Positions 1 through 64,000 of a DNA stretch of 64,000 bases are shown piece by piece. Every line of letters starts with the position of its first letter. Position 1 is the stretch's first letter. The position numbers and the translations under genes are program-made. Source of the stretch: Balneolaceae bacterium (lineage in GTDB: Bacteria; Bacteroidota; Rhodothermia; Balneolales; Balneolaceae); assembly GCA_017640665.1 (NCBI GenBank), contig JAEPQE010000002.1, positions 806,001 to 870,000 of the forward strand, in the 5' to 3' direction. The notes beneath the pieces were generated by a model. The model had not been told where the DNA came from. It did no database searches and saw only the letters and a program-made list of their open reading frames with translations.

Positions 1-347
1 TAGAAATGGGTTACCAGATTCTGGCAGTGAGTGTAGACCGGCCAGAAGTGATAAAAGAAACACTATCTGATATCGAACTTTCCTATACCCTGCTGTCTGA
101 TAGTCCTGCCGATGTTATGAAAGCCTTTGGCATCGCCTATCGAGTGGATGATAAAACCGTTGAACGATACAAATCCGTTGGTATTGATTTCGAGAAGAAT
201 ACCGGATACGATCATCATATACTTCCTGCACCAGCTGTATTTATTATTAATCAGGAAGGAATTGTAAAATTCCAGTATGTAAATCCTGACTATAAGCAGC
301 GGATAAATGGTGATGTATTACTTGCAGCGGCAAAGGCGTATTTGTAG
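1..347 (+). CDS. peroxiredoxin-like (AhpC/TSA) protein, 5' truncated by window edge
   Basis: The open frame runs from the window edge without a stop, so the first visible Met at position 6 is probably internal. The remaining ~114 residues match the C-terminal half of AhpC/TSA thioredoxin-fold proteins: a strand with AVSVDRPE, a segment predicting loss or change of a partner (LLSDSPADVMKAFGI), then the cis-Pro region LPAPAVFIINQEGIV. The peroxidatic Cys motif would lie upstream of the window, so catalytic competence cannot be judged. Family members reduce peroxides or act as thiol oxidoreductases. The next gene, rlmN, starts 50 bp downstream with its own promoter-like element, so the two need not be co-transcribed. 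Confidence 0.75.
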   Translation, partial: EMGYQILAVSVDRPEVIKETLSDIELSYTLLSDSPADVMKAFGIAYRVDDKTVERYKSVGIDFEKNTGYDHHILPAPAVFIINQEGIVKFQYVNPDYKQRINGDVLLAAAKAYL

Positions 348-382
348 TCACTCGCCGGGTGGTCGTTGGTTATTTGTCTTTG

Positions 383-390
383 TATCTTTG
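383..390 (+). promoter_or_regulatory. candidate -7 promoter element (TAnnTTTG) of rlmN
   Basis: TATCTTTG matches the Bacteroidota -7 consensus TAnnTTTG exactly and ends 7 bp before the rlmN ATG at 398. No good -33 TTTG is visible at the expected spacing. If it is used, the 5' untranslated region is only a few bases. Inference from consensus only. Confidence 0.4.
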
Positions 391-397
391 ATGCATC

Positions 398-1510
398 ATG
401 ACAGACACATCTATTCCTCAAAAAACCGATTTAAAATCACTCACTAAAGACGAACTACTGGCTTTTTGTAAAGAGCTTGGCTTACCTCGTTTCAGGGCCG
501 ATCAAATCTTTCAATGGCTGTATCAAAAAGGAGTTTCTTCTTTTGAAGAGATGACAAATCTCTCTAAAGATTTACGTTCAAAACTGGATAAGGTAGCAAC
601 CATCAATCGAATTACTATTGCGAATCAACAGGAATCCAAAGATGGAACCATCAAGTTTCTGTTCAAGCTCAATGATGAGGATAAGGATTATAAAGTTGAG
701 GCGGTTATGATCCCAGATTTCTACCCTGATGGTGTTCCCAAACGACTTACTGTTTGTGTTTCTTCCCAGGTCGGATGTGTGTTTGGTTGCTCATTTTGTG
801 CTACAGGAAAAATGGGGTTCTTCAGAAATCTGAGTCATGGCGAAGTAGTGGATCAGGTTCAATACATCAATTCCTTGACCGAAGAAAAGTACGATAAGAA
901 GATCACCAACATTGTGTATATGGGGATGGGCGAACCGCTTCATAATTATAAGACGGTGGTTAATTCGGCTTCCATTATTTCTGATCCTTTGAGTATTGAG
1001 CTTTCCCCAAAAAGGATCACAGTTTCTACTGTTGGACTTACCAAACAGATTAAACAACTTGCCGATGATAAAGAACCGTTTAATCTTGCCATTTCACTTC
1101 ATGCCCCTAGTGATGAAAAGCGGGATAAAATCATGCCCATTAATAGCTCTATGAATCTGGATAGTTTGGAGGAAGCCGTTCGGTATTATCATCGAAAAAC
1201 AGAACGTCCGCTCACTTATGAATACCTACTCTTTGATGATTTTAATGACACTTATGACGATGCCAGAAATTTAGCCCAAATTGTTAAATGGGCTCCCAGC
1301 AAGGTTAATATCATTATGTACAACAATGTGGCTGGCGTAGAATTACAACGAGCACGAGAAGAACGATTGGATGCTTTTCTGAAAGCTCTCATCAAAAATG
1401 ATGTAAGAGCAACGGTACGCCGAAGTCGTGGAGATGATATTGATGCAGGATGTGGTCAGCTTGCAATTCGGGAAGGCGCTCCGAAGGGGAAAACAATTGC
1501 TAAGGCGTAA
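398..1510 (+). CDS. rlmN: 23S rRNA/tRNA adenine-C2 methyltransferase RlmN (radical SAM)
   Basis: A 370-residue cytoplasmic enzyme that methylates C2 of A2503 in 23S rRNA and, in several bacteria, A37 of some tRNAs. The radical-SAM CxxxCxxC cluster is at C127, C131 and C134 within VGCVFGCSFCATGKMG. The resolving/methyl-carrying Cys near the C terminus is C352 in GDDIDAGCGQLA. An N-terminal accessory domain (about residues 12-75, with FRADQIFQWLY) precedes the barrel, as in the family. Length is normal. The ATG at 398 is chosen because it gives the usual short N terminus; an ATG at 391 is out of frame. The gene converges on the 1610-3232 gene across an inverted repeat. Confidence 0.97.
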   Translation: MTDTSIPQKTDLKSLTKDELLAFCKELGLPRFRADQIFQWLYQKGVSSFEEMTNLSKDLRSKLDKVATINRITIANQQESKDGTIKFLFKLNDEDKDYKVEAVMIPDFYPDGVPKRLTVCVSSQVGCVFGCSFCATGKMGFFRNLSHGEVVDQVQYINSLTEEKYDKKITNIVYMGMGEPLHNYKTVVNSASIISDPLSIELSPKRITVSTVGLTKQIKQLADDKEPFNLAISLHAPSDEKRDKIMPINSSMNLDSLEEAVRYYHRKTERPLTYEYLLFDDFNDTYDDARNLAQIVKWAPSKVNIIMYNNVAGVELQRAREERLDAFLKALIKNDVRATVRRSRGDDIDAGCGQLAIREGAPKGKTIAKA

Positions 1511-1529
1511 TTAGGAATATTGAATATAG

Positions 1530-1576
1530 AATCAGGAATAAGGTTTGATGTGAAATCATAATCCCTATTCCTGATT
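1530..1576. terminator. inverted repeat between convergent genes, probable bidirectional terminator
   Basis: The left arm AATCAGGAATA (from 1530) is the perfect complement of TATTCCTGATT (1566-1576), extended by one mismatch and two more pairs around a ~19-nt loop. It lies between the stop of rlmN (1510) and the stop of the convergent gene (1610). There is no strong T tract, so termination activity is inferred from position and structure. Confidence 0.45.
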
Positions 1577-1609
1577 GAACTATTACAAACTCCCTTAATC
1601 AAAATCCGA

Positions 1610-3232
1610 CTAATCCCAGGAGCCATACATAGCATTAGGCAAAATCAGGATATCTTTTCCTTGCCTTTTCAAAAATGCTTCATAGTTAACATTCTCCTGA
1701 GTCGTTTTAGCAAAGTCTTTGATGTTGTCACCAACCTCCATAACCAGAATAAACTTTGTATTCCAAGAAGATTTTGCTCCAGGAAACTCCGCCCAACAAC
1801 TTTCACCCTCTCCATTTAAAATGTTTTGACGACGTAAATCTTTATCATTTACTATGCCACTTTTCCCAACAGCATCAATGTCTTCTTTCGAACGACCAAT
1901 GAGACAAGTATTTGTACGGGTTATTGGCAACCCTAATTTCTCAAGGTTATTCCAGGTATGTTGATCTAATGTACGATCCCGGTTTGTAATCAAGACAATT
2001 TGGCCACCTGCCAGCATTACATTTGAAATAAAATCAGACGAACCCGGAACAAGTGTAGCAGATTCTTCCCGAACCCAACTAGCCCAGCTCTCTGGTGTAT
2101 AACCTAAACCTAGTTTATCTCTTCTTCTGTTATACTCGCTATTATCTAATATGGTCTCATCTACATCCATAATCACCACCCAGGGCTCACAAATGTTCAT
2201 TTCTGCCAAAATTTCCACAGCAATATTGTAGAGATTCTCAGTAATCAACTTGTATTCAGCACTGTTTTGAGTCCAGCGGACAGCTGTGCTTACAGGGTAA
2301 GGCTCGGTTGACCACAGATCAACGGATATCGGGCAGTGATCGCTAAGCATGTCATCTTCTGTCATTGTTTCCGGCGTCATGCCAAAGTAATAAACATCCT
2401 GAGAGCTTTCTACAAGTAGCTTTGAACTTTTTGGGCCTAACAGAATATGATCAATAGGATCAGGATATCTTGGATGACAGCCTCTTACATTTTCCATACT
2501 GCTTCTGATGCTTATCTGATTCCCATCCATGTCTTCAAGGTCTTGCCAAAAATGATTGTCGGGAGTAGTGATTCTATTGTTGTAGTCGCCCAGGATTACA
2601 AAAGGTGTTTCCTCTTTTACTTTTTGTTCAACCCATTTATCTAAAACCGGTACCTGGCGTTCAAATGTTTCGCAAGCAGCTCGGTCAGAAGCAGAGTAAT
2701 CGTTCACAAAGCATCCGCTTTTAAGATGAATGTTCATTACTTCTATGGGTTCAGAAGCTCCTTTTAACTTTATAATCAAGCCATACCGAAGACCTGGGTT
2801 TCCAATCGCCAGTTCATCAAAACTACCCATGTTTTCGAATTCAACTCCTTTACGTATCGCAAAAGCAACTTTTTGCTGGGTTGAAGGTCGTCCGGTTCCC
2901 CTGCATTCGTAAGATCCGCTATCCGGACGGTCTGAGAGTATAATATCCCATTCATTTTCGGGGAAAACACGAGCTACTGCCTTTACCGATTCCACCTCTT
3001 GCAAAGCAACTACATCTGCATCCATAGTTGCTGCGAAATTTCTAAGTTTTACATAATCGGATTCATCTCTGGCAACACATCCTTCTCCATTGTTTTCAGC
3101 CAGATGTTCAATATTCCAAGTGACTAATCGAATTTTGCCATCAGTGATTAATTCTGAAGTGCTTTGAGCTGATACTGAGGATGTTATGAAACAAAGAAAA
3201 AGTAGAGTTACAAGTAGTTGTTTTTTCATCAT
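1610..3232 (-). CDS. exported fusion: endonuclease/exonuclease/phosphatase domain + HAD acid phosphatase
   Basis: A 540-residue two-enzyme fusion. The start is placed at the Met codon at 3232 (a second Met follows at once), because it begins a signal peptide, MMKKQLLVTLLFLCFITSS ending SAQ; the frame stays open 50 codons further up, but that extension is not export-like. Residues ~30-320 form an EEP (DNase I-like) domain: LVTWNIEHLAE, VVALQEVES, ILGDYNNR and SDHCPIS. Residues ~350-540 form a class B/P4-type HAD phosphatase with nucleophile motif MDVDETILDN (D356, D358), VLITNRDR and VGDNIKDF. Substrates are probably nucleic acids or phosphate esters in the periplasm; the HAD half resembles lipoprotein e(P4) nucleotidases. 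Both active-site sets look intact. Confidence 0.85.
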   Translation of the reverse strand: MMKKQLLVTLLFLCFITSSVSAQSTSELITDGKIRLVTWNIEHLAENNGEGCVARDESDYVKLRNFAATMDADVVALQEVESVKAVARVFPENEWDIILSDRPDSGSYECRGTGRPSTQQKVAFAIRKGVEFENMGSFDELAIGNPGLRYGLIIKLKGASEPIEVMNIHLKSGCFVNDYSASDRAACETFERQVPVLDKWVEQKVKEETPFVILGDYNNRITTPDNHFWQDLEDMDGNQISIRSSMENVRGCHPRYPDPIDHILLGPKSSKLLVESSQDVYYFGMTPETMTEDDMLSDHCPISVDLWSTEPYPVSTAVRWTQNSAEYKLITENLYNIAVEILAEMNICEPWVVIMDVDETILDNSEYNRRRDKLGLGYTPESWASWVREESATLVPGSSDFISNVMLAGGQIVLITNRDRTLDQHTWNNLEKLGLPITRTNTCLIGRSKEDIDAVGKSGIVNDKDLRRQNILNGEGESCWAEFPGAKSSWNTKFILVMEVGDNIKDFAKTTQENVNYEAFLKRQGKDILILPNAMYGSWD

Positions 3233-3509
3233 TATTTGTATACAGTTAAAATATAAAAGGGTAGCGAAAGCCGTAATTACTTCATTTGTGAGTGCTCTAT
3301 GTAACCTTTCGATTAATCTTAGACAAAAAAAGTTTTCCGGAATTTCGCTCCCTGGTTTTGACCATGCATAGTACGTACTCACGTAAACTATACTTTCAAA
3401 GCTTTTCGGTATTTGGTTCTATGGTTCTGAAATTGATTTTAAAACTGAGGTATTTTAATAGTTAGCTGGTTACCATTAATCGGTTACATCCTACATGGGA
3501 CTACATTTA

Positions 3510-5534
3510 TCATTTGCCATTCATAACTGGAAATCCCATTTGTGCCCACACAAGAATCCCCTCATCGATAATAGATACATTTTCAAATCCGTATCGTTTT
3601 AAGGTACTCATCACTCGCAAAGAGGCTGCGTGTGGACAGGCACAATAAATTACGATTTCTGTTCCATCATCCGGGATATCATCTATGAAGTTTTCGGGAT
3701 CCTCATAATAGGGAACTGGAAATGAACCGGGAATATGCATTTGTCGCCAGGCCACTTCAGATCTTGCATCCATGAGGATCATTTTCCGACCTTCTTTCAT
3801 AGCCTGGTTAACTTGTTCAGCAGAGACGAATTTATCTTCACGAAGGTCAAACTCGGGATTTAATCCTTTCGGGTTAAGTACATATTCATCTGGTGTGGGA
3901 GGTGTAACAGTACTTGGTTCAGGAACATCCCAACCTGAAGCACGACTGCGCAGAAATGCAGTAACAGCATCAAGTTCATCATCACTTAAACTATCCTTAA
4001 ATGCAATCATTGGAGTGCCATCTCTGCCTTCAGCAATTGCATATCGCAAAAAATGATCCGTTGCCGTTGCAAGCAGCATTGGATTACCAAGAGCTGGGGC
4101 TGTAACTCCCTCTCCCTTATCTCCATGACACGAAGCACATTTCTGTTCATAAATATTGGCTCCCATCGAAATATCACCATAAACGGGATCGCGTGAAGGA
4201 TCTATAGCCTCATCTACTCCTGCCTCTTCGTACAGCCACTTAAGTAGAATCTCAATATCAATCAGTTCCAAAGGGCCGCCCTGTGAATCCAGATAACCAG
4301 CCATTGCTGTATTAGCTCTTCCGAACTGGATAGTATATCGCATAAAATTATTGTTCATACTCGTCGCCAGCAGGGATTTTGACTTCAATGACGGGGCATT
4401 GTCAGCCGCATACCCTTCTCGATTATCGCCATGACAAAGTGCACAATATTTTGTGTAGATAGTTGATGCATGTTTTCTGGCTTCTGGGGCTAATCCCTGA
4501 TTAAAACTTAGCATTGCTGCCATTTCACCTTGTTCCTTGGATTCCTGAACAAACTCAAGTTCAACGCCAAAGGCATATTCTGAGGGTACACGAACCACTT
4601 TCTGATCATAGTTAAGTTCGTCTTCATTTAGACTACTTTTTAAATAAGCAGTAGTTGTATCTAAATTTTCGACCTCAAAACGAACTCCAAAAACTCCCTC
4701 TCCGCGTTCTGATATAAAATCAGCAACCACCTTATCTGAAGTTTCTGAATGGAGCTGTAATTCCTGATTTCTAAAGAGGGAAAAGCGCGCGATCTGGTCG
4801 TTTATCTCTATAACGTTGAATCCCATATTTTTAAAAGTTTCGATTGACGATCTCAGATCAGAAACAGCTACTTTTACAGCAGAAATACCAACCACTCCGT
4901 TTGGGTGCTTGCGGTACATTCGATTATAGCTGTAGTAAGTTCTCCACTGTTCATTTGTTTTCTTATAATCAAAAGTAGTTTTTTCAACAAATCGTGGCAG
5001 ATGAGCCATAGGAGCTTCCCGGTTGAAATCAAGACTATTCCTATTCATAGAGCCATCATCCCGAGACCAGTTATTTGAAACTTCTGAAGTACGAAAAGAA
5101 TTAACAGAATCAACCTCAAAACCCTGACTCTTGAGCCAGAGAGAAGTAGAATCTGCGGATGAAGTGGAAAGTGCATATAGTCGAATTCCTTCATGGTCAG
5201 CTAAATAATCAATAATAAATGCCGGAATGCTCTCCTGAGAAGAAGAATCGCTTAAAGAAAAAATCTCAAAGGACGTCATATCAGAAAAGTTTATTGATGA
5301 AGATAGAAGCCCTTCGTATTCACGATTTTCACTAATTTGGCCAACTCTGAACCCTAAGGTTTCATTATAGTATTTAGTAGTAGAATCAATATTATTAGCT
5401 AGTAATGTTAGATTATTTACTCCGATGCCCGACCCAAGAAAAAAACCTTTATTCTCGCCTTGTTGGCAATTTGCTAGTAGAAGCATTGACATAAACGCTA
5501 ATAGTGTAAGTATTGAGTTCCTGGAGATATTCAT
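3510..5534 (-). CDS. five-domain lipoprotein: VOC-VOC-cytochrome c-cytochrome c-rhodanese
   Basis: 674 residues. A lipoprotein signal peptide ends MLLLANC with lipidated Cys at residue 23. Two glyoxalase/VOC-like modules follow (about residues 34-150, containing NNLTLLANNIDSTTKYYNET, and about 215-335, containing VAVSDLRSSIETFKNMGFNV). Two class I cytochrome c domains carry CALCH (C364-H368) and CASCH (C466-H470), each followed by a plausible distal Met. The C-terminal rhodanese domain (about 560-674) has DARSEVAWRQMHIPGS and active-site loop VIYCACPHAAS (C631). A role in periplasmic electron transfer coupled to sulfur or thiol chemistry is inference. I know of no named family with this whole order. 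Confidence 0.85.
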   Translation of the reverse strand: MNISRNSILTLLAFMSMLLLANCQQGENKGFFLGSGIGVNNLTLLANNIDSTTKYYNETLGFRVGQISENREYEGLLSSSINFSDMTSFEIFSLSDSSSQESIPAFIIDYLADHEGIRLYALSTSSADSTSLWLKSQGFEVDSVNSFRTSEVSNNWSRDDGSMNRNSLDFNREAPMAHLPRFVEKTTFDYKKTNEQWRTYYSYNRMYRKHPNGVVGISAVKVAVSDLRSSIETFKNMGFNVIEINDQIARFSLFRNQELQLHSETSDKVVADFISERGEGVFGVRFEVENLDTTTAYLKSSLNEDELNYDQKVVRVPSEYAFGVELEFVQESKEQGEMAAMLSFNQGLAPEARKHASTIYTKYCALCHGDNREGYAADNAPSLKSKSLLATSMNNNFMRYTIQFGRANTAMAGYLDSQGGPLELIDIEILLKWLYEEAGVDEAIDPSRDPVYGDISMGANIYEQKCASCHGDKGEGVTAPALGNPMLLATATDHFLRYAIAEGRDGTPMIAFKDSLSDDELDAVTAFLRSRASGWDVPEPSTVTPPTPDEYVLNPKGLNPEFDLREDKFVSAEQVNQAMKEGRKMILMDARSEVAWRQMHIPGSFPVPYYEDPENFIDDIPDDGTEIVIYCACPHAASLRVMSTLKRYGFENVSIIDEGILVWAQMGFPVMNGK

Positions 5535-5563
5535 GGTTCTTAAAATATTGAAGTTTGATTGTG

Positions 5564-5571
5564 CAAAAATA
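5564..5571 (-). promoter_or_regulatory. candidate -7 promoter element upstream of the VOC/cytochrome/rhodanese gene
   Basis: On the minus strand TATTTTTG fits TAnnTTTG and lies 29 bp upstream of the ATG at 5534. No convincing -33 element is seen. Moderate-to-low support. Confidence 0.35.
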
Positions 5572-6006
5572 TTTAGACGAAAGAGATAATAAGTTTAGTG
5601 AGACTATATAGTTGTTAAATTAATTGCTGATTTCCTTAGCCAATAGCTGATCAACCCTAATTTCATGATCAGGCTTATTGAGTTAAAACTGATGAACATA
5701 GGATATCTTAGCGATATACTGTTGCTGGTTGATTCTGCTTGTTTGGAGAGGATCGTCCACTATGCTGCTATGCAGAACCTAATAGAAAAAGGATAAGGGT
5801 CTGAACTCCCAGGAAAGTCTGGCATTCCAAAGATGTTGATCCGATACATTGTTCCATTGGTAGCAGCGCTCTCTGTTTGGTGGGTTTTAGTTAAAGAAAG
5901 AGACGTTACGTCAATATACGTCAGAGAGTAAAATTGAATACAAGAAAACCAAAAAACCGAATGCATTTAAGCTTTGTGTAATAATAGCTATAAGTTAGCC
6001 TGTATT
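5572..6006. other. non-coding stretch, nothing recognised
   Basis: Between the promoter region of the lipoprotein gene and the repeat at 6007 no supported gene is seen. A 68-codon minus-strand frame at 5760-5966 has no family resemblance or start context. The region may hold decayed sequence. Confidence 0.4.
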
Positions 6007-6085
6007 TGTCATTTCGACCAGAGGGAGAAATCTAAGAGTAGCTTATATTCAATTTTCTAGATTTCTCGCTTCGCTCGAAGTGACA
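6007..6085. repeat. interspersed palindromic-ended repeat, copy 1
   Basis: A 79-bp element begins TGTCATTTCGACCAGAGGGA and ends CGCTCGAAGTGACA. The outermost ends are imperfect inverted repeats (TGTCA/TGACA), and each arm carries an AGATTT-C-TC core. The left arm reappears in reverse orientation at the end of the 18336-18422 copy. This style of dispersed intergenic repeat is common in Bacteroidota-related genomes. It lies just beyond the stop of lepB and may help end that transcript. Confidence 0.65.
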
Positions 6086-6096
6086 AAAAACCAATC

Positions 6097-7224
6097 TCAG
6101 TCAATAATGTGAAAGACTCTGTTAAAGCGTGGTACAAATCCATCCAGTGACATCCATACGATAAAGGCTTTTCCGATGATATGATCTTTGGGCACAAATC
6201 CCCAAAAACGGCTATCCTCACTGTTATCCCGGTTGTCTCCCATCGCAAAGTAATAATCTTGTTTTACTGTGTAGATATTAGTCCGCTCACCATTTATGAT
6301 GAAATCATTGCCATCCCGTTCTACAGAATTGTTTTCATACCGCTCAATCAAGTCCTGGTAAACAAACCAATTATTATTCGTAAGCTGAATTTCCTGCCCC
6401 TCGTAAGGAACTACGATCTCGGAGAAATGATCATGATTGCGGAATGCTTTAGAAAAATTGCCTGAACTTTGAATGTATTGATAGACTGGTTCCGAGTCTT
6501 CAAACATAAAATAATATAATGAGTCAACTTCAGGCCAGGATTGCACTACTTCAGCAACTTCGGAAGTCATATTAACCCGATAAGTGTTTGAATTGACCTG
6601 GCGCACGTACCTTCCTTCTCCGCCAATCGTACCAGCTCCGACTGATTCCATTTTGGCATTACTGAGCCTTACTCCCTGGTTAAGTTCCAACGTATAAAAC
6701 CGCTGAACACCTTCATGATATGCTTCTTCTTCTCCATTTACATAAAGGATTTTATCTCTTAGCTCAATCGTATCGCCGGCCACTCCGACTGCACGTTTTA
6801 TATAATTCGTTTTTTGGGAAATCGGTTTCACTTCCCATGGAATATTGAACACAATAATATCATTTCGTTCAATGTCTCTGAAACCTGGAAGTCGGGTCCA
6901 GGGTAATTTCACTCCAGGCAAACACACCTGAGTAAAAGGAATACAAATCGCCATTGGTGTGCGTGCACCATAAGTGAGGTTTGAAACGATCAGAAAATCC
7001 CCGATCAATAAATCCTGTTCCATAGAGCCGGTTGGGATTTTGTACGATCCGAAAATAAGAGACCGAAGTATAGCCGCAGCTATAAATGCAAAAACCAGTG
7101 CATCAATCCATTCCCTTAGCCATGATTTAGCCTGCTTTTCTTCTTCGGCTTTGTCCTTCTTCTTTTTTTTCCAGAATCGAGGCTTAGATTGCTCTTCCGA
7201 TTCCGGTGCCTTTTGTTCTTCCAA
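6097..7224 (-). CDS. lepB: signal peptidase I
   Basis: 375 residues. Leader peptidase cleaves signal peptides at the outer face of the cytoplasmic membrane. A highly charged Lys/Glu-rich cytoplasmic N terminus (1-36) precedes one membrane segment (about 37-58) and the catalytic motif [14 protein letters not shown] with nucleophile S67. The general-base Lys is K143 in [11 protein letters not shown], and the family signature [17 protein letters not shown] is near the C terminus. The protein is longer than the E. coli type because of a ~100-residue insertion between K143 and the signature. It is the last gene of the lepA-orf-lepB operon (12 bp after the middle gene). The only oddity is the very basic N-terminal tail. 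Confidence 0.96.
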
Positions 7225-7236
7225 ATTTTAAGTGAG

Positions 7237-7818
7237 TTAATTTAATCTTATGTGCGAAGGTAAATCAATTTCTTCCTTCTTATATAATCCGTCAGCATAT
7301 GTAACTTTGTACCATTGGTAACGCTCGGGAGAGTAAAAATAGTCGGTATACTCCTTTGGCTCCACTTCTGTTACAAGCCGAGTTAATGTTCGTTTTACCT
7401 GGGGCATCAAATCTATATAACGACTCGCCCCCACGTATACCAAGCCATCCGCAAAGGGACCATCCAGATCAAGTACCATCATGGGAATTTCCCCATCAAT
7501 TATAAACCAATATTCAAATTGGATTGCCTTACCCGCTCTAAGTTCCCCATCTTCAACAATGTCTTCGATAGTTTTGGTAGGTTTACCGAAAACTCCTTCG
7601 AGACGTGCACGAATCTCGATTGCTGGAATCCGGTCGAGGCTGTTATAATTAAAACCTTCGCCTGTCCATTTGATCTGAGCAAAGCGTTCCTCAAAAGCTT
7701 CAGCGTCTTCAATTTCTACTTTTTTGATGTCGGGTTCCTCAAATTGAGCATAAGCTGATGAAGTAAGCAACACCATCAACACAAAAAAGAAAAAGAGTTG
7801 TTTTTTTGATTCTCTCAT
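7237..7818 (-). CDS. exported protein of unknown function in the lepA-lepB operon
   Basis: 193 residues. A clear signal peptide (MRESKKQLFFFFVLMVLLTS ending AYA-Q) is followed by an acidic mature domain with no motif I recognise. Visible blocks are IEIRARLEGVFGKPTK, FEYWFIIDGEIPMMVLDLDG and GLVYVGASRYIDLMPQVKRT. The gene starts 2 bp after lepA stops and ends 12 bp before lepB, so the three are very likely one transcript. Position suggests an envelope or secretion-related role but proves nothing. Confidence 0.8.
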   Translation of the reverse strand: MRESKKQLFFFFVLMVLLTSSAYAQFEEPDIKKVEIEDAEAFEERFAQIKWTGEGFNYNSLDRIPAIEIRARLEGVFGKPTKTIEDIVEDGELRAGKAIQFEYWFIIDGEIPMMVLDLDGPFADGLVYVGASRYIDLMPQVKRTLTRLVTEVEPKEYTDYFYSPERYQWYKVTYADGLYKKEEIDLPSHIRLN

Positions 7819-7820
7819 AA

Positions 7821-9623
7821 TTATCGATCGTCCTCGTCCATAGAAAGTACAGCTAAGAATGCCTCTTGAGGAATCTCTACTGAACCAACCTGTTTCATTC
7901 GTTTTTTACCTTCTTTTTGTTTTTCGAGGAGCTTCCTTTTCCTGGAAATATCTCCTCCATAACATTTAGCCGTCACATCTTTTCGAAGTGCTCTGATAGA
8001 ATCACGAGCGATAATCCTGCTTCCGATTGCCGCCTGTACTGCTACCTCATATTGCTGTCTTGGGATAAGCTCCTTCAGCTTCGCACATATTTTACGTCCC
8101 TGATAATAAGCTTTGTCACGGTGGGTGATACTCGAAAGTGCATCCACCGGTTCCCCGTTCAACAAAATATCCAAACGTACCAAATCCCCTTTTCGGTATT
8201 CAATAAATTCATAATCTAAAGAGGCGTAGCCACGGGTGCCTGATTTCAACTTATCATAAAAATCAAAAACCACTTCCGCCATCGGGAGTTCATAGGTGAT
8301 TTCAACCCGGTTATTCTGCATAAATATCTGGTTGATGTAAACGCCACGTCGCTCCTGGCAAAGTTTCATTATCGGACCAATAAAATCTGCCGGTGTAATA
8401 ATACTCGCTTTGATGTAGGGCTCGAAAATAGCATCTATCTCACCTACTTCGGGCATTTGGCTTGGATTGTCTACATCTATAGTACTGTCATCTTCCAGCT
8501 TCACTTCATATTGTACGTTGGGTACTGTGGTGATGATATCGATATCAAACTCTCTATCCAGTCGTTCCTGCACAATTTCCATGTGAAGAAGCCCGAGAAA
8601 ACCTGCACGGAATCCAAATCCAAGAGCTTTGGATGTCTCAGGTTCATAAGATAATGAAGCATCATTCAGCTGAAGCTTTTCCAATGCACTTCTTAAATCC
8701 TCAAAATCTTCGGATTGGGTTGGGTAAATTCCACTGAAAACCATTGGCTTAGCTTCCTGGTATCCCGGGATTGGAGTAGTAGCAGCATTTTTTACGGTGG
8801 TAATGGTATCTCCAACGCGTACATCCTGAAGAGACTTCACACTACCAATCACATAACCAACCTCTCCGGCTTTAAGCTCTTTCGTAGGCTCATAACTCAT
8901 TTTTAAGTAGCCAATATCTTCGGCGTTATACTCTTCTTTATTTGCCATGAACTTGAAGAGATCTCCTTTCTTAAGTACACCCTCCATCACTCTAACATAA
9001 GCAACCGAACCTCTGTAGGTGTTGAAAACGGAATCAAAAATTAAAGCGCGAAGGGGTTTATCAACTTCTTGTTTTGGTCCTGGAATCCGTTCGCAGATTG
9101 CTTCCAACAGGTCAGGAACCCCTTCTCCGGTTTTTCCTGATACGATTAATATATCCTCTCTTTCACATCCAATCAGGTCGATAATTTGCTGCCCCACTCC
9201 TTCCGGGTCTGAACTCGGCAGATCAATTTTATTTAACACAGGAATAATTTCAAGATTCTGCTCGATTGCCTGATACAGATTTGAAATGGTTTGAGCTTCG
9301 ATACCCTGAGTGGCATCAACGACTAAAATTGCACCTTCACAGGCTTTTAGTGCACGGGATACTTCATACGCAAAATCAACGTGCCCTGGTGTATCAATCA
9401 AATTGAAATTGAACAGTTCTCCACCCGGGCGCTTATAGTCTAGCTTAATGGCATGACTTTTAATGGTAATTCCGCGTTCGCGCTCAAGATCCATATCATC
9501 AAGCATCTGTTCCTGCATATCACGTTCAGAAATAGTGCCGGTAGTCTGTAAAAGTCGATCGGCCAAGGTAGATTTACCGTGGTCGATATGAGCAATAATG
9601 CAAAAATTGCGAATGTTATTCAT
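7821..9623 (-). CDS. lepA: elongation factor 4 (LepA), translational GTPase
   Basis: 600 residues, the usual length. The G domain is intact: P-loop [13 protein letters not shown], switch [14 protein letters not shown] and NKIDLPSS. Domain II, EF-G-like domains III and V, and the LepA-specific C-terminal domain follow, ending [20 protein letters not shown]. LepA binds ribosomes and can back-translocate them; it acts at the inner membrane/ribosome under ionic or cold stress and in initiation. It is the first gene of the operon with the exported unknown and lepB, behind a good promoter candidate at 9658-9688. Confidence 0.98.
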
Positions 9624-9657
9624 GGAATGTATTCAGTGCGTCTCTTCTTTAAGAGCG

Positions 9658-9688
9658 CAAAGATACGAAGAAGGTGTGAGCTACTAAA
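9658..9688 (-). promoter_or_regulatory. promoter of the lepA operon (TTTA-N19-TATCTTTG)
   Basis: On the minus strand TTTA (9688-9685) is followed after 19 bp by TATCTTTG (9665-9658), close to the Bacteroidota TTTG-N19-21-TAnnTTTG pattern. Transcription would start near 9652, leaving a leader of about 28 nt before the lepA ATG at 9623. It is the best promoter match in the window. Confidence 0.6.
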
Positions 9689-9724
9689 ACTATTGTTTTA
9701 CCTTGAAACAAGGTTTTTCAACCT

Positions 9725-10021
9725 TCAGGCAGTCTCTTTCATCCAGTAATTACCGATGCACTGCCAACCGGGGTTTGTAAGCGAGATAAGATCCTGCTTT
9801 TTGTTCCTTGGAAAACCCTTCAACTCCGCTTCTCTGTGTATAGCATGATGGATATCTGAAGTCTCTTCCACATAAATTAATTTTTCGAATGAGTAGTTCG
9901 CTTTAAAACTATTCATTCTTTTTTCCCTATGTTTTCTAACTATGTTATCTAAATCTGTTGTAAGCCCAACATAGAGCATCCGGGAGGCATTGCTTAAGAT
10001 GTAAATATAATATCGATTCAT
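9725..10021 (-). CDS. GIY-YIG nuclease superfamily protein
   Basis: 98 residues. It begins MNRYYIYILSNASRMLYVGL, where YYIYIL and LYVGLT supply the two halves of the GIY-YIG motif. A conserved Arg/His-Arg helix region (RKHREKR) and a Glu (HREAELKGF) follow, with ending KKQDLISLTNPGW typical of the small single-domain UPF0213/YhbQ-type group. Those proteins are often annotated as excinuclease-like but have no established cellular role. It stands alone, 79 bp downstream of the propeller sensor gene and 101 bp from lepA. The YVG form with Val rather than Ile is normal in the group. Confidence 0.88.
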   Translation of the reverse strand: MNRYYIYILSNASRMLYVGLTTDLDNIVRKHREKRMNSFKANYSFEKLIYVEETSDIHHAIHREAELKGFPRNKKQDLISLTNPGWQCIGNYWMKETA

Positions 10022-10099
10022 TTATTCCTTCTTTTTGGAAAGTATGACCGATGAGAATGCTACTCCTTACAAAAAATTAATTTTCTTTTTTTCTGCTGG

Positions 10100-12958
10100 T
10101 TAAGGGTTATTAAAATGTCGATTCCCCTTTCTGAATATTACTGAGAACGTGTTTCCTGTATCAGGCACGGCATGTACAACAATAGAAGCATTGTGTAATT
10201 CAACAAGTTTTGCCACCAGAGGGAGCTCTATGCCCAGGTTGCTTTGCATCTGCCTGCTTGCCACTTTATTCTTAAATAAGTCGAATATCGAGTGAAGTTC
10301 TTTATGTGAAATCACTTTTGCATCGTCTGAAATCTTAACCGTACATATTGAACTTTCTTCCACAATTTGAATTCTTAGTTTTGTAACACCATCGTGGTTA
10401 GCCGCCCTGTTTATCAGGTTTCTGAAAATGACGAGTACTAAGTTAATATCCAGATAAATTATCACCTGATCGGAATTAGTGGTTAGTTCAATCACCGGAT
10501 CATTTTCAGATGCATCGTTTTTATGAAGTGAAATACTTTTCTTTAAAATTTCTACCAAATCTTCTGGTTTTGAGTGTATTTGAATGCCATCTACTTCAAT
10601 TTCAGTGAGTAACAGAAGTTGGTCGATATAGGAGAGCATTTTAAAGGTTTCCCGATCCACAATCTTTTTTATTGGCTCTCTTTCCAGCTCCACTTGTTCT
10701 CTCAATGATAAAACCGGAGCTTTCAGGTCTTTATTCAAATTAAAAAGAAGAGACTCTTTAAGTGATTTACGGTCTCTGAGGCGAGCTTCAAGTTCAATAT
10801 TTTCTCTTTTCGCTAATTCAATCTCTGTATTTTTTTCAGATAAGTTTTTTCTAAACCTATTCCGGGTTATAAAAAAGATCAAAATAATCTGAATGGCAAA
10901 GAGCCCAACGATTAATCCATAAAACCAGATCGCTTCGTAGAAATATGGGGGAATTTTGATAGAGACAACTGCTCCCTGTTGATTCCAAACTCCATCATTA
11001 TTACTCCCAATCACCTTAAACCTATAAGTACCGGGAGGTAGATTCGTATACCGAATACTTCGCTTTTCTGAAGTAGAAATCCAGTCTTCATCGAACCCAA
11101 AGAGACGAAACCTTAATGTATTTTTTTCTGGGGAAGCAAAACTTAATACCGAAAATTGGATTTCAATATCTCTGTCTCCAAGTGCAAGTTCAATAAAATC
11201 TGGAACGGAATATATTTTACTTTCCTTCGATTTTACCTCTTCAATATGGATTGGAGGAATTTCTATATTTCTTGCTATAAGTTTTGGGTCAGCTTTTACT
11301 ACACCATCCTGAGTTGGAAACCAGATACTTCCATCTGAGTCTACTGCCCCAGCAGGCTGAATTCCACCGTTGGCTTCTCTGTTTCTTAGCCCGTCCACTT
11401 CCGTAAATCCGCTGGACATAATCTGATTAATGTTCCCTTTTACGAGCTGTTCCACATCATGCTTAAACACCCAAAAAATTCCCTGGTTCGAGCTCATCCA
11501 AACTCTGCCAAATTCATCAGGAATGATTTTGTGAATCGCCTTTTCGAACAACCCTTCTTTTGTACTTATAGACGAAATATTGAATGGAAGGGCTGCAGTT
11601 GATTTTGCTGAAAGTATGTTTAATCCGCTTTCCTCTGTCCCAATCCAAACTTTATAATCATTGCTTGTCTGGCTTTCATCAATCCAAATGCTTCGAATCA
11701 TATTGCTGGATAAGCCGGAATTCTTACTGTAATGCTTTACAGACACTCCATTAAGATGGATGAGACCTTGTCCATTTGTGCCGATCCAAAAAGAACCATC
11801 CGGTGCTTCAGTGATTGTTTTTATACCTGAATTAGATAGCGCAGGATCATCAACAATTTTCCACGTCCCATTTTCTAAATAATAGAGGCCGGAAGAAGTT
11901 CCTGCCCAAACTCTTTCGTCAGAATCCTCATATAAACAAAAAATCGAGTTCTCATTTGGGGCAGGATAATTAACAAAAATCCGATCACCAGAATATTTGT
12001 AAATTGCTCCATTTAACAAGGCGACTAATAGTTCTCCACTTTTTCTTTCCAGGATGCTTTGAACAAATACATCCGGGGAAAGCCCTTCAAACAAAAAACC
12101 TTTAGTAACCTGTGCTCCGTCTAGCATGGCTACACCTCCACCATAAGTTCCAATCCAGATTCTTCCATCCTGAGAAATAGTAACCGGATATGTATTCCTG
12201 TTCGGGAGGCCTTCCTCTACACTAAAGGTTTTAAAAAGATTGCGTTTTACCTTGTATAAGCCCTTGCTGTAGGTAGCAATCCATAAGGTACCCTCGTGGT
12301 CTAGTAAAATTTCGTTTATTTGATTATCAAGATTAAGTACTTGTTCACCATGGTTATACATAATCTCTTGATAAGCATTCCAGGTAAAGCCCCCTCTTTT
12401 TCTATTCTTCAGAATCTCACTATTAATCTCGTCTGCTCTAAAAATCCTGCCATTTGAGATTGTAAAAACTTCTTTTGAATTTGTCGGAAAATAAATCTTC
12501 CCTGAGTCTTCTTGTACTATCCCTGTAAATGAAATACCTGCCAAAGAATCTGCCGTTTTCACTTGTTCGAATTGCTCCCCGTCATAGAGAAAAATTTCCG
12601 AATTATTGTTCAGAATCAGCAACTCATCTTGATAGGCGCCTACACCTCTGATTCGGTTATACCGAAGTCCCGGGTATTCCTCGGTTGTATAAGTTTTAAA
12701 ACTCAAGCCATCAAAACGGACAAGTCCATCAGCCGTCCCCAGCCATATATATCCATCCTGTGTTTGAGTTACAGAAGAAATGGAGTTCACTGGCAAGCCG
12801 TCTTTAGTAGTCCAGTTCTGGTAAATAAAACTATTGTCTATAAATGAAGGCGGATACTGTTGACTTTGACCCGATACCTTTGAAAACGTATTAACGTTTA
12901 AAACTACACTCAGTAAAATAATCCAGCCACTCAGCTTAACCTTCATGAGATACCTCAT
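10100..12958 (-). CDS. periplasmic beta-propeller sensor with Y_Y_Y domain and degenerate histidine-kinase core
   Basis: 952 residues from this Met; a second Met at 12946 starts the signal peptide more cleanly. About eight propeller blades follow with repeats such as GYIWLGTADGLVRFDG, RIWIGTYGGGVAML and SFWIGTNGQGLIHL. A Y_Y_Y domain (RSIRYTNLPPGTYRFKVIGS), one membrane helix (AIWFYGLIVGLFAIQIILIF) and a coiled coil come next. The kinase core is decayed. At the HELRTP position it reads NKDLKAP (Lys743 in place of His), the D box is SDDAK and the G2 region is GIEL. No receiver or HTH domain follows, unlike typical hybrid two-component systems. It is probably a pseudokinase that signals by interaction; that is inference. 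Confidence 0.85.
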   Translation of the reverse strand: MRYLMKVKLSGWIILLSVVLNVNTFSKVSGQSQQYPPSFIDNSFIYQNWTTKDGLPVNSISSVTQTQDGYIWLGTADGLVRFDGLSFKTYTTEEYPGLRYNRIRGVGAYQDELLILNNNSEIFLYDGEQFEQVKTADSLAGISFTGIVQEDSGKIYFPTNSKEVFTISNGRIFRADEINSEILKNRKRGGFTWNAYQEIMYNHGEQVLNLDNQINEILLDHEGTLWIATYSKGLYKVKRNLFKTFSVEEGLPNRNTYPVTISQDGRIWIGTYGGGVAMLDGAQVTKGFLFEGLSPDVFVQSILERKSGELLVALLNGAIYKYSGDRIFVNYPAPNENSIFCLYEDSDERVWAGTSSGLYYLENGTWKIVDDPALSNSGIKTITEAPDGSFWIGTNGQGLIHLNGVSVKHYSKNSGLSSNMIRSIWIDESQTSNDYKVWIGTEESGLNILSAKSTAALPFNISSISTKEGLFEKAIHKIIPDEFGRVWMSSNQGIFWVFKHDVEQLVKGNINQIMSSGFTEVDGLRNREANGGIQPAGAVDSDGSIWFPTQDGVVKADPKLIARNIEIPPIHIEEVKSKESKIYSVPDFIELALGDRDIEIQFSVLSFASPEKNTLRFRLFGFDEDWISTSEKRSIRYTNLPPGTYRFKVIGSNNDGVWNQQGAVVSIKIPPYFYEAIWFYGLIVGLFAIQIILIFFITRNRFRKNLSEKNTEIELAKRENIELEARLRDRKSLKESLLFNLNKDLKAPVLSLREQVELEREPIKKIVDRETFKMLSYIDQLLLLTEIEVDGIQIHSKPEDLVEILKKSISLHKNDASENDPVIELTTNSDQVIIYLDINLVLVIFRNLINRAANHDGVTKLRIQIVEESSICTVKISDDAKVISHKELHSIFDLFKNKVASRQMQSNLGIELPLVAKLVELHNASIVVHAVPDTGNTFSVIFRKGNRHFNNP

Positions 12959-13078
12959 GCATTTGAATTGGTTTTTTAATCCCTGGTTGAAAGCCTGATC
13001 TGAAAGTTGTTATGAAGAGTGAACTCGTTGAGCTGTATTACATTAAATTGTTCTATAGTTACAGAATATTCAATAAAA

Positions 13079-13321
13079 CTACTTCTCTGGGCTAAGCAAT
13101 TCTATATGAAATCTGAATCGCTCTTGCTCTAATGACATGGTTTCGTACACTTCACGAATCAATGTAAAAACGGTGGCAGTATCTCCGATTACGGTACTTG
13201 ATAGGTAACCAATTTCGATTTTAACATCGTATTGAGCTAAATGCTCAATCAATTCCTGTACTTTTTCAGTGGGATTGTGTGTTGCTAGAGGAATAAAGGT
13301 TAGTTGGGCAATTGTAGTCAT
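13079..13321 (-). CDS. MTH1187/YkoF-type thiamine-binding family protein
   Basis: 80 residues with a compact ferredoxin-like pattern: opening strand TIAQLTFIPL, helix TEKVQELIEHLAQ, strand KIEIGYLSSTVIGD, helix TVFTLIREVYETM and strand RFRFHIELL. Order and spacing match the MTH1187/YkoF family (thiamine or HMP-binding). No thiamine biosynthesis or transport gene is adjacent, so the ligand is unconfirmed. It points away from the his operon, with 150 bp of shared upstream region before the leader peptide. Confidence 0.6.
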   Translation of the reverse strand: MTTIAQLTFIPLATHNPTEKVQELIEHLAQYDVKIEIGYLSSTVIGDTATVFTLIREVYETMSLEQERFRFHIELLSPEK

Positions 13322-13459
13322 TGTAAGCTTTTTTGATAGTAAAACTGAATTCTATGTTTTTAGTGTGTTTGTCAAGGGATTTTGAACGCTTTCACGTTCC
13401 AATAAGTTTACGAATTTGAAATATTTAAAAAATGGTTTCCTCATAAATAATCTAATCCC

Positions 13460-13467
13460 TATATTTG
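13460..13467 (+). promoter_or_regulatory. -7 promoter element of the his operon
   Basis: TATATTTG matches TAnnTTTG exactly and ends 4 bp before the GTG of the leader peptide. A weak TTTC at 13436-13439 lies 20 bp upstream in the -33 position. If used, the mRNA would begin at or within a few bases of the leader start codon, so the leader could be translated leaderless. Confidence 0.5.
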
Positions 13468-13471
13468 CCTC

Positions 13472-13546
13472 GTGAAAAACAAAAGATTACATAACGCCCA
13501 TCATCTTCATCATGGTCTCCATCATGGACACCACCACGTGCACTAA
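13472..13546 (+). CDS. hisL: his operon leader peptide (24 aa, 11 His)
   Basis: A short frame starting GTG and ending TAA encodes MKNKRLHNAHHLHHGLHHGH followed by HHVH; 11 of 24 residues are His, clustered in the second half. It sits 69 bp upstream of hisG in the same direction, just after a -7 promoter element. Histidine-rich leaders control his operons by attenuation: ribosome stalling at His codons when charged tRNA-His is scarce lets transcription continue. Both CAT and CAC codons are used. GTG is the only reasonable start, because an in-frame TAA lies at 13448. No Shine-Dalgarno sequence precedes it. Confidence 0.88.
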   Translation: MKNKRLHNAHHLHHGLHHGHHHVH

Positions 13547-13615
13547 TTATAGCACCAACTGTTTTTCAATCCTTTTTCTAACACATCTTATTAATTCTTT
13601 TTACTTACTGATTTC
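13547..13615 (+). promoter_or_regulatory. probable attenuator region between leader peptide and hisG
   Basis: These 69 nt contain 15 C and only 3 G, with T-rich tracts and little ability to fold. The single modest hairpin is GTG-CTA/TAG-CAC around the leader stop (from 13538), followed by GTTTTTC. No strong intrinsic terminator like that of enteric his operons is seen. C-rich, G-poor, unstructured RNA just after a short translated frame suits Rho loading, so Rho-dependent attenuation is my inference. Confidence 0.45.
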
Positions 13616-14497
13616 ATGAACCGAACGAAAGATTCTTCGACTTCTTTACGAATTGCCATTCAAAAAAGTGGCCGCCTGACTGATAAAACCATCGATTTAC
13701 TACATGGCATTGGCGTTGAGTTTGATAACTATAAACGAAACCTGATGGTTAAAACCCGCAATTTCGATGTCGAGCTTTTATTGCTACGAGACGATGACAT
13801 CCCCGAATATGTACAAGACGGAATTTGTGATTTAGGTTTTGTAGGAGCTAACGAGGTTTTTGAGAAAGATGCTGATGTTACAGTACTAAGAGGCCTTAAT
13901 TATGGAAATTGCCGCCTTTCTATAGCCGCCCCTAAAGATGGCACATTACAGGACGCGTCCGACTTTGAAGGTAAAACCATTGCCACTAGTTATCCCTACT
14001 TAACCAATAAGTTTTTCCAGGATCAGGGAATTAATATAAATATTGTTGAGATTTCCGGAGCGGTTGAAATTACTCCTCAGCTGGAAGTAGCGGATGCGAT
14101 TTCAGATTTAGTTTCAACTGGTGGAACGCTTCGGGCTAATGGTCTCCAGGAGTTATTCACAATTCTGGAATCTGAAACCAAGCTCATTCAAACAAATAAA
14201 GAACTTTCACCTGGTAAGCAACAGCTTGTTGAAAAGTTTTTAGTTCGAATTGATGGATATCAGCAGGCAAAAAAGAGCCGGTATATAATGATGAATGCAC
14301 CATTGGAAAAAGTGGACTCAATCAGTAAAATCATCCCATCTATGAAAAGTCCTACGATAGTTTCTCTTGCTGAATCTGATATGGTAGCTATACAAACGGT
14401 AATCCCGATTAATAAATTCTGGGAAGTAATGGAAGAGCTTAAAGAAGCTGGCGCTTCTGATATTGTGATGCTGCCCATAGAAAGTATGATTCTATAG
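13616..14497 (+). CDS. hisG: ATP phosphoribosyltransferase (long form)
   Basis: 293 residues; first step of histidine synthesis (ATP + PRPP). The N-terminal catalytic part has [35 protein letters not shown] and [14 protein letters not shown] (the PRPP-binding loop). A C-terminal ACT-like regulatory domain of ~75 residues ([19 protein letters not shown] to the end) marks the long, self-regulated HisG type, so no hisZ is needed. The ATG at 13616 follows the attenuator region. The final domain should give histidine feedback inhibition. hisD follows 25 bp later. Confidence 0.97.
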
Positions 14498-14522
14498 ACT
14501 CCAAATTTCCAATTCCAATATT

Positions 14523-15809
14523 ATGAAATTATACCGGTATTCATCACTTACAGAATCTGAAATTGGCAGGCTTATTCAACGACCAAAAATGGACTTCACT
14601 TCTGTCTTCGGGATCGTTGAACCTATTCTGAATCAGGTTGAGCAAGACGGAGATAGTGCATTAAAAGCTTTGACTAAAAAATTTGAGAGAGCAGATTTAG
14701 ACGCTGTTACCCTCAATCCTCATGAAATTAGCGCTTCTCTACCTGATGAGATTAAAAGCGCGATAGATACCGCCTTCGAAAACATTTCCGCTTTCCACAA
14801 AGCACAACAAGTAACTCCTTTAGAAGTTGAAACGATGAATGGAGTTACCTGCCGAAGAGTAACACGTCCGATTGAGAGAGTTGGATTGTATGTACCTGGA
14901 GGTACAGCTGTTCTCCCTTCTACGGCTATGATGCTCTCTGTCCCGGCTATGCTTGCTGGTTGTTCAACAGTAGTACTTGCCACCCCACCGCAATCTGATG
15001 GAACCATTGCTCCTGAAATTATTTACATCGCTCAAAAAGCCGGTATCGAAACCATCCTCCTGGCCGGTGGCGCTCAGGCTGTTGCTGCAATGGCTTATGG
15101 AACAGAATCAGTACCCAAAGTGGATAAGATTTTTGGTCCCGGAAACCAGTTTGTAACTGCTGCAAAAATGATTCTGCAAAACAGCGAGGCACAAATCAGT
15201 ATTGACATGCCTGCCGGTCCTTCAGAAGTCTTAGTGATTGCAGATAGTGAGGCGAATCCGGCTTATGTAGCCGCTGATTTACTCTCTCAGGCAGAGCATG
15301 GTGCCGATAGTCAGGTAGTTCTTGTCGCTACATCAGACTTTGATTTATCTGCGCTTGAGAAAGAACTAGAAGCCCAGCTAAATCAACTCCCGAGAAAAGA
15401 ATTTGCGTCTGATGCACTGGAAAACAGTTTTACTTTGGTGGTGAATTCATTAGGCGAAGCTTTTGATTTTTCAAACAAATATGCGCCGGAGCACTTAATT
15501 GTTAATGTTCGGGATGCAGAAACTTACCAGGACAAGATTTTAAACGCAGGTTCTGTGTTCTTTGGGCAATTTACTCCCGAAAGTGTTGGGGACTACGCTT
15601 CCGGAACTAATCACACACTTCCAACTTATGGTTATGCCAGAATGTACAGCGGAGTGAATCTTTCGTCTTTCCAGAAATCCATTACCATGCAAACATTGAC
15701 GGAACAAGGAATTAAGAATATTGGTCCAACTGTGGAAGTACTAGCTGAGCTCGAAGGACTTCAGGCTCACAAGAATGCCGTACGCATAAGATTGAAGGAT
15801 TTAGAATGA
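14523..15809 (+). CDS. hisD: histidinol dehydrogenase
   Basis: 428 residues, the standard length. A Zn-dependent cytoplasmic enzyme oxidising L-histidinol to histidine with 2 NAD+. Family signatures are present: [57 protein letters not shown] (Gln/His zinc ligands) and the histidine pair region [18 protein letters not shown]. The start ATG at 14523 gives a normal N terminus. It lies 25 bp after hisG. hisC follows after 79 bp holding a small hairpin. Confidence 0.97.
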
Positions 15810-15840
15810 AATTATTAATCGTTAAAACCCGAGCCCCCCT

Positions 15841-15860
15841 GTCTCTCTCCAAAGGGAGAC
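15841..15860 (+). repeat. small hairpin between hisD and hisC
   Basis: GTCTCTCTCCAAAGGGAGAC forms a 7-bp stem (GTCTC/GAGAC plus a GU and a CG pair) with a 6-nt loop, 32 bp after hisD stops. No T run follows, so it is more likely a processing site or a remnant of a dispersed repeat (it is preceded by CCCGAGCCCCCC) than a terminator. Confidence 0.4.
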
Positions 15861-15888
15861 AATTAATAGTCAAAAAGAAATTCTGGTT

Positions 15889-16950
15889 TTGAAAAAAAAA
15901 ATCGACATACCATCATTGGTCAGACCAAACATCATGGACTTAAAACCATACCGAAGTGCACGAGACGACTTCGATTCCGGTATCCTATTAGATGCAAATG
16001 AAAACTCCTTGGGTGCTCCGTTTGAAGATACGCTAGAACTCAACCGATATCCGATGCCCTACCAGGAAGAGCTTCGTGCTAAGATTGCTGATTTTCGGGA
16101 AGTCAACCAGGAAAATGTTTTTGTGGGTGTTGGAAGTGATGAAGCTATCGATCTTCTATTCAGGATTTTTTGTGAACCGGGAAAAGACCGGGTTTTAATT
16201 ACTCCTCCCACCTATGGGATGTATAAAGTCTCCGCTGCAATTAATAATGTGACTGTAGATGAGGTTTTACTTTCTGAAGATTTTCAGCTTTGTGTTGTAG
16301 AAACTCTTTCAGCAGTAACTGAGAATACTAAACTAATCTTTCTGTGTTCACCGAATAATCCAACCGGTAACAGCCTTAATACTGAAGATATTTTGACCGT
16401 GGCAGATAGGTTTGATGGAATTTTAGTTCTTGATGAAGCCTATATCGATTTCAGCGAACGAGCCAGTTTTGCGAAAGATATTCTGAATCGAAATAATCTG
16501 GTAATTCTGCAAACTATGTCAAAGGCATTTGGTTTGGCAGGTATAAGATTAGGAGTTGCTTTGGCTGATCCACAAGTCATTGATTTTATGATGAAGGTAA
16601 AGGCTCCTTACAATGTGAATAAACTTACTTCCAAAGCAGCGTTAAGGGGTTTCAATTATATCAATGTGATGAGAGAGAAAGTTGATCAAATTAAATCTGA
16701 GCGGGAAAAAGTTATTCACAAGCTTAATCTCATCCCTGAAATTCAAAAAGTCTATCCCACAGACGCTAATTTTCTGATTTTTAAAATTAAAGATGCGATA
16801 ACCATCTACAAGAAAATGGCTGAACTAGGAGTTGTGATTCGCTACCGTGGCAACGAACCACATTGTGAAAACTGCCTTAGGCTAACTATTGGAACACCAC
16901 AGGAAAATATGCGCTTTTTTGAGGCGCTTGAAAAAGTATTAGAGGATTAA
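15889..16950 (+). CDS. hisC: histidinol-phosphate aminotransferase
   Basis: 353 residues. A PLP enzyme, fold type I aminotransferase. The pyridoxal Lys is K212 in QTMSKAFGLAGIRLG. Other signatures are LDANENSLG, YPMPYQEELR, SPNNPTGN and LDEAYIDF. Start: TTG at 15889 followed by a run of AAA codons (MKKKID). The next in-frame ATG is at residue 15 (PNIMDL) and would clip the family N terminus, so TTG is preferred. Its 3' end overlaps the stop of the antisense doxX gene by 4 bp. Confidence 0.95.
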   Translation: MKKKIDIPSLVRPNIMDLKPYRSARDDFDSGILLDANENSLGAPFEDTLELNRYPMPYQEELRAKIADFREVNQENVFVGVGSDEAIDLLFRIFCEPGKDRVLITPPTYGMYKVSAAINNVTVDEVLLSEDFQLCVVETLSAVTENTKLIFLCSPNNPTGNSLNTEDILTVADRFDGILVLDEAYIDFSERASFAKDILNRNNLVILQTMSKAFGLAGIRLGVALADPQVIDFMMKVKAPYNVNKLTSKAALRGFNYINVMREKVDQIKSEREKVIHKLNLIPEIQKVYPTDANFLIFKIKDAITIYKKMAELGVVIRYRGNEPHCENCLRLTIGTPQENMRFFEALEKVLED

Positions 16951-17339
16951 CCTGCTTTGGATAACCTCTCACCAATAACAGGAATGTCTGCTCTGTGCAG
17001 GAAAAGCAAAACTGCACAGCTTATAAATACCACGATTGCAATCGCAAACAAAGTTCCTCCATCGCCTTGTACTTCTATGCCAAGTACGGTTAAGTGGCTC
17101 ATAATTGCTCCTGAAATTACCCCTAGTCCTATTACGGCACCAGCCCAGGTAGTGCGTGGAATCAATAACAAAACTGAAGCGATTAACTCGGCCACACCAG
17201 AGGCATATCTGCCAAAAGGCTCCATTCCAACTTGTTCAAAGATGTATATACTTTCAGGAGCACCGGAAAACTTAAAAAATAAAGTCTGGAGCATAATGGC
17301 TGCTGCTACTAGTCTAAGCACCCAAATAAAAATTTTCAT
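16947..17339 (-). CDS. DoxX family membrane protein, antisense within the his operon
   Basis: 130 residues with four predicted membrane helices (about 5-20, 45-62, 65-83 and 95-115). DoxX/DoxD-like signature residues include FFKFSGAPES and ASGVAELIASVLLLIPRT. Family members are small membrane proteins, some linked to quinol oxidation or redox stress; the exact role here is unknown. It is transcribed opposite to hisC and hisB, between them, overlapping the last 4 bp of hisC. A through-transcript from hisC to hisB would be fully antisense to it. Confidence 0.85.
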   Translation of the reverse strand: MKIFIWVLRLVAAAIMLQTLFFKFSGAPESIYIFEQVGMEPFGRYASGVAELIASVLLLIPRTTWAGAVIGLGVISGAIMSHLTVLGIEVQGDGGTLFAIAIVVFISCAVLLFLHRADIPVIGERLSKAG

Positions 17340-17431
17340 AACAGATCTTTTTACATTGATGTTTCAAACACAATACCACTATTCTTCTGCTCAAACATCA
17401 CAAATACATAACTTTTTCAATTTCGATTACT

Positions 17432-18328
17432 ATGAATCTTTGGATTGAGGCAACACATTTAATCACCGGGAATAATAAGAAAGTACTTGGCAAAGGTGTT
17501 ATCAGCTTTCTTTCTGAATTAAAACAAGACGGATACCTTATTTCAGCTGATAAAAGCTCATTCACTAAGCAACAGATAAGATTACTCAATCACGAAGATC
17601 TATTGACTGATTTCGATCCAGAAGAAAAAAAAGCTTTTATTGAGTATGATAAAAGTGAAGGGAAATTTGAATTCTGGGTTGGAGAAAATGTAATTGCTTC
17701 GGGTTACGATTTGGAAGAGCTTCTTAACTCCTACAAAAAGGGAATTCAGAGAACAGCCTCTCTTGAACGAAAAACCAACGAAACGGATATTCGAATCTCA
17801 TTGAATCTGGACGGAACCGGTACATCAAGTATCAAAACTGGATTGAATTTCTTTGACCACATGCTGGAGCAGATTTCACGTCATGGACTCGTTGACTTGG
17901 ACTTAACTTGTGAAGGTGATCTTGAGGTTGACGAGCATCACACCATTGAAGATGTAGCTATTGCATTAGGCGAAACCATTACACAAGCTTTGGGCGATAA
18001 AAAAGGAATCGAACGATACGCCTTTGTGCTACCCATGGATGAAGCTCAGGCAATGGTGGCAATGGATCTTTCCGGGAGACCTTTTCTTGTTTTTGAAGGC
18101 GAGTTCAATCGTGAGTACGTTGGAGATATACCTACAGAAATGATTAAGCATTTTTTCTACAGTCTTGCTATGAACCTAAAGGCAACTCTGCATATTGAAT
18201 TCAAAGGAGAAAACGATCACCATAAAATTGAAGCTATCTTCAAAGGTTTTGCCAGGGTATTGAAAACAGCTGTAGAGAAAAACCCCAGGATAAAAAACCA
18301 AATTCCGAGTTCGAAAGGGGCTCTTTAA
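17432..18328 (+). CDS. hisB: imidazoleglycerol-phosphate dehydratase with degenerate N-terminal HAD domain
   Basis: 298 residues. From about residue 110 this is a normal IGPD: GLNFFDHMLEQISRHG, DEHHTIEDVAIALGE (metal-binding HHxxE at 169), DLSGRPFLVFEGEF and NDHHKIEAIFKGF. The first ~105 residues sit where the histidinol-phosphatase of bifunctional HisB lies (about 165 residues in E. coli). They keep only a HAD-like outline (strand-helix GVISFLSELKQDGYLISADK). The nucleophile motif DxDGT is replaced by IEATHLI, and the Cys/His zinc loop is missing. The phosphatase half should therefore be inactive. A separate phosphatase must supply that step elsewhere. Confidence 0.93.
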   Translation: MNLWIEATHLITGNNKKVLGKGVISFLSELKQDGYLISADKSSFTKQQIRLLNHEDLLTDFDPEEKKAFIEYDKSEGKFEFWVGENVIASGYDLEELLNSYKKGIQRTASLERKTNETDIRISLNLDGTGTSSIKTGLNFFDHMLEQISRHGLVDLDLTCEGDLEVDEHHTIEDVAIALGETITQALGDKKGIERYAFVLPMDEAQAMVAMDLSGRPFLVFEGEFNREYVGDIPTEMIKHFFYSLAMNLKATLHIEFKGENDHHKIEAIFKGFARVLKTAVEKNPRIKNQIPSSKGAL

Positions 18329-18335
18329 CTTCATC

Positions 18336-18422
18336 TGTCATTTAGAAGAAACAAACAGACTGAGAATCAAGAAATTATGCTTAACACTGATTTTTAGATT
18401 TCTCCCTCTGGTCGAAATGACA
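18336..18422. repeat. interspersed palindromic-ended repeat, copy 2 (between hisB and hisH)
   Basis: An 87-bp element bounded by TGTCA (18336) and TGACA (ending 18422). Its right end TAGATTTCTCCCTCTGGTCG continuing to GAAATGACA is the reverse complement of the left end of the 6007-6085 copy. Insertion of this element between two his genes has created a spurious in-frame ATG at 18417 for hisH. Confidence 0.65.
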
Positions 18423-18434
18423 CACAACAAATCC

Positions 18435-19031
18435 ATGATTGCACTTATCAAATACAAAGCTGGTAATATAGCCTCGGTCTCAAACGCGTTAGATCGGTTG
18501 GAAGCGGATTACTTTCTTGCGGAAACACCTGAACAGCTGGATTCGGCAGATGGGGTTATATTCCCTGGAGTTGGCCATGCATGGTCAGCCATGGAATCCC
18601 TAAAAGAAAACGGTATTGATGAATGGCTGAAAAAAACCAAAAAACCAGTGCTTGGTATCTGTGTAGGGATGCAGTTATTATTCGAGTCATCCAGTGAGGG
18701 AAATACCATAGGACTTGGGGTAATACCCGGATCGTTGGCTAAGTTTGATGAAAGCAAAGCTAAAGTACCTCATATGGGCTGGAATACTTTTTCAAAAAAA
18801 AGCGAGCATCCACTACTTAAGGGAATTGATTCCAGTGAATTTTTGTATTTCGTGCATAGCTACTATGCTCCTGATAACGAATTTGCTGTGGCAAGTTGTG
18901 ATTATATCAATCCGTTTATCGCAGTGGTTGCTAAAGACAATTATTTTGGTGTTCAGTTTCACCCAGAAAAATCAGGTGCCACTGGCGCTAAAATCCTGAA
19001 GAATTTTCTGGATTTCGTATATCAAAATTAA
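18435..19031 (+). CDS. hisH: imidazole glycerol phosphate synthase, glutaminase subunit
   Basis: 198 residues from the ATG at 18435 (MIALIKYKAGN). An in-frame ATG at 18417 lies inside the dispersed repeat and would add six residues absent from the family, so it is rejected. Class I glutamine amidotransferase: VIFPGVGHAW, nucleophile Cys in LGICVGMQLLFE, and the His-Glu of VQFHPEKSG. It feeds ammonia to HisF, which is not present in this window. hisA follows after 20 bp. Confidence 0.96.
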   Translation: MIALIKYKAGNIASVSNALDRLEADYFLAETPEQLDSADGVIFPGVGHAWSAMESLKENGIDEWLKKTKKPVLGICVGMQLLFESSSEGNTIGLGVIPGSLAKFDESKAKVPHMGWNTFSKKSEHPLLKGIDSSEFLYFVHSYYAPDNEFAVASCDYINPFIAVVAKDNYFGVQFHPEKSGATGAKILKNFLDFVYQN

Positions 19032-19051
19032 GATCAAGAAGAAGACTATTC

Positions 19052-19768
19052 ATGAAAGTTATCCCAGCCATAGACCTGCTTAACGGGCAGTGTGTTCGCC
19101 TTCATAAGGGCTCTTATGACGAGGTTACCGTATATAACGAATCACCACTTGGCCAAGCTCAGGAATTTAAAAAAGCAGGCTTCTCTCATATTCATATTGT
19201 TGATTTGAATGGTGCCAAAGAAGGACATTTCGTAAATCTTCCTCATATTAAACAGGTAATAAAAGAGCTCGACATTTCGGTGCAAACCGGTGGTGGAATC
19301 CGAACCTTTAGCGATGCCGAGTATCTCTTGGAGCAAGGTCTCTCGAAAGTAATTTGCAGTTCTATGGCCGTAAAGAATGAACCGGATTGGCTCAAACTGC
19401 TTACAAAATATCCCGATCGAACAATTTTGGGAATGGATCTAAAAGATGGAAAAATCGCTTATGGAGGTTGGTTAGAAACAGCTTCAGAATCTGTTGATTC
19501 CTTTGTTTCCCGAATGATTGAAAGAGGACTTAAAGAAATATTATGTACCGATATTTCAAAAGATGGTACACTTTCAGGGCCCAACCTTGAACTTTATGTT
19601 GAGCTGAAATCAAAATTCCCTGAAATACATTTAATTGCTTCGGGAGGCGTTTCATCTATGGAAGATTTACAAAATCTGAATTCAAATAATATTGATGCTG
19701 TTGTAGTTGGTAAAGCCTACTACGAGAAAAGAATTTCTCTTTTGGAAATGAAAAGCATTACTAGATAA
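19052..19768 (+). CDS. hisA: phosphoribosyl-formimino-AICAR ribotide isomerase
   Basis: 238 residues; an Amadori-rearrangement TIM barrel. Catalytic Asp residues sit in VIPAIDLLNG (strand 1) and LCTDISKDGTLSGPN (strand 5). Phosphate-binding loops are HIVDLNGAKEG, QTGGGIRT and IASGGVSS. It lies directly after hisH and is the last his gene visible; hisF and hisIE do not follow. The next gene starts ~94 bp later behind its own promoter-like elements. Confidence 0.97.
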   Translation: MKVIPAIDLLNGQCVRLHKGSYDEVTVYNESPLGQAQEFKKAGFSHIHIVDLNGAKEGHFVNLPHIKQVIKELDISVQTGGGIRTFSDAEYLLEQGLSKVICSSMAVKNEPDWLKLLTKYPDRTILGMDLKDGKIAYGGWLETASESVDSFVSRMIERGLKEILCTDISKDGTLSGPNLELYVELKSKFPEIHLIASGGVSSMEDLQNLNSNNIDAVVVGKAYYEKRISLLEMKSITR

Positions 19769-19799
19769 TCAATTTAACAGCACCCATTTTATACAATAT

Positions 19800-19815
19800 T
19801 AGATTTGTAAATTTG
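19800..19815 (+). promoter_or_regulatory. tandem TAnnTTTG elements before the 7TM-HD gene
   Basis: Two adjoining matches, TAGATTTG (19800-19807) and TAAATTTG (19808-19815), fit the -7 consensus upstream of the ATG at 19862. The -33 regions are weak. They would separate expression of the 7TM-HD/xerD pair from the his genes. Confidence 0.38.
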
Positions 19816-19861
19816 AGTCGGGTTAGTAAACTTGTACCAAAATCTAAAACGGCTGTACCTC

Positions 19862-22282
19862 ATGGGTTTACTTGAAAAATTTGGCCTGGGCAGGAAGAAG
19901 AAAGAAATGGTTCCACTGCTCGGCGAAAAAATGAAAAAGGAACAGGAAGCTTATTCTCTAAGGAGAAATCCTTACCTGCGCGCATTCATCTTCCTTTGTT
20001 TTATTCTTATCTCTGTTTTTTCCCTTCCGAGAACTTCTGTCCGGTCAACCTTTAACTATACCGTTGGTCAGCCTTGGAGAGTTGATGATTTAACTGCTCC
20101 GTACACCTTCGCTCTCAAGAAAACAGCTGAAGAAATCGCAACCGAACGCGAAACTATCGAGGAGCAACTTTCCCCTATTTTTGTTGTAGATGTAGGAGCA
20201 CCCATAGCAGTCCAAACCCGACTTGACTCCCTTTACCGAACACTTCAACCTGTCCTCGAAACCTATAACGACTGGCAAACAGCTAAAGATGATAATAGTA
20301 CAACGGTACTTGATGACAGTCTGAGATTCAGCCGTGAGTATGAACAATCAAACATTGGTCTCACCGATTTTTCTCTTAATACCCTGCTCTTAAGTTATCA
20401 CCAGGTGAAGAGCAGGAATCTACCTGATAACCGGTTTAGCGGCATTATTGTAAAACAAAGCCTTGAAAATGTGATAGATGATCTGCTCAATCAAGGAATT
20501 ATTAATGTTAATAAAGCCAATATAGAAGCCGATCAAATTACCATACTAAATCCTTCACAAAGTACAGAACAGCCTATAGATATTGCTCGCGTCCGGGATT
20601 TAAGAGGAGCGAATGAGTATGCTCAGTTTCAATTAAACAGAATGCTCTCCGAAGAGCTGGCAAGGCTTGGAATAGAGCTTTACAATAAAGTGATCGCTCC
20701 CAACTTTAAAATCAGTGAAGAACGCAGGCAAGCACGTTTGGATGAAGCCATTGCCAATATTTCAGAGACAAAAGGAGCGATGGCCCAGGGGCAAGTAATT
20801 ATCCGCCGTGGCGATATTGTAAACGAGGAAACCGCTAATATACTTGCCAGCCTTGATGAAGCCAGATCATTAAATGCTTCAGACATGGAACGCTGGCTGC
20901 GTTTTGGAGGTGGAGTAATACTTGTTATCGTCATTTCGATGGTCTTCTTCATGTACTTATATCTTTACCGTCGAAAAATCAGTGGCCATAATGGATTATT
21001 CTTTCTGGTTTTCTTAACACTTAGTTTAATTAGTATTGCTACTGCAGTTGTTGTTACACTAGATGTAGCGCATCCTTATATCATCCCTGTTGCAATCGCT
21101 CCTATTATCTTAACCATTATCTTTGATTCTCGGGTCGGAATCATCGCTTCGGTTACGCTCGCCTCCTTAATAGGATTGGTTCACGGCTATAACTTCGAAT
21201 TTACTATTACTACCATAGCAGCATGTTCCATGGGGGTTTTTTCCGTGAGAGATGTAAAAGATCGCTCCCAGTTCTTCTTTACTACTCCCGGTATTGTCTT
21301 TCTTACTTACGTGATTACGATGGGCGCCTTCAGCCTGGCCAGAATGGATGGATGGGAAGTTGTTCTGAATAATTTGATGTTCATTGCTATTAACTCAGTA
21401 TTCATTTTGTTTACCTATCCAATCATTCTTCTTTTTGAAAAACTGTTTGGTGTTACTACCGATTTCACCCTGCTCGAACTGGGTGATACAAATCAGCCGT
21501 TGCTTAAAGAGCTTATGAACAAAGCACCTGGGACGTTTCATCATAGTTTACAAGTGGCCAACCTCTCTGAAGCCGCAGCTTCTGCGATTGGGGCCAATTC
21601 TTTATTAAGCAGGGTTGGAGCTCTGTATCACGATATCGGGAAAATGATTAAGCCCGATTATTTTGTTGAAAACCAGTCAGGTGGGGTAAACGAGCATGAT
21701 AAGCTAAAGCCCCAAATGAGTGCAATGGTGATAAAAGCACATGTAAGTGAAGGCGTAAAAATGGCGGAGGAACACAAACTTCCAAAGACGCTTATCCACT
21801 TTATCGAAACACACCATGGCACTTCCACCATCAGATATTTCTATGAAAAGGCAAAAAACGATGATAATCTGAAGGAAATTCTGGAAGAGGAACAATTCAA
21901 ATATGATGGACCTCTCCCTTCCACTAAAGAAACAGGTATTTTGTTATTAGCTGATGGAATTGAAGCCGCATCCAGAGCTATGAAGAATCCAACCTATAGT
22001 AAACTGGAAACTCTTGTTCACCGAATGGTAGACGACCGTGTATCAGAAGGTCAATTAAGTCATTGTCCTCTTACTTTCCGTGATTTACAAGTGATTAAGG
22101 AAACGTTTCTAAACATCCTGGTCGGCGTGTATCACAGCCGGATTGAGTACCCTGAAGATCAAAAAAGAGAACAGGAAGAAGCTGAAAAAGAAGCAGCAGC
22201 AAATACAGAGAAAGCAGATGAACAGAAAGAAAATTCTGCTGAAAATCAGGAGTCACAGGAAGAGGAATCTCAACAACAATAA
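19862..22282 (+). CDS. 7TM-HD family cyclic-di-AMP phosphodiesterase (PgpH-like)
   Basis: 806 residues from the ATG at 19862 (MGLLEKFGLG); an upstream in-frame TTG at 19832 would add ten residues. A short cytoplasmic start precedes one membrane helix (AFIFLCFILISVFSL) and a large extracytoplasmic 7TMR-HDED domain (about 60-340). Seven membrane helices follow (about 350-530). A cytoplasmic HD domain carries FHHSLQVANLSE, ALYHDIGKM (HD pair near residue 590), ETHHGTST and LLADGIEAASRAM. This architecture is that of PgpH, which degrades c-di-AMP. A Glu/Gln/Lys-rich tail ends the protein. xerD starts 3 bp after the stop. Confidence 0.92.
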   Translation: MGLLEKFGLGRKKKEMVPLLGEKMKKEQEAYSLRRNPYLRAFIFLCFILISVFSLPRTSVRSTFNYTVGQPWRVDDLTAPYTFALKKTAEEIATERETIEEQLSPIFVVDVGAPIAVQTRLDSLYRTLQPVLETYNDWQTAKDDNSTTVLDDSLRFSREYEQSNIGLTDFSLNTLLLSYHQVKSRNLPDNRFSGIIVKQSLENVIDDLLNQGIINVNKANIEADQITILNPSQSTEQPIDIARVRDLRGANEYAQFQLNRMLSEELARLGIELYNKVIAPNFKISEERRQARLDEAIANISETKGAMAQGQVIIRRGDIVNEETANILASLDEARSLNASDMERWLRFGGGVILVIVISMVFFMYLYLYRRKISGHNGLFFLVFLTLSLISIATAVVVTLDVAHPYIIPVAIAPIILTIIFDSRVGIIASVTLASLIGLVHGYNFEFTITTIAACSMGVFSVRDVKDRSQFFFTTPGIVFLTYVITMGAFSLARMDGWEVVLNNLMFIAINSVFILFTYPIILLFEKLFGVTTDFTLLELGDTNQPLLKELMNKAPGTFHHSLQVANLSEAAASAIGANSLLSRVGALYHDIGKMIKPDYFVENQSGGVNEHDKLKPQMSAMVIKAHVSEGVKMAEEHKLPKTLIHFIETHHGTSTIRYFYEKAKNDDNLKEILEEEQFKYDGPLPSTKETGILLLADGIEAASRAMKNPTYSKLETLVHRMVDDRVSEGQLSHCPLTFRDLQVIKETFLNILVGVYHSRIEYPEDQKREQEEAEKEAAANTEKADEQKENSAENQESQEEESQQQ

Positions 22283-22284
22283 CC

Positions 22285-23196
22285 GTGAGATTTAAACAAG
22301 AACTGGATCTATACCTTCAATTCATAAAACTTGAAAAAGGTCTTGCTAATAACTCTATCGTCTCCTACGAAAATGATCTAAACCGATATCTTCAATTTCT
22401 GTTGGTCGAAAAAAAGATAACTGATTTAGCAGGAGTTACCCTTTCTCATATTGAAGATTTTCTAAACTATCTGATTGACCATGAGCTACTTTCCGCAGGA
22501 TCGTTAGCCAGAAATATCTCAAGTATCCGTGGCTTTCATGAATTTGCTGTTGTCGAAGGAATTACGGCTGCTAATCCCGCTGAATTGATCGAGCTTCCAA
22601 AAAAAGCGGAGAAATTACCGGAGATATTGGATCCTCAGGAAATTGAGGCTATGCTTGAAACTCCGGATATCGAAAAACCGGCCGGGATTCGGGATAAAGC
22701 AATTCTTGAATGTTTGTATGGAACCGGAATGCGGGTAAGCGAACTCACTGATCTGGAGACTGACCGTTTGTTTTTTGAGATTGGATTTATCCGGGTGATT
22801 GGAAAAGGAAGCAAAGAACGATTGGTGCCTGTAGGGGAAATTGCTCAGGAAGCTCTGGAGCATTATATCGAGCGAGCCCGCCCCCTTTTTTTTAACCCAA
22901 AAAAAGCAGATAAAGCCAGAAATAAAGTCTTTCTGAATCAACGAGGCGGGGCATTAACCCGAATGAGTATCTGGAATATCGTTCAAAAAGCAGCCCAAGA
23001 AGCCGATATCAAAAAGAAAGTATATCCACATATATTCCGGCATTCATTTGCAACCCATCTGCTGGAAGGTGGCGCTGATTTGCGGGCAGTTCAGGAAATG
23101 CTGGGACATGCGTCTATCCTAACAACTGAGATTTACACCCACGTGGATCGGTCCTTGCTTCATCAAACGCATAAAGAGTTTCACCCAAGAGGATAA
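22285..23196 (+). CDS. xerD: site-specific tyrosine recombinase (XerD type)
   Basis: 303 residues, GTG start 3 bp after the previous stop. All catalytic residues are present: R150 (YGTGMRVSEL), K174 (GKGSKERLVPVG), H249/R252 (HIFRHSFATHLL), H275 (LGHASI) and nucleophile Y284 (TEIYTHVD). The N-terminal SAM-like core-binding domain spans about 1-105. Length and motifs match chromosomal XerD, which resolves chromosome dimers at dif with XerC and FtsK. The lack of other mobile-element genes nearby supports a housekeeping role. XerC versus XerD assignment is from similarity of pattern only. Confidence 0.9.
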   Translation: MRFKQELDLYLQFIKLEKGLANNSIVSYENDLNRYLQFLLVEKKITDLAGVTLSHIEDFLNYLIDHELLSAGSLARNISSIRGFHEFAVVEGITAANPAELIELPKKAEKLPEILDPQEIEAMLETPDIEKPAGIRDKAILECLYGTGMRVSELTDLETDRLFFEIGFIRVIGKGSKERLVPVGEIAQEALEHYIERARPLFFNPKKADKARNKVFLNQRGGALTRMSIWNIVQKAAQEADIKKKVYPHIFRHSFATHLLEGGADLRAVQEMLGHASILTTEIYTHVDRSLLHQTHKEFHPRG

Positions 23197-23202
23197 CACA
23201 TT

Positions 23203-23583
23203 TCAAATTGCAGCCAGAACATTATCAGCCGTTACCATCCCATGAGAGGCATGCCATACCACCTCTCCATTTTTGATCACAAACACCTGTGGCGATTCAT
23301 GCCTTACTCCTGCTTTATCTGCCAGATAATTTGATACCGCCCTGCTTCGAATTACGTCAATTAAATGAAGTTCGGAATCCTGGAGTTCTTCCTTGGTGAT
23401 AGATTCAAGATTCTTCTTAGCAAAATAGCTGGTTCCGCAACTATTACTATGCTTCAGAATTATTTGTGGAGAATTATTTGATGCAAGAAATACTTCCTCT
23501 ACCCTCTCTTCCTGAGAAAGCTGATTCCAAACCCCTTCTTCGCTAGGAGTACTACTTCCAAAAATTGAATCTAAAAAGCTCAT
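23203..23583 (-). CDS. ytxJ: monothiol bacilliredoxin (YtxJ family)
   Basis: 126 residues with a thioredoxin fold. The single active-site Cys is C49 in ILKHSNSCGTSYFAKK, matching the KHS-x2-C pattern of YtxJ/DUF2847. The cis-Pro region is HESPQVFVIKNGEV. These proteins reduce protein-bacillithiol mixed disulfides, so the organism probably makes bacillithiol. It is convergent with xerD (6 bp between stops) and divergent from the MBL hydrolase. An N-terminal extension of ~20 residues is slightly variable in the family. Confidence 0.85.
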   Translation of the reverse strand: MSFLDSIFGSSTPSEEGVWNQLSQEERVEEVFLASNNSPQIILKHSNSCGTSYFAKKNLESITKEELQDSELHLIDVIRSRAVSNYLADKAGVRHESPQVFVIKNGEVVWHASHGMVTADNVLAAI

Positions 23584-23695
23584 GTTTGATTATTTATATT
23601 AAGATAGTAGTTCAGGAGCACTAAATCAGACGGAACTAAGTGATCTTCAACTACATTATATGAACAAATTAGAACAACGAATTTTTAGCAATTAC

Positions 23696-24400
23696 ATGGA
23701 AACGAACGTAAAAGCATATTGGCTTGGTCATTCAGCAACAAAAATCATCAGCCCGAAAGGACATACTATCTATATTGATCCTTTTTTGAAAGACAATCCT
23801 TCTACCCCGGATGAGCATAAAGAGGTGAACGAAGCAGATTTCATTCTGCTGACTCACGGGCATGATGATCATGTTGGAGATACTATCGAAATTGCAAAGA
23901 ATACCGGAGCTAAAGTTATTGGTATATTGGAACTGATCGGATTGCTTGCCAAAGAAGGACTTCCGGAAGATCAGGGCATTGGATTTAATAAAGGTGGAAC
24001 CGTTCATTTTGATGATTTTTCGGTGACAATGGTTTCTGCAAATCACAGTTCATCGTATAAAGGACAGTATGCGGGAGACCCGGCCGGGCTGGTTCTTTCT
24101 TTCGAGGGGGACATCTGCATTTATCACATGGGCGATACCAATATCTTCACCGATCTGGAGCTATACGGTGAACTGTACGAACCAGATGTAGTGCTGGCTC
24201 CTATTGGTGATCACTTCACGATGGGACCTGAAGAAGCCGCCTATGCCGTGGAGATGATCGATCCCGATTTCGCTGTACCTGTCCACTACGGTACATGGCC
24301 TCCTATTGATGCCGATCCGAATGAGTTTAAAGAAGTACTGGAAACCTACACCGAAACCAAAGCTATTATCCCAAAGATTGGGGAGAATTTTTTAGCCTGA
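23696..24400 (+). CDS. metallo-beta-lactamase-fold metal-dependent hydrolase (UPF0173)
   Basis: 234 residues from the ATG at 23696 (METNVKAYWLGHSATKI), which matches the short N terminus of UPF0173 proteins. An upstream in-frame ATG at 23660 would add 12 residues. Metal-binding motif THGHDDHVGD, and further ligands in HMGDTNIF, PIGDHFTMGP and VPVHYGTWP. The substrate is unknown; family members are broad hydrolase-like proteins. The stop overlaps the ATG of the SnoaL-like gene (TGATG), so the two are translationally coupled. Confidence 0.88.
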   Translation: METNVKAYWLGHSATKIISPKGHTIYIDPFLKDNPSTPDEHKEVNEADFILLTHGHDDHVGDTIEIAKNTGAKVIGILELIGLLAKEGLPEDQGIGFNKGGTVHFDDFSVTMVSANHSSSYKGQYAGDPAGLVLSFEGDICIYHMGDTNIFTDLELYGELYEPDVVLAPIGDHFTMGPEEAAYAVEMIDPDFAVPVHYGTWPPIDADPNEFKEVLETYTETKAIIPKIGENFLA

Positions 24401-24777
24401 TGGATATAGAACAAAACAAAGCGAATGCCATCGCTTTCTATAAAATGGCTTATGAGGGTAATCCCAGGAAAGCAATTAAGAACTATGTTGGGGATGAATA
24501 CATCCAACACAATCCGGATGTAGCAGACGGAACCAAAGGCTTTATTAAGTATTTCGAAAGAATGCAGATTGAATACCCGGACAAAAGCATCGCGTTTGTT
24601 CGATGCATTGCAGAAGGTGATTTGGTGGCGTTGCACACCCATCAGACCTGGCCAGGAAATGATCAATATATTACAATGGACTTCTTTCGATTTGATGAGA
24701 ACGGAAAAATCTGTGAACATTGGGATGCCATCCAACAAATTCCCAAAGAGTCTGCCAATCCAAACACAATGTACTAG
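24400..24777 (+). CDS. SnoaL-like / NTF2-fold protein
   Basis: 125 residues. The pattern AIAFYKMAYEGNPRKAIKNY, then EYIQHNPDVADG, RCIAEGDLVALHTHQTWPG and FFRFDENGKICEHWDAIQ is typical of SnoaL-like predicted enzymes (NTF2 fold), including the conserved QHNP and EHWD. The cellular substrate is unknown; related proteins range from polyketide cyclases to stress proteins. It is coupled to the UPF0173 hydrolase by a 1-nt overlap. Confidence 0.82.
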   Translation: MDIEQNKANAIAFYKMAYEGNPRKAIKNYVGDEYIQHNPDVADGTKGFIKYFERMQIEYPDKSIAFVRCIAEGDLVALHTHQTWPGNDQYITMDFFRFDENGKICEHWDAIQQIPKESANPNTMY

Positions 24778-24799
24778 TTCTGGCTTTCTATTTTTGTTT

Positions 24800-24909
24800 T
24801 GTCATCCTGAACTCGCTTCAGGATCTGTAGTGAGTGATATGTTAATCTAATAAGGAATGAAATCAACGCTTTTGCCCTTCACAGATGCTGAAACAAGTTC
24901 AGCATGACA
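24800..24909. repeat. interspersed palindromic-ended repeat of a second sequence type
   Basis: About 110 bp bounded by TGTCATCCTGAACTCGCTTC (left) and AAGTTCAGCATGACA (right), with imperfect inverted ends. The central part is unrelated to the 6007 and 18336 copies but the terminal TGTCAT/ATGACA logic is shared. It falls in the non-coding gap between the SnoaL-like gene and the next exported protein. Confidence 0.65.
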
Positions 24910-25046
24910 ATATATTTATACTTGTTGCTAACTAATTAATTTGGTTACTTCAACAAAAAACTGAGAACCTGTGCCGTCTGTTTTTCAAACCTTCTATGGA
25001 GGCAAGCTTAAGCATCGAATCATCAGGTAAAATTAATTAGAATCTG

Positions 25047-25562
25047 ATGCAAAAATACTTTCTTCTTATTCTTGCTCTGGCAAACTTTCTTTCATTGACG
25101 GCATATCAAAGTGCTGCTTTAGCTCAAATACCAGTTTCAGAAGGCTATCCTTGGGAGAAAATTGAGAACTCAAAAATGGGAGTTTCGATAGAAGTCCCGA
25201 CATTAGGCAAAGTAATACACAAGAGGAAAATCGAAGCTACGTATATGAGAGTTGAAATATCAGAAGCAACTGAAAATGATCCATTTAATTACGATTACAT
25301 TTTAGAAATATATTCTGGACCAGCAGATTCATTAAAGATTATTGAACGCTTAGGAGACTGTAAGCAGGATATAAGAGTAAATATAGAAGAACCTCTTTCG
25401 TTTCAATGTACACCCAAAGGCGCTGGATCAAGTTCCTCATTCAGGCGATTACTATTAGTATTTTCAATGGATCAAGAATTTATAATTTCCTTAGGTGATA
25501 GAAATATAGACAAACAAACTTCAGATATGATAATTCAATCATTTAAGCTCATTAATCAATGA
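25047..25562 (+). CDS. exported protein of unknown function
   Basis: 171 residues. A signal peptide (MQKYFLLILALANFLSL up to ALA-Q) is followed by a ~140-residue mature domain with two Cys (GDCKQD and FQCTPKG) that could form a disulfide. Strand-rich segments include MGVSIEVPTLGKVIHKRK and EFIISLGDRNIDKQTSDMII. I do not recognise the family. It is flanked by a repeat-containing gap upstream and the WYL regulator downstream. Confidence 0.7.
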   Translation: MQKYFLLILALANFLSLTAYQSAALAQIPVSEGYPWEKIENSKMGVSIEVPTLGKVIHKRKIEATYMRVEISEATENDPFNYDYILEIYSGPADSLKIIERLGDCKQDIRVNIEEPLSFQCTPKGAGSSSSFRRLLLVFSMDQEFIISLGDRNIDKQTSDMIIQSFKLINQ

Positions 25563-25655
25563 TAAGAATGTCTAATAAGCGTTAAAACGAACTTAGTTTC
25601 TAGAATTGTTGAATCATTCCTGCAATTCCCTTAGCCTCCTTCAAAAAGAGAACCC

Positions 25656-26639
25656 TTGAACCGCATCGACCGACTTACTGCTATCATCATTTTCCTCCAG
25701 GGGAGAAAGTTTGTTCCTATCGAAGAACTTGCGGAGCGTTATTCTATCAGCGAACGAACGGCTTATCGCGATTTACGTGCACTGGAAGAAGCCGGGGTTC
25801 CGATTGGTAATGAACCGGGTAAAGGATATTTCATTCTCCGGGGTTATCATCTACCTCCTGTAATGTTTGATAAGAAAGAAGCCATGGCTTTACTCGCGGC
25901 AGAACGTTTGATGCAGCGGTGGAGTAATTCGGAGCTGGGACGGTCCTATCATTCTGCTCTGGATAAAATCCGCTCTACCCTTCCGGTTGATGAAAAGGAA
26001 TACTTCGAAAAGATGGATGAACACATCGGGAACTTCTATCATTTTGAAGTAGAAGCTCCTCAGCCACAGGATCGTATTTTCTCATTTCTTCAAAATGCCA
26101 TCTTCAAGAAGGAAGTTATCTCAGTTAAGTATAAGCGCCAATATGGAGATGAAGTAACCAGTCGCGACATTGAGCCTTTTGGTTTGCTGGTGATGGGAAG
26201 AAACTGGTATCTCGCCGGATGGTGCAGATTGAGAGAAGATTATCGCACATTCCGCCTGGATCGATTTGAATCGTATAAAACAACAGGAAATCTTATTGAT
26301 GCATCTTCAGAACGGTCTTTGAAAGATTTTTACAATCAAAAATTACATACAGAAAAAGAGTTAAAAGAAGTCACCATTCTTGTGGATAAAAAATTAGCAC
26401 GCATGATTGGTGATCAGAAATACTGGCACGGCTGGGCTTGGGAAAATATAACCGGAGAAGGCGTTGAAATGACGTTCCTCACTCCTTCAATCAATTACAC
26501 CGCTCACTGGCTTATCTCTCTGGGTACCAACGTGAGGATAATGCGATCAGAAAAAATGAAGGAGAGGCTGAGAGAGCTTTCAGAGGAGATTGCTGAGCAT
26601 TACAGGGATCGAGTTGTCACCTTGAGCTCCCCAGAATAA
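25656..26639 (+). CDS. HTH/WYL-domain transcriptional regulator (YafY/DeoR-like)
   Basis: 327 residues, TTG start at 25656 (MNRIDRLTAIIIFLQGRK). The N-terminal winged HTH reads VPIEELAERYSISERTAYRD with LEEAGVPIGNEPGKGYFI. The middle and C-terminal WYL domain has KRQYGDEVTSRDIEPFGLLV, NWYLAGWCRLREDYRTFRLD (WYL core) and a WCX-type C-terminal region (VDKKLARMIGDQKYWHGW). WYL regulators bind nucleic-acid or nucleotide ligands and control stress genes. It may regulate the downstream DinB/DHFR-like genes, but that is inference. Confidence 0.9.
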   Translation: MNRIDRLTAIIIFLQGRKFVPIEELAERYSISERTAYRDLRALEEAGVPIGNEPGKGYFILRGYHLPPVMFDKKEAMALLAAERLMQRWSNSELGRSYHSALDKIRSTLPVDEKEYFEKMDEHIGNFYHFEVEAPQPQDRIFSFLQNAIFKKEVISVKYKRQYGDEVTSRDIEPFGLLVMGRNWYLAGWCRLREDYRTFRLDRFESYKTTGNLIDASSERSLKDFYNQKLHTEKELKEVTILVDKKLARMIGDQKYWHGWAWENITGEGVEMTFLTPSINYTAHWLISLGTNVRIMRSEKMKERLRELSEEIAEHYRDRVVTLSSPE

Positions 26640-26707
26640 GTTCCAACCAATCATTGATACAGCGAAAGGTATCAAACGTAAGGTTAGAACCAGATTTGAT
26701 AATATTT

Positions 26708-26765
26708 GAGATTCCTCGCGATTACTAAAATCCCCATTAAATATTTACTGGCGCTCGGAATGACA
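26708..26765. repeat. partial interspersed repeat, third sequence type
   Basis: Begins GAGATTCCTCGCG and ends CGCTCGGAATGACA. Read on the other strand it begins TGTCATTCCGAGCG and ends GCGAGGAATCTC, the widely seen form of dispersed repeats in this bacterial group. The outer left end seems missing. Confidence 0.5.
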
Positions 26766-26845
26766 GAAACTAAATTCCTCTGACATAGGGTTGTCAGTTC
26801 TGGCTTCTACCTTGGTTTCCAACACTTTAACGAACCAAATTACTT

Positions 26846-27328
26846 ATGGAAACCATTACTACCGCCGAACTACTTGAACATTGGCAGGGGCATCGCCGAT
26901 TAACCCGAAGAATAATTGAGGCTTTTCCTGAAGATAAACTCTTCACCTTTTCAATCGGAGGAATGAGAACCTTTGGAGAAATCAGCAATGAATTACTTTT
27001 GATGGGCGCTCCTCCTGCTCATGGGTTTGCAAATCCGGGTGAATGGATTAGTTTCAAAGAAATGGAAACGGGTGACCTAAATATTGAGCCTAAAACAAAA
27101 GAGGATGTGCTTACTCTCTGGGATTGGTCCACCGATCAGATCAATAAATACTGGAAAGATGTGACTCCCGAAAGGATGCGGGAAGAGGAAACTCTATATG
27201 GACAATATGAAGGAATGATGTGGTGGCATCTTTTCTACCTCATCGATAATGAAGTGCACCATCGTGGGCAAGGATATGTGTATCTGAGAGCTCTCGGTGT
27301 GGAACCCCCATTCTTTTGGGAGCGCTAA
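26846..27328 (+). CDS. DinB-like protein (DinB/YfiT superfamily)
   Basis: 160 residues, four-helix-bundle pattern. TTAELLEHWQGHRRLTRRII forms helix 1, and WWHLFYLIDNEVHHRGQGYV holds the His residues that bind metal (H of WWHLF and HH of VHHRGQ). DinB-family proteins are metal-dependent thiol S-transferases (several use bacillithiol) or damage-inducible proteins. The first family His is displaced (ISNELLLMGAPPAH), so the metal site may be altered. The stop overlaps the next start (TAATG). Confidence 0.85.
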   Translation: METITTAELLEHWQGHRRLTRRIIEAFPEDKLFTFSIGGMRTFGEISNELLLMGAPPAHGFANPGEWISFKEMETGDLNIEPKTKEDVLTLWDWSTDQINKYWKDVTPERMREEETLYGQYEGMMWWHLFYLIDNEVHHRGQGYVYLRALGVEPPFFWER

Positions 27329-27873
27329 TGAAAATTAACTGCTCTGTCTACATTGCTACAAGTCTGGATGGTTTTATTGCAAAACCGGATGGTAATATAG
27401 AATGGCTACATGATCCCTCCTTCACTATTGAAGGAGAGGATTTTGGTTATTCCGACTACATGGGGTCTATCGATGCGCTTATCATGGGGAGGAACACCTT
27501 CGAACAAGTACTCACTTTTGGAGACTGGCCCTATCAAAAACCGGTTATTGTTCTCAGTTCTAAATCATTGAACATTACTGAAGAGTTAGAAGAAAAAGTC
27601 CACCTGACGGGTGGCAGCCCTGTTGAAATTCTTGATTGGGCAACCAAAAAGTTTGGTTACAAAAGCTTCTACATTGATGGGGGCACTACGATTCAGAGAT
27701 TCCTAAGTGCAAGTTTGATTGATCAACTTACCATCACGAAAATTCCTGTCATTTTAGGTCAGGGAATCCCCCTTTTTGATAAGATAGCTAACGACCTCAG
27801 ACTTGAACTCATTGATTTGATTAAATTTGAGAATGGCTTTGTCCAGCTCATTTATCAACCAAAATATAAGTAG
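27328..27873 (+). CDS. dihydrofolate reductase-like protein (RibD C-terminal domain family)
   Basis: 181 residues from the ATG at 27328; an in-frame TTG at 27316 is inside the previous gene and is not needed. Start NCSVYIATSLDGFIAKPDG, then DALIMGRNTFEQVLTFGDWP and YIDGGTTIQRFLSASLIDQL are typical of the RibD_C/DHFR-like reductase family (NADPH-dependent, YyaP-like). Substrate unknown. Coupled to the DinB gene by TAATG, with a small gene starting 3 bp after its stop. Confidence 0.88.
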   Translation: MKINCSVYIATSLDGFIAKPDGNIEWLHDPSFTIEGEDFGYSDYMGSIDALIMGRNTFEQVLTFGDWPYQKPVIVLSSKSLNITEELEEKVHLTGGSPVEILDWATKKFGYKSFYIDGGTTIQRFLSASLIDQLTITKIPVILGQGIPLFDKIANDLRLELIDLIKFENGFVQLIYQPKYK

Positions 27874-27875
27874 CC

Positions 27876-28121
27876 ATGAACCCAACCAGACTAAAAACGG
27901 GATTTCAGTGTCTGGTTTTCAGCACAAATATTGATGACGACCTGAAAGCCGCACGCCTTATTTATATTCTTGAGAAAACGCCCGGCGTACAAGATTGGAA
28001 TCTGGATATAGAAGACTGTGATCATGTACTAAGAATAGATTATCAATCGATGGATTTAGATTCCCTACTCAGTGATCTGTCTTTTTTTGAGATTTCACTT
28101 AGGGAACTCCCGATTTGGTGA
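27876..28121 (+). CDS. small hypothetical protein, possibly HMA-like fold
   Basis: 81 residues beginning 3 bp after the reductase stops. Pattern: strand FQCLVFSTNI, helix DLKAARLIYILEKT, strand DWNLDIEDCDHVLRIDY, helix DSLLSDLSFF, strand EISLREL. This resembles the beta-alpha-beta-beta-alpha-beta outline of heavy-metal-associated domains, but the CxxC metal motif is absent. Probably one transcript with the DinB-like and reductase genes. No function assigned. Confidence 0.6.
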   Translation: MNPTRLKTGFQCLVFSTNIDDDLKAARLIYILEKTPGVQDWNLDIEDCDHVLRIDYQSMDLDSLLSDLSFFEISLRELPIW

Positions 28122-28190
28122 ATACTTTTATAGGCTTGAATCTTTATCTCATTCATCGTAATTAATTTGATAACCTAAAATTATCGGATT

Positions 28191-28685
28191 ATGAATCTGA
28201 ATTATAAAGTTCCGGCACAAACACGAATCGGACATGTACATCTGAAAGTTTCAGACCTCAAGCGCTCACTTGATTTCTATTGTGACCTGCTGGGATTTGA
28301 GTTAGTTACCAGGTATGGAGATCAGGCTGCTTTTATATCTGCCGGTGGATATCATCATCATATCGGATTGAATACCTGGAACAGTCTTGGAGCTCCTCCG
28401 GCTCCGAAAACAAGCCCCGGACTTTTTCATACAGCCATCCTCTACCCTTCCCGTAAAGATCTTGCTGAGATTCTAAAGCGATTATTGGAAACCAATTATC
28501 CTCTCACCGGAGCTTCCGATCATGGCGTTTCAGAAGCCCTCTATCTCGATGATCCTGACGAAAACGGAATGGAACTATATTGGGATCGGCCTGATGATCA
28601 ATGGCCGCGTAAATCAGACGGCTCGATAGAAATGTTCACTAAACCTCTTGATTTGACAGACGTTTTAAGGGAACTCTCTCGTTAA
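28191..28685 (+). CDS. VOC family protein (glyoxalase/extradiol dioxygenase superfamily)
   Basis: 164 residues. One complete VOC pair: GHVHLKVSDLKRSLDFYCDL, then FHTAILYPSRKDLAEILKRL and YLDDPDENGMELYWDRP. Metal-ligand-like residues are the His of GHVHL, the His of GLFHTAIL and the Glu of NGMELY, matching the CatE/BphC-like small members. Substrate unknown. An 8-bp hairpin at 28721-28741 separates it from the S1/P1 nuclease. Confidence 0.87.
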   Translation: MNLNYKVPAQTRIGHVHLKVSDLKRSLDFYCDLLGFELVTRYGDQAAFISAGGYHHHIGLNTWNSLGAPPAPKTSPGLFHTAILYPSRKDLAEILKRLLETNYPLTGASDHGVSEALYLDDPDENGMELYWDRPDDQWPRKSDGSIEMFTKPLDLTDVLRELSR

Positions 28686-28720
28686 GCAAACCTTTACAAA
28701 TTCGTATTATGATTTTTTTC

Positions 28721-28741
28721 AGGGAATGGCTAGCATTCCCT
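28721..28741. promoter_or_regulatory. perfect hairpin in the 5' region of the S1/P1 nuclease gene
   Basis: AGGGAATG-GCTAG-CATTCCCT: an 8-bp perfect stem with a 5-nt loop, 35 bp after the VOC gene stop and 23 bp before the nuclease ATG. It has no T tract on either exit side, so a classic intrinsic terminator is unlikely; it may be a regulator-binding palindrome or an mRNA structure. Confidence 0.45.
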
Positions 28742-28764
28742 AAATACAAAACACATTTACATCC

Positions 28765-29547
28765 ATGAAAATCGCACTTTTAATCATCACTCTTCTCCTT
28801 CCTTTTAATAGTCTTGACGAAGAAGCACGCCGATGGGGACAAATTGGTCACCGGACTACCGGGCATATCGCTACTCAATTATTAACTGACAACGCTGCTG
28901 AGGAAGTACATCGCGTACTTAATGGTAATTCTTTGGCAGAGGTAAGTACCTGGATGGATGAAGTACGATCTGATCGTAGTTTCCGCTATATGAGCCCGTG
29001 GCATTATTGCACTATTCCGGAAGGAAAAACCTACGAAGAAGCAGGGACACCGGAAGAAGGTGACATCATCTGGGCGATCGACAAAATGGTTACGGAACTG
29101 AAATCCGGTGAATTATCAGCAGAACAGGAAGCCATTAACTTGAAAGTACTTGTGCATTTGGTTGGAGATTTACATCAACCACTTCATGTGGGAAATGGTA
29201 CCGATCGCGGAGGAAATGATGTTCGTGTACAATGGTTTGGAGGAAATTCGAACCTACACCGTGTATGGGATTCTGAAATGATTGATGGCAAACAGCTCAG
29301 CTTTACTGAACTTGCAGACTTTATTGATGATCAACTGAATGAGGAAACTATTAATGAATGGCAATCTACTACTGTTTTGGATTGGGCGTATGAATCTCAG
29401 GAATTACTTGATCAGGTTTATGAATACCCTGAAAACGGCAGACTTGGATATGAATACTCATTCCTCAATTTTGATACGGTAGAGAAAAGATTATTACAGG
29501 CTGGTGTTAGACTTGCCGGTTTAATCAATGAAATCTACGCTAACTAA
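28765..29547 (+). CDS. S1/P1 nuclease family protein
   Basis: 260 residues, exported. Zn-dependent nucleases of this family cleave single-stranded nucleic acid and 3'-nucleotides. Motifs are RRWGQIGHRTTGHIA, STWMDEVRSD, PWHYCTIP, HLVGDLHQPLHVGNGTDRGG and LHRVWDSEMI, covering the expected zinc ligands. Oddity: the family's Zn ligand is normally the mature N-terminal Trp after signal cleavage, but here six residues (DEEARR) separate the hydrophobic signal (MKIALLIITLLLPFNSL) from Trp24, with no obvious cleavage motif at the Trp. Confidence 0.9.
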   Translation: MKIALLIITLLLPFNSLDEEARRWGQIGHRTTGHIATQLLTDNAAEEVHRVLNGNSLAEVSTWMDEVRSDRSFRYMSPWHYCTIPEGKTYEEAGTPEEGDIIWAIDKMVTELKSGELSAEQEAINLKVLVHLVGDLHQPLHVGNGTDRGGNDVRVQWFGGNSNLHRVWDSEMIDGKQLSFTELADFIDDQLNEETINEWQSTTVLDWAYESQELLDQVYEYPENGRLGYEYSFLNFDTVEKRLLQAGVRLAGLINEIYAN

Positions 29548-29566
29548 TACTCACTTATTTTTTAAC

Positions 29567-30466
29567 ATGAAAACTTCTATCCCAAAAACTACTGGCATAG
29601 TTATGCTTGCTGTGCTTTTCATTGCTTCCTGTGCACCTAAAGAAGAACCAAAAACGAAAGACTGGAAACGAGGGCAGGATTTTAGTACCGTTTCTTTTTC
29701 TGTTGAAGGATTTGACGGCCCTGAGGCAGTACGTTACGATGAGGAGTTAGATGTATACTTTGTTTCCTGTTTTGTAGGATCAACTTCAGGAGATGCAAAT
29801 GGATATGTTTCCAGGGTATCTTCTAATGGTGTAATCGAAGAGCTACGATTTATGACCGGAACAGAAGAATATCCTTTTGATGCCGGCCGTGGGATGTATA
29901 TCACAGGAGATACGCTCTGGGTTGCAGATCATTCCGGAGTTCATTACTTCAATAAAAAGTCTGGTGATCACCTTGGGTTTGTAGATTTCAGTGATTTTGA
30001 AACTGGCTTCATTAATGATATTGTAGAAAAAGATGGTGATTTATATGTAACAGATACCGGGCAACGCAAGCTATATCGGATTAGGGATTTTGAGGCAGAA
30101 CTTGTGAAGGATAATCTCCCGATCATGCCCAACGGTATCACAAAATTGCCAGATGGAAATTTGGTATTTGCGCCCTGGAATGATGGACCTGAAATCTACC
30201 AGTACGATGTTGAGACTGACATGCTTTCGGTTTATGGTACTGCAGCAGGAAGCGATAATTACGATGGAATCGAGTTCTACGATGGCGCACTTATTACCTC
30301 CACTCAGTTCGATTCCAGCCTGCATTTGATGATTGATGGAAAAGATGAGTTATTCATCAAACTTCCCGGGCGTCCTGCCGATATCGCCATTGACCCGAAT
30401 CGTGGTGTTGTTGCAGTACCTTATGTTGCGCTAAACCGTGTAGATTTCTGGGTGCTTAAAGAATAA
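29567..30466 (+). CDS. SMP-30/gluconolactonase-like beta-propeller lipoprotein
   Basis: 299 residues from the ATG at 29567, which gives a lipoprotein signal (GIVMLAVLFIASC, Cys22); the in-frame ATG at 29528 overlaps the previous gene. The mature part reads as a six-bladed propeller of SMP-30/NHL style: VSFSVEGFDGPEAVRYDEEL, RGMYITGDTLWVADHSGV, VTDTGQRKLYRI, PNGITKLPDGNLVFAPW and KLPGRPADIAIDPNRGVVAV. A lactonase or vitamin/sugar-binding role is a family guess. It starts 20 bp after the nuclease, so the pair may be co-expressed. Confidence 0.8.
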   Translation: MKTSIPKTTGIVMLAVLFIASCAPKEEPKTKDWKRGQDFSTVSFSVEGFDGPEAVRYDEELDVYFVSCFVGSTSGDANGYVSRVSSNGVIEELRFMTGTEEYPFDAGRGMYITGDTLWVADHSGVHYFNKKSGDHLGFVDFSDFETGFINDIVEKDGDLYVTDTGQRKLYRIRDFEAELVKDNLPIMPNGITKLPDGNLVFAPWNDGPEIYQYDVETDMLSVYGTAAGSDNYDGIEFYDGALITSTQFDSSLHLMIDGKDELFIKLPGRPADIAIDPNRGVVAVPYVALNRVDFWVLKE

Positions 30467-30470
30467 TGTA

Positions 30471-31736
30471 TTAGTTGAGTTCGCTTTCAAGTAAAAGCTC
30501 TTTTCGAATGATTTCTTCTCCCCTGAGTATTTCTAACCTCAGCCGTTTTCCTTCTTCTTCGAATAGCTTATTGAGTTCATTAAGCTCATAATACTGACTC
30601 CCTTTTCTATTGATTTCAACAAGAATATCGCCTTTCCTGATATCAGCCTTATGTGCAGCAGAGCTATCTCTTACATGAGTTACTGAGTAAACAGGCACGT
30701 TCGGATAGGGGGTTGCAATTTCCATACCGGCTATGTTGTAAGAAAAATCTTCTCTGAAAAACCTGGACGGCTTCATTATCATTGTTCCCTCTTTATAGTT
30801 GATGAACACCTTAAACCTCCTCAGTACCTCCGCACCAATACTACCATCCCGCTCACTATAATTTAAAGCTCTGCGAATGCCATCTTCGTCAGGATACGAT
30901 GCAACTATATCACTCAAGTTATACTTGTCTATTGAGAGCGTATCAATTCTTCCTAGATATCCATGAATTTCCCCGCTTATACCGCTTCCCAAAAAAGACC
31001 TTATCCTTTTTTCTGGTAGATGAATATCCTCGTTAGCAGTATGATATAAAGCCATACCATGGCTGGCGCCCGAATCAAGTAATAACTTTACTTGCAGAGT
31101 TGTACCATCTTTTTGAGTTAAATCAACATCCAGATAAGGTTTTTGCCTGAACAGATTAATTGGAACCGTGATCCATTTATCGCTTTCGCTTTTAGATTTA
31201 TACTTATTACTATATTTGTGATGTTCATGCAGAATTACACGTTCCTCCCTGTAATCAAGCTCTACAATAAAATCTTTGAAAAGACTGTATCCTATCAATC
31301 CATTTACTTTTTTCCCGAGCAAACTGGACAGGTGAAAGATATCTTCTTTCATAATCAGTACATCCTGATCTAACCCAACGGCTTTACCTATTTCAATCTT
31401 ATTGCCGGGAGCATAATAAGCCTCAGTAGACTCTCCCTCTCCTAAACCACTTATTCTAACTGTTCGTATATAGTTTAGTGCAATTACATCATCCTCGCTC
31501 AACTCAGTAATTAATGTTGAAGAAACTCCTGTATCTAGTATAAAGCGAAGTGTGTCGGAGTCATTAATTGAAATTGGAATAACCATCAGGTTATTTATTA
31601 GGTCGAACGGAACAACAACCTTGCGATCTCTCCAGGAATCAAGCTCAAACTTTCCGATTTCATTTAATTGTGGGTAACCGTTAGTCCCAAACAGGGCTAA
31701 CATAAGTACCAGCACACATAATTTACGTACAATCAT
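30471..31736 (-). CDS. exported twin retropepsin-like aspartic protease with PDZ domain
   Basis: 421 residues with signal peptide (LCVLVLMLALFGTNG). Two retropepsin-like half-domains are visible: the first (about 45-170) with FILDTGVSST and GLIGYSLF, the second (about 195-325) with KLLLDSGASHGMAL and DGSIGAEVLRRF. Both DTG/DSG Asp residues are present, so one chain may make its own pepsin-like dimer. A C-terminal PDZ domain (about 345-420) reads HKADIRKGDILVEINRKG. Convergent with the SMP-30 gene, 4 bp between stops. Substrate unknown. Confidence 0.85.
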   Translation of the reverse strand: MIVRKLCVLVLMLALFGTNGYPQLNEIGKFELDSWRDRKVVVPFDLINNLMVIPISINDSDTLRFILDTGVSSTLITELSEDDVIALNYIRTVRISGLGEGESTEAYYAPGNKIEIGKAVGLDQDVLIMKEDIFHLSSLLGKKVNGLIGYSLFKDFIVELDYREERVILHEHHKYSNKYKSKSESDKWITVPINLFRQKPYLDVDLTQKDGTTLQVKLLLDSGASHGMALYHTANEDIHLPEKRIRSFLGSGISGEIHGYLGRIDTLSIDKYNLSDIVASYPDEDGIRRALNYSERDGSIGAEVLRRFKVFINYKEGTMIMKPSRFFREDFSYNIAGMEIATPYPNVPVYSVTHVRDSSAAHKADIRKGDILVEINRKGSQYYELNELNKLFEEEGKRLRLEILRGEEIIRKELLLESELN

Positions 31737-31888
31737 AGTTTCAAGGGTCTACTCCTTTTATCCGATTTACCCTACCCACGCTGTATTATAACAAATACTT
31801 TCCCTACTGAACATACCAAACACTAATTTTTTAATCCTTAGCGTATTGCTTACCATTAGCTCAAAATCTATGCTTAAGTACAGTTACA

Positions 31889-32872
31889 ATGCCTGATGTA
31901 AGAAAAGTAAAGTGGGGTGTTTTAAGTACCGCCAACATAGGAGTCAACAGTGTGATTCCTTCCATGCAAAAAAGCCGGTTGTGTGAAATAGTGGCTATCT
32001 CTTCCCGAAATATAGAAAATGCTAGAACAGCAGCTCAGAAACTGGAAATCTCAAAATTTTTCGGCTCTTATGAAGAACTTTTAGCTGATCCTGAGATCGA
32101 AGCAATTTATAATCCTCTTCCAAATCATCTACATGTACCCTGGACTATAAAAGCACTGGAAGCAGGAAAACATGTTCTTTGTGAGAAACCAATTTCTATC
32201 ACCGCAAAGGAGGCTCAATCGCTTATTGATGCAACTGAAAAGTACCCTCAATTAAAAGTGATGGAAGCATTTATGTATCGTTTTCATCCCCAATGGGAAA
32301 AAGTGAAAGAGATCATTAAAAGCGGGGTAATCGGAGATCTTCGTTGCACTAATTCAGTATTTACTTATCACAATGTAGATCCCGACAATGTGAGGAATCA
32401 AGCCAATATCGGAGGAGGTGGAATGCTTGACATCGGGTGCTATTGTATCAATCTTTCCCGTTTTCTGTTTGAACGTGAACCTATTAACATACAGTCTTTT
32501 GTGGATTATGATCCTGTGTTTAATACCGACCGACTGGTTTCCGGAATACTCGAGTTTGAAGGCGGAATAGCTAATTTTTTGTGTTCTACACAATTAGATC
32601 ACAGGCAATCTGCTACCATTTACGGAACTAAAGGTTATATGGAATTAAATATTCCTTTTAACTCAGCAAACGAGGTAACGCGAAAACTCAAGCTCCATAA
32701 AGGCGGTGAAACCGAGACGATTTTCTTTGAAACCTGTGACCAATACATATTACAAGGTGACGCATTTTCGAAAGCGATTTTGGATGACACACCTGTCCCA
32801 AACTCTCTTGAAGACTCCCTTGCAAATATGAAAGTAATTGATCAAATCTTAGGTAAAAATAATAATGGCTGA
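31889..32872 (+). CDS. Gfo/Idh/MocA family oxidoreductase
   Basis: 327 residues. NAD(P)-binding Rossmann start VKWGVLSTANIGVNSVIPS, then NPLPNHLHVPWTIKALEAGK, the family signature HVLCEKPISITAKEAQ and active-site stretch MEAFMYRFHPQW. A C-terminal substrate domain has GGGMLDIGCYCINLSRFLF. Typical substrates are sugars or sugar-like alcohols (trans-dihydrodiol/scyllo-inositol-type dehydrogenases). The exact substrate is unknown. Its last 8 nt overlap the TerC start. Confidence 0.9.
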   Translation: MPDVRKVKWGVLSTANIGVNSVIPSMQKSRLCEIVAISSRNIENARTAAQKLEISKFFGSYEELLADPEIEAIYNPLPNHLHVPWTIKALEAGKHVLCEKPISITAKEAQSLIDATEKYPQLKVMEAFMYRFHPQWEKVKEIIKSGVIGDLRCTNSVFTYHNVDPDNVRNQANIGGGGMLDIGCYCINLSRFLFEREPINIQSFVDYDPVFNTDRLVSGILEFEGGIANFLCSTQLDHRQSATIYGTKGYMELNIPFNSANEVTRKLKLHKGGETETIFFETCDQYILQGDAFSKAILDDTPVPNSLEDSLANMKVIDQILGKNNNG

Positions 32873-33581
32873 TATTCTTGGAATTCTTGCGCTGCTTATT
32901 GGACTTGAACTCGTACTTGGAGTAGATAATATTCTTGTTATCTCCATTTTTGTTAGCCGACTTAAAAAAGAAGAGCAACAAAAAGCCCGGATTATTGGTC
33001 TTGCCTTGGCGATGATTGCCCGAATCGTACTCCTTTTTCTTCTACTTCAACTCACTGAACTAACTAATCCTGTACTCTGGCACTTTTCCGTTCGTGATTT
33101 GATTCTGGTTATAGGCGGATTGTTTCTGATCTACAAAGCGGTTAAAGAAATCCATCATACTGTTGAGTTAAAAGATGAACTTATTGACGAAGCTGAAGCT
33201 GCAAAAAAGAATACCTTCCGCTCTGTAATTACTCAGATTGTACTGCTTGATATTGTTTTCTCGGTAGACTCTGTGATAACTGCAATCGGACTTACAGACG
33301 AAGTTTGGGTTATAGTTACAGCAGTAATTCTCTCGTTCATAGGGATTTTGATCTTTGCCAAACCAATAGGTGAATTCATCCTTGAAAATCCGGCTTTAAA
33401 AATTCTTGCCCTCTCATTCCTGATTAGTATCGGGATTACTATTTTTATGGAAGGTTTTCACAAAGAAGTACCAAAGGCTTATATCTATCTACCAATGGGT
33501 TTTGCACTTGCTGTGGAGTTGTTACAAATGCGCTATGCTAAAAACCGGAAGAAATTCAATTCGAATGACTCACCATTATGA
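32865..33581 (+). CDS. TerC family integral membrane protein
   Basis: 238 residues, about seven membrane helices. TerC signatures: LELVLGVDNILVISIFVSRL, QIVLLDIVFSVDSVITAIGL and the closing helix AYIYLPMGFALAVELLQM. The acidic residues in the two repeat helices (GVDN and SVDS) are the predicted ion-binding positions. TerC-family proteins export Mn2+ or protect against tellurite. It overlaps the oxidoreductase by 8 nt, implying coupled translation. Confidence 0.92.
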   Translation: MADILGILALLIGLELVLGVDNILVISIFVSRLKKEEQQKARIIGLALAMIARIVLLFLLLQLTELTNPVLWHFSVRDLILVIGGLFLIYKAVKEIHHTVELKDELIDEAEAAKKNTFRSVITQIVLLDIVFSVDSVITAIGLTDEVWVIVTAVILSFIGILIFAKPIGEFILENPALKILALSFLISIGITIFMEGFHKEVPKAYIYLPMGFALAVELLQMRYAKNRKKFNSNDSPL

Positions 33582-33680
33582 TAAAATATTTAGCATAGTA
33601 GTTAATGAAGCAGGTGTAGTATCGATATACTTTCGGAAAAAGGTTTATGATCGAATGGTTATTGAACCGATAAGGTTAGC

Positions 33681-33712
33681 TGTGCAATATCTGTGTTAAA
33701 TTCGTACTTTTG
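33681..33712 (+). promoter_or_regulatory. candidate promoter of the desaturase gene
   Basis: TACTTTTG (33705-33712) fits TAnnTTTG; a TGTG at 33681-33684 lies 20 bp upstream in the -33 position. The start codon is at 33744, leaving a ~25-nt leader. Fair match to the group consensus. Confidence 0.5.
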
Positions 33713-33743
33713 TCAGATTATTAAATTCTAAAAAATCGTTGAT

Positions 33744-34847
33744 ATGCCATCTCTTGTTACGTTTAATAATAAAATTGATAAAGAGTTCAATAAGGCTGTT
33801 AAAAAAAGGGTGAACGAATATTTTGAGAAGAACAATCTCTCAAAACACGCCAATGCAGCAATGATCGTCAAAACTATTGTGATTTTAGCTACCTACTGGG
33901 GCGCTTATGCATTGATCATGAGTGGGCTGTTTTCATTACCTCAAATGTGGCTTTTATGCGCTGTAATGGGGATTGGAATGGCTGGTATAGGGTTTTCGAT
34001 AACTCATGATGCTCTTCATGGAGCTTATTCTTCTAACAGTTCAGTTAATAATTTTCTGGGAATTTTCTTCGATTTAGTAGGTGCTAATGGCTATATCTGG
34101 AAAATAACCCACAATATTATTCATCATACCTATACCAATATTCATGGTCATGATGAAGATCTTGAAGTAGCAGAATTTATCAGACTTTCTCCACATACTG
34201 AATATAAGCCAGTTCATCGTTTACAGCATGTATTGGCTTTTCCGGCTTACAGCTTTGCTACATTCTTCTGGGTGTTCGTTAAAGATTACTGGTACTTCTT
34301 TAAGTCACCTCTTGGTCCTTATGAAAACAAAAATCATCCAACCAAAGAATGGATTAAACTTATTGTAACCAAGGTAATTTACTACACCGTGATGATTGTA
34401 CTCCCTCTCTTATTACTGGATATAGTCTGGTGGCAATGGCTTATTGGTTTCACTACGCTTCATTTGGTTGCGGGACTAATCCTCGGGATTATTTTCCAGT
34501 TGGCGCATGTGGTTGAGTCCACCACTCATCCAATTCCGAATGAAGATAATATGATCGAAAACCATTGGGTGATTCATGAAATGCTAACCACTAATAACTT
34601 TGCCCGAAGAAATAAAGCCCTTTCCTGGTATATAGGCGGGCTAAATTATCAGATCGAACATCACTTGTTTCCTAAAGTATGTAGTATTCACTATCCAAAT
34701 ATTAGTCCTATTGTAGAGGAAACCGCAAAAGAATTTGGTATTCCTTATAATTGCCACGAAACATTTAGCGAGGCAGTAGCATCCCATTATCGTACATTAA
34801 AAAAATTCGGAGACCCTGAATTTAAGTGGTCACCAGCAACTACTTAA
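33744..34847 (+). CDS. membrane fatty acid (acyl-lipid/acyl-CoA) desaturase
   Basis: 367 residues. The three histidine boxes of membrane desaturases are present: SITHDALHGAY, KITHNIIHHTYTNI and YQIEHHLFP. Hydrophobic pairs lie between the boxes (about 48-85 and 205-255). An extra stretch WVIHEMLTTNNFARRNKAL is shared with linoleoyl-CoA-type desaturases (front-end desaturase-like group). It introduces double bonds into membrane lipids using a ferredoxin or flavodoxin donor, and often responds to cold. Followed by a strong terminator at 34868, so it is its own transcription unit. Confidence 0.93.
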   Translation: MPSLVTFNNKIDKEFNKAVKKRVNEYFEKNNLSKHANAAMIVKTIVILATYWGAYALIMSGLFSLPQMWLLCAVMGIGMAGIGFSITHDALHGAYSSNSSVNNFLGIFFDLVGANGYIWKITHNIIHHTYTNIHGHDEDLEVAEFIRLSPHTEYKPVHRLQHVLAFPAYSFATFFWVFVKDYWYFFKSPLGPYENKNHPTKEWIKLIVTKVIYYTVMIVLPLLLLDIVWWQWLIGFTTLHLVAGLILGIIFQLAHVVESTTHPIPNEDNMIENHWVIHEMLTTNNFARRNKALSWYIGGLNYQIEHHLFPKVCSIHYPNISPIVEETAKEFGIPYNCHETFSEAVASHYRTLKKFGDPEFKWSPATT

Positions 34848-34867
34848 CTAGTTGCAAGCATAACATT

Positions 34868-34896
34868 AAGCCACGTTTGAAACGTGGCTTTTTTTG
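34868..34896 (+). terminator. Rho-independent terminator after the desaturase gene
   Basis: AAGCCACGTTTGAAACGTGGCTT is an almost perfect 10-11 bp stem with a tiny loop, running into TTTTTTTG. It is the clearest intrinsic terminator in the window, 20 bp after the desaturase stop. Its T tract overlaps a TTG that has been read as the next gene's start, which makes that start unlikely. Confidence 0.9.
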
Positions 34897-34944
34897 TTCT
34901 TTTTTCTATACATTGGGTATATCAAATACGTCAAAATCTTTCCC

Positions 34945-37317
34945 TTGAATACACTCAGTAAGTACTTTCGGGTCTTAATCGTTTTTTTTGCACTCTCATT
35001 AATTAGTCTTGAGAGTAATGCCCAGCCTGTAGTTCAAAGGGGAGTCTTAGATTTATCAAGATATAACCTTGATGATTCTGAGCCGGTAAAACTAAATGGT
35101 GAATGGCAATTCTTCTGGAAGGAATTGATCGAACCAAGTGCACCGATTCGTAAAATGCCCGAATTGGTTCCATTTCCTCACCTCTGGAACAATTATCCTG
35201 AACTTGGCTCCTTCGGATATGCTACGTATAAGATGAAGATTATTCTTCCTAAGAACTACCCCAAACTCGCCCTTACAATCCCCGATATGTATTCGGCTTA
35301 TGAGTTATTTATTAATGAGAATTTAATTGCAAGCAATGGAGCTGTTGCCACCACAGAAGATGAGTATACTCCTAAATGGATCCCCAAGACGATTCCTCTA
35401 AACCAGTTCGAGTCAAACGAAATAGATATAACCCTTCACATATCAAACTTTGATCATAGTAAGGGGGGAATACGCTTACCCATTTTAATTGGCGAAGAGG
35501 AACAATTGCAAAGAACCCGTGAGATAGAACTCGGTTATACTTTTATTCTTACAGGTAGTCTTATAATGGGGGCTTTATTTTTTATAGGGTTGTACTCTTT
35601 CGGCAAACACGAAAAAACAATTCTCTACTTTGCTCTTTTCTGCCTTGTATACAGCTATCGTATTGTTGGTACAGAATTATACCCTCTTCATTTTCTATTG
35701 CCTGATTTACCCTGGATTTTGACCATCAAGTTTGAGTATATCTCTTTGTATTTATCAGCAGCCCTTTTTGGGATTTTTATAAAACATCTTTACCCGGAAG
35801 AAGTTTCTAAATATGTGATGAATGGCTTCAGTTATGTACTTTTTGGATTTAGTACTGCTGCCCTGTTGTTTCCTCCATACTATTTTACTTATCTGATTAA
35901 CTCATTTTTCATACTGCTTGCTGCTTACATTTTATATTCATCTTATGCTCTTATAAAAGCACACCTTAACAAGCGTGTTGGTTCTAATTTTGCAGTTGCT
36001 AGTCTTATAGTTGTTTTCATCGTGTTCATCTACGATCTCCTTGAATATTTTGTGATTGCAGAAGAAAACCTGTTTGTGAATTTCACGGGCTATATTGCTT
36101 TCTTTTTTCTACAGTCTCTTACCCTTTCAAACCGTTTCTCACACACCTTAAATGTAGCTAAGGAACAAGCAGAAACAGCTTCGGTAGCTAAAACACACTT
36201 CTTGTCTACGATGGGGCACGAACTCCGTACCCCACTCAATGCTGTTATTGGGTTCTCTGAACTATTGCTCGACAGTAAATCTGAAAAAGAAAAAACCCAG
36301 TTTGCTCGAACCATTAAACGAAGCGGTGAGAACCTGCTTAGTATCATCAATAATATTCTCGACTTCACTAAAATCGAATCTTCGGATGTTGAATTCGAGT
36401 ACACCGCTGTTCATATCCCCACCCTACTTGCCGATACGGTAAAAATGTTGGGATCTTTAGCTAACCCCAAAAAAGTAAAACTTAGTTTTAGATTTGATGA
36501 CTCTCTCTCTAATTATATCGAAATAGATGGAACCCGACTTCGTCAAATCCTTATTAATCTTATTGGAAACGCAATCAAATTCACTGATGAAGGGGAAATA
36601 TCCGTTCAGGTTACAACCACAGAATCCATCTCGGAAAAAGGACAAATCCTATTTATAGTGAAAGATACCGGAATTGGTATTCCCGAAGACAAAATGAGCC
36701 TTCTGTTCGATCGTTTCTCACAAATCGAAGCTGAAAGAAACCGAAGATATGGAGGAACAGGACTTGGACTTGCAATAAGTAAGCGTCTGATTGAAGGCAT
36801 GGGTGGCAGAATTTGGGTACAAAGTAAAGAAGGTTCGGGAACTACTTTCTACTTCACAATTAAAACGAAACCTGTCCCAACTTCTAAGGCAGAAGAACTC
36901 GGTCAAAAGTTAGATTCCTCCGAATCTTTATTACCCGATAAAGACATTTCCATTCTGGTAGTAGAAGACAATCTTATAAATCAAAAAGTAGTATTAAAGG
37001 TTTTAGAACGCCTTGGCTTTACCGCAGATATTGCGAATAACGGATTTGAGGCTGTGGAAAAAGTTCAGCAAAAGAGTTACGATTTAGTATTTATGGATAT
37101 GGAAATGCCTGAGATGGATGGCATTGAAGCTACTCAAAAAATAAGGGGATTAGGAGAACTGGCTTCTTCCCCAATTATAATTGCTATGACCGCAAATGCA
37201 ACCTCAGAAGATAAAAACCGTTGTTTTGAAGCCGGAATGCAGGATTTCATTTCAAAACCTATCACATTGCATACAACAGAAACTGCGCTCATAAAATGGT
37301 TCCCAATAAATGTATGA
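34945..37317 (+). CDS. 7TM hybrid histidine kinase with receiver domain (paralog 1)
   Basis: 790 residues. The TTG at 34945 is chosen because it begins a signal peptide (RVLIVFFALSLIS, ending NAQ) and lies clear of the terminator at 34868. The extracytoplasmic 7TMR-DISMED2-like domain (about 25-190, LDLSRYNLDDSEPVKLNGEW) precedes seven membrane helices (about 195-385). HisKA has STMGHELRTPLNAVIG (phospho-His ~H425); HATPase has NAIKFTDEGE, DTGIGIPEDKM and GGTGLGLAIS. The C-terminal receiver has VVEDNLINQK, phospho-Asp ~D718 in VFMDMEMPEMDG and ISKPIT. All catalytic boxes are intact. The output partner is not in this window. Confidence 0.93.
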   Translation: MNTLSKYFRVLIVFFALSLISLESNAQPVVQRGVLDLSRYNLDDSEPVKLNGEWQFFWKELIEPSAPIRKMPELVPFPHLWNNYPELGSFGYATYKMKIILPKNYPKLALTIPDMYSAYELFINENLIASNGAVATTEDEYTPKWIPKTIPLNQFESNEIDITLHISNFDHSKGGIRLPILIGEEEQLQRTREIELGYTFILTGSLIMGALFFIGLYSFGKHEKTILYFALFCLVYSYRIVGTELYPLHFLLPDLPWILTIKFEYISLYLSAALFGIFIKHLYPEEVSKYVMNGFSYVLFGFSTAALLFPPYYFTYLINSFFILLAAYILYSSYALIKAHLNKRVGSNFAVASLIVVFIVFIYDLLEYFVIAEENLFVNFTGYIAFFFLQSLTLSNRFSHTLNVAKEQAETASVAKTHFLSTMGHELRTPLNAVIGFSELLLDSKSEKEKTQFARTIKRSGENLLSIINNILDFTKIESSDVEFEYTAVHIPTLLADTVKMLGSLANPKKVKLSFRFDDSLSNYIEIDGTRLRQILINLIGNAIKFTDEGEISVQVTTTESISEKGQILFIVKDTGIGIPEDKMSLLFDRFSQIEAERNRRYGGTGLGLAISKRLIEGMGGRIWVQSKEGSGTTFYFTIKTKPVPTSKAEELGQKLDSSESLLPDKDISILVVEDNLINQKVVLKVLERLGFTADIANNGFEAVEKVQQKSYDLVFMDMEMPEMDGIEATQKIRGLGELASSPIIIAMTANATSEDKNRCFEAGMQDFISKPITLHTTETALIKWFPINV

Positions 37318-37347
37318 TTTAATTAGCTTGTCGGTTATTATCTTGGT

Positions 37348-40137
37348 TTGGTCAGTTTAAAAAACACGATATCGTTTAAGCGGCTTCTAGAGTTTGCATG
37401 TATTCTTTTTGTGATGTCAGCTTCAATTCAAACAGCTGCCTATGCGCAAATATATGTGAAAAATGGTACTATAGATTTACGAACTCACAATTTTGAGAAA
37501 AGTGAAGTAATACCATTGAATGGCGAATGGGCTTTTTACTGGAATCAACTTCTGGCTCCCGATGGCATAGATTCCAATCTAAGCTATCATCTTCATCCCT
37601 TTACCAAGCTCTGGGGCTCTATTGATTCACTCGATTCCAAAGGCGTAGCTACATACAGGGCAGTAATATATCTTCCTGAAAACTACCCTCCGCTGGCGCT
37701 TGATATCCCAGATTTCTACTCCTCTTATCTGCTTTTCCTTAATGGGAAGGAAATATCAAGGAATGGAACACCTGCCTATACTAAGGAGGCTTACACTCCT
37801 TACTGGCTTCCAAAAACTGTTTCTCTAGGCGAGATTAGATCCGACACGCTGGAATTAGTACTTCAGATAGCTAATTTCGATCATCAAAAAGGGGGTGCCT
37901 ATCTACCTATAAAAATCGGGAAGGCAGAATCTTTATTTGATGCGAGATATATCGAGTATGGTTATTCCTTTGTGTTAACAGGCGCGTTACTAATGGGAGG
38001 CTTATTTTTCTTTGGATTATACCTGTTTGGTCGCCATGAAAATGCAATTCTGTTCTTCTCACTGTTTTGCATTGTTTATAGTTATAGAATTATTGGTTTT
38101 GGATCTTACCCACTCCATTTTTTGATTCAGGAGATTCCATGGATTGCCACTCTGAAACTGGAATACATTACCCTTTTTCTATCAGGATATCTTTTTGGTA
38201 TATATACCCTTAATCTTTACCCCAAAGAAACTTCAAAAAGACTGATTTATTTGTTCTCCGGGGTTTCTCTTCTTTTTTTAGGAATATCACTTTTTTTATC
38301 ACCCGGGATTTTCACACATCTGGTAGCTCCCTACTTTTTAGTATTAATCGCCTACATTCTCTATGCATTCTATGTGTATACAAAAGCTGCAATAAATAAA
38401 AGTATTGGAGCCGGATTTGCACTCGCCAGCACCGGAATTGTATTTATTGTTTTCCTCTATCAAATCATGGTGTATTTCGGCTTATTTGAAGAGATGTTAC
38501 TGCTTAACTTTGTTGGGTATTTAAGTTTCTTCTTCTTTCAATCATTAATTCTTTCGTTCCGCTTTGCCGAATCTTTGAAAATTGCCAAAATCCAGGCTGA
38601 GGAATCCTCTCGGGCTAAATCACAGTTCCTCTCTACCATGAGCCATGAAATCAGAACTCCTCTGAATGCTGTAATTGGTTTATCAGGATTGCTTTCTGAT
38701 AGTGAATTGAACGAAAAACAAAAAGAATTTTCCCAGACTATAAAGACAAGTGGTGAAAGTTTACTAAGTATCATCAATAACATTCTGGATTACTCAAAAA
38801 TTGAATCCGGCAAGCTTGAACTTGAAGAAAGTGAATTCAATTTGAAAGAAGTAATTGAGAACGTTTTTGATCTCACCTTTTCACCGAATTCTAAAAGAGA
38901 TCTTGAACTAATTTACCAGCTTGAAGAAAATGTACCCGAATATATAGTGGGAGATTCTACCCGGTTGCAACAAATACTTATCAATCTCACTTCCAACGCC
39001 ATTAAGTTTACTGAAGAAGGTGAAATTCTGATCAAAGTAAGAGTATCAGAAAAAAACTCTGATCAAATTACTCTGGAGTTTAACGTGAGTGATACTGGCA
39101 TTGGCATCCCGGAAGATCGGATGAATCGATTATTTCAGAGCTTCACTCAAGTAGATGCCAGTTCTACCAGAAAATATGGAGGAACCGGGCTAGGACTGGT
39201 TATCAGTAAACGGATTGTTGAATTTATGGGGGGTAATATTTCGGTTAATAGCGTACCGAACCAGGGAAGCACCTTTACTTTTACCATCAAAGTATTAGCA
39301 AGTAACCGGGAAGATTCTATCACTACTAATAGTGTTCTTGAGGGAAAGCATCTTTTCATTTTAGATGACAATACTACCAATCTCTCTATCCTGAAAGAGC
39401 AGCTCGAACAAAATGATATGAACGTGAGAGTGTACAGCAGTTCTTCTGAATTCCTCGAAAAACTGGATCAGTTATCAACTTACGATTTTGGAATTCTGGA
39501 CATGCAGATGCCCGAGTTAGATGGCATTGAAGTTGCTGAAAAGATCCGGTCGAAATTGGACAAGAATCATTTCCCATTGGTCCTCTTAAGTTCAATCCAT
39601 GAATTGGAGAACGATGAACAAAGAGCTATGTTTAACCTGTATTTAACTAAACCAGTAAAGCAGACTAAATTGCTTAGAAATTTGGAGCGTATGTTCCAGA
39701 AGAAAGAGGAAAACAGAATCGAAAAGGTGGCGGAAAATAAAAAAGGCGAACTTTTTGAAAAAGATCTTTCAATTCTTTTGGTTGAGGATAATCTGATAAA
39801 TCAGAAAGTGGCCACTAAAATTCTGGAAAAAATAGGTCTGGATGCAGATATAGCAAATGATGGCGAGTTAGCATTGGAAATGGTTAAAAATAAGACATAC
39901 GATCTGGTATTTATGGATATGGAAATGCCGGTTATGGATGGGCTCGACTCAACAAGAGCGATTCATGCTGCATCAGATGATTTACCCGCTCTACCCACTA
40001 TAATTGCAATGACAGCCAATGCTTTACCCGGAGACAGGGAGCGTTGTTTGGAAGCAGGAATGAATGATTTTATTTCTAAACCAATCACAGTTGAATCAGT
40101 TCGAACTATTCTTAAGAAATGGTTTAGAGATTTTTAA
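37348..40137 (+). CDS. 7TM hybrid histidine kinase with two receiver domains (paralog 2)
   Basis: 929 residues, TTG start (MVSLKNTISF) with signal peptide (CILFVMSASIQ, AYA-Q). Same domain order as the preceding gene up to the kinase: 7TMR-DISMED2-like sensor, seven membrane helices, HisKA STMSHEIRTPLNAVIG (~H433), and HATPase NAIKFTEEGE, DTGIGIPEDRM and GGTGLGLVIS. Two receivers follow. The first (about 670-790) has LDDNTTNLS, ILDMQMPELDG (~D718) and YLTKPVK. The second (about 805-925) has VEDNLINQK and VFMDMEMPVMDG (~D857). Only 30 bp separate it from paralog 1, so this is a tandem duplication in which this copy has one more receiver. Confidence 0.94.
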   Translation: MVSLKNTISFKRLLEFACILFVMSASIQTAAYAQIYVKNGTIDLRTHNFEKSEVIPLNGEWAFYWNQLLAPDGIDSNLSYHLHPFTKLWGSIDSLDSKGVATYRAVIYLPENYPPLALDIPDFYSSYLLFLNGKEISRNGTPAYTKEAYTPYWLPKTVSLGEIRSDTLELVLQIANFDHQKGGAYLPIKIGKAESLFDARYIEYGYSFVLTGALLMGGLFFFGLYLFGRHENAILFFSLFCIVYSYRIIGFGSYPLHFLIQEIPWIATLKLEYITLFLSGYLFGIYTLNLYPKETSKRLIYLFSGVSLLFLGISLFLSPGIFTHLVAPYFLVLIAYILYAFYVYTKAAINKSIGAGFALASTGIVFIVFLYQIMVYFGLFEEMLLLNFVGYLSFFFFQSLILSFRFAESLKIAKIQAEESSRAKSQFLSTMSHEIRTPLNAVIGLSGLLSDSELNEKQKEFSQTIKTSGESLLSIINNILDYSKIESGKLELEESEFNLKEVIENVFDLTFSPNSKRDLELIYQLEENVPEYIVGDSTRLQQILINLTSNAIKFTEEGEILIKVRVSEKNSDQITLEFNVSDTGIGIPEDRMNRLFQSFTQVDASSTRKYGGTGLGLVISKRIVEFMGGNISVNSVPNQGSTFTFTIKVLASNREDSITTNSVLEGKHLFILDDNTTNLSILKEQLEQNDMNVRVYSSSSEFLEKLDQLSTYDFGILDMQMPELDGIEVAEKIRSKLDKNHFPLVLLSSIHELENDEQRAMFNLYLTKPVKQTKLLRNLERMFQKKEENRIEKVAENKKGELFEKDLSILLVEDNLINQKVATKILEKIGLDADIANDGELALEMVKNKTYDLVFMDMEMPVMDGLDSTRAIHAASDDLPALPTIIAMTANALPGDRERCLEAGMNDFISKPITVESVRTILKKWFRDF

Positions 40138-40221
40138 CACCCGCTTACAATCGTTTACTTCAATTGGTTATGTAGATAAGTATTTTCTTTCATTAACAAA
40201 TTCAGAATACGATCTCACATC

Positions 40222-41523
40222 ATGCGCTCTTCATATAAAATAAATCACTTATTGGCATTAATTCTTTGTTTTGGTTTCCTACAAAGTCACTGTACTACGC
40301 CTTACGAACCAAATGAAGAAAGTGTATCAGAAATTCTGAAAACGCTCAGTTCTGATGAGATGAGAGGTCGGCAGGCGCTTACTGCAGATGTAGCTAAAGC
40401 TGAGGATTTCATAGCTGAAAAATTCAATCAAGCCGGGTTAAGTACATTTCCAGGCCTGAGTGATTTTAAGCAGAGTTTTTCTTTAACAGAAGTTTCTATC
40501 GGGAATGCTTCTTTAGCTTTGGAAGGACAAGAGGTTGGTGACTCTAAATTTTTCGCACTTTTAAATGGTGAGAATATTACTTGGAATGAAGCCTCAATCG
40601 AAACTTCCGTTATTTCTTCGGGAGATAACTTCAGGCAAAAATTCCGGGAATACTCATCTTCAGAGCAAGATTATCTGGTCTTCGTTGACCCTTCTTTTTC
40701 TGATATTTTTGGACGATATCAAACATTCTTCTCGCGGCCTAACCGTATTATTGAGGGTGAAGAAAATGCTAACACACTTTTTATACTAGCCAAGCCTTCT
40801 ACTTCATTTTCTATTAAAATAATCCCGGAAATCCATCAAAAAGAATTGGCAAATGTAGTTGGGGTAATTGAAGGAAAAAGAAAAGATGAATATGTGCTTT
40901 TCTCTGCTCATCACGATCATATAGGTATTCGAACTCCGGTTGAAGGCGATTCAGTCGCTAACGGAGCTAACGATAATGCTTCCGGTGTGACTGCTGTTAT
41001 CGAATTGGCAAAATACTTTAAAAGCTTAGGGACTCCGGAAAGAACGCTTCTGTTTGTCACCTTTACTGCAGAAGAAATGGGAGGCTATGGATCTACTTAC
41101 TTCTCAAAGCAACTGAATCCGGATGAGATAATGGCAATGTTCAATATTGAGATGATCGGAAAACCAGCAGTATCTGGACCAAATACAGCATGGATCACCG
41201 GATATGAGCGATCAAATTTCGGGGAATTGCTTTCCAAAAGTGCAGAAGGAACCATTTATGAGTTCTACCCGGATCCATATCCCCAGCAAAATCTATTCTA
41301 TCGTTCAGATAATGCAACGCTTGCCAGACTTGGAGTTCCTGCCCATACCATAAGTACTACCCCAATTGATGTGGATAAAGACTATCACGAGGTTAGTGAT
41401 CATTTTGAGACCATAAACATCTCTCATTTAACAAACACTATCAAAGCTATTGCAAAAGCAGGTTATGGTATCGTTTCGGGTAAAGACACCCCTACGCGCG
41501 TAGATACAGAGTTAGTAGATTAA
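40222..41523 (+). CDS. M28 family aminopeptidase, exported (probable lipoprotein)
   Basis: 433 residues. Signal LALILCFGFLQSHC; the Cys at 24 suggests a lipoprotein, though His at the -1 position is unusual. M28 zinc-peptidase motifs: FSAHHDHIGIRT (His/Asp), GANDNASGVTAVIELA (bridging Asp), FTAEEMGGYGST (Glu-Glu), NIEMIGKPA, and HEVSDHFETI supplying the last His. It probably trims peptides in the periplasm or at the surface. It overlaps the convergent metZ stop by 4 bp. Confidence 0.9.
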   Translation: MRSSYKINHLLALILCFGFLQSHCTTPYEPNEESVSEILKTLSSDEMRGRQALTADVAKAEDFIAEKFNQAGLSTFPGLSDFKQSFSLTEVSIGNASLALEGQEVGDSKFFALLNGENITWNEASIETSVISSGDNFRQKFREYSSSEQDYLVFVDPSFSDIFGRYQTFFSRPNRIIEGEENANTLFILAKPSTSFSIKIIPEIHQKELANVVGVIEGKRKDEYVLFSAHHDHIGIRTPVEGDSVANGANDNASGVTAVIELAKYFKSLGTPERTLLFVTFTAEEMGGYGSTYFSKQLNPDEIMAMFNIEMIGKPAVSGPNTAWITGYERSNFGELLSKSAEGTIYEFYPDPYPQQNLFYRSDNATLARLGVPAHTISTTPIDVDKDYHEVSDHFETINISHLTNTIKAIAKAGYGIVSGKDTPTRVDTELVD

Positions 41524-42698
41524 TTTGAGTCTTTCATCAAAGCCTGATCAATATCTTCAACTATGTCTTTGATGTTTTCAAGTCCGGTTGAGATTCGAAC
41601 TAATCCGGGTGAGATTCCGACCGTTTCCCGTTCTTCCTCTGATAACTTTGAATGAGTAGTTGATGCCGGATGGGTAGCAATGCTGCGTGTATCTCCAAGA
41701 TTTGCAGAAAGAGACAGCATCTTCAAAGCATCTAAGAAAGTTCTTCCCCGTTCTAATCCCCCTTTTACTTCAAATGTTACGATTCCTCCTCCTTGTCTCA
41801 TTTGTTTCTTAGCCAGTTCATTCTGTGGATGAGATTCCAGGTACGGATACTTCACCATATCAACCCGATTATGCTCACTTAAAAAAGTTGCCAACTCAAA
41901 TGCGTTCGAACAATGCCGGTCCATTCTAACCGCCAACGTTTCCAGGCTTTTTGAAAGTACCCAGCCATTAAAAGGTGACATCGCAGGACCTGTATGCCTA
42001 CTCATAAACATCACTTCTTCGATAAGTTCTTTTCTTCCAAGAATTGCTCCACCCAACATTCTACCCTGACCATCGATAAACTTGGTAGCAGAATGAGTTA
42101 CTATATCAGCACCCCACTCAATCGGGTTTTGGAGGTACGGTGTAGCGAAGCAATTATCTACGTTTACCAGGATATTATGTGCTTTAGCTATTTGGGCTAT
42201 CTTCTCGATATCAATTAAATCAAGCGCCGGGTTTGACGGTGTTTCAAAAAAGAACATTTTTGTTTTTGGAGTGATGGCTCTTTCCCATCCATCGATATCA
42301 TGTATATCCACGTAGTTGTGTGTGATGCCCCACCGTGGCAATAATTGAGTTAGAATCTGATGAGTTGAACCAAAGACCGATCTACATGCGACAATATGAT
42401 CTCCCTGATTCAAAAATGAGGCGATACTTACAAACATAGCCGCCATTCCGGAAGCTGTAGAAATTCCTGCTTCCGCTCCTTCCAGCAGGCAAAGCTTATC
42501 TACAAATTCGTCATTATTGGGATTGGAATACCGGGAGTAAACATTTCCTTCAGCTTCTTTTGCGAATAAAGCTCTCGCATGTTCAGCATCCTCGAACATA
42601 TAACTTGAAGTCGCAAAAATGGGCACTGAGTGCTCTCTTTGCTGAGTTCGCTCTATTTGATGCCGGATGGCTTTGGTTTCAAATTCTTTGTTCTTCAT
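41520..42698 (-). CDS. metZ: O-succinylhomoserine sulfhydrylase / trans-sulfuration PLP enzyme
   Basis: 392 residues. PLP-dependent gamma-family enzyme making homocysteine (or cystathionine) from activated homoserine. Pyridoxal Lys is K206 in VTHSATKFIDGQGRMLGG; the SATK-IDGQGR form is characteristic of MetZ. Other signatures are VYSRYSNPNNDEF, STASGMAAMFV, FFETPSNPALDL and SLSANLGDTRSIATHPASTT. Length is normal. It starts 20 nt inside the end of the OsmC gene on the same strand, so the two are translationally linked. Cystathionine gamma-synthase cannot be excluded. Confidence 0.9.
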   Translation of the reverse strand: MKNKEFETKAIRHQIERTQQREHSVPIFATSSYMFEDAEHARALFAKEAEGNVYSRYSNPNNDEFVDKLCLLEGAEAGISTASGMAAMFVSIASFLNQGDHIVACRSVFGSTHQILTQLLPRWGITHNYVDIHDIDGWERAITPKTKMFFFETPSNPALDLIDIEKIAQIAKAHNILVNVDNCFATPYLQNPIEWGADIVTHSATKFIDGQGRMLGGAILGRKELIEEVMFMSRHTGPAMSPFNGWVLSKSLETLAVRMDRHCSNAFELATFLSEHNRVDMVKYPYLESHPQNELAKKQMRQGGGIVTFEVKGGLERGRTFLDALKMLSLSANLGDTRSIATHPASTTHSKLSEEERETVGISPGLVRISTGLENIKDIVEDIDQALMKDSN

Positions 42699-43113
42699 GT
42701 CCGTTTAGAATAAATGAGGAAGTAATATTTGCAGTTTTTTCAAGCATTTTGGTAACCGAACAATAAGTACCCATCGAAAGCTCAATGGCTCTTTTCACTT
42801 TCTTTTCATCGATCGGACCCTGAAACTCAAAACGCACATGGATATCTGTAAATAGTGAAGGGATAGTATCGGATTCTCTTTCCCCATCAACATAAACGGA
42901 ATAACTATCGATAACCTGCTTCTGTTTTTGGAGAATGGAAAGTACATCCATGGAAGCACATGATCCCAGAGCAACCAACAGCATCTGCATGGGACGGAAG
43001 CCTAGGTTTTCACCACCAATCTTTTCCGAGCCATCTAGTTGAACTTCATATCTATCTTCATTCAGAGCTTTCAAATGAACGGCATTATTCTGGCGATGTA
43101 ACTGAATCTGCAT
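42679..43113 (-). CDS. OsmC/Ohr family protein
   Basis: 144 residues. OsmC-fold peroxidase-type protein with two conserved Cys, C52 in LLVALGSCASMDVL and C118 in SMGTYCSVTKML. That pair fits YhfA-like OsmC proteins more than Ohr. Family members reduce organic hydroperoxides or handle reactive sulfur. Its 3' end overlaps metZ by 20 nt (same strand). The pairing with a sulfur-amino-acid enzyme suggests a thiol/sulfide link, which is inference. Confidence 0.9.
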   Translation of the reverse strand: MQIQLHRQNNAVHLKALNEDRYEVQLDGSEKIGGENLGFRPMQMLLVALGSCASMDVLSILQKQKQVIDSYSVYVDGERESDTIPSLFTDIHVRFEFQGPIDEKKVKRAIELSMGTYCSVTKMLEKTANITSSFILNGHEEQRI

Positions 43114-43219
43114 ACTTTTTCGTTTGAGTGAGCCCTAAATATACACGTATTGCAGAAGGAATTTTAATTCTGATGACTTTTGTTAAATTGAGCAATCATT
43201 TAATCACGATCTTTGCATT

Positions 43220-44020
43220 ATGAAACTCATACTTATCTCCCTGGTACTTTTAAGCACACAAGCCTTTGCTCAGGATTATGCCATTCAACAATTAGAAAAT
43301 TCATCCCGTCATCATGAATGGGTTGAAATTGAATCAAATGGGCGAACGCTCCACACTTTTGTTGCTTACCCGGAAGTTTCAGAAAATGCTACAGTAGTTA
43401 TTGTAATCCATGAAAACCGAGGACTGAATGATTGGGCGCGTAGTTTTGCAGATCAGCTTGCCGGTAAAGGGTTCATTGCTGTTGCGCCAGACTTAATTTC
43501 AAATACCGTGGAAGGTTTTGAAAAGACTTCAGATTTCCCCACCTCTGATGAAGCTCGTTCTGCAATTTATGGTCTTGATCCGGATTTTGTAACCGAAGAT
43601 CTAAAACACGTTCTCTCCTATGCCTATGATATTAAAGCCGGAAATGGGAAAGTAGCTGTAGCAGGTTTCTGCTGGGGAGGATCTCAAACCTTTAGGTTTG
43701 CAACCAATGCAAACGATGGAATTGAAGCTGCGCTCGTGTTTTATGGAACCGGGCCACGGGAAGAAACTTCCTATGAACCCATTGAAGTTCCTGTTTATGG
43801 TTTTTATGGAGGGAATGATAATCGTGTAAATGCTACTATCGAATTTTCTGAAACAGCAATGGCCAAATTCGAAAACCCTTACCACTATGAAATTTATGAC
43901 GGAGCGGGACACGCGTTTATGAGAAGTGGAGACAATCCGGAGCTGGAAGCAGATCATCCAAATAAAATAGCCCGTGATAAATCATGGGAGCGATTGGTTG
44001 TAATTCTGGAGAATCTTTAA
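43220..44020 (+). CDS. dienelactone hydrolase family protein, exported
   Basis: 266 residues with signal peptide (LILISLVLLSTQAFA). Alpha/beta hydrolase of the DLH group: nucleophile C151 in GFCWGGSQTF (Cys instead of Ser, typical of DLH), acid D200 in YGGNDNRVN, and base H231 in GAGHAFMR. The E65 of VIHENRGLN is the usual DLH interacting Glu. It may act on lactones or other esters outside the cytoplasm. Divergent from osmC/metZ, with 106 bp shared upstream region. Confidence 0.9.
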   Translation: MKLILISLVLLSTQAFAQDYAIQQLENSSRHHEWVEIESNGRTLHTFVAYPEVSENATVVIVIHENRGLNDWARSFADQLAGKGFIAVAPDLISNTVEGFEKTSDFPTSDEARSAIYGLDPDFVTEDLKHVLSYAYDIKAGNGKVAVAGFCWGGSQTFRFATNANDGIEAALVFYGTGPREETSYEPIEVPVYGFYGGNDNRVNATIEFSETAMAKFENPYHYEIYDGAGHAFMRSGDNPELEADHPNKIARDKSWERLVVILENL

Positions 44021-44109
44021 TTCTGAATTCCGTGAGAAATCTTATCAATAGTAAATAAGGAAGTCGTTTTTTATGTTCCATCGCTTTTTTCAACAAACAA
44101 CAAACAGCG

Positions 44110-45528
44110 ATGGCAAATCAGAATAAGCAAAACAATCTTTATATCACTTTAATCACCATAGTTGCAACTCTGGGTGGTTTGCTATTCGGTTTTGATAGTG
44201 GAGTGATTAACGGAACTGTAGACGGGCTCCAGGAAGCATTCAATTCTGATAGCATTGCTACCGGATTCAATGTTGCTTCTATGCTTTTGGGTTGTGCGGT
44301 TGGAGCTTTTTTTGCCGGAAGACTTGCCGATAAATTTGGGCGACGAACCCTGCTGATTGGAGCTGCAGTATTTTTTATTATCTCAGCGTGGGGTTCCGGT
44401 GTTGCAAATGCCTCTCTCCCATTCATCTTCTTCAGAGTGATTGGAGGTCTCGCAGTAGGTGCTGCCAGCGTGATGTCTCCCGCGTATATTTCTGAAATCG
44501 CCCCCGCTCATCTTCGGGGAAGATTATCATCTATCCAGCAGGTAGCCATAATCACCGGGCTCTTTGTTGCTTTCATAAGTAATTATTTACTGGCAGATTT
44601 TGCTGGGTCTGCACTTTCTGAATTTTGGTTAGGCTATGAAGCCTGGAGATGGATGTTTTGGATGGAATTGATTCCAGCCTCGGTTTTCTTTTTTGCGCTC
44701 TTATTTATCCCCGAAAGCCCCCGTTTCTTTGCAGTATCAAATAATCAACCCAAGGCTATGGAAGTGCTGACTAAGCTCTTTGGTGAAGAAGATACAAAAG
44801 TAAAGCTTGCTGAAATTAATGAATCACTTGGGAAGCATGAAAAACCCAAACTATCTGACCTTATTGATTCCGTCACAAAAAAAGTTCGCCCTATTGTTTG
44901 GGTAGGAATTGGATTAGCAGTGTTTCAACAGCTGGTAGGTATTAATGTAGTCTTCTACTACGGAGCTGTTCTTTGGCAATCGGTTGGCTTTTCTGAAGGA
45001 GATGCACTTTTAATTAATGTGATTTCGGGTGCTGTAAGTATTGGTGCTGTTTTAATTTCTATGGCTCTCATCGATAAACTTGGACGAAAACCTCTGCTTT
45101 GGGGAGGGTCAATCGGAATGGCTATAACACTCACTATAATGTGCGCTACCTTTTTCACAGCCACTCTGGATGCTAATGGAGACCTTCAACTTTCCGGAGC
45201 AATGGGTGTGTTGGCATTAATAGCAGCAAACGCTTATGTAGCATTTTTTAATGGTTCCTGGGGGCCTGTGATGTGGGTTTACCTCGGAGAAATGTTTCCG
45301 AATCAATTGCGAGGTTCAGGCCTTGCTGTAAGTGGATTATCTCAATGGATTGCCAACTTCGCAATTACTATGACTTTCCCAATCTTACTAACAGGAATTG
45401 GACTTTCTGGGGCTTATGGTATTTATGCTTTCTTCGCCCTGGTGTCCGTATTCTTCATATTTAAAATGGTGCCTGAAACCAAAGGGCTTAAGCTGGAAGA
45501 GATGAATAAGCTCTGGGGGATTGACTAA
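44110..45528 (+). CDS. MFS sugar porter (XylE/GalP-like)
   Basis: 472 residues, 12 predicted membrane helices. Sugar-porter signatures: GGLLFGFDSGVINGT, the GRLADKFGRRT loop (2/3) and FIPESPRFFAV (6/7 loop), GLAVFQQLVGINVVFYYGA (helix 7), and MVPETKGLKLEEMN at the C terminus. It is likely an H+-coupled monosaccharide (xylose/glucose type) importer. Stands alone, with 440 bp of non-coding DNA after it. Specific sugar unknown. Confidence 0.93.
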   Translation: MANQNKQNNLYITLITIVATLGGLLFGFDSGVINGTVDGLQEAFNSDSIATGFNVASMLLGCAVGAFFAGRLADKFGRRTLLIGAAVFFIISAWGSGVANASLPFIFFRVIGGLAVGAASVMSPAYISEIAPAHLRGRLSSIQQVAIITGLFVAFISNYLLADFAGSALSEFWLGYEAWRWMFWMELIPASVFFFALLFIPESPRFFAVSNNQPKAMEVLTKLFGEEDTKVKLAEINESLGKHEKPKLSDLIDSVTKKVRPIVWVGIGLAVFQQLVGINVVFYYGAVLWQSVGFSEGDALLINVISGAVSIGAVLISMALIDKLGRKPLLWGGSIGMAITLTIMCATFFTATLDANGDLQLSGAMGVLALIAANAYVAFFNGSWGPVMWVYLGEMFPNQLRGSGLAVSGLSQWIANFAITMTFPILLTGIGLSGAYGIYAFFALVSVFFIFKMVPETKGLKLEEMNKLWGID

Positions 45529-45968
45529 ATCAGCGCTCTCGGTTATTTCTAGTCTTGTTGATGTTAGATAATCTGTCCGTTGGCAAACAGGTTCTATCAC
45601 ATTATCCTTACGGATTAACATACCTAGCCCCAGGATTCATCCCGGGGGTTAAAGCAAAAGAAACCAAACCCGGGACGTTCTATAAATCAACGCCCTTTAT
45701 CTCATCGAGGGTTTTGCCTGAATCTAGCAGTGATAAGGTGTTAAAACCTGTGTTGGGCAACCACTAGATTAGGTGTTGGAGCTCAAAGTAATCTTAGAAA
45801 CGGGTTATTGAGACTAGGTCTATTTATATCAGCAAATCACTCTGTTTGATCTTCAAACTCTGACAGGATTTATACTAAGACGTACACTTTTTTGTTATTA
45901 CTTAGATTAATCTTATTGATCAAATATGTATTTTGGCAGTTCAATTTATTCAATAAGCAGGACTTTCT
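45529..45968. other. 440-bp non-coding gap with a GC-rich imperfect hairpin
   Basis: No gene is supported; a 70-codon frame (45555-45767) has no family resemblance. The stretch holds an imperfect hairpin CCCCAGGATTCATCCCGGGG (45628-45647: 4-bp stem, one mismatch, two more pairs). This may be a decayed dispersed repeat. The last ~60 bp before 45969 are AT-rich and should contain the promoter of the next operon, but no exact TAnnTTTG was found. Confidence 0.4.
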
Positions 45969-46346
45969 TTGAAAAAACAACACTTTATCACCCTTGTTTC
46001 CATTTTATTTTTTTGGGGATGTTCATCTTCTAAAAGTAACACAGAACCTCCTACTACAATATCTGATCAGGAAAATGTAGTCACCAAAGAACTGTCGGAA
46101 AACGATGAAACTACCGAACTAACTCAGATATCAGGTGCTCTTAATTACTCAGGGAGCGAACCTTTCGCAGTTCCTACAATTTTCGTTTCAGATATGCTTT
46201 CCTATAAATTGATGGGAGATGAAACATTTATTAATAAAACCTATCCTGATATAAGCGGCTCTAAGGCCACCCTTTATGGCAATATAATTGAGAAGGGCTC
46301 ACTTATTTATTTCCAGGTTCATTACTACACGATTATAACGGAATAA
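45969..46346 (+). CDS. small lipoprotein of unknown function
   Basis: 125 residues, TTG start (MKKQHFITLVSILFFWGC, lipid Cys at 18). A low-complexity Ser/Thr/Glu stretch (19-50) and a ~75-residue strand-rich domain (SGALNYSGSEPFAVPT to the end) follow. No recognised family. Ends 1 bp before the ATG of the metalloprotease gene, so the two are one transcript; it may be an inhibitor, chaperone or partner of the protease. Confidence 0.72.
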   Translation: MKKQHFITLVSILFFWGCSSSKSNTEPPTTISDQENVVTKELSENDETTELTQISGALNYSGSEPFAVPTIFVSDMLSYKLMGDETFINKTYPDISGSKATLYGNIIEKGSLIYFQVHYYTIITE

Positions 46347-46347
46347 C

Positions 46348-48663
46348 ATGAAAAAGATATTTTTGATTTTCACTTTAGCGGCATTCTCTTTCCCGGCTTT
46401 ATCGCAAACTCAACCTGCTAAAGAGCAGGCTCAGAAAGAAAGAATTAAACCAAGGCCCATACACGTATCTGATCAACTCAACGCTCAGGATTTTCTAAAA
46501 ACTCTTACTCCCTTAGAATCAGCAAAAGGAAAAGCAGTCACTGATAATGTTGGTGATGTAAAAAACTTTTGGGTGAGCAATTTTGTAAACAACCAGTTCG
46601 AATCCAGAAGCTTCGAGTTGATGCGAAAAGGCACCGCTACTCAAATTTGGTTTGAAGTCGCCGAAATGAATAATGGTCATCTTAATGAGGCAGTAGCTGA
46701 CAGTATATTTAAATATCTGGAAGACATTTCCGCTCCAAACTCATTCGATCCTTCAAAGGGAATTATTGAGCTATCTAATGAAATTTTTGGCGACGCTCCC
46801 GATGTGGATGGGGATGGACTTGTAGATTTCTTAATCACCGATATCAGAGATGGCTGGACTGAAGAGGGCAATAGTGGGTATACCGCAGGATTCTTTTATT
46901 CTGTAGACCAATATTCTGAACTGGAGTTACCTGCCGGTTATAAAAGCAATCAAAGAGATATTCTTTATATCGATTCTTACCCGGGAATTTTTGATGGAGA
47001 AGAAATTGATCCATTAAACCCACTAAATACTCTTGCTCACGAATATCAGCATCTCATTCACTTTAATTATAATGACCGTCTGAACAAAAGCGAATACACC
47101 TTCATTAACGAAGGGCAATCAAATTTTGCGGCACTTCTTTCCGGTTATTTCCCACATTATAGCATCGGCGATTATCTTGAATCTTCGAACGTCCCGATTT
47201 TCAGGTGGAATCGAGGGGGGAACACATTACCTGATTACGGTAGAGCAGCTTCGTTTAACAGTTACTTGTGGGACCGACTTGGCTTCCAGAATTCCGGGCG
47301 TCTAACACGATCTGCTGCATCCGGAGCTACAGGAATCAATGATGTATTAGTAGATTTAAATACCGGGCTAACATTTGAAGATATTCTGGTTGATTGGGCA
47401 ATTGCAAATCTCATCAATGACCGGGTAAATGCAGGAAGCCCGGCTTATGGCTTTGAACACCCCTTTCTTTCAAACTTAAAAAGCTCCGATATAGATAATG
47501 CAGGTTCAACATTCACCGATAAAGAAGTGAACGTCCAGCAAGGTGGGATTTCTTATATCGGTCTTGGCCAAGCCAGCGACCTGAGCGTGACTGTTTCGTG
47601 GACTGGAGACAAAGGTGAAGCCAGACTCATCAACCAAAAAGGATCAGAAAAAACGGTTTCTGAACTTACTAACGGAATCACTTTTAATACTCAAAGTGGT
47701 GAAGAATATGACAACTCATTCATAGTTCTTGTTAATACCGAAGCAAGTCCCAATGAGTCAATCAGTACCACTCCTCTGTCTTTTACGGTTAATTCTTCGG
47801 GAGAGCAAACTTTCGCGCTAAAATCGGATAGTACTTTTAGTTCTACTCCAAAATTTTACTGGTCTCTTCCTTACTATAATTCAAGTCAGGTTGGGCGTCT
47901 TGGATTTTCCAATAAATATACTGCTCCTTTAAACGGCATTATTTACGCATTAGAACTATTTGTTGTAAGCGGAGTTGGAGCTGATAATCAGCCTATCGAA
48001 GTAAAGGGCACCGGAACGTTGAATATTTCTGTCCACAGCGATAGTAATGGACTGCCCGGTGAAGAACTAGCTTCCACATCAGTGGGATTTGATGCCATTG
48101 GTTCGGGCTGGCAGCGATTCAATGTTAAAGACTGGAATCTATCTGTTAATCAGGGACAAATACTTCATGTAGTCTATGGGTTTGACGTTCCAACCGTAGA
48201 TCAGGATGTAAACTCTGTACCACTCCGGCTTGATAATGGTACTGGTAGCCAAAATGTAAGTTTTATCATCACCGCTCCAGGAAGTTACTCACCAATATTT
48301 ACTGATGATGAAAGTAATGGCCAGCATGGTATTTGGAATAAAGTAGTCTATGGTCAGGCTCTTGTTACCAATAATGAACCGGAAAGTGGTACTGCTCCCA
48401 ACAAATTCTCCCTGAACCAAAACTATCCAAACCCTTTTAATCCGAGTACGAATATTGAATTTCAAATACCTGCTTCCACTACAGTTTCCCTATCTGTTTT
48501 TAATTCCTTAGGCCAAAAAGTAGCTACTTTGGTTGATGGAACTTTGGCATCGGGTACTCATTCCATAACCTGGAATGCTGAGAATGCACCATCTGGTATT
48601 TATTTTTATCAACTGAAAGCGGGTGGTTTTACTCAAACCAATAAGATGTTATTATTAAAATAA
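46348..48663 (+). CDS. secreted HExxH metalloprotease (M30-like) with type A C-terminal sorting domain
   Basis: 771 residues. Signal peptide (IFLIFTLAAFSFPALS-Q). The protease domain has LAHEYQHLIHF (H231) with third-ligand Glu in FINEGQSNFA, the hyicolysin-like (M30) spacing. Two strand-rich modules follow (about 410-670). The last ~85 residues form a type IX secretion sorting domain: FSLNQNYPNPFNPSTNIEF ending in GIYFYQLKAGG and MLLLK. It is probably a surface or extracellular protease. It follows the small lipoprotein with 1 bp spacing. Confidence 0.85.
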   Translation: MKKIFLIFTLAAFSFPALSQTQPAKEQAQKERIKPRPIHVSDQLNAQDFLKTLTPLESAKGKAVTDNVGDVKNFWVSNFVNNQFESRSFELMRKGTATQIWFEVAEMNNGHLNEAVADSIFKYLEDISAPNSFDPSKGIIELSNEIFGDAPDVDGDGLVDFLITDIRDGWTEEGNSGYTAGFFYSVDQYSELELPAGYKSNQRDILYIDSYPGIFDGEEIDPLNPLNTLAHEYQHLIHFNYNDRLNKSEYTFINEGQSNFAALLSGYFPHYSIGDYLESSNVPIFRWNRGGNTLPDYGRAASFNSYLWDRLGFQNSGRLTRSAASGATGINDVLVDLNTGLTFEDILVDWAIANLINDRVNAGSPAYGFEHPFLSNLKSSDIDNAGSTFTDKEVNVQQGGISYIGLGQASDLSVTVSWTGDKGEARLINQKGSEKTVSELTNGITFNTQSGEEYDNSFIVLVNTEASPNESISTTPLSFTVNSSGEQTFALKSDSTFSSTPKFYWSLPYYNSSQVGRLGFSNKYTAPLNGIIYALELFVVSGVGADNQPIEVKGTGTLNISVHSDSNGLPGEELASTSVGFDAIGSGWQRFNVKDWNLSVNQGQILHVVYGFDVPTVDQDVNSVPLRLDNGTGSQNVSFIITAPGSYSPIFTDDESNGQHGIWNKVVYGQALVTNNEPESGTAPNKFSLNQNYPNPFNPSTNIEFQIPASTTVSLSVFNSLGQKVATLVDGTLASGTHSITWNAENAPSGIYFYQLKAGGFTQTNKMLLLK

Positions 48664-48687
48664 ACCTCTACAGCCCTTGGGGTTTAT
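48660..48687 (+). terminator. weak hairpin after the metalloprotease gene
   Basis: ATAAACC and GGTTTAT form a 7-bp stem around a 14-nt loop, overlapping the stop codon region. There is no T run, so terminator activity is uncertain. Confidence 0.3.
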
Positions 48688-48781
48688 AGATTTATAATTG
48701 GTTAAAATTCGTAATCAGTTAACGCATTTATACTAACGGTTGATATATTGGTACACACATTATGAACCAATATCGAATACC

Positions 48782-50329
48782 TTGAAAAAACTAACACTAT
48801 TTTCTCTTAGCATATTTTTTGTCACAGTTTCTGTTGTTGCCCAAAACACGGAAGAAGTTGTTCAGGAAATTGTGAATGAAGCCAACAATAACTCTCACCT
48901 TGAACTACTCGCTCACGAGCTACTCGATGTTATTGGCCCCCGTTTAGTAGGGACACCACAAATGGATAACGCTCATGAATGGGCTGTTGAAACCTTCGAA
49001 GAATGGGGGATTTCAGCTGAAAACCAGGAATGGGGAAAATGGCAAGGCTGGCAGCGAGGTGTCACCCATGTAGATTTGATTGAACCCAGAGTGGTTACAC
49101 TCGAAGGAATGCAAATGGCATGGAGCCCATCCACAAAACGCGGAGGCGTGACTGCAGAAGTTGTTCACCTGCCAATGTGGGAAGATAAAGCAGCTTTTGA
49201 TGCATGGCTTCCATCAGTAAAAGGAAAAATTGTACTGGTATCAATGCCCCAACCTACAGGGAGACCTAATTATAATTGGGAGGAATATGCTACTGATGAA
49301 TCTTATGCTAAAATGGTGGAGGATCGACAAGCTCAAACCCAGGCATGGAATGAGAATATCAGCAAAAGTGGATTTAACGGTAGAACTATTATTACTGAAA
49401 TCGAAAATGCAGGTGCTGCCGCAATCTTTCAGTCAAGATGGTCTCGTGGATTTGGAGTCAATAAAATTTTTGGTACCCGAACCGAAAACATAGCAATGGT
49501 CGACATTTCGCTCGAAGACTACGGGTTACTTTGGAGACTGGCTGAATATGGTAACAAGCCGAAAGTAAAACTGGTCGCTGAGTCCAAAGATTTAGGCACC
49601 GTTGGCACGTTCAATACCATTGCCATTATACCAGGCACAGAGAAACCAGATGAATACATAATCCTATCTGCTCACTTCGATTCATGGGATGGTGGTACCG
49701 GAGCCACCGATAATGGTACAGGTACTATTACTATGATGGAGGCTGCCCGGATTCTAAAAGAAGTATATCCTAACCCAAAAAGAACCATTATTGTAGGACT
49801 TTGGGGAAGTGAAGAACAAGGGCTAAATGGCTCGGGCGCTTTTGCACAGGATAATCCCGAAATCGTAGAAGGTCTGCAGGCGCTTTTTAATCAGGATAAT
49901 GGAACCGGTAGAGTAGTTCGTATTTCTGGACAAGGATTCCTTCACGCCTACAAATATATCAACCGATGGCTTGATGCGGTTCCACGGGCATACAAAAACG
50001 AAATTGAAACTACATTCCCTGGTATTCCTGCAAGTGGGGGCTCTGATTACGCAAGCTTTGTATCCAGAGGTGCTCCTGCTTTCTCGTTAAGCTCACTGAG
50101 CTGGGATTATGGCACGTATACCTGGCACACCAATCGTGATACTTACGATAAGATTGTTTTTGATGATGTGCGAAATAATGCGATTCTCACTGCAATTATG
50201 GCCTATATGGCAAGTGAAGACCCCGAAAAAGTATCCCGCGAAAAATCTGATCTACCTGTAAATCCCAGAACGGGTGAGCAAAGAACCTGGCCTGAGCCAA
50301 GAACTATTAATCGTAATGGGGGAAATTGA
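48782..50329 (+). CDS. M28 family peptidase (carboxypeptidase Q-like), exported
   Basis: 515 residues from TTG at 48782, chosen because it opens a signal peptide (MKKLTLFSLSIFFVTVSVVA-Q); a longer frame from 48740 adds non-signal residues. PA-like insert domain about 115-270. The M28 catalytic part has LSAHFDSWDGGTGATDNGTG (His/Asp), GLWGSEEQGLNGS (Glu-Glu), NQDNGTGR (Asp) and TWHTNRDTYD (His). Probably a secreted metalloexopeptidase degrading peptides. Followed by a good bidirectional terminator. Confidence 0.9.
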   Translation: MKKLTLFSLSIFFVTVSVVAQNTEEVVQEIVNEANNNSHLELLAHELLDVIGPRLVGTPQMDNAHEWAVETFEEWGISAENQEWGKWQGWQRGVTHVDLIEPRVVTLEGMQMAWSPSTKRGGVTAEVVHLPMWEDKAAFDAWLPSVKGKIVLVSMPQPTGRPNYNWEEYATDESYAKMVEDRQAQTQAWNENISKSGFNGRTIITEIENAGAAAIFQSRWSRGFGVNKIFGTRTENIAMVDISLEDYGLLWRLAEYGNKPKVKLVAESKDLGTVGTFNTIAIIPGTEKPDEYIILSAHFDSWDGGTGATDNGTGTITMMEAARILKEVYPNPKRTIIVGLWGSEEQGLNGSGAFAQDNPEIVEGLQALFNQDNGTGRVVRISGQGFLHAYKYINRWLDAVPRAYKNEIETTFPGIPASGGSDYASFVSRGAPAFSLSSLSWDYGTYTWHTNRDTYDKIVFDDVRNNAILTAIMAYMASEDPEKVSREKSDLPVNPRTGEQRTWPEPRTINRNGGN

Positions 50330-50343
50330 AATTCCTTAAGCTC

Positions 50344-50374
50344 AAAAAAGCCTTCATTTATGAGGGCTTTTTTT
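50344..50374 (+). terminator. Rho-independent terminator after the M28 peptidase gene
   Basis: AAAAAAGCCTTCAT and ATGAGGGCTTTTTT form a long stem (GCC/GGC core, one GU, six A-T) with a tiny loop. The T tract is followed by TATAC. It lies 15 bp after the stop. Confidence 0.85.
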
Positions 50375-50483
50375 ATACACTTATCATTTAGTAAAATCTT
50401 TTTACTAATTATTCCGTAACCCTTCTTGTCATTTCGTCTGAAAAGCGTACTTTCCTAAAAGCGCTTCTAATTAAACAGATTAT

Positions 50484-51008
50484 ATGAAACGACGTGATGC
50501 ACTAAAAACTCTGGTAATTGCTTCCGGCGGAGCAGTTGCTCTCCCGTCTTGGGCATTCGGGTGGAAAGCTGAAGAAATGAAAGCATTTAATACTACTTTT
50601 ACAGAGTATGAGATCAGCATAATCTCGTCTATAGTAGATACGATCATTCCTTCTAATGGGGAAATTGGTGGACTTTCTGTTGGGGTAGATCAGTTTCTAG
50701 TAGGGTTGATTAGTCGCTGTTATGAAGAAGAGTTTCGTGGAAAAATCCGAGCCAACCTTTATGAATTGGATGAGGCCGCAGGGAATGCTCATGGCAAAGT
50801 ATTCTCAGAATGTGAACGAAAAGAGCAAGAAGAGTTACTACTGGCAATGAGTTCTGATGATGACGAAAATGATGAAGATTTTTTCAAATTTATGAAGGAT
50901 CAAACGGTGAGAGGATTCGAAACCTCAGAAGAAGTTATGTTAAACTACCATGGCTACGTAATGATGCCCGGCTATTATGATGGAAACGTTGACGTGGAGG
51001 TCAAGTAA
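50484..51008 (+). CDS. gluconate 2-dehydrogenase subunit 3-like protein (GMC small subunit)
   Basis: 174 residues. A Tat-like start (MKRRDALKTLVIASGGAVAL) leads to FTEYEISIISSIVDTIIPSN, DQFLVGLISRCYEEEF and MLNYHGYVMMPGYYDGNVDV, typical of gluconate_2-dh3. These small subunits carry the flavin partner across the membrane (hitchhiker export) and stabilise it. The stop overlaps the ATG of the GMC gene (TAATG). The Tat twin-Arg is atypical in context (no FxK), so Tat use is inferred. Confidence 0.88.
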   Translation: MKRRDALKTLVIASGGAVALPSWAFGWKAEEMKAFNTTFTEYEISIISSIVDTIIPSNGEIGGLSVGVDQFLVGLISRCYEEEFRGKIRANLYELDEAAGNAHGKVFSECERKEQEELLLAMSSDDDENDEDFFKFMKDQTVRGFETSEEVMLNYHGYVMMPGYYDGNVDVEVK

Positions 51009-52729
51009 TGTCTAATCTGAATATCACTTCAAAAAAACAACGCACATACGACGCTATTGTAATCGGTTCGGGAGCAAGCGGAGGCTGGGCTGCAAAAGAA
51101 CTTTGTGATGCCGGACTCAAAACCCTAGTACTGGAACGTGGAAAAAACATTCGCCATATCGAAGATTATCATGCTGCGTCAAAAGCTCCTTATGATTTTG
51201 AGTTTCGGGGGAGACTTCCCCTGGAAAAAGGTAATGGATTAGTATATGGAATAAACCCAGGTAGTCGGCTTGAAGAATCAAATATTCAATGGGCCATGGC
51301 AGAAGACGAACAGCCTGTCGTACAGGAAAAACCATTTAAATGGCGTAGATCATATCATGTTGGAGGAAAATCTTTGCTATGGGCGCGCCAAACACAACGC
51401 TGGAGCGATTATGATTTTGAAGGACCTGATAGAGATGGTTTTGCGGTAGACTGGCCTATACGGTATAAAGATATTGCTCCATGGTATGATCATGTAGAAA
51501 AATTCGCCGGGATATCCGGCGATAAAGACGGCCTTGATGTACTCCCCGATGGTGAATTCCTCCCTTCCATTGAATTGAATGTTGTTGAGAAACATTTTAA
51601 GCAGGTTCTGCAAAAGGAGTATGGTGGATCTCGTCATCTTATTTATGCAAGGTGTGCTCATTTAACCGATCCTCAGGAAATTCATATTCAGCAGGGGCGT
51701 GCAAAATGCGTACATCAGACCTTGTGCAATAGAGGATGTATTTTTGGCGGATACTTTAGCAGTAACTCCTCTACCATTCCCTGGGCATTAAAAACCGGAA
51801 ACCTGACAATGCGCCCGGATGCTGTTGTAGAGTCTGTTATATATGATCAAGAAAAGAGAAAGGCTACCGGTGTTAGAATTATTGATCGGTTGACCAAAGA
51901 ACCTATAGAGTTCTACGCCGATATCGTCTTCGTAAATGCCTCAACAATTAATTCGAATGCCATTTTACTAAATTCTACTTCAGACCGATTCCCAAATGGT
52001 CTGGGAAATGATAATGAGCTAATGGGGAAATTTCTTACCTGGCATAATTACAGAGGTCATGCTGGTGCTTCGGTTCCTGGGTTTTCGCATAAAAAAGTAG
52101 AGGGTAACAGACCTACTAACGCATATATTCCAAGATTCAGAAATGTAAAAAAACAGGAAACTGACTTCCTTAGAGGATATGCTATTGGAGTCTCTGCCGG
52201 AAGAGGAACCAATTATAGTACTGACATGATCGGTGAAGAACTCACCGAAAGTATCTTAAACCCAAAATTATCCAATGATTGGTATATCAGTACCTGGATG
52301 ATGGGAGAATGTGTTCCGGTAGAAGATAATCATATGCGGCTGCACAAAGATTTAAGAGATAAATACGGAATTCCTCAGATTGTACTCTCCGCTGAATGGA
52401 AAGAAAATGACATAAAACAGGCCGATGATTATGTTGAACAGTGTAAAGAAATGTTTGAAAAAGCCGGTTTCGAAAATATCCGTGCATCTAACAGAGATAC
52501 CACGCCAGGCTCGGAAATCCATGAAATGGGTGGAGTTAGAATGGGTAAGGATCCCAAAACTTCTCTCTTAAATAAATGGAATCAGCTCCATGAATGTAAA
52601 AACGTTTTTGTTACCGATGGCGCCAGTATGACTTCAGGTGGTAGCCAAAACCCAACCCTACACTTTATGGCTTTAACAGCTCGGGCGGCTAATCACGCTG
52701 TCAAAGAACTTAAAAAAGGAAACCTTTAA
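51008..52729 (+). CDS. GMC family flavin oxidoreductase (gluconate/glucoside dehydrogenase-type)
   Basis: 573 residues. FAD Rossmann motif IVIGSGASGGWAAKELCDAG at the N terminus. GMC_oxred_C catalytic pair: His in EIHEMGGVRMGKDP and Asn in GGSQNPTLHFMALTAR. GGKSLLWARQTQRW is the flavin-proximal loop. No signal of its own, so it is likely exported with the subunit-3-like protein, overlapping by 1 nt. Relatives oxidise gluconate, glucose or the 3-OH of glucosides in the periplasm. No haem subunit is adjacent. The next gene, a TIM-barrel isomerase, starts 12 bp later. Confidence 0.92.
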   Translation: MSNLNITSKKQRTYDAIVIGSGASGGWAAKELCDAGLKTLVLERGKNIRHIEDYHAASKAPYDFEFRGRLPLEKGNGLVYGINPGSRLEESNIQWAMAEDEQPVVQEKPFKWRRSYHVGGKSLLWARQTQRWSDYDFEGPDRDGFAVDWPIRYKDIAPWYDHVEKFAGISGDKDGLDVLPDGEFLPSIELNVVEKHFKQVLQKEYGGSRHLIYARCAHLTDPQEIHIQQGRAKCVHQTLCNRGCIFGGYFSSNSSTIPWALKTGNLTMRPDAVVESVIYDQEKRKATGVRIIDRLTKEPIEFYADIVFVNASTINSNAILLNSTSDRFPNGLGNDNELMGKFLTWHNYRGHAGASVPGFSHKKVEGNRPTNAYIPRFRNVKKQETDFLRGYAIGVSAGRGTNYSTDMIGEELTESILNPKLSNDWYISTWMMGECVPVEDNHMRLHKDLRDKYGIPQIVLSAEWKENDIKQADDYVEQCKEMFEKAGFENIRASNRDTTPGSEIHEMGGVRMGKDPKTSLLNKWNQLHECKNVFVTDGASMTSGGSQNPTLHFMALTARAANHAVKELKKGNL

Positions 52730-52741
52730 TATTTCATTACG

Positions 52742-53614
52742 ATGAAAAACATTCTCTTTCCACTTCTTCTTCTGCTTTTTGTAATACTCTCCATCCCTGT
52801 TGAAACATCAGCCCAGAAACCCGGAGATCCGGTTTATACTTCAGAGTTTGGTGTACAAATGTATACCTACAGAAACATAATTGATGAGCAAGGAATAGAA
52901 GCTACACTGGATATAATTCAGGAAAACGGTATTACTCTTATTGAGGGCGGCCCTTCCGGTGGAGCCTCTTTGCAAGAGTTCAAAAGCATGCTTGATGAAA
53001 GAGGTTTACGGCTTGCCTCAATGGGTGCAGATTATAATAAGTTGGTGGAAAACCCTGAGCAAATAGCCAAAGATGCAAAAGCATTAGGAGCAGAATATGT
53101 AATGATTGCATGGATTCCTCATACTGTTGGAAGTTTCAACTTTGTGAATGCGAGTCAGGCGGTCGAAGATTTTAATAAAGCCGGAAAGGTTCTTGCTGAG
53201 CATGGAATCACCTTGAAGTATCATTACCATGGATATGAAATTATACCTCACAAAGAAGGCACTTTGCTCGACTACATGATGGAGAATACGAACCCTGACT
53301 ACGTTTCTTTCCAGATGGACGTGTATTGGATTCAATTTGGTGGTGGTAATCCCGAACATCTGTTACAAGAATATTCTGATCGTTGGGTTTCTTTCCATTT
53401 AAAGGACATGGAAAAAGGAACACTAAAAGATCATACTGGGCTTTCCGATAATAACACAAATGTAGTACTTGGAACCGGTGAAATTGATTTCTCAGGGATT
53501 ATAAAAGCGGCAAATGACCTTGGTATTAGTTTGTTCTTTCTGGAAGATGAAAGCGACCGGCTGTTAGAGCAGATACCTGAGAGTATTGCGTACTTAAAAA
53601 GTTTAACATATTAA
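52742..53614 (+). CDS. exported sugar phosphate isomerase/epimerase-like TIM barrel
   Basis: 290 residues with signal peptide (ILFPLLLLLFVILSI up to TSA-Q). Xylose-isomerase-like AP_endonuc_2 barrel: FGVQMYTYRNIIDEQGIEAT, LASMGADYNKLVE, LKYHYHGYEI, SFQMDVYWIQFGG (metal region), VSFHLKDMEKG and VLGTGEIDFSGIIKA. Similar exported barrels accompany GMC dehydrogenases in 3-keto-sugar pathways (inference). It is the third gene of the operon with the GMC pair and is closed by a terminator at 53634. Confidence 0.9.
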   Translation: MKNILFPLLLLLFVILSIPVETSAQKPGDPVYTSEFGVQMYTYRNIIDEQGIEATLDIIQENGITLIEGGPSGGASLQEFKSMLDERGLRLASMGADYNKLVENPEQIAKDAKALGAEYVMIAWIPHTVGSFNFVNASQAVEDFNKAGKVLAEHGITLKYHYHGYEIIPHKEGTLLDYMMENTNPDYVSFQMDVYWIQFGGGNPEHLLQEYSDRWVSFHLKDMEKGTLKDHTGLSDNNTNVVLGTGEIDFSGIIKAANDLGISLFFLEDESDRLLEQIPESIAYLKSLTY

Positions 53615-53633
53615 TTCCGGGATTTACTTATTG

Positions 53634-53665
53634 AAAAGCTCATTTATTTTTGGCTGAGCTTTTAT
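53634..53665 (+). terminator. terminator after the GMC/TIM-barrel operon
   Basis: AAAAGCTCA and TGAGCTTTT form a 9-bp perfect stem around a 12-nt loop, with the A/T ends providing the T tract on the plus strand. Lies 20 bp after the isomerase-like stop. Confidence 0.75.
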
Positions 53666-53734
53666 ACTAAAATCTAATGTGCCCTATCTTCATTTTCGAT
53701 AGATTTAACAATTCCTTCAGTTAAATTTTATTCT

Positions 53735-56700
53735 ATGTATATCGGCAAGAAATCAGGGTTTTCACTTATCGTATTTCTTTTATTTACTTCAGAACTCATT
53801 TTTGGATCAGTAACTACTCCTTTTGTTTCTGACACATTATTATGGTCGGATAGTGCAACCTGGAATGGTTCAAAACCATCAGAAACTGACGAAGTTATTA
53901 TTCCTGAAGGAGTAATTATCTTACTCGACGAACCCACCCCTTCTTTCTCCGGTATTACCGTTAATGGGACTCTTGTTTTTAACCGGCAAGATCTTGAGTT
54001 AACTGCAGATTGGATTTTAGTTAGTGGGAAATTCCAAATTGGATCTGAATCATCTCCTTTCATTCATCAAGCTACCATTACACTTACAGGAAATGATCCT
54101 GAAGAAAGTATCATGGGAATGGGAACACGGGGAATCATGGTAACAGGAGAACTGGAACTGCACGGATCTGCACCAACTACCGTGTGGACAAAAATTAATG
54201 AAAATGCGGCTGTGGAAAGTACATCCCTTACCTTAATGGAATCTGTAGATTGGGAAGTTGGAGATGAGATTGTTATCGGGCCAACCGATTATTATGAAGC
54301 CGGGAATGGAGCCTCTATATCACAAAGGCTCACGCTCACAAATGTATCCGGTAATTCTCTTACTTTAGATTCTGGTCTCAATGCCTATTATTGGGGAGCT
54401 CTTCAATACCCTACTCCTGATGGGATGAGTCTTTCGTCAGCAAACTTAGTTGAACCTCCTATTGCTGATACCGATTCCACATCTACACCTCTTGTACTCG
54501 ATCAAAGAGCACCTGTCGGAAACCTCAGTCGAAATATTATTATCCAAAGTCCGGATGATAATTTATGGAACCAGCAAGGTTTTGGAGTCCACACAATGAT
54601 CATGCCTTCTGGATCTGCCAAAGTGAATGGTGTAGAATTTAAACGTGCCGGACAACGAGGTCTTATCAGACGCTATGCTTTTCATTGGCATATTTTAAGT
54701 TATGCAGGAACTGAGACTTTGGAAGATGCTACCGGTCAATACATTATAAACTCAACGATAAACAGCTCTCGAAACCGGGGAATTGTAATTCATGGTACCA
54801 ATGGTCTGTTAATTCAAAATAATGTCCTTTTTGATATAGAAGGACATGGAGTATTTACTGAAGATGCTGTTGAAAGAAGAAATCTAATCGATAATAACCT
54901 TGTACTTCATGTTCGCACACCTCAAGTTCCTGTTAATCAGTTACTAAAACAGCATGAACGATGGGATGGAAACTTTGGATCCTCATGCTTTTGGCTAAGT
55001 AATCCTGACAATATTGTGACTAACAATCATGCAGCCGACTGTGTGGGTTTTGGATTTTGGCTAACCTACCCAAGACAACCCTGGGGTGATCATCAAAGCA
55101 CTTTAGCAGAAGATGGATTAGTAATGAATCCCAGCAGAATGGAATTTGGAGTTTTTGACAACAACACAACCCATTCAAATAGATTACAAGGTATTATGCT
55201 GGACAATGTTGAAATCGATAACGATGGTAATATCGGGGGAAGCCAATATTGGTCTACAAGTGATGGACGAGACGCCAGCTGGCCATTTGAAACATTAAGA
55301 AGATTCAGCTTATCCCGCTATAAAACCTGGAAAAATATAGGAAATGGGATTTGGGACCGCTCTGTGTGGCCGGATAATCCGGAAACCGTTTCGGCTGACA
55401 ATGCCGGACGTTTTTTTGCGGGTTCTGGCTCTGATGGTGTCATTACTAGAAGTCTTGTTGTGGGCACCAGCCTCAACCACATGATGAATGGAACAGACCG
55501 ACCTCCTTTAGCAGATTTTGCAAGCGGTTTTAGTTCTTCCGATCCTGCTGCTTTTGCCACCTACCATAGCACGTTTGATATCACTAATAATATAATAGTG
55601 AATTTCCCGGGAGTGGCTAATGAACGAAGTGGGGTATTCTCAACCGACGACTACTATGTTCGCCCGGTGGAAAAAGGTCAAATCAGAAATTCCGGAAATC
55701 TGATTATTAATTCACATCCAGGAGTAAAACTTCAGGCTCCTTATAATAATTTTACCTTGGCGAGCGCTCTTTGGGACCCATACGGAAACTGGGGACCGGA
55801 AGGGAATTACTTTGTATACAACGATCCTTTCCTAACCTATGGAAAAGAAGTCACTGAAGTAGATCCCGTTGAAGTTTCGGGCGGCGTAAGTGTTCCGGGC
55901 CCCTTTTATGGGTTCGAAGGTTTTGTACTTCATGGTGTTGGCGATGAATACCCTCAAAACCAACCTTATTTTGATCTTTGGGGGATTCAGGTTCGCCGGT
56001 TGGATGAAAACCTGGATGAAATAGCTGTCTGGACCGTTCCTGAAGCTCAGCCCAGTGATTTGCTCCAACACATGCGGGATTTTGCAACTACCCCAGAAGG
56101 AATTTATGAATTGACCTTCCCGGAAGAAGAAATGCTTCCCACCAATTTCCAGGTAAATGTTGAAAATATGCTTTCTGAAGAAGATGTTCAGCTAATCGGA
56201 ATTCAATTTGATGGAGCTTTAGATGTTGATGTAAGAATGGTCGCTTATGGTTCTCAAAGTGTATACGCGTCAGTCGATTCATTTGAAGCAGTTCGCAATT
56301 CATCTGGTGCTACCTTCTGGCAAGACAGAGCAAATAATTTGGTATGGATAAAACTTCAAGGCGGATTCTGGGAGTTCTGGACTGATAACCCTGAAGAAGC
56401 TGTACCATCAATGGATGAATTATTATATGAAACTTCTCAGCTTCGCATTATTGGAAGCGGAACCCCAACTCCCGTTTCGAATGAAAATATAAAGTCAGAT
56501 GTTCCGCTCTCCTTTTCACTTAAACAAAATTATCCCAATCCTTTTAATCCATCTACCAACATAGAGTATGAGGTTGCAGAAATCTCACACATTTTAATTG
56601 AGGTTTATGATATAAATGGGCGTTTAATTGATACTATTGTGAACGAACAAAAATCGACGGGGACCTATTCTCTGGTTTGGAATGCTGAAAACCGGGCAAG

Positions 56701-56770
56701 TGGAATATATTTCCTTAAAATGAAATCCATATTCGGCACATTCACAAAAAAAATGGTTTTGCTAAAATAG
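53735..56770 (+). CDS. secreted G8-domain / beta-helix protein with type A sorting domain (CEMIP-like)
   Basis: 1011 residues with signal peptide (SGFSLIVFLLFTSELIF). A G8 domain (about 30-150) reads LLWSDSATWNGSKPSETDEV and VNGTLVFNRQDLELTADW with glycine/strand pattern. A right-handed parallel beta-helix (about 260-700) contains INSTINSSRNRGIVIHGTNG and NNVLFDIEGHGVFTEDAVER. A strand-rich region and the C-terminal sorting domain FSLKQNYPNPFNPSTNIEY ending MVLLK complete it. The G8-plus-beta-helix plan resembles CEMIP/TMEM2 hyaluronan-binding proteins. A polysaccharide-binding or -cleaving surface role is inference. Confidence 0.85.
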   Translation: MYIGKKSGFSLIVFLLFTSELIFGSVTTPFVSDTLLWSDSATWNGSKPSETDEVIIPEGVIILLDEPTPSFSGITVNGTLVFNRQDLELTADWILVSGKFQIGSESSPFIHQATITLTGNDPEESIMGMGTRGIMVTGELELHGSAPTTVWTKINENAAVESTSLTLMESVDWEVGDEIVIGPTDYYEAGNGASISQRLTLTNVSGNSLTLDSGLNAYYWGALQYPTPDGMSLSSANLVEPPIADTDSTSTPLVLDQRAPVGNLSRNIIIQSPDDNLWNQQGFGVHTMIMPSGSAKVNGVEFKRAGQRGLIRRYAFHWHILSYAGTETLEDATGQYIINSTINSSRNRGIVIHGTNGLLIQNNVLFDIEGHGVFTEDAVERRNLIDNNLVLHVRTPQVPVNQLLKQHERWDGNFGSSCFWLSNPDNIVTNNHAADCVGFGFWLTYPRQPWGDHQSTLAEDGLVMNPSRMEFGVFDNNTTHSNRLQGIMLDNVEIDNDGNIGGSQYWSTSDGRDASWPFETLRRFSLSRYKTWKNIGNGIWDRSVWPDNPETVSADNAGRFFAGSGSDGVITRSLVVGTSLNHMMNGTDRPPLADFASGFSSSDPAAFATYHSTFDITNNIIVNFPGVANERSGVFSTDDYYVRPVEKGQIRNSGNLIINSHPGVKLQAPYNNFTLASALWDPYGNWGPEGNYFVYNDPFLTYGKEVTEVDPVEVSGGVSVPGPFYGFEGFVLHGVGDEYPQNQPYFDLWGIQVRRLDENLDEIAVWTVPEAQPSDLLQHMRDFATTPEGIYELTFPEEEMLPTNFQVNVENMLSEEDVQLIGIQFDGALDVDVRMVAYGSQSVYASVDSFEAVRNSSGATFWQDRANNLVWIKLQGGFWEFWTDNPEEAVPSMDELLYETSQLRIIGSGTPTPVSNENIKSDVPLSFSLKQNYPNPFNPSTNIEYEVAEISHILIEVYDINGRLIDTIVNEQKSTGTYSLVWNAENRASGIYFLKMKSIFGTFTKKMVLLK

Positions 56771-56819
56771 AATAGTGCAACGAAAACTCATTTCATACGT
56801 GTAGGCATTAGTCTAATCA

Positions 56820-57662
56820 ATGAACATACTTATGAAATATTTGCTGCTTCCTCTTTTCTCAGTACTAGTTTTCACTTCAATCTCATTTGCCCAGAATAGT
56901 AAAACTATCTCTGATAGTGATTGGTGCCTGGAGAGAAACAGGACCAGCTATAATGGTTCAAAAGAAAAGCATTGCGAAGTCAGAGAAATCCGTCTGGATT
57001 CAAGACGCTCACTCTCTGTTGATGGAAAGAAAAATGGCGGAATTAGTATAAAAAGCTGGGACAGAGATGAAATCCTGATTACAGCTAAAATTTCTGTATA
57101 TACCCGAAACGAAGATGAGGCAATAGAAATAGTTAATGACGTAACTATAAAAACAAATTCAGTAATAGAAGCTGATGTACCAAAGCTTGGAAGAAGAGAA
57201 GCGGTTTCGGTTGATTACCGGATTTATGTCCCAAAGCAAATTGATCTCGACCTGGTTGCCTTTAATGGTGGGATTTCCATCAGAAATGTAGAAGGAGATA
57301 TTGACTTCGAAACGTTGAACGGAGGCTTAAGACTGTCGAGCTTAAGTGGAAAAGTAACCGGTGAAACAACTAATGGAGGCATTAAAGTTGAACTCTCCGG
57401 AAGTGAATGGGTAGGAGAAAAACTCGACGTTGAAACTACAAATGGGGGAATTGTATTTTATATACCTGAGGATTACAACGCTCAACTTGAAACCGGTACC
57501 GTAAACGGCTCGATGGATTTTGATTTCCCTGTTACAATTAGCGGACGGTTTAATAAAGAGCTTTCTGTTTCACTTGGTGATGGAGGTAATCTTGTAAGAG
57601 TTATGACTACTAATGGTGGAATAAAAATCAAAAGAGCATCCGAAAAGCTCTCGATGAATTAA
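56820..57662 (+). CDS. DUF4097-like exported repeat protein
   Basis: 280 residues. A second in-frame Met at 56832 (MKYLLLPLFSVLVFTSIS, FAQ) may be the true start; both fit a signal peptide. The mature part has repeated NGGI/NGGL units: VDGKKNGGISIKSWDRDE, VAFNGGISIRNVEGDIDF, ETLNGGLRLSSLSGKV, ETTNGGIKVELS, ETTNGGIVFY and MTTNGGIKIKRA, the DUF4097 adhesin-like beta-helix pattern. The function of this family is mostly unknown (envelope-stress or surface roles in some). Its stop overlaps the convergent regulator's stop by 4 bp. Confidence 0.82.
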   Translation: MNILMKYLLLPLFSVLVFTSISFAQNSKTISDSDWCLERNRTSYNGSKEKHCEVREIRLDSRRSLSVDGKKNGGISIKSWDRDEILITAKISVYTRNEDEAIEIVNDVTIKTNSVIEADVPKLGRREAVSVDYRIYVPKQIDLDLVAFNGGISIRNVEGDIDFETLNGGLRLSSLSGKVTGETTNGGIKVELSGSEWVGEKLDVETTNGGIVFYIPEDYNAQLETGTVNGSMDFDFPVTISGRFNKELSVSLGDGGNLVRVMTTNGGIKIKRASEKLSMN

Positions 57663-58921
57663 AAGGAATCTTGAAATACTAGATTCCCTTCTATATCCTT
57701 CAGAAGGATATAATCGACTTCAATTAGGCCGGATGTGCGAAAATCAAGTCCCTTGATTTCACCAAAATCTTCCAGAAAGGTAGTCTCGTATATTTCGCTT
57801 CCATTCAGAAATACTTTCCCCGTTTTATCTTCAACAACCAATGTCAAATCTTGCCAATTATAAATATCAGTGCCAAAAGCTGATAAATCATTATCTCTTC
57901 CCTCTTGGTAGTCTTCTCCAATTTTTATTGCAATGTTGCTTTCACAACCTTTTAGCGTTACCGGAACGAAGTAAATATGAGCTTCTGTGTGGATAGTTAA
58001 ACGAATCTCAGGACAGGGATCGAATAAAAATTCACGATATCGAAATCTCGTTTCAGCTATAAAATTATGCCCATCTATCCCGGGGTACTCCCTGATATTA
58101 ATAAATCTAAGTTCACTAAATCGCTCGATATCCAAATTGCTACCCAGAATATCATTCTTATCTGCCGCTAAGATTCCGTCTTGATTTTGATCTTCCATTA
58201 TGTAAACAGGGCGATCGTCATAATTGTAAAAAGCAGCTGACATCCACCCATCCGTTTGTATATGAATTGGTATTGTTTTCAGAAAAGTCTCGTTAGCAAC
58301 TAACTTTGCCTTATGATACCCAGGTACATAATAAATACTTGAAAAGAAGTTATTCTTCGGATCAATTCTATCCCGGTGGTTAGGGTTCCAATCCTGTTGA
58401 ATGAAAAAACTATCAGCTTCAATTTCGCTTACATCATAGTTGAAAATCACAGTACTGGGCACTCCTTTCGAAACCGTTTTATTTCCAACAAACAAAATTT
58501 CATCCGAATCTGGAAATTCGGAATTATCTGCATTCAAATATAGAAATGAGATGGTGCTTAGCATTAGTACCAATCCAATTACTATTGCTCCTTTTTTATT
58601 AAGAAGGTTAGTGCCCTTTTTATTTACTGGGTTGATACCGCCCGGTGATGCATACCTGAGTTTGAACTCAAGCCAGTCCTTATATCCAAGAACAGAGACT
58701 AATGCATTTAGGGTGCTTGGATGTGGGTTTTGTTCTTCCCCTTTTCGCCAGATTCTTTTCAGGGTTGAAATACTTAGTTTTGTGCCGCAAGTTTCTTCAA
58801 TCAGATCAATCAGATACTCAAAATCACGCTGCTTAACATACCCATGTCCATTCCCAAAGTGATACTTCTTTTCAATCTCTTTTTTACAGAGTTCAAGTAA
58901 TTCTGAATCTTTCTCATCCAT
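57659..58921 (-). CDS. single-pass membrane regulator: N-terminal DNA-binding-like domain, TM, PKD- and LamG-like outer domains
   Basis: 420 residues. Cytoplasmic part 1-90 has an HTH-like segment (TKLSISTLKRIWRKGEE, then PHPSTLNALVSVLGYKDW). A Lys-rich linker precedes one membrane helix (about 111-129, GAIVIGLVLMLSTISFLYL). Extracytoplasmic: a PKD-like module (about 145-230, VPSTVIFNYDVSEIEADSF), a possible Ca-binding loop EDQNQDGILAADKND, and a LamG/concanavalin-like C-terminal domain (about 270-420, ending DYILLKDIEGNLVFQDSF). It looks like a one-component receptor that could bind DNA directly. Divergent from the 59068 gene by 146 bp; convergent with the DUF4097-like gene. Confidence 0.75.
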   Translation of the reverse strand: MDEKDSELLELCKKEIEKKYHFGNGHGYVKQRDFEYLIDLIEETCGTKLSISTLKRIWRKGEEQNPHPSTLNALVSVLGYKDWLEFKLRYASPGGINPVNKKGTNLLNKKGAIVIGLVLMLSTISFLYLNADNSEFPDSDEILFVGNKTVSKGVPSTVIFNYDVSEIEADSFFIQQDWNPNHRDRIDPKNNFFSSIYYVPGYHKAKLVANETFLKTIPIHIQTDGWMSAAFYNYDDRPVYIMEDQNQDGILAADKNDILGSNLDIERFSELRFINIREYPGIDGHNFIAETRFRYREFLFDPCPEIRLTIHTEAHIYFVPVTLKGCESNIAIKIGEDYQEGRDNDLSAFGTDIYNWQDLTLVVEDKTGKVFLNGSEIYETTFLEDFGEIKGLDFRTSGLIEVDYILLKDIEGNLVFQDSF

Positions 58922-59067
58922 GCTGGAATGTACCCTGCTGAGTTTAAAAAGTTAAGCATCATACATTAAAAACGGTAAATGAACGGGAAATAACCGCTTC
59001 CTGATTTTGCTTCAATCACTTCATTCAGCAACATAAGCGTGTCATTGTTAATCCAATAAGAACTGTT

Positions 59068-60165
59068 ATGAAAAAACTATCTCTGCTAAGTTGTTGCCTT
59101 TTTATTCTAATAACCTCAACATTAAATGCTCAGGATTTTATATCTGTACCTTTCAATTCAGAAAACTGGAATTTCGGGAATCTGGACACAGAAGTTGAAA
59201 CCTATATGGGGAAACAAAGCTATCGCCTGAATGGCGCTACCATTTCTACTAAAGAAGTGGATCTTATGAATGGCACCATCGAGATCGATATCAATTTTCC
59301 TTATGGCCGATTTTTCCCTGCTATCTTATTCAGATTTCAAGATGGAGATAACGCAGAAAGCTTCTATGTACGCCCACATCAATCCGGAAACCCTGATGCA
59401 ACCCAGTATACACCTTTTTTCAACTCTTATTCCGGATGGCAGTTATATCATGGAGAAGGACACAGTGCCGCAGTTGAGCTGGAACCTGATACCTGGCATC
59501 ACATTAAAATTGATATTTTGGATGATCAGGCAGATATATATTTTGGCGATATGGAAACTCCATTAATCAAAGTAACTGACCTCAAAAGAGATCCGGTTTC
59601 AGGAGGCATTGGATTAAGTTCTGGAGCACCCGTTTACTTCGCCAACCTGAAATATTCAACATCCAACCCAACTCTTACCGAACGGAATAATACAAAGGAA
59701 GAAATCCCGAAAGGACTCGTCAAAGAGTGGTATATAACTGATATAGTTTCCGATGTAGACTACCGAAATAAATCGTCCATACATCCAGGAAACTTAAAAT
59801 GGACTAAACAACCAACTGAGTATACGGGTACCATAAACCTTGCGAAGTTTGTACAAAGTGAGGAAGGAAAAACCACCGTACTCACCAAGTTGAATATTGA
59901 GTCAGAATCAGAAATCTATAAACGACTTGATTTCGGTTACAGCGATTTCGTTTGGGTGTATGTAAATGGTAATCCTGTTTATTCTGGAAGGAATGAATTC
60001 ATGTCACGCGATTACAGATACTTAGGGACAATAGGCTGGTTTGATAGCGTGTATTTGCCTCTCAAAAAAGGACTAAATGAAGTAATGTTTGTTGTCGGAG
60101 AAAATTTTGGAGGATGGGGCTTAAAAGCCAAAATAGAAAATATGGAAGGGATTACACTCAAGTAA
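59068..60165 (+). CDS. exported LamG/concanavalin-like domain protein
   Basis: 365 residues with signal peptide (LSLLSCCLFILITSTLNA-Q). N-terminal jelly-roll module (about 25-205): NGTIEIDINFPYGRFFPAIL, DGDNAESFYVRPHQSGN, ELEPDTWHHIKIDILDDQ and GGIGLSSGAPVYFANLKY. The C-terminal module (about 240-360) is strand-rich, with WVYVNGNPVYSGRNEF and GLNEVMFVVGENFGGWGLKA (beta-galactosidase-jelly-roll-like). Glycan binding is the family expectation; no catalytic residues recognised. Divergent from the HTH/PKD/LamG regulator, so a regulator-target pair is plausible. Ends overlapping pxpC by 8 bp (convergent). Confidence 0.78.
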   Translation: MKKLSLLSCCLFILITSTLNAQDFISVPFNSENWNFGNLDTEVETYMGKQSYRLNGATISTKEVDLMNGTIEIDINFPYGRFFPAILFRFQDGDNAESFYVRPHQSGNPDATQYTPFFNSYSGWQLYHGEGHSAAVELEPDTWHHIKIDILDDQADIYFGDMETPLIKVTDLKRDPVSGGIGLSSGAPVYFANLKYSTSNPTLTERNNTKEEIPKGLVKEWYITDIVSDVDYRNKSSIHPGNLKWTKQPTEYTGTINLAKFVQSEEGKTTVLTKLNIESESEIYKRLDFGYSDFVWVYVNGNPVYSGRNEFMSRDYRYLGTIGWFDSVYLPLKKGLNEVMFVVGENFGGWGLKAKIENMEGITLK

Positions 60166-61024
60166 AAGAAAAACTGACTTTGTCTCCCGGCTTAACTTGT
60201 CCCAATCGCCAGAGGTCTTCATCCAGCACTTTGGCGATTCTGGGATATCCACCAATAGTTTGGCCATCTTGCATTAAAATTATTGGGTTTCCATTTGGTG
60301 GGAGCTGAATTATTCCAGGAAGAACAGGACCTGAAATCATTTCACGTTCAGGAACTCTTAGCGAATGTCCTTCTAACCTTATTCCCATCCGGTTACTAGA
60401 GCTACTGACTTCGAACTGAGTGCCTGAAAAACCATCCTGTGACTCTTCAGATAACCAATCCCACTCAACACCCTTCATTATCCTAACTCTTACTTTAGAG
60501 GAAAAATAAGGGATTTGATCATACGGAGCTTTTCGTGTTAGATCTTTGGATTTTGTTTCATCCCATTCGATTACATCACCCGACTTTAATTTACGTCCCT
60601 TAAAGCCACCAAATTTACCCATGGTATACGTGGAACAGGAGCCCATCACCTGTTTAATTGTTAAAGAGCCTTTGATCGCTATATAACTCCGGCATCCCCT
60701 GGTTGAAAAGCCTAGTTCGAGTTCATCACCCGTGTTTAGTTTTAAAGATTGATTTTGAGGAACTTCTTCTCCATTGATTTTTGGATGCATCAATGCGCCA
60801 GTGACAGCAATTATGGCTTCATCATTAAATGTATACTTCCCACCTTTCATCGTGCATTCCAGAACCGGATACCTTTTAGAATTTCCAACTAACCAATTCG
60901 CAAGCCTAAAAGACTTCTGGTCCATTACTCCCGATACCGGGACACCAAATTTCCGGTACCCAGGCCTTCCTGAATCCTGAATTGTTGTGAACAATCCTCC
61001 ATCAATTGCTGTTAACCTACCCAC
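60158..61024 (-). CDS. pxpC: 5-oxoprolinase subunit C (KipA/biotin-dependent carboxyltransferase family)
   Basis: 288 residues. Signatures LFTTIQDSGRPGYRKFGVPV, SGVMDQKSFRLANWLVGN, GVEWDWLSEESQDGF, MGIRLEG and SGPVLPGIIQLPPNGNPIIL are those of PxpC/KipA. With PxpA and PxpB it forms the ATP-dependent enzyme that opens 5-oxoproline to glutamate. Gene order pxpA-pxpB-pxpC and the 8-nt overlap with pxpB show a tight operon. Confidence 0.95.
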   Translation of the reverse strand: MGRLTAIDGGLFTTIQDSGRPGYRKFGVPVSGVMDQKSFRLANWLVGNSKRYPVLECTMKGGKYTFNDEAIIAVTGALMHPKINGEEVPQNQSLKLNTGDELELGFSTRGCRSYIAIKGSLTIKQVMGSCSTYTMGKFGGFKGRKLKSGDVIEWDETKSKDLTRKAPYDQIPYFSSKVRVRIMKGVEWDWLSEESQDGFSGTQFEVSSSSNRMGIRLEGHSLRVPEREMISGPVLPGIIQLPPNGNPIILMQDGQTIGGYPRIAKVLDEDLWRLGQVKPGDKVSFSFT

Positions 61025-61697
61025 GATGAAACTCCTTTTCCGAAATGGAAGTAAACTTTACCTTGTCACCGGCTTTTAATAGAGTTGGCGGATTTTTCGA
61101 GCTATCAAAAAAAGATTTCGGACTTCTTCCAATGATATTCCAGCCACCCGGGCTCTCCAATGAATACATTCCGGTCTGATTTCCTCCTATTCCAATCGAC
61201 CCGGCAGGAACTCCTGTTCTTGGAGTCGATTTACGCGGCACTGCGAGTTTAGCATCCAGGCCGTTTAGAAATATGAAACCCGGAATAAAGCCCATCATTG
61301 CAATGGTGTATATTTTTGAGTTGTGTAGTTCAATAATTTGTTCTTTTTCTAAACCGGTTTGCCTGATCACATCTTTCCAGTCCATTCCAAGTTCATAACA
61401 AACCGGGATTTCAATCATATTCTGTACAGCTTTCACCGATGACTTCCCTTCCGAAAGATTCTCAATTTCAGCAATCAATGTATGATGATCCCATTTACTT
61501 CCATCAAAAAAAACTGCCAATGAAGAATACGCCGGTACTATATCGATTATACCTTCTAAGCCTGCGCCTTCCATTTCGGATATAAGCTTATGGATGTGTT
61601 CGAGTTCTTCATTTTCGGGCCGCACCAAGAGCGCATGCTCTCCAAGAACCTCGGAAACCCAGTTTTGACCATTACGATATAGAGATGGCAACCCCAT
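61017..61697 (-). CDS. pxpB: 5-oxoprolinase subunit B (KipI family)
   Basis: 226 residues. Allophanate hydrolase subunit 1-like: PVCYELGMDWKDVIRQTGLE, MMGFIPGFIFLNGLDAKLAV, PRKSTPRTGVPAGSIGIGG and SPGGWNIIGRSP. In Bacillus the homologue KipI inhibits a sporulation kinase; here the operon context favours the metabolic role. It overlaps pxpA by 26 nt upstream and pxpC by 8 nt downstream. Confidence 0.95.
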   Translation of the reverse strand: MGLPSLYRNGQNWVSEVLGEHALLVRPENEELEHIHKLISEMEGAGLEGIIDIVPAYSSLAVFFDGSKWDHHTLIAEIENLSEGKSSVKAVQNMIEIPVCYELGMDWKDVIRQTGLEKEQIIELHNSKIYTIAMMGFIPGFIFLNGLDAKLAVPRKSTPRTGVPAGSIGIGGNQTGMYSLESPGGWNIIGRSPKSFFDSSKNPPTLLKAGDKVKFTSISEKEFHRG

Positions 61698-62430
61698 GTT
61701 TGCGTAGAAAGGTGTTTATAGTTTGTGCCAGAGTAATTGCCCCGGGAGTATCGCTATGCAAACAAATAGTTTCCGCTTTGATTGGCTTCTTTACTCCGGA
61801 ATATGTCAATACTTTACCCTCTAAAATCAAATGGCGCAGTTGAGTAATTACGTCTGTTTCATTATGCAGTACAGCATCAGGCAATGCACGTGAACGAAGA
61901 CGTAGATCATCTTCATACGCACGATCTGCAAATACTTCGTATATGACCTCTAATCCCTCTTCCTTTGCCATTATAGAAGAAAAAGAGCCTTCTGGTAAAT
62001 ACACTTTAATTCCTGGTGATGCCTGCTTAATAGCAGATATAACTATTTCTGAGGTGGCTTTATCTTTAACAGCCTGATTGTACAAGGCACCGTGAGGCTT
62101 TACGTGATGAAGTTCAACTCCAACTTCTTCCAGGCATTTTTTGAGCCTATTAATTTGACCAATAATACTATCTTTTAACAAATCAGGAGTGATATCCATC
62201 ACTACTCTTCCAAAATTTTCCGGATCAGGATATCCGGGATGGGCACCCAGTGCAACGCCATGTTTTTGTGCTAACCTGATCGTTGCTCTCATTGACTCTT
62301 CATCTCCGATATGTCCACCACAGGCAACATTGCATGAGGAAATGAATGGCATAATAGCTTCATCCAACTTCGCTCCATCTTTTGATTTCCATTCACCGAG
62401 GTCACAGTTTAAATCGACATGCTTTTGCAT
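61672..62430 (-). CDS. pxpA: 5-oxoprolinase subunit A (LamB/YcsF family)
   Basis: 252 residues. LamB/YcsF signatures at the N terminus: HVDLNCDLGEW, FISSCNVACGGHIGDEESM, GVALGAHPGYPDPENFGR, VKPHGALYNQ and AEDLRLRS-like PDAVLHNETDVI. It binds 5-oxoproline together with PxpBC. It starts at 62430, sharing one base with the stop of the NRAMP-like gene. Confidence 0.95.
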   Translation of the reverse strand: MQKHVDLNCDLGEWKSKDGAKLDEAIMPFISSCNVACGGHIGDEESMRATIRLAQKHGVALGAHPGYPDPENFGRVVMDITPDLLKDSIIGQINRLKKCLEEVGVELHHVKPHGALYNQAVKDKATSEIVISAIKQASPGIKVYLPEGSFSSIMAKEEGLEVIYEVFADRAYEDDLRLRSRALPDAVLHNETDVITQLRHLILEGKVLTYSGVKKPIKAETICLHSDTPGAITLAQTINTFLRKHGVAISIS

Positions 62431-63662
62431 TATAAGAATCCAAATACTGAGTTTAAGCTTCGAAAACTGATAAGAATGGCTACCAAAATCACAATCAATC
62501 CAAGTACATTTTGTGTTACTGAATTGATGTAGCTACCAAGTAATGATTTTTTATTAACTAGATAAAGCAGGAATATTGCAATTAAAGGTAAGAGTATTCC
62601 ATTTGCAACCTGTGCGAATTGAATCACCTGCACCGGACTTATTCCAAACATAGAAAAAAGCACTCCAATAAACAGGATACCCATCCAAACCACTTTGAAA
62701 CGCTTTGAACCAAGACCTTCTTCCCATCCCAGAATACCTTTGGCCGCATAAGCCGCTGCCAGAGGAGCTGTAATGGCAGAAGAAATACCTGCTGCGAAAA
62801 GCCCCAATCCCAAAAAATAGCCGGACCAACTTCCCAACAGAGGCTCTAATTGAATAGCCATATCTGCTGCACTGTTTATTGTTCGGTCTCCAAACAACGT
62901 TGTGGCACTGGTTATTACAATGCTCATTGAGATAATTCCACCCAAAATGATTGCCGTGGCGTTTTCTTTTCTGAGATCACTAAGCTGATCCACATCTTTA
63001 TATTTCTTCTGAACGATGGATGCATGTAAAAATAAGTTGTACGGTACTACGGTGGTTCCAATTAAGGCAATTACTGTAAGCATTTGTTCTGAAGAGACTG
63101 AGGGAATTAAAAGTCCTCGTACAACTTCTGCCAGATCAGGGCCTGTAACAAACGCAGTAGTTAAAAAAACTAAGCTCATGACGAGTACCAAGCCAATCAA
63201 AAACCGCTCTATAAGCCTGAAGCTGCCAGTAATTAATAAGCAGAATGCAATTGCTCCAATTATAAGCGGCGATGCTGAAATATATATCCCGTTGATATGA
63301 GTTCCCAGATTAAAGAATAGTTCCTCAAAACCAAGTACAGCTCCTGAAATATTCCCTCCTTCATAGGCAGCATTTCCAAAAACTATCGCTCCAAGAACTA
63401 AAACAATTCCCAAAAATCTGGCTATAGGATGAGTAAGCTCTTTCCGGATTGCTTCTCCAAATCCTTTTTGTGTTACAAGTCCTAGTCTTGCCGTCATTTC
63501 CTGAAGAACAATAGTAGCAATCACAGAAAAAAGAATAGCCCATAGTAGCATATAGCCGGACCTCACTCCTGCCAACGTGCAAACCGTTACGGTTCCGGGA
63601 CCTATAAAAGCGGCTGTTACAAGGGTACTGGGACCAAAATATTTAGAAAGCATATTTTTCAT
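62430..63662 (-). CDS. NRAMP-related transporter lacking the canonical metal-binding motifs (candidate 5-oxoproline transporter)
   Basis: 410 residues, ~11 membrane helices, clear NRAMP-family layout (FIGPGTVTVCTLAGVRSGYM at helix 1; TTVVPYNLFLHASIV at helix 6). In metal-transporting NRAMPs helix 1 has DPGN and helix 6 has MPH; here these are GPGT (21-24) and VPYN (206-209), so both metal-ligand sets are lost. The Bacillus ycsG gene, beside ycsF (pxpA), is of this type. Operon position directly upstream of pxpA (1-nt overlap) suggests uptake of 5-oxoproline or a related compound. Substrate is inferred, not shown. Confidence 0.85.
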   Translation of the reverse strand: MKNMLSKYFGPSTLVTAAFIGPGTVTVCTLAGVRSGYMLLWAILFSVIATIVLQEMTARLGLVTQKGFGEAIRKELTHPIARFLGIVLVLGAIVFGNAAYEGGNISGAVLGFEELFFNLGTHINGIYISASPLIIGAIAFCLLITGSFRLIERFLIGLVLVMSLVFLTTAFVTGPDLAEVVRGLLIPSVSSEQMLTVIALIGTTVVPYNLFLHASIVQKKYKDVDQLSDLRKENATAIILGGIISMSIVITSATTLFGDRTINSAADMAIQLEPLLGSWSGYFLGLGLFAAGISSAITAPLAAAYAAKGILGWEEGLGSKRFKVVWMGILFIGVLFSMFGISPVQVIQFAQVANGILLPLIAIFLLYLVNKKSLLGSYINSVTQNVLGLIVILVAILISFRSLNSVFGFL

Positions 63663-63663
63663 A

Positions 63664-64000
63664 TCAGGAAGCCTCTTTCAGATAGATTTTGAGTACCGAA
63701 TATATTTTCCAACTGGAATAGGGTTTTGTTATAAATTCTTTCATACCCAGTTCTTTTGCTTTCACCATCGCTTCTTGTGTTACATTTCCTGTTACAGTAA
63801 TTATTGGAGTTGTAATTCCAAGTGATTTAATTTCTTTAGTAGCTTCAAAGCCATCTTTTTTTGGCATGTGAATATCCATAAAAATGATATCGTACTTTTT
63901 TGCAGCTGCTTTACTAACAGCTACTTCTCCATTTTCGGCACGGTCTACTTTTACTTTATAGCGCTCCAGCACTTTTTCCAGTACAATCTGATTTAATTCT
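63664..64000 (-). CDS. response regulator receiver domain (5' end beyond window)
   Basis: Minus-strand frame open to the window edge, so the start is outside. The visible ~112 residues form a CheY-like receiver's major part: NQIVLEKVLERYKVKVDRAE, phospho-Asp in IIFMDIHMPKKDG, TPIITVTGNV and KEFITKPYSS, ending LKEAS. The N-terminal acidic pair lies beyond the edge. It may be the C-terminal receiver of a hybrid kinase or a lone regulator. It ends 1 bp before the NRAMP-like start, so it is probably in the same transcript. Confidence 0.85.
   Translation of the reverse strand, partial: ELNQIVLEKVLERYKVKVDRAENGEVAVSKAAAKKYDIIFMDIHMPKKDGFEATKEIKSLGITTPIITVTGNVTQEAMVKAKELGMKEFITKPYSSWKIYSVLKIYLKEAS

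Follow-up and report, generated by a model that had tools for sequence, protein, structure and literature searches.

Upstream of the histidine biosynthesis operon of a Balneolaceae bacterium we found a short His-rich leader frame that is conserved across the family, lies at a constant distance from a promoter box and is followed by a C-rich, G-poor spacer without an intrinsic terminator. In all likelihood, as judged from the sequence comparisons, a ribosome reading the His codons is the sensor half of an attenuator. For the output half Rho is our first choice, followed by translational control, weak intrinsic termination and mRNA stability, in this order, and with slightly less than even confidence we propose that the his operon is controlled by a histidine-responsive, ribosome-mediated attenuator with Rho as its effector. 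All coordinates refer to the window, which is the whole stretch of 64,000 nucleotides that was analysed, and features lie on its forward strand unless indicated otherwise.

The leader frame, its promoter and the his operon

The leader runs from a GTG at 13472 to a TAA at 13546 and encodes VKNKRLHNAHHLHHGLHHGHHHVH, with 11 His among its 24 amino acids, and its stop codon is separated from the hisG start at 13616 by 69 nt. The GTG start, the 24 residues with 11 His and the distance to hisG had been described in an earlier note on this DNA. Among the 1239 short ORFs of the window it has the highest His content (46%, with 24% for the runner-up), and in 50 shuffled windows, where the highest His fraction was 36% and the mean of the maxima 25%, the 46% of the leader was never reached. 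A chance origin is excluded because the leader is conserved across the family, and its invariant His codons have 0, 0 and 3 variable sites at codon positions 1, 2 and 3, respectively.

HisG was present in 87 of 92 family genomes, and the regions 5' of hisG were read for 70 of them. An unambiguous His-rich leader of 18-29 aa was found in 57 of these and a diverged one in seven (six of genus g19, and G035), no convincing His leader was seen in the four with a divergent HisG (42-45% identity), and two of the upstream stretches end at a contig end. The named relatives include Balneola and Gracilimonas, which places the family as Balneolaceae. The comparison within the family that the earlier note had proposed as a check puts the leader before the long-form hisG in nearly all genomes examined, and its assignment to hisG holds family-wide and agrees with the same kind of leader in other Bacteroidota. 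In 37 of 47 non-redundant species, codon 7 is the first one for His. A leader that is rich in codons for the amino acid produced and lies directly 5' of the operon corresponds to the functional class of ribosome-mediated amino-acid attenuators. His-rich peptides bind metals, and the peptide might itself be a functional product, for example in metal binding, or a relic without a regulatory role, which we consider highly improbable in view of the constant position before hisG, the constant promoter distance across the family and the corresponding leaders, with terminators, in other members of the phylum.

The -7 promoter box TATATTTG at 13460-13467 is an exact match to the Bacteroidota element TAnnTTTG and ends 4 nt 5' of the GTG, as the earlier note had stated; a putative -33 region, GGTTTCC, was assigned from its position at 13434-13440. 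In 27 of 47 relatives a TTG precedes the -7 box by 23-25 nt, but the window itself has GGTTT there. The 47 non-redundant leaders start with GTG (33 leaders) or ATG (14 leaders), the TAnnTTTG-like box mostly precedes a GTG by 4 nt and an ATG by 5 nt, and none of the other box-to-start distances tried in these leaders gave a comparable number of matches. In Flavobacterium johnsoniae the box spans -12 to -5 relative to the transcription start (PMC6847099), and its position is the same in F. psychrophilum (PMC9723704); combined with the spacing found here, this predicts +1 at the first base of the GTG. By this analogy, and from the promoter-to-start spacing across the family, the his leader mRNA is probably leaderless, with +1 at the GTG or no more than one or two bases away, which lends support to the near-leaderless mRNA suggested in the earlier note.

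Genome-wide, 33 sites match TAnnTTTG-N4-GTG and 31 match its reversed pattern; for the ATG form the two counts are 298 and 262. Because these counts are near those of the reversed patterns, the leaderless layout is not generally enriched, and at the loci scanned, which were part of the pattern hits, no further leaderless short ORF was conspicuous for a strong amino-acid bias. No clear leader of this kind was seen at ilvB. About 3.7% of the 5' UTRs of B. thetaiotaomicron are shorter than 10 nt (PMC7366714) and 5.5% of F. psychrophilum mRNAs were leaderless (PMC9723704). In a phylum where leaderless mRNAs are rare, the leader is a candidate for regulated leaderless translation.

The his cluster has the order hisG-hisD-hisC-hisB-hisH-hisA. 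The first gene, hisG (13616-14497), is of the long form with the C-terminal domain (TIGR00070 and TIGR03455 above cut-off), and is followed by hisD (14523-15809, TIGR00069), hisC (15889-16950, TIGR01141), hisB (17432-18328, with the IGPD domain), hisH (18417-19031, TIGR01855) and hisA (19052-19768, TIGR00007). About 105 extra N-terminal residues, without a Pfam domain match, precede the IGPD domain of hisB, and a small DoxX-like gene on the reverse strand (16947-17339) splits the cluster between hisC and hisB. Among the ORFs listed for 19769-23000 there was no hisF or hisIE directly after hisA, which is followed by an HDIG protein and a tyrosine-recombinase-like ORF. Upstream of the leader a divergent ORF of 80 aa (13079-13321, reverse strand) weakly matches thiamine-binding proteins.

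Intrinsic terminators in Balneolaceae and in other Bacteroidota

Textbook attenuators are built on an intrinsic terminator. The terminator scan of the window gave no terminator-like site at 13000-14000, and the hairpin-plus-T-tract energy scan found no intrinsic terminator between leader and hisG in 57 relatives, so that the lack of a strong terminator at this place, read from the window in the earlier note, extends to the family. Without a terminator at this place, termination of the classical kind is excluded. Among 40 further Bacteroidota genomes sampled, 24 had a His leader before hisG, usually with a GC-rich hairpin and a U-run after it; those sampled genomes in which HisG has only about 33% identity yielded no His leader. 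The median of the best terminator-like energies was -16.2 kcal/mol in 25 outgroup species versus -3.8 kcal/mol in the 57 Balneolaceae; three of the 25 (G178, G188 and G257) were judged by eye to be without a convincing terminator. In the sister family, which belongs to the same order, the terminator is kept in two of four genomes, at -16.6 and -17.3 kcal/mol. Because a terminator is usual in the outgroups and present in two sister-family genomes, it was probably lost on the Balneolaceae branch, with leader plus terminator as the likely ancestral state. That the ancestral intrinsic-terminator His attenuator was turned into a Rho-dependent, leaderless one on this branch is possible, but rather doubtful.

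By eye, trpE had a Trp-Trp-Trp leader followed by a CCCACTG...AGTGGG-kind inverted repeat and a T-run in all eight Balneolaceae examined. As the Trp leader has retained a GC-rich terminator, intrinsic termination works in Balneolaceae. With the His sensor apparently kept and its terminator apparently lost, and with that of the Trp attenuator retained, the family offers a natural comparison for a change in the output stage of an RNA switch. A TATATTCG-like box precedes the start of the Balneolaceae trpE leader (L182-L189) by about 7 nt, and five trpE loci that were scanned gave no match to Rfam RF01692 (Bacteroid-trp) at E 0.1.

RNA helices, spacer composition and the output of the attenuator

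Leader and spacer together fold more stably than dinucleotide shuffles, with a z of about -2.7 to -3.0 in the window and a mean z of -2.1 across 47 sequences (35 of 47 below -1). The isolated 69-nt spacer folds to only -0.2 kcal/mol. The earlier description of the spacer as unstructured therefore applies to the isolated spacer but not to the spacer in context, where covarying helices tie its 5' part to the leader end and, in the clade of the window, to the leader start. The window exceeds its shuffles mainly because UGUUUUUCA pairs with UGAAAAACA. RNAalifold on full alignments recovered some of the helices only, and because it was limited by differing loop lengths the helix arms were tested directly; artificial alignments of the P3 arms joined with filler were left out of the evidence.

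P1 (13514-13532) is a hairpin within the His codons, GGUCUCC with GGACACC around the loop AUCAU, found by folding and covariation; its covariation score was matched by 1 of 500 shuffles (18 sequences). P2 (13538-13555) pairs the last leader codons with the spacer start and holds the leader stop codon in its loop, with only 4 bp in the window, GUGC (13538-13541) with GCAC (13552-13555). Cognate P2 arms paired better than species-swapped arms with p = 5e-5 overall and 0.007 within genera, values that, like the other permutation p-values given here, are optimistic because the species are interrelated and shared ancestry is ignored. Compared with shuffled spacers, P2 had -5.9 versus -3.8 kcal/mol (sd 0.27). 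Genus g19 can form a longer version of P2 with 12-13 bp, GGGGAUUUGUGC/GCGCAAAUCCCC, which encloses the leader stop (L017, L021, L022, L028 and L032). A possible competing pairing, GCGCA/UGCGC, lies 3' of this long helix, and the two are possibly an alternative switch architecture.

P3, found by folding and the cognate-pairing test, joins a 5' arm, UGAAAAACA (13473-13481), which overlaps the leader start codon, to a 3' arm in the spacer, UGUUUUUCA (13560-13568). Cognate pairing was supported with p = 5e-5 in 11 species of g1, g2, g6, g8 and g21 and weakly in g3 (p = 0.02). As P3 was unsupported in g4, g5, g11, g14 and g17 (p 0.46-0.78), it cannot be the general mechanism, and it was rejected as a family-wide element. 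In genus g3 a P1-like hairpin and a second hairpin both covary. Covariation supports P1, P2 and P3 as structures that may depend on the ribosome position, but no mutually exclusive terminator pair was found.

These helices bear on the explanation that P2 or P3 with U-rich runs after it acts on RNA polymerase without Rho, by weak or unusual intrinsic termination or by pausing. Some g4 species have P2 (GUGCA/UGCAC) with CUUUUU directly after it, and the covarying hairpin UGUAGC-GCUACA of genus g3 lies near a U-rich run. The energies are small (median -3.8 kcal/mol), however, the hairpin of the window has no U-tract directly after it and the same genomes carry a proper terminator in the Trp leader, which together make this explanation distinctly unlikely.

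The spacer (13547-13615) has 15 C and 3 G in its 69 nt, as counted in the earlier note, lacks an intrinsic terminator and is a candidate Rho loading region; its C-rich, G-poor composition is kept in the family. Between -60 and -10 the hisG spacers have 26% C and 4.8% G. The corresponding values are 18.5% and 14.6% for the upstream regions of 28 window genes, a comparison set that may include hisG itself. The C/G ratio was at least 3 in 41 of 47 hisG spacers versus 2 of the 28 comparison genes, and G content is 1-2% from -10 to -40. C-rich, G-poor and little-structured RNA is what Rho loading calls for, and Rho is encoded in all eight family genomes tested. Two Rho-like proteins, a full-length one (frame of about 554 aa, over cut-off) and a shorter one (about 410-436 aa, below cut-off), occur in each of the eight; in the source genome the two lie at G000:C1:1143120-1144241 and G000:C2:561741-563354. 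The composition is no more than suggestive, as it fits a Rho loading region but also plain avoidance of structure, and it may only keep the hisG start region open. Control through Rho loading on the spacer, as put forward in the earlier note, is plausible, and would make the leader a candidate for Rho-based attenuation in Bacteroidota.

The same region could be a target of translational attenuation, in which the ribosome position affects not transcription but how accessible the hisG start, or the U-rich region before it, becomes. No terminator was found in the 57 family members scanned, the 3' arm of P3 takes up part of the pyrimidine-rich region upstream of hisG, and leaderless polycysteine ORFs of mycobacteria are said to regulate downstream translation (cited in PMC9031893). 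We nevertheless regard translational attenuation as unlikely, because most of the hisG start region is free of pairing in the full transcript (mean unpaired 0.62) and the spacer offers hardly any G for a sequestering helix.

In the Rho-dependent attenuator that we prefer, a ribosome would load on the bare 5' end of an mRNA that starts with the GTG or one or two bases from it. With charged His-tRNA scarce, it would dwell on the His codons, the first of which is codon 7, and keep the start region out of P3; P1 and P2 would form ahead and transcription would proceed into hisG. With plentiful histidine it would get to the stop codon in the P2 loop and then depart, and the freed 5' end would pair with the spacer as P3 in the clade of the window, which should block re-initiation. 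Closure of P3 would leave the C-rich, G-poor leader and spacer free of ribosomes, and Rho would most likely load and end transcription upstream of hisG or near its beginning. The greatest problem for a role of Rho is the early stall: a ribosome halted at codon 7 exposes the later leader and the spacer rather than covering them, so that the sign of the Rho effect would rest on masking by P1, P2 and P3. Alternatively, the ribosome position could set whether the 5' end is closed in P3 or open and thereby, through mRNA stability, the hisG level, in line with the first transcribed bases taking part in P3; we think this very unlikely, since the leader is family-wide but P3 is clade-limited.

Relation to known attenuators

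Every component described here has precedent, and the combination appears new in the open-access literature, where we found no report of a Balneolaceae His attenuator, of a terminator-less one or of this combination. The Rfam covariance models (T-box, other known riboswitches and RF00514) gave no credible match in the family, and with the terminator missing as well, a classical his attenuator of the RF00514 type was not found in it. With the enteric hisL (RF00514) the Balneolaceae leader shares the His-codon leader directly before hisG and a leader end able to pair with the spacer as long as the ribosome is stalled further 5', but it has neither an intrinsic terminator nor a competing terminator segment and is probably leaderless. 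The His leaders of other Bacteroidota likewise precede the long-form hisG at a similar distance, but they have a strong GC hairpin with a U-tract, and where a promoter box can be made out it is further from the leader start. One of them gave a weak RF00514 match of 33.7 bits, below the gathering score of 49. In tnaC and speF, whether Rho gains access depends on where the ribosome stands on a short ORF, and small molecules are sensed via the nascent peptide; the ribosome position on a short ORF is the likeness to the Balneolaceae leader, for which we infer the role of Rho, whereas here codon-specific starvation would be expected instead of nascent-peptide sensing. A study of F. psychrophilum mentions leader-peptide attenuation of amino-acid operons generally (PMC9723704), and for this reason the classical form is probably partly known in the phylum.

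Leaderless leader frames are also known from other bacteria. In C. glutamicum ilvBNC, a single nucleotide separates +1 from the leader start, and shielding of the leaderless start codon by a hairpin has been proposed (PMC11857589), as P3 would do here, but the leader has Ile/Val/Leu codons and a classical terminator hairpin. The trpL transcript of S. meliloti begins with the leader ATG (PMC7298713) and so resembles the Balneolaceae leader in being leaderless, but this is a Trp leader, and its attenuation releases the sRNA rnTrpL. In mycobacteria, according to a review that cites Canestrari 2020 (PMC9031893), leaderless polycysteine short ORFs lie upstream of regulated genes; they too are leaderless short ORFs with a run of one regulatory codon, but that codon is for Cys instead of His, the phylum is another one and the action reported there is on translation.

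Follow-up and report, generated by a model that had tools for sequence, protein, structure and literature searches.

An NRAMP-superfamily gene within a Balneolaceae 5-oxoprolinase operon as a candidate 5-oxoproline importer

The transporter gene and its operon

The stretch of DNA analysed here (the window, 64,000 nucleotides of a Balneolaceae genome) carries on its minus strand, at 62430-63662, a gene for a 410-residue NRAMP-fold transporter (PF01566, E 1.6e-88), which we assign to a group termed branch I and regard as a candidate 5-oxoproline importer. The open reading frame begins with ATG, and its presence was confirmed. It is followed on the same strand by pxpA (61672-62430), pxpB (61017-61697) and pxpC (60158-61024), which encode 5-oxoprolinase subunits A (LamB/YcsF; PF03746, 1.1e-83), B (PF02682) and C (PF02626), respectively. 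The three products score above the cut-offs of NF003814, TIGR00370 and TIGR00724, in that order, and the pxpC product scores below that of the PxpC equivalog NF045499. Each gene overlaps the next, with the transporter stop and the pxpA start sharing one base (TAATG). Judged by family-profile matches, a complete PxpA, PxpB and PxpC set therefore adjoins the transporter, and the initial annotation of an NRAMP homologue overlapping pxpA in a 5-oxoprolinase operon was confirmed in each part.

The transporter gene is preceded, at a distance of 1 bp, by a gene for a hybrid histidine kinase, of which only the 3' end (63664-64000, minus strand) falls within the window; its 678-residue product (L090, 5665-7701, Pfam) has a CHASE-HisKA-HATPase-receiver arrangement. 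A CHASE hybrid histidine kinase is likewise encoded 5' of the transporter in the closest relatives; loci noted for this kinase gene are L090, as above, and L114, 1917-3992. Judging only from the position of its gene, this kinase may sense the transported substrate. No Rfam match to a manganese riboswitch was found within the 14-kb locus of the window's own genome.

Placement within the NRAMP superfamily

The window protein scores 297.6 bits against PF01566 (gathering cut-off 29.8) and falls below the cut-offs of the narrower metal-transporter models, i.e., 164.5 vs. 430 bits for the NCBIfam MntH model NF001923 and 113.9 vs. 272.5 bits for TIGR01197. It nevertheless passes the broad NCBIfam model Nramp_1, 'Nramp family divalent metal transporter' (88.4 vs. 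50 bits), which is probably the route by which such genes acquire their metal label. NCBIfam holds no model that sets apart branch II, a second group of NRAMP-like proteins that are approximately 23-25% identical to the window protein.

In a tree of 79 rows, built by a quick method without bootstrap, the window protein falls within a branch I clade of 41 rows (starred support 99) and outside the clades formed by canonical NRAMPs (12 rows, starred support 100), by NRMT proteins (6 rows, starred support 95) and by branch II, which includes MumT (10 rows, starred support 100). When six long or uncertain rows were removed, a second quick tree placed branch I on one side of a branch with an unstarred support of 85, and a grouping of branch I with branch II received a support of 50. 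Branch I is thus separate from MntH in both quick trees. Its sampled members come from Bacteroidota/Balneolaceae, Proteobacteria and haloarchaea; two scans of viral contigs yielded no further relatives.

Residues at the metal-binding site

Three motifs, with coordinates derived by hand from the open reading frame on the minus strand, characterise the window protein: GPGT in TM1 (residues 21-24, 63591-63602) in place of DPGN, YEGGN in TM3 (residues 100-104, 63351-63365) and VPYN in TM6 (residues 206-209, 63036-63047) in place of MPH. In a profile alignment to canonical NRAMPs, G21 and T24 occupy the positions of the Asp and Asn of DPGN, V206 and Y208 those of the Met and His of MPH, and Q351 aligns with the canonical TM10 Gln. 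GPGT, N104, V206, Y208, N209 and Q351 are the same in all 41 rows of branch I, and conservation of this degree in GPGT, V206 and Y208 indicates that the motif replacement is not due to chance. The TM1 Asp is kept in the canonical and NRMT rows, whereas Gly stands there in branches I and II. In TM3, E101 is Glu in 35 rows and Gln in the other six; in the profile alignment, the canonical Asp falls opposite E101 and the canonical Glu opposite N104, and the published comparison of orphan sequences is shifted by approximately three residues from this register, according to our reading of the letters. An AlphaFold model of the protein, built from only three sequences, had a mean pLDDT of 34.9.

The initial claim that the metal-binding residues are lost is thus correct for DPGN and MPH and needs amending elsewhere, because the TM10 Gln is kept as Q351 and E101 is present in TM3. 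The residues that persist (the TM10 Gln and the TM3 Glu or Gln) would fit the proposal, made for MumT and for YcsG/MntG, that such a protein imports a divalent metal (Mn2+ or Mg2+) on which nitrogen metabolism or the oxoprolinase depends, hence its place in the operon. The match to Nramp_1 also speaks for such a role, as does the genome itself, in which no canonical MntH, i.e., no NRAMP with DPGN and MPH, was found. Nor was an ABC-3 Mn/Zn permease found in that genome, which has two ZIP matches and one FeoB match, and metal-transport redundancy therefore provides no argument against a metal role. Two further NRAMP-like genes of the window's genome (L002 and L003) also lack DPGN and MPH, having IGTGS and IGVSH in TM1. 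Against import of a metal stands the replacement of the TM1 Asp and Asn and of the TM6 Met and His in all 41 branch I rows, together with the Gln at position 101 in six of them, and binding of a divalent metal at the usual site of branch I appears unlikely from these residues. Nonetheless, motif loss by itself only makes metal transport less probable, and it is gene context and co-occurrence that carry the argument for an importer of 5-oxoproline.

Gene neighbourhoods across the phylum

A search with the window protein across 198 genomes of the phylum yielded 47 branch I loci. The same 47 were recovered by a blind scan of the DNA for AAF[IV]GPGT, which gave one additional match; this match was rejected as a chance occurrence, as it lies inside or beside another gene in a genome (G056) without any NRAMP match at 1e-10. 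At 33 of the 47 loci, branch I is accompanied by oxoprolinase genes, either pxpABC (25 loci) or hyuA/hyuB (8 loci), whereas none of 23 loci of other NRAMP genes has such neighbours (Fisher 3.4e-9; these 23 were our choice among the matches listed, viewed over approximately 6 kb per side, with some cut by contig ends). The association thus involves two oxoprolinase kinds, and the HyuA family is unrelated to PxpABC. At one locus (L026, extended as L092), an inserted gene separates the branch I gene from the pxp genes.

The 14 loci without an adjoining oxoprolinase gene count against an importer of 5-oxoproline; however, pxpA is present elsewhere in the genome in ten of these cases and hyuA in three, and in the last (G167) hyuA lies approximately 7 kb away. 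Across the 198 genomes, pxpA is present in 36 of the 48 with branch I, compared with 10 of the 150 others, and pxpA or hyuA in all 48, compared with 27 of the 150. (The 48 include G128, which has only the 3' part of the gene, next to pxpA and close to the end of a contig, and which was not counted among the 47 loci; the threshold for hyuA was E<=1e-60, with the exception of G119, where it was counted from locus L050.) By genus, pxpA or hyuA is found in 24 of 24 with branch I and in 18 of 78 without (Fisher 2.6e-12). Counts by genus are given because 19 of the 47 loci are pxp-linked loci of the window's own family, and since the genomes are related, the p-values overstate independence.

Some loci have further features. 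In G053, the branch I gene adjoins a gene for gamma-glutamyltranspeptidase, which lies directly 3' of the transporter (L093, 9319-11052), with the pxpABC genes of that genome located elsewhere. A DUF2891 gene is found directly 5' of branch I at L092 (3875-5002, Pfam), and a similar-looking gene was noted by eye at L093 (6838-7995). One subclade of branch I, in which TM6 reads VTYN, adjoins a gene of the 2-oxoacid:ferredoxin oxidoreductase type (L037, 2999-5967, by Pfam; L039, by eye). At L128 (G178), pxpA was seen without detected pxpB or pxpC within approximately 4 kb.

HyuAB-linked and haloarchaeal relatives

The best 24 records from a plasmid collection comprised 23 from haloarchaea and one from Pseudoalteromonas. 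Twelve of the haloarchaeal records were examined, of which ten have hyuA and hyuB directly downstream of branch I, one is ended by the record end, and one lacks them; Haloferax mediterranei is one host of a hyuAB-linked member. In the haloarchaeal records branch I is annotated as 'Nramp family divalent metal transporter'. The annotation of the Pseudoalteromonas and Qipengyuania relatives shows neither pxp nor hyuAB neighbours. Two records listed as plasmids (NZ_CP077849.1 and NZ_OL790811.1; 3.7 and 4.1 Mb) look like chromosomes.

On the tree, the pxp label requires three changes and the hyu label four. It therefore appears that the partner enzyme was switched while the transporter stayed, a pattern that a shared substrate would explain better than a shared need for metal. 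The solved structures nearest to HyuA are N-methylhydantoinase and 5-oxoprolinase, and among curated models caprolactamase comes closest to it. In several of the haloarchaeal records, a gene of the racemase family lies 3' of hyuAB. The hyuAB-linked members may handle another cyclic amide. Together with the oxidoreductase gene beside the subclade at L037, these observations provide the grounds for a different cargo (another lactam, hydantoin, glutamate or glutamine) or for export of 5-oxoproline. We give this possibility little weight, because the enzyme in the window and in its closest relatives is PxpABC, for which the published substrate is 5-oxoproline, and because a pxp-linked NRAMP relative is reported to be needed for growth on this compound in Corynebacterium glutamicum, where the proline carriers did not substitute for it.

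Retention of the oxoprolinase association across both bacteria and haloarchaea also bears on whether the gene might be a passenger, or a degenerate NRAMP without a transport role. Such a reading could draw on one Balneolaceae genome (G139), in which the kinase gene abuts pxpA and pxpABC is kept in the absence of the transporter. Since none of the 47 branch I matches has an internal stop and the motifs do not vary among the 41 rows, we consider it highly improbable.

Other transporters in the operon slot

Among the 46 genomes with pxpA, ten have no branch I gene. In six of them, a branch II NRAMP (GPGF) lies beside pxpA; in one, an MFS transporter gene is part of the operon; and in three, no recognised transporter adjoins it. 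A weakness of the counts is that pxpA is also commoner in genomes that have only other NRAMP matches (9 of 75, with branch II beside pxpA in five of the nine) than in those without any NRAMP match (1 of 75, where branch II again lies beside pxpA). A scan for the branch II signature returned seven genomes, i.e., the six with an adjoining pxpA and G190, whose branch II gene has no pxp neighbour and is a counter-example to strict linkage. The MFS gene lies between pxpC and pxpA (L116, 2739-3980) and is a candidate for an unrelated 5-oxoproline carrier; an MFS gene also occurs near pxpC in two genomes whose branch I gene is unlinked. A metal importer would not readily account for a transporter that tracks two unrelated oxoprolinases and is replaced by an MFS protein in one operon. 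Overall, we consider a role as metal importer unlikely. An NRAMP-like pair with GPGS in TM1 (L056 and L067) falls outside branch I. In E. coli K-12, the pxpBCA cluster contains no NRAMP gene.

MumT of Acinetobacter baumannii falls in branch II, with GPGF in TM1 and GGTVGGY in TM6. By eye, the mum locus (L103, 5899-12103) encodes a PxpA homologue, a hydro-lyase, a fused PxpB-PxpC-like protein and a biotin carboxylase, and a Klebsiella operon of like order is annotated with the same gene set. The substrate of this 'manganese and urea metabolism' operon may thus be other than urea. MumT resembles the window protein in being NRAMP-like and encoded next to a PxpA homologue, but differs in its branch, its motifs and the composition of its operon.

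Relation to known systems

In a 2017 paper on oxoprolinase, B. subtilis YcsG was reportedly linked to the use of 5-oxoproline. In the B. subtilis operon, ycsI follows ycsG, and YcsI is presumably a hydro-lyase of the kind also encoded in mum-type branch II operons; PxpT of C. glutamicum and YcsG may therefore, by analogy, belong to branch II. According to the available part of the 2023 report, YcsG is a Mn2+ importer, renamed MntG, whose overexpression raises cell Mn, and the earlier 5-oxoproline evidence left a polar effect possible. MumT was likewise reported as a Mn importer (2016), as its deletion lowers cell Mn. These mutant and cell-metal data favour the metal importer and count against our reading; nonetheless, in the portions of these papers available to us, they concern one protein of branch II and one, YcsG, that is unplaced on our tree. 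PxpT (2026), which belongs to the NRAMP family and shares 50% identity with YcsG, is required for growth on 5-oxoproline, and the consulted part of that report leaves metal transport possible. Both PxpT and YcsG are likened to the window protein by published description and operon context, i.e., an NRAMP-family gene in a pxpABC operon. The initial annotation had pointed to ycsG as a similar gene beside pxpA in Bacillus; the parallel in context stands, but the substrate of YcsG is disputed in print, and there is a second pxpA-linked branch, only distantly similar in sequence to the window protein.

Canonical MntH/Slc11 proteins (DraNramp, BfraNramp) share the fold family and the TM10 Gln with the window protein, whereas DPGN and MPH are found only in the former. 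NRMT Mg2+ transporters (EleNRMT) also lack the full DPGN and MPH but keep the TM1 Asp (DAGG) and form another clade. In the sections available, metal transport is ascribed to both EleNRMT and BfraNramp, and a 2026 preprint, as far as its available text goes, describes Nramp-related proteins as a paraphyletic set that has neither motif. A further counterpart is an 'orphan' Slc11 outgroup within PF01566 (Cellier 2023, PMC10606218), for which the accessible part of the paper states neither function nor gene context. Branch I shows the residues that characterise this outgroup (G for D and T for N in h1, VY in h6, YN in h3), a match at the level of motifs, and the window protein carries the corresponding signature (GPGT in TM1, V and Y in TM6, Y...N in TM3).

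Within a limited library, only the YcsG and PxpT papers, in their accessible parts, bear on oxoproline transport by NRAMPs, and no literature was found on a hyuAB link of NRAMPs or on the function of the orphan family. The idea of a 5-oxoproline importer has already been published for ycsG of B. subtilis and pxpT of C. glutamicum, whereas the separate clade, the hyuAB association and the orphan match look new.

Proposed function and mechanism

It is probable, on the evidence of sequence and gene context, that the branch I gene of the window encodes an NRAMP-superfamily secondary transporter of the LeuT fold that imports 5-oxoproline or a closely related lactam. This explanation is preferred because the gene overlaps an operon with complete pxpABC; because Gly replaces the TM1 Asp throughout branch I; because the transporter follows the reaction rather than one enzyme, being linked to pxp or to hyu genes in bacteria and to hyuAB in ten of the twelve haloarchaeal records; because unlinked loci retain pxpA or hyuA in the genome and every branch I genus has one or the other; because branch II or MFS transporters take the slot beside or inside pxp operons; because branch I adjoins gamma-glutamyltranspeptidase in G053; and because PxpT is needed for growth on 5-oxoproline. 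The initial proposal of a strong candidate importer is thus upheld, as a candidate, by the separate clade and by the pxpABC and hyuAB context.

GxG segments in amino acid carriers of the APC type offer backbone amides to the substrate carboxylate. In the mechanism that we infer for this protein, including its substrate, direction of transport and mode of binding, the unwound GPG of TM1 would similarly hold the carboxylate with free backbone amides, and polar residues of TM3, TM6 and TM10 (N104, Y208, N209 and Q351) would face the lactam ring. Once 5-oxoproline had entered through the LeuT-fold carrier, coupled to either H+ or Na+, PxpABC would open it to glutamate, using ATP.

Implications

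Branch I represents a distinct variant of the published idea, with a context that is broader and more testable than that given in the initial annotation. If it carries 5-oxoproline, the divalent-metal label would be wrong for a clade sampled here from Bacteroidota/Balneolaceae, Proteobacteria and haloarchaea, the orphan outgroup would gain a function, and the question of whether YcsG carries Mn or 5-oxoproline would become directly testable via relatives with clear signatures. A wider conjecture, to which we give somewhat less than an even chance, is that the whole orphan Slc11 outgroup consists of bacterial and archaeal importers of 5-oxoproline or lactams, independently recruited by two unrelated ATP-dependent oxoprolinases, and that a second NRAMP branch reached the same operon slot separately. 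Should this be so, MumT and YcsG would owe their Mn phenotypes to indirect or secondary effects, and metal transport by the NRAMP fold would be one specialised role within a superfamily whose members also transport organic acids.
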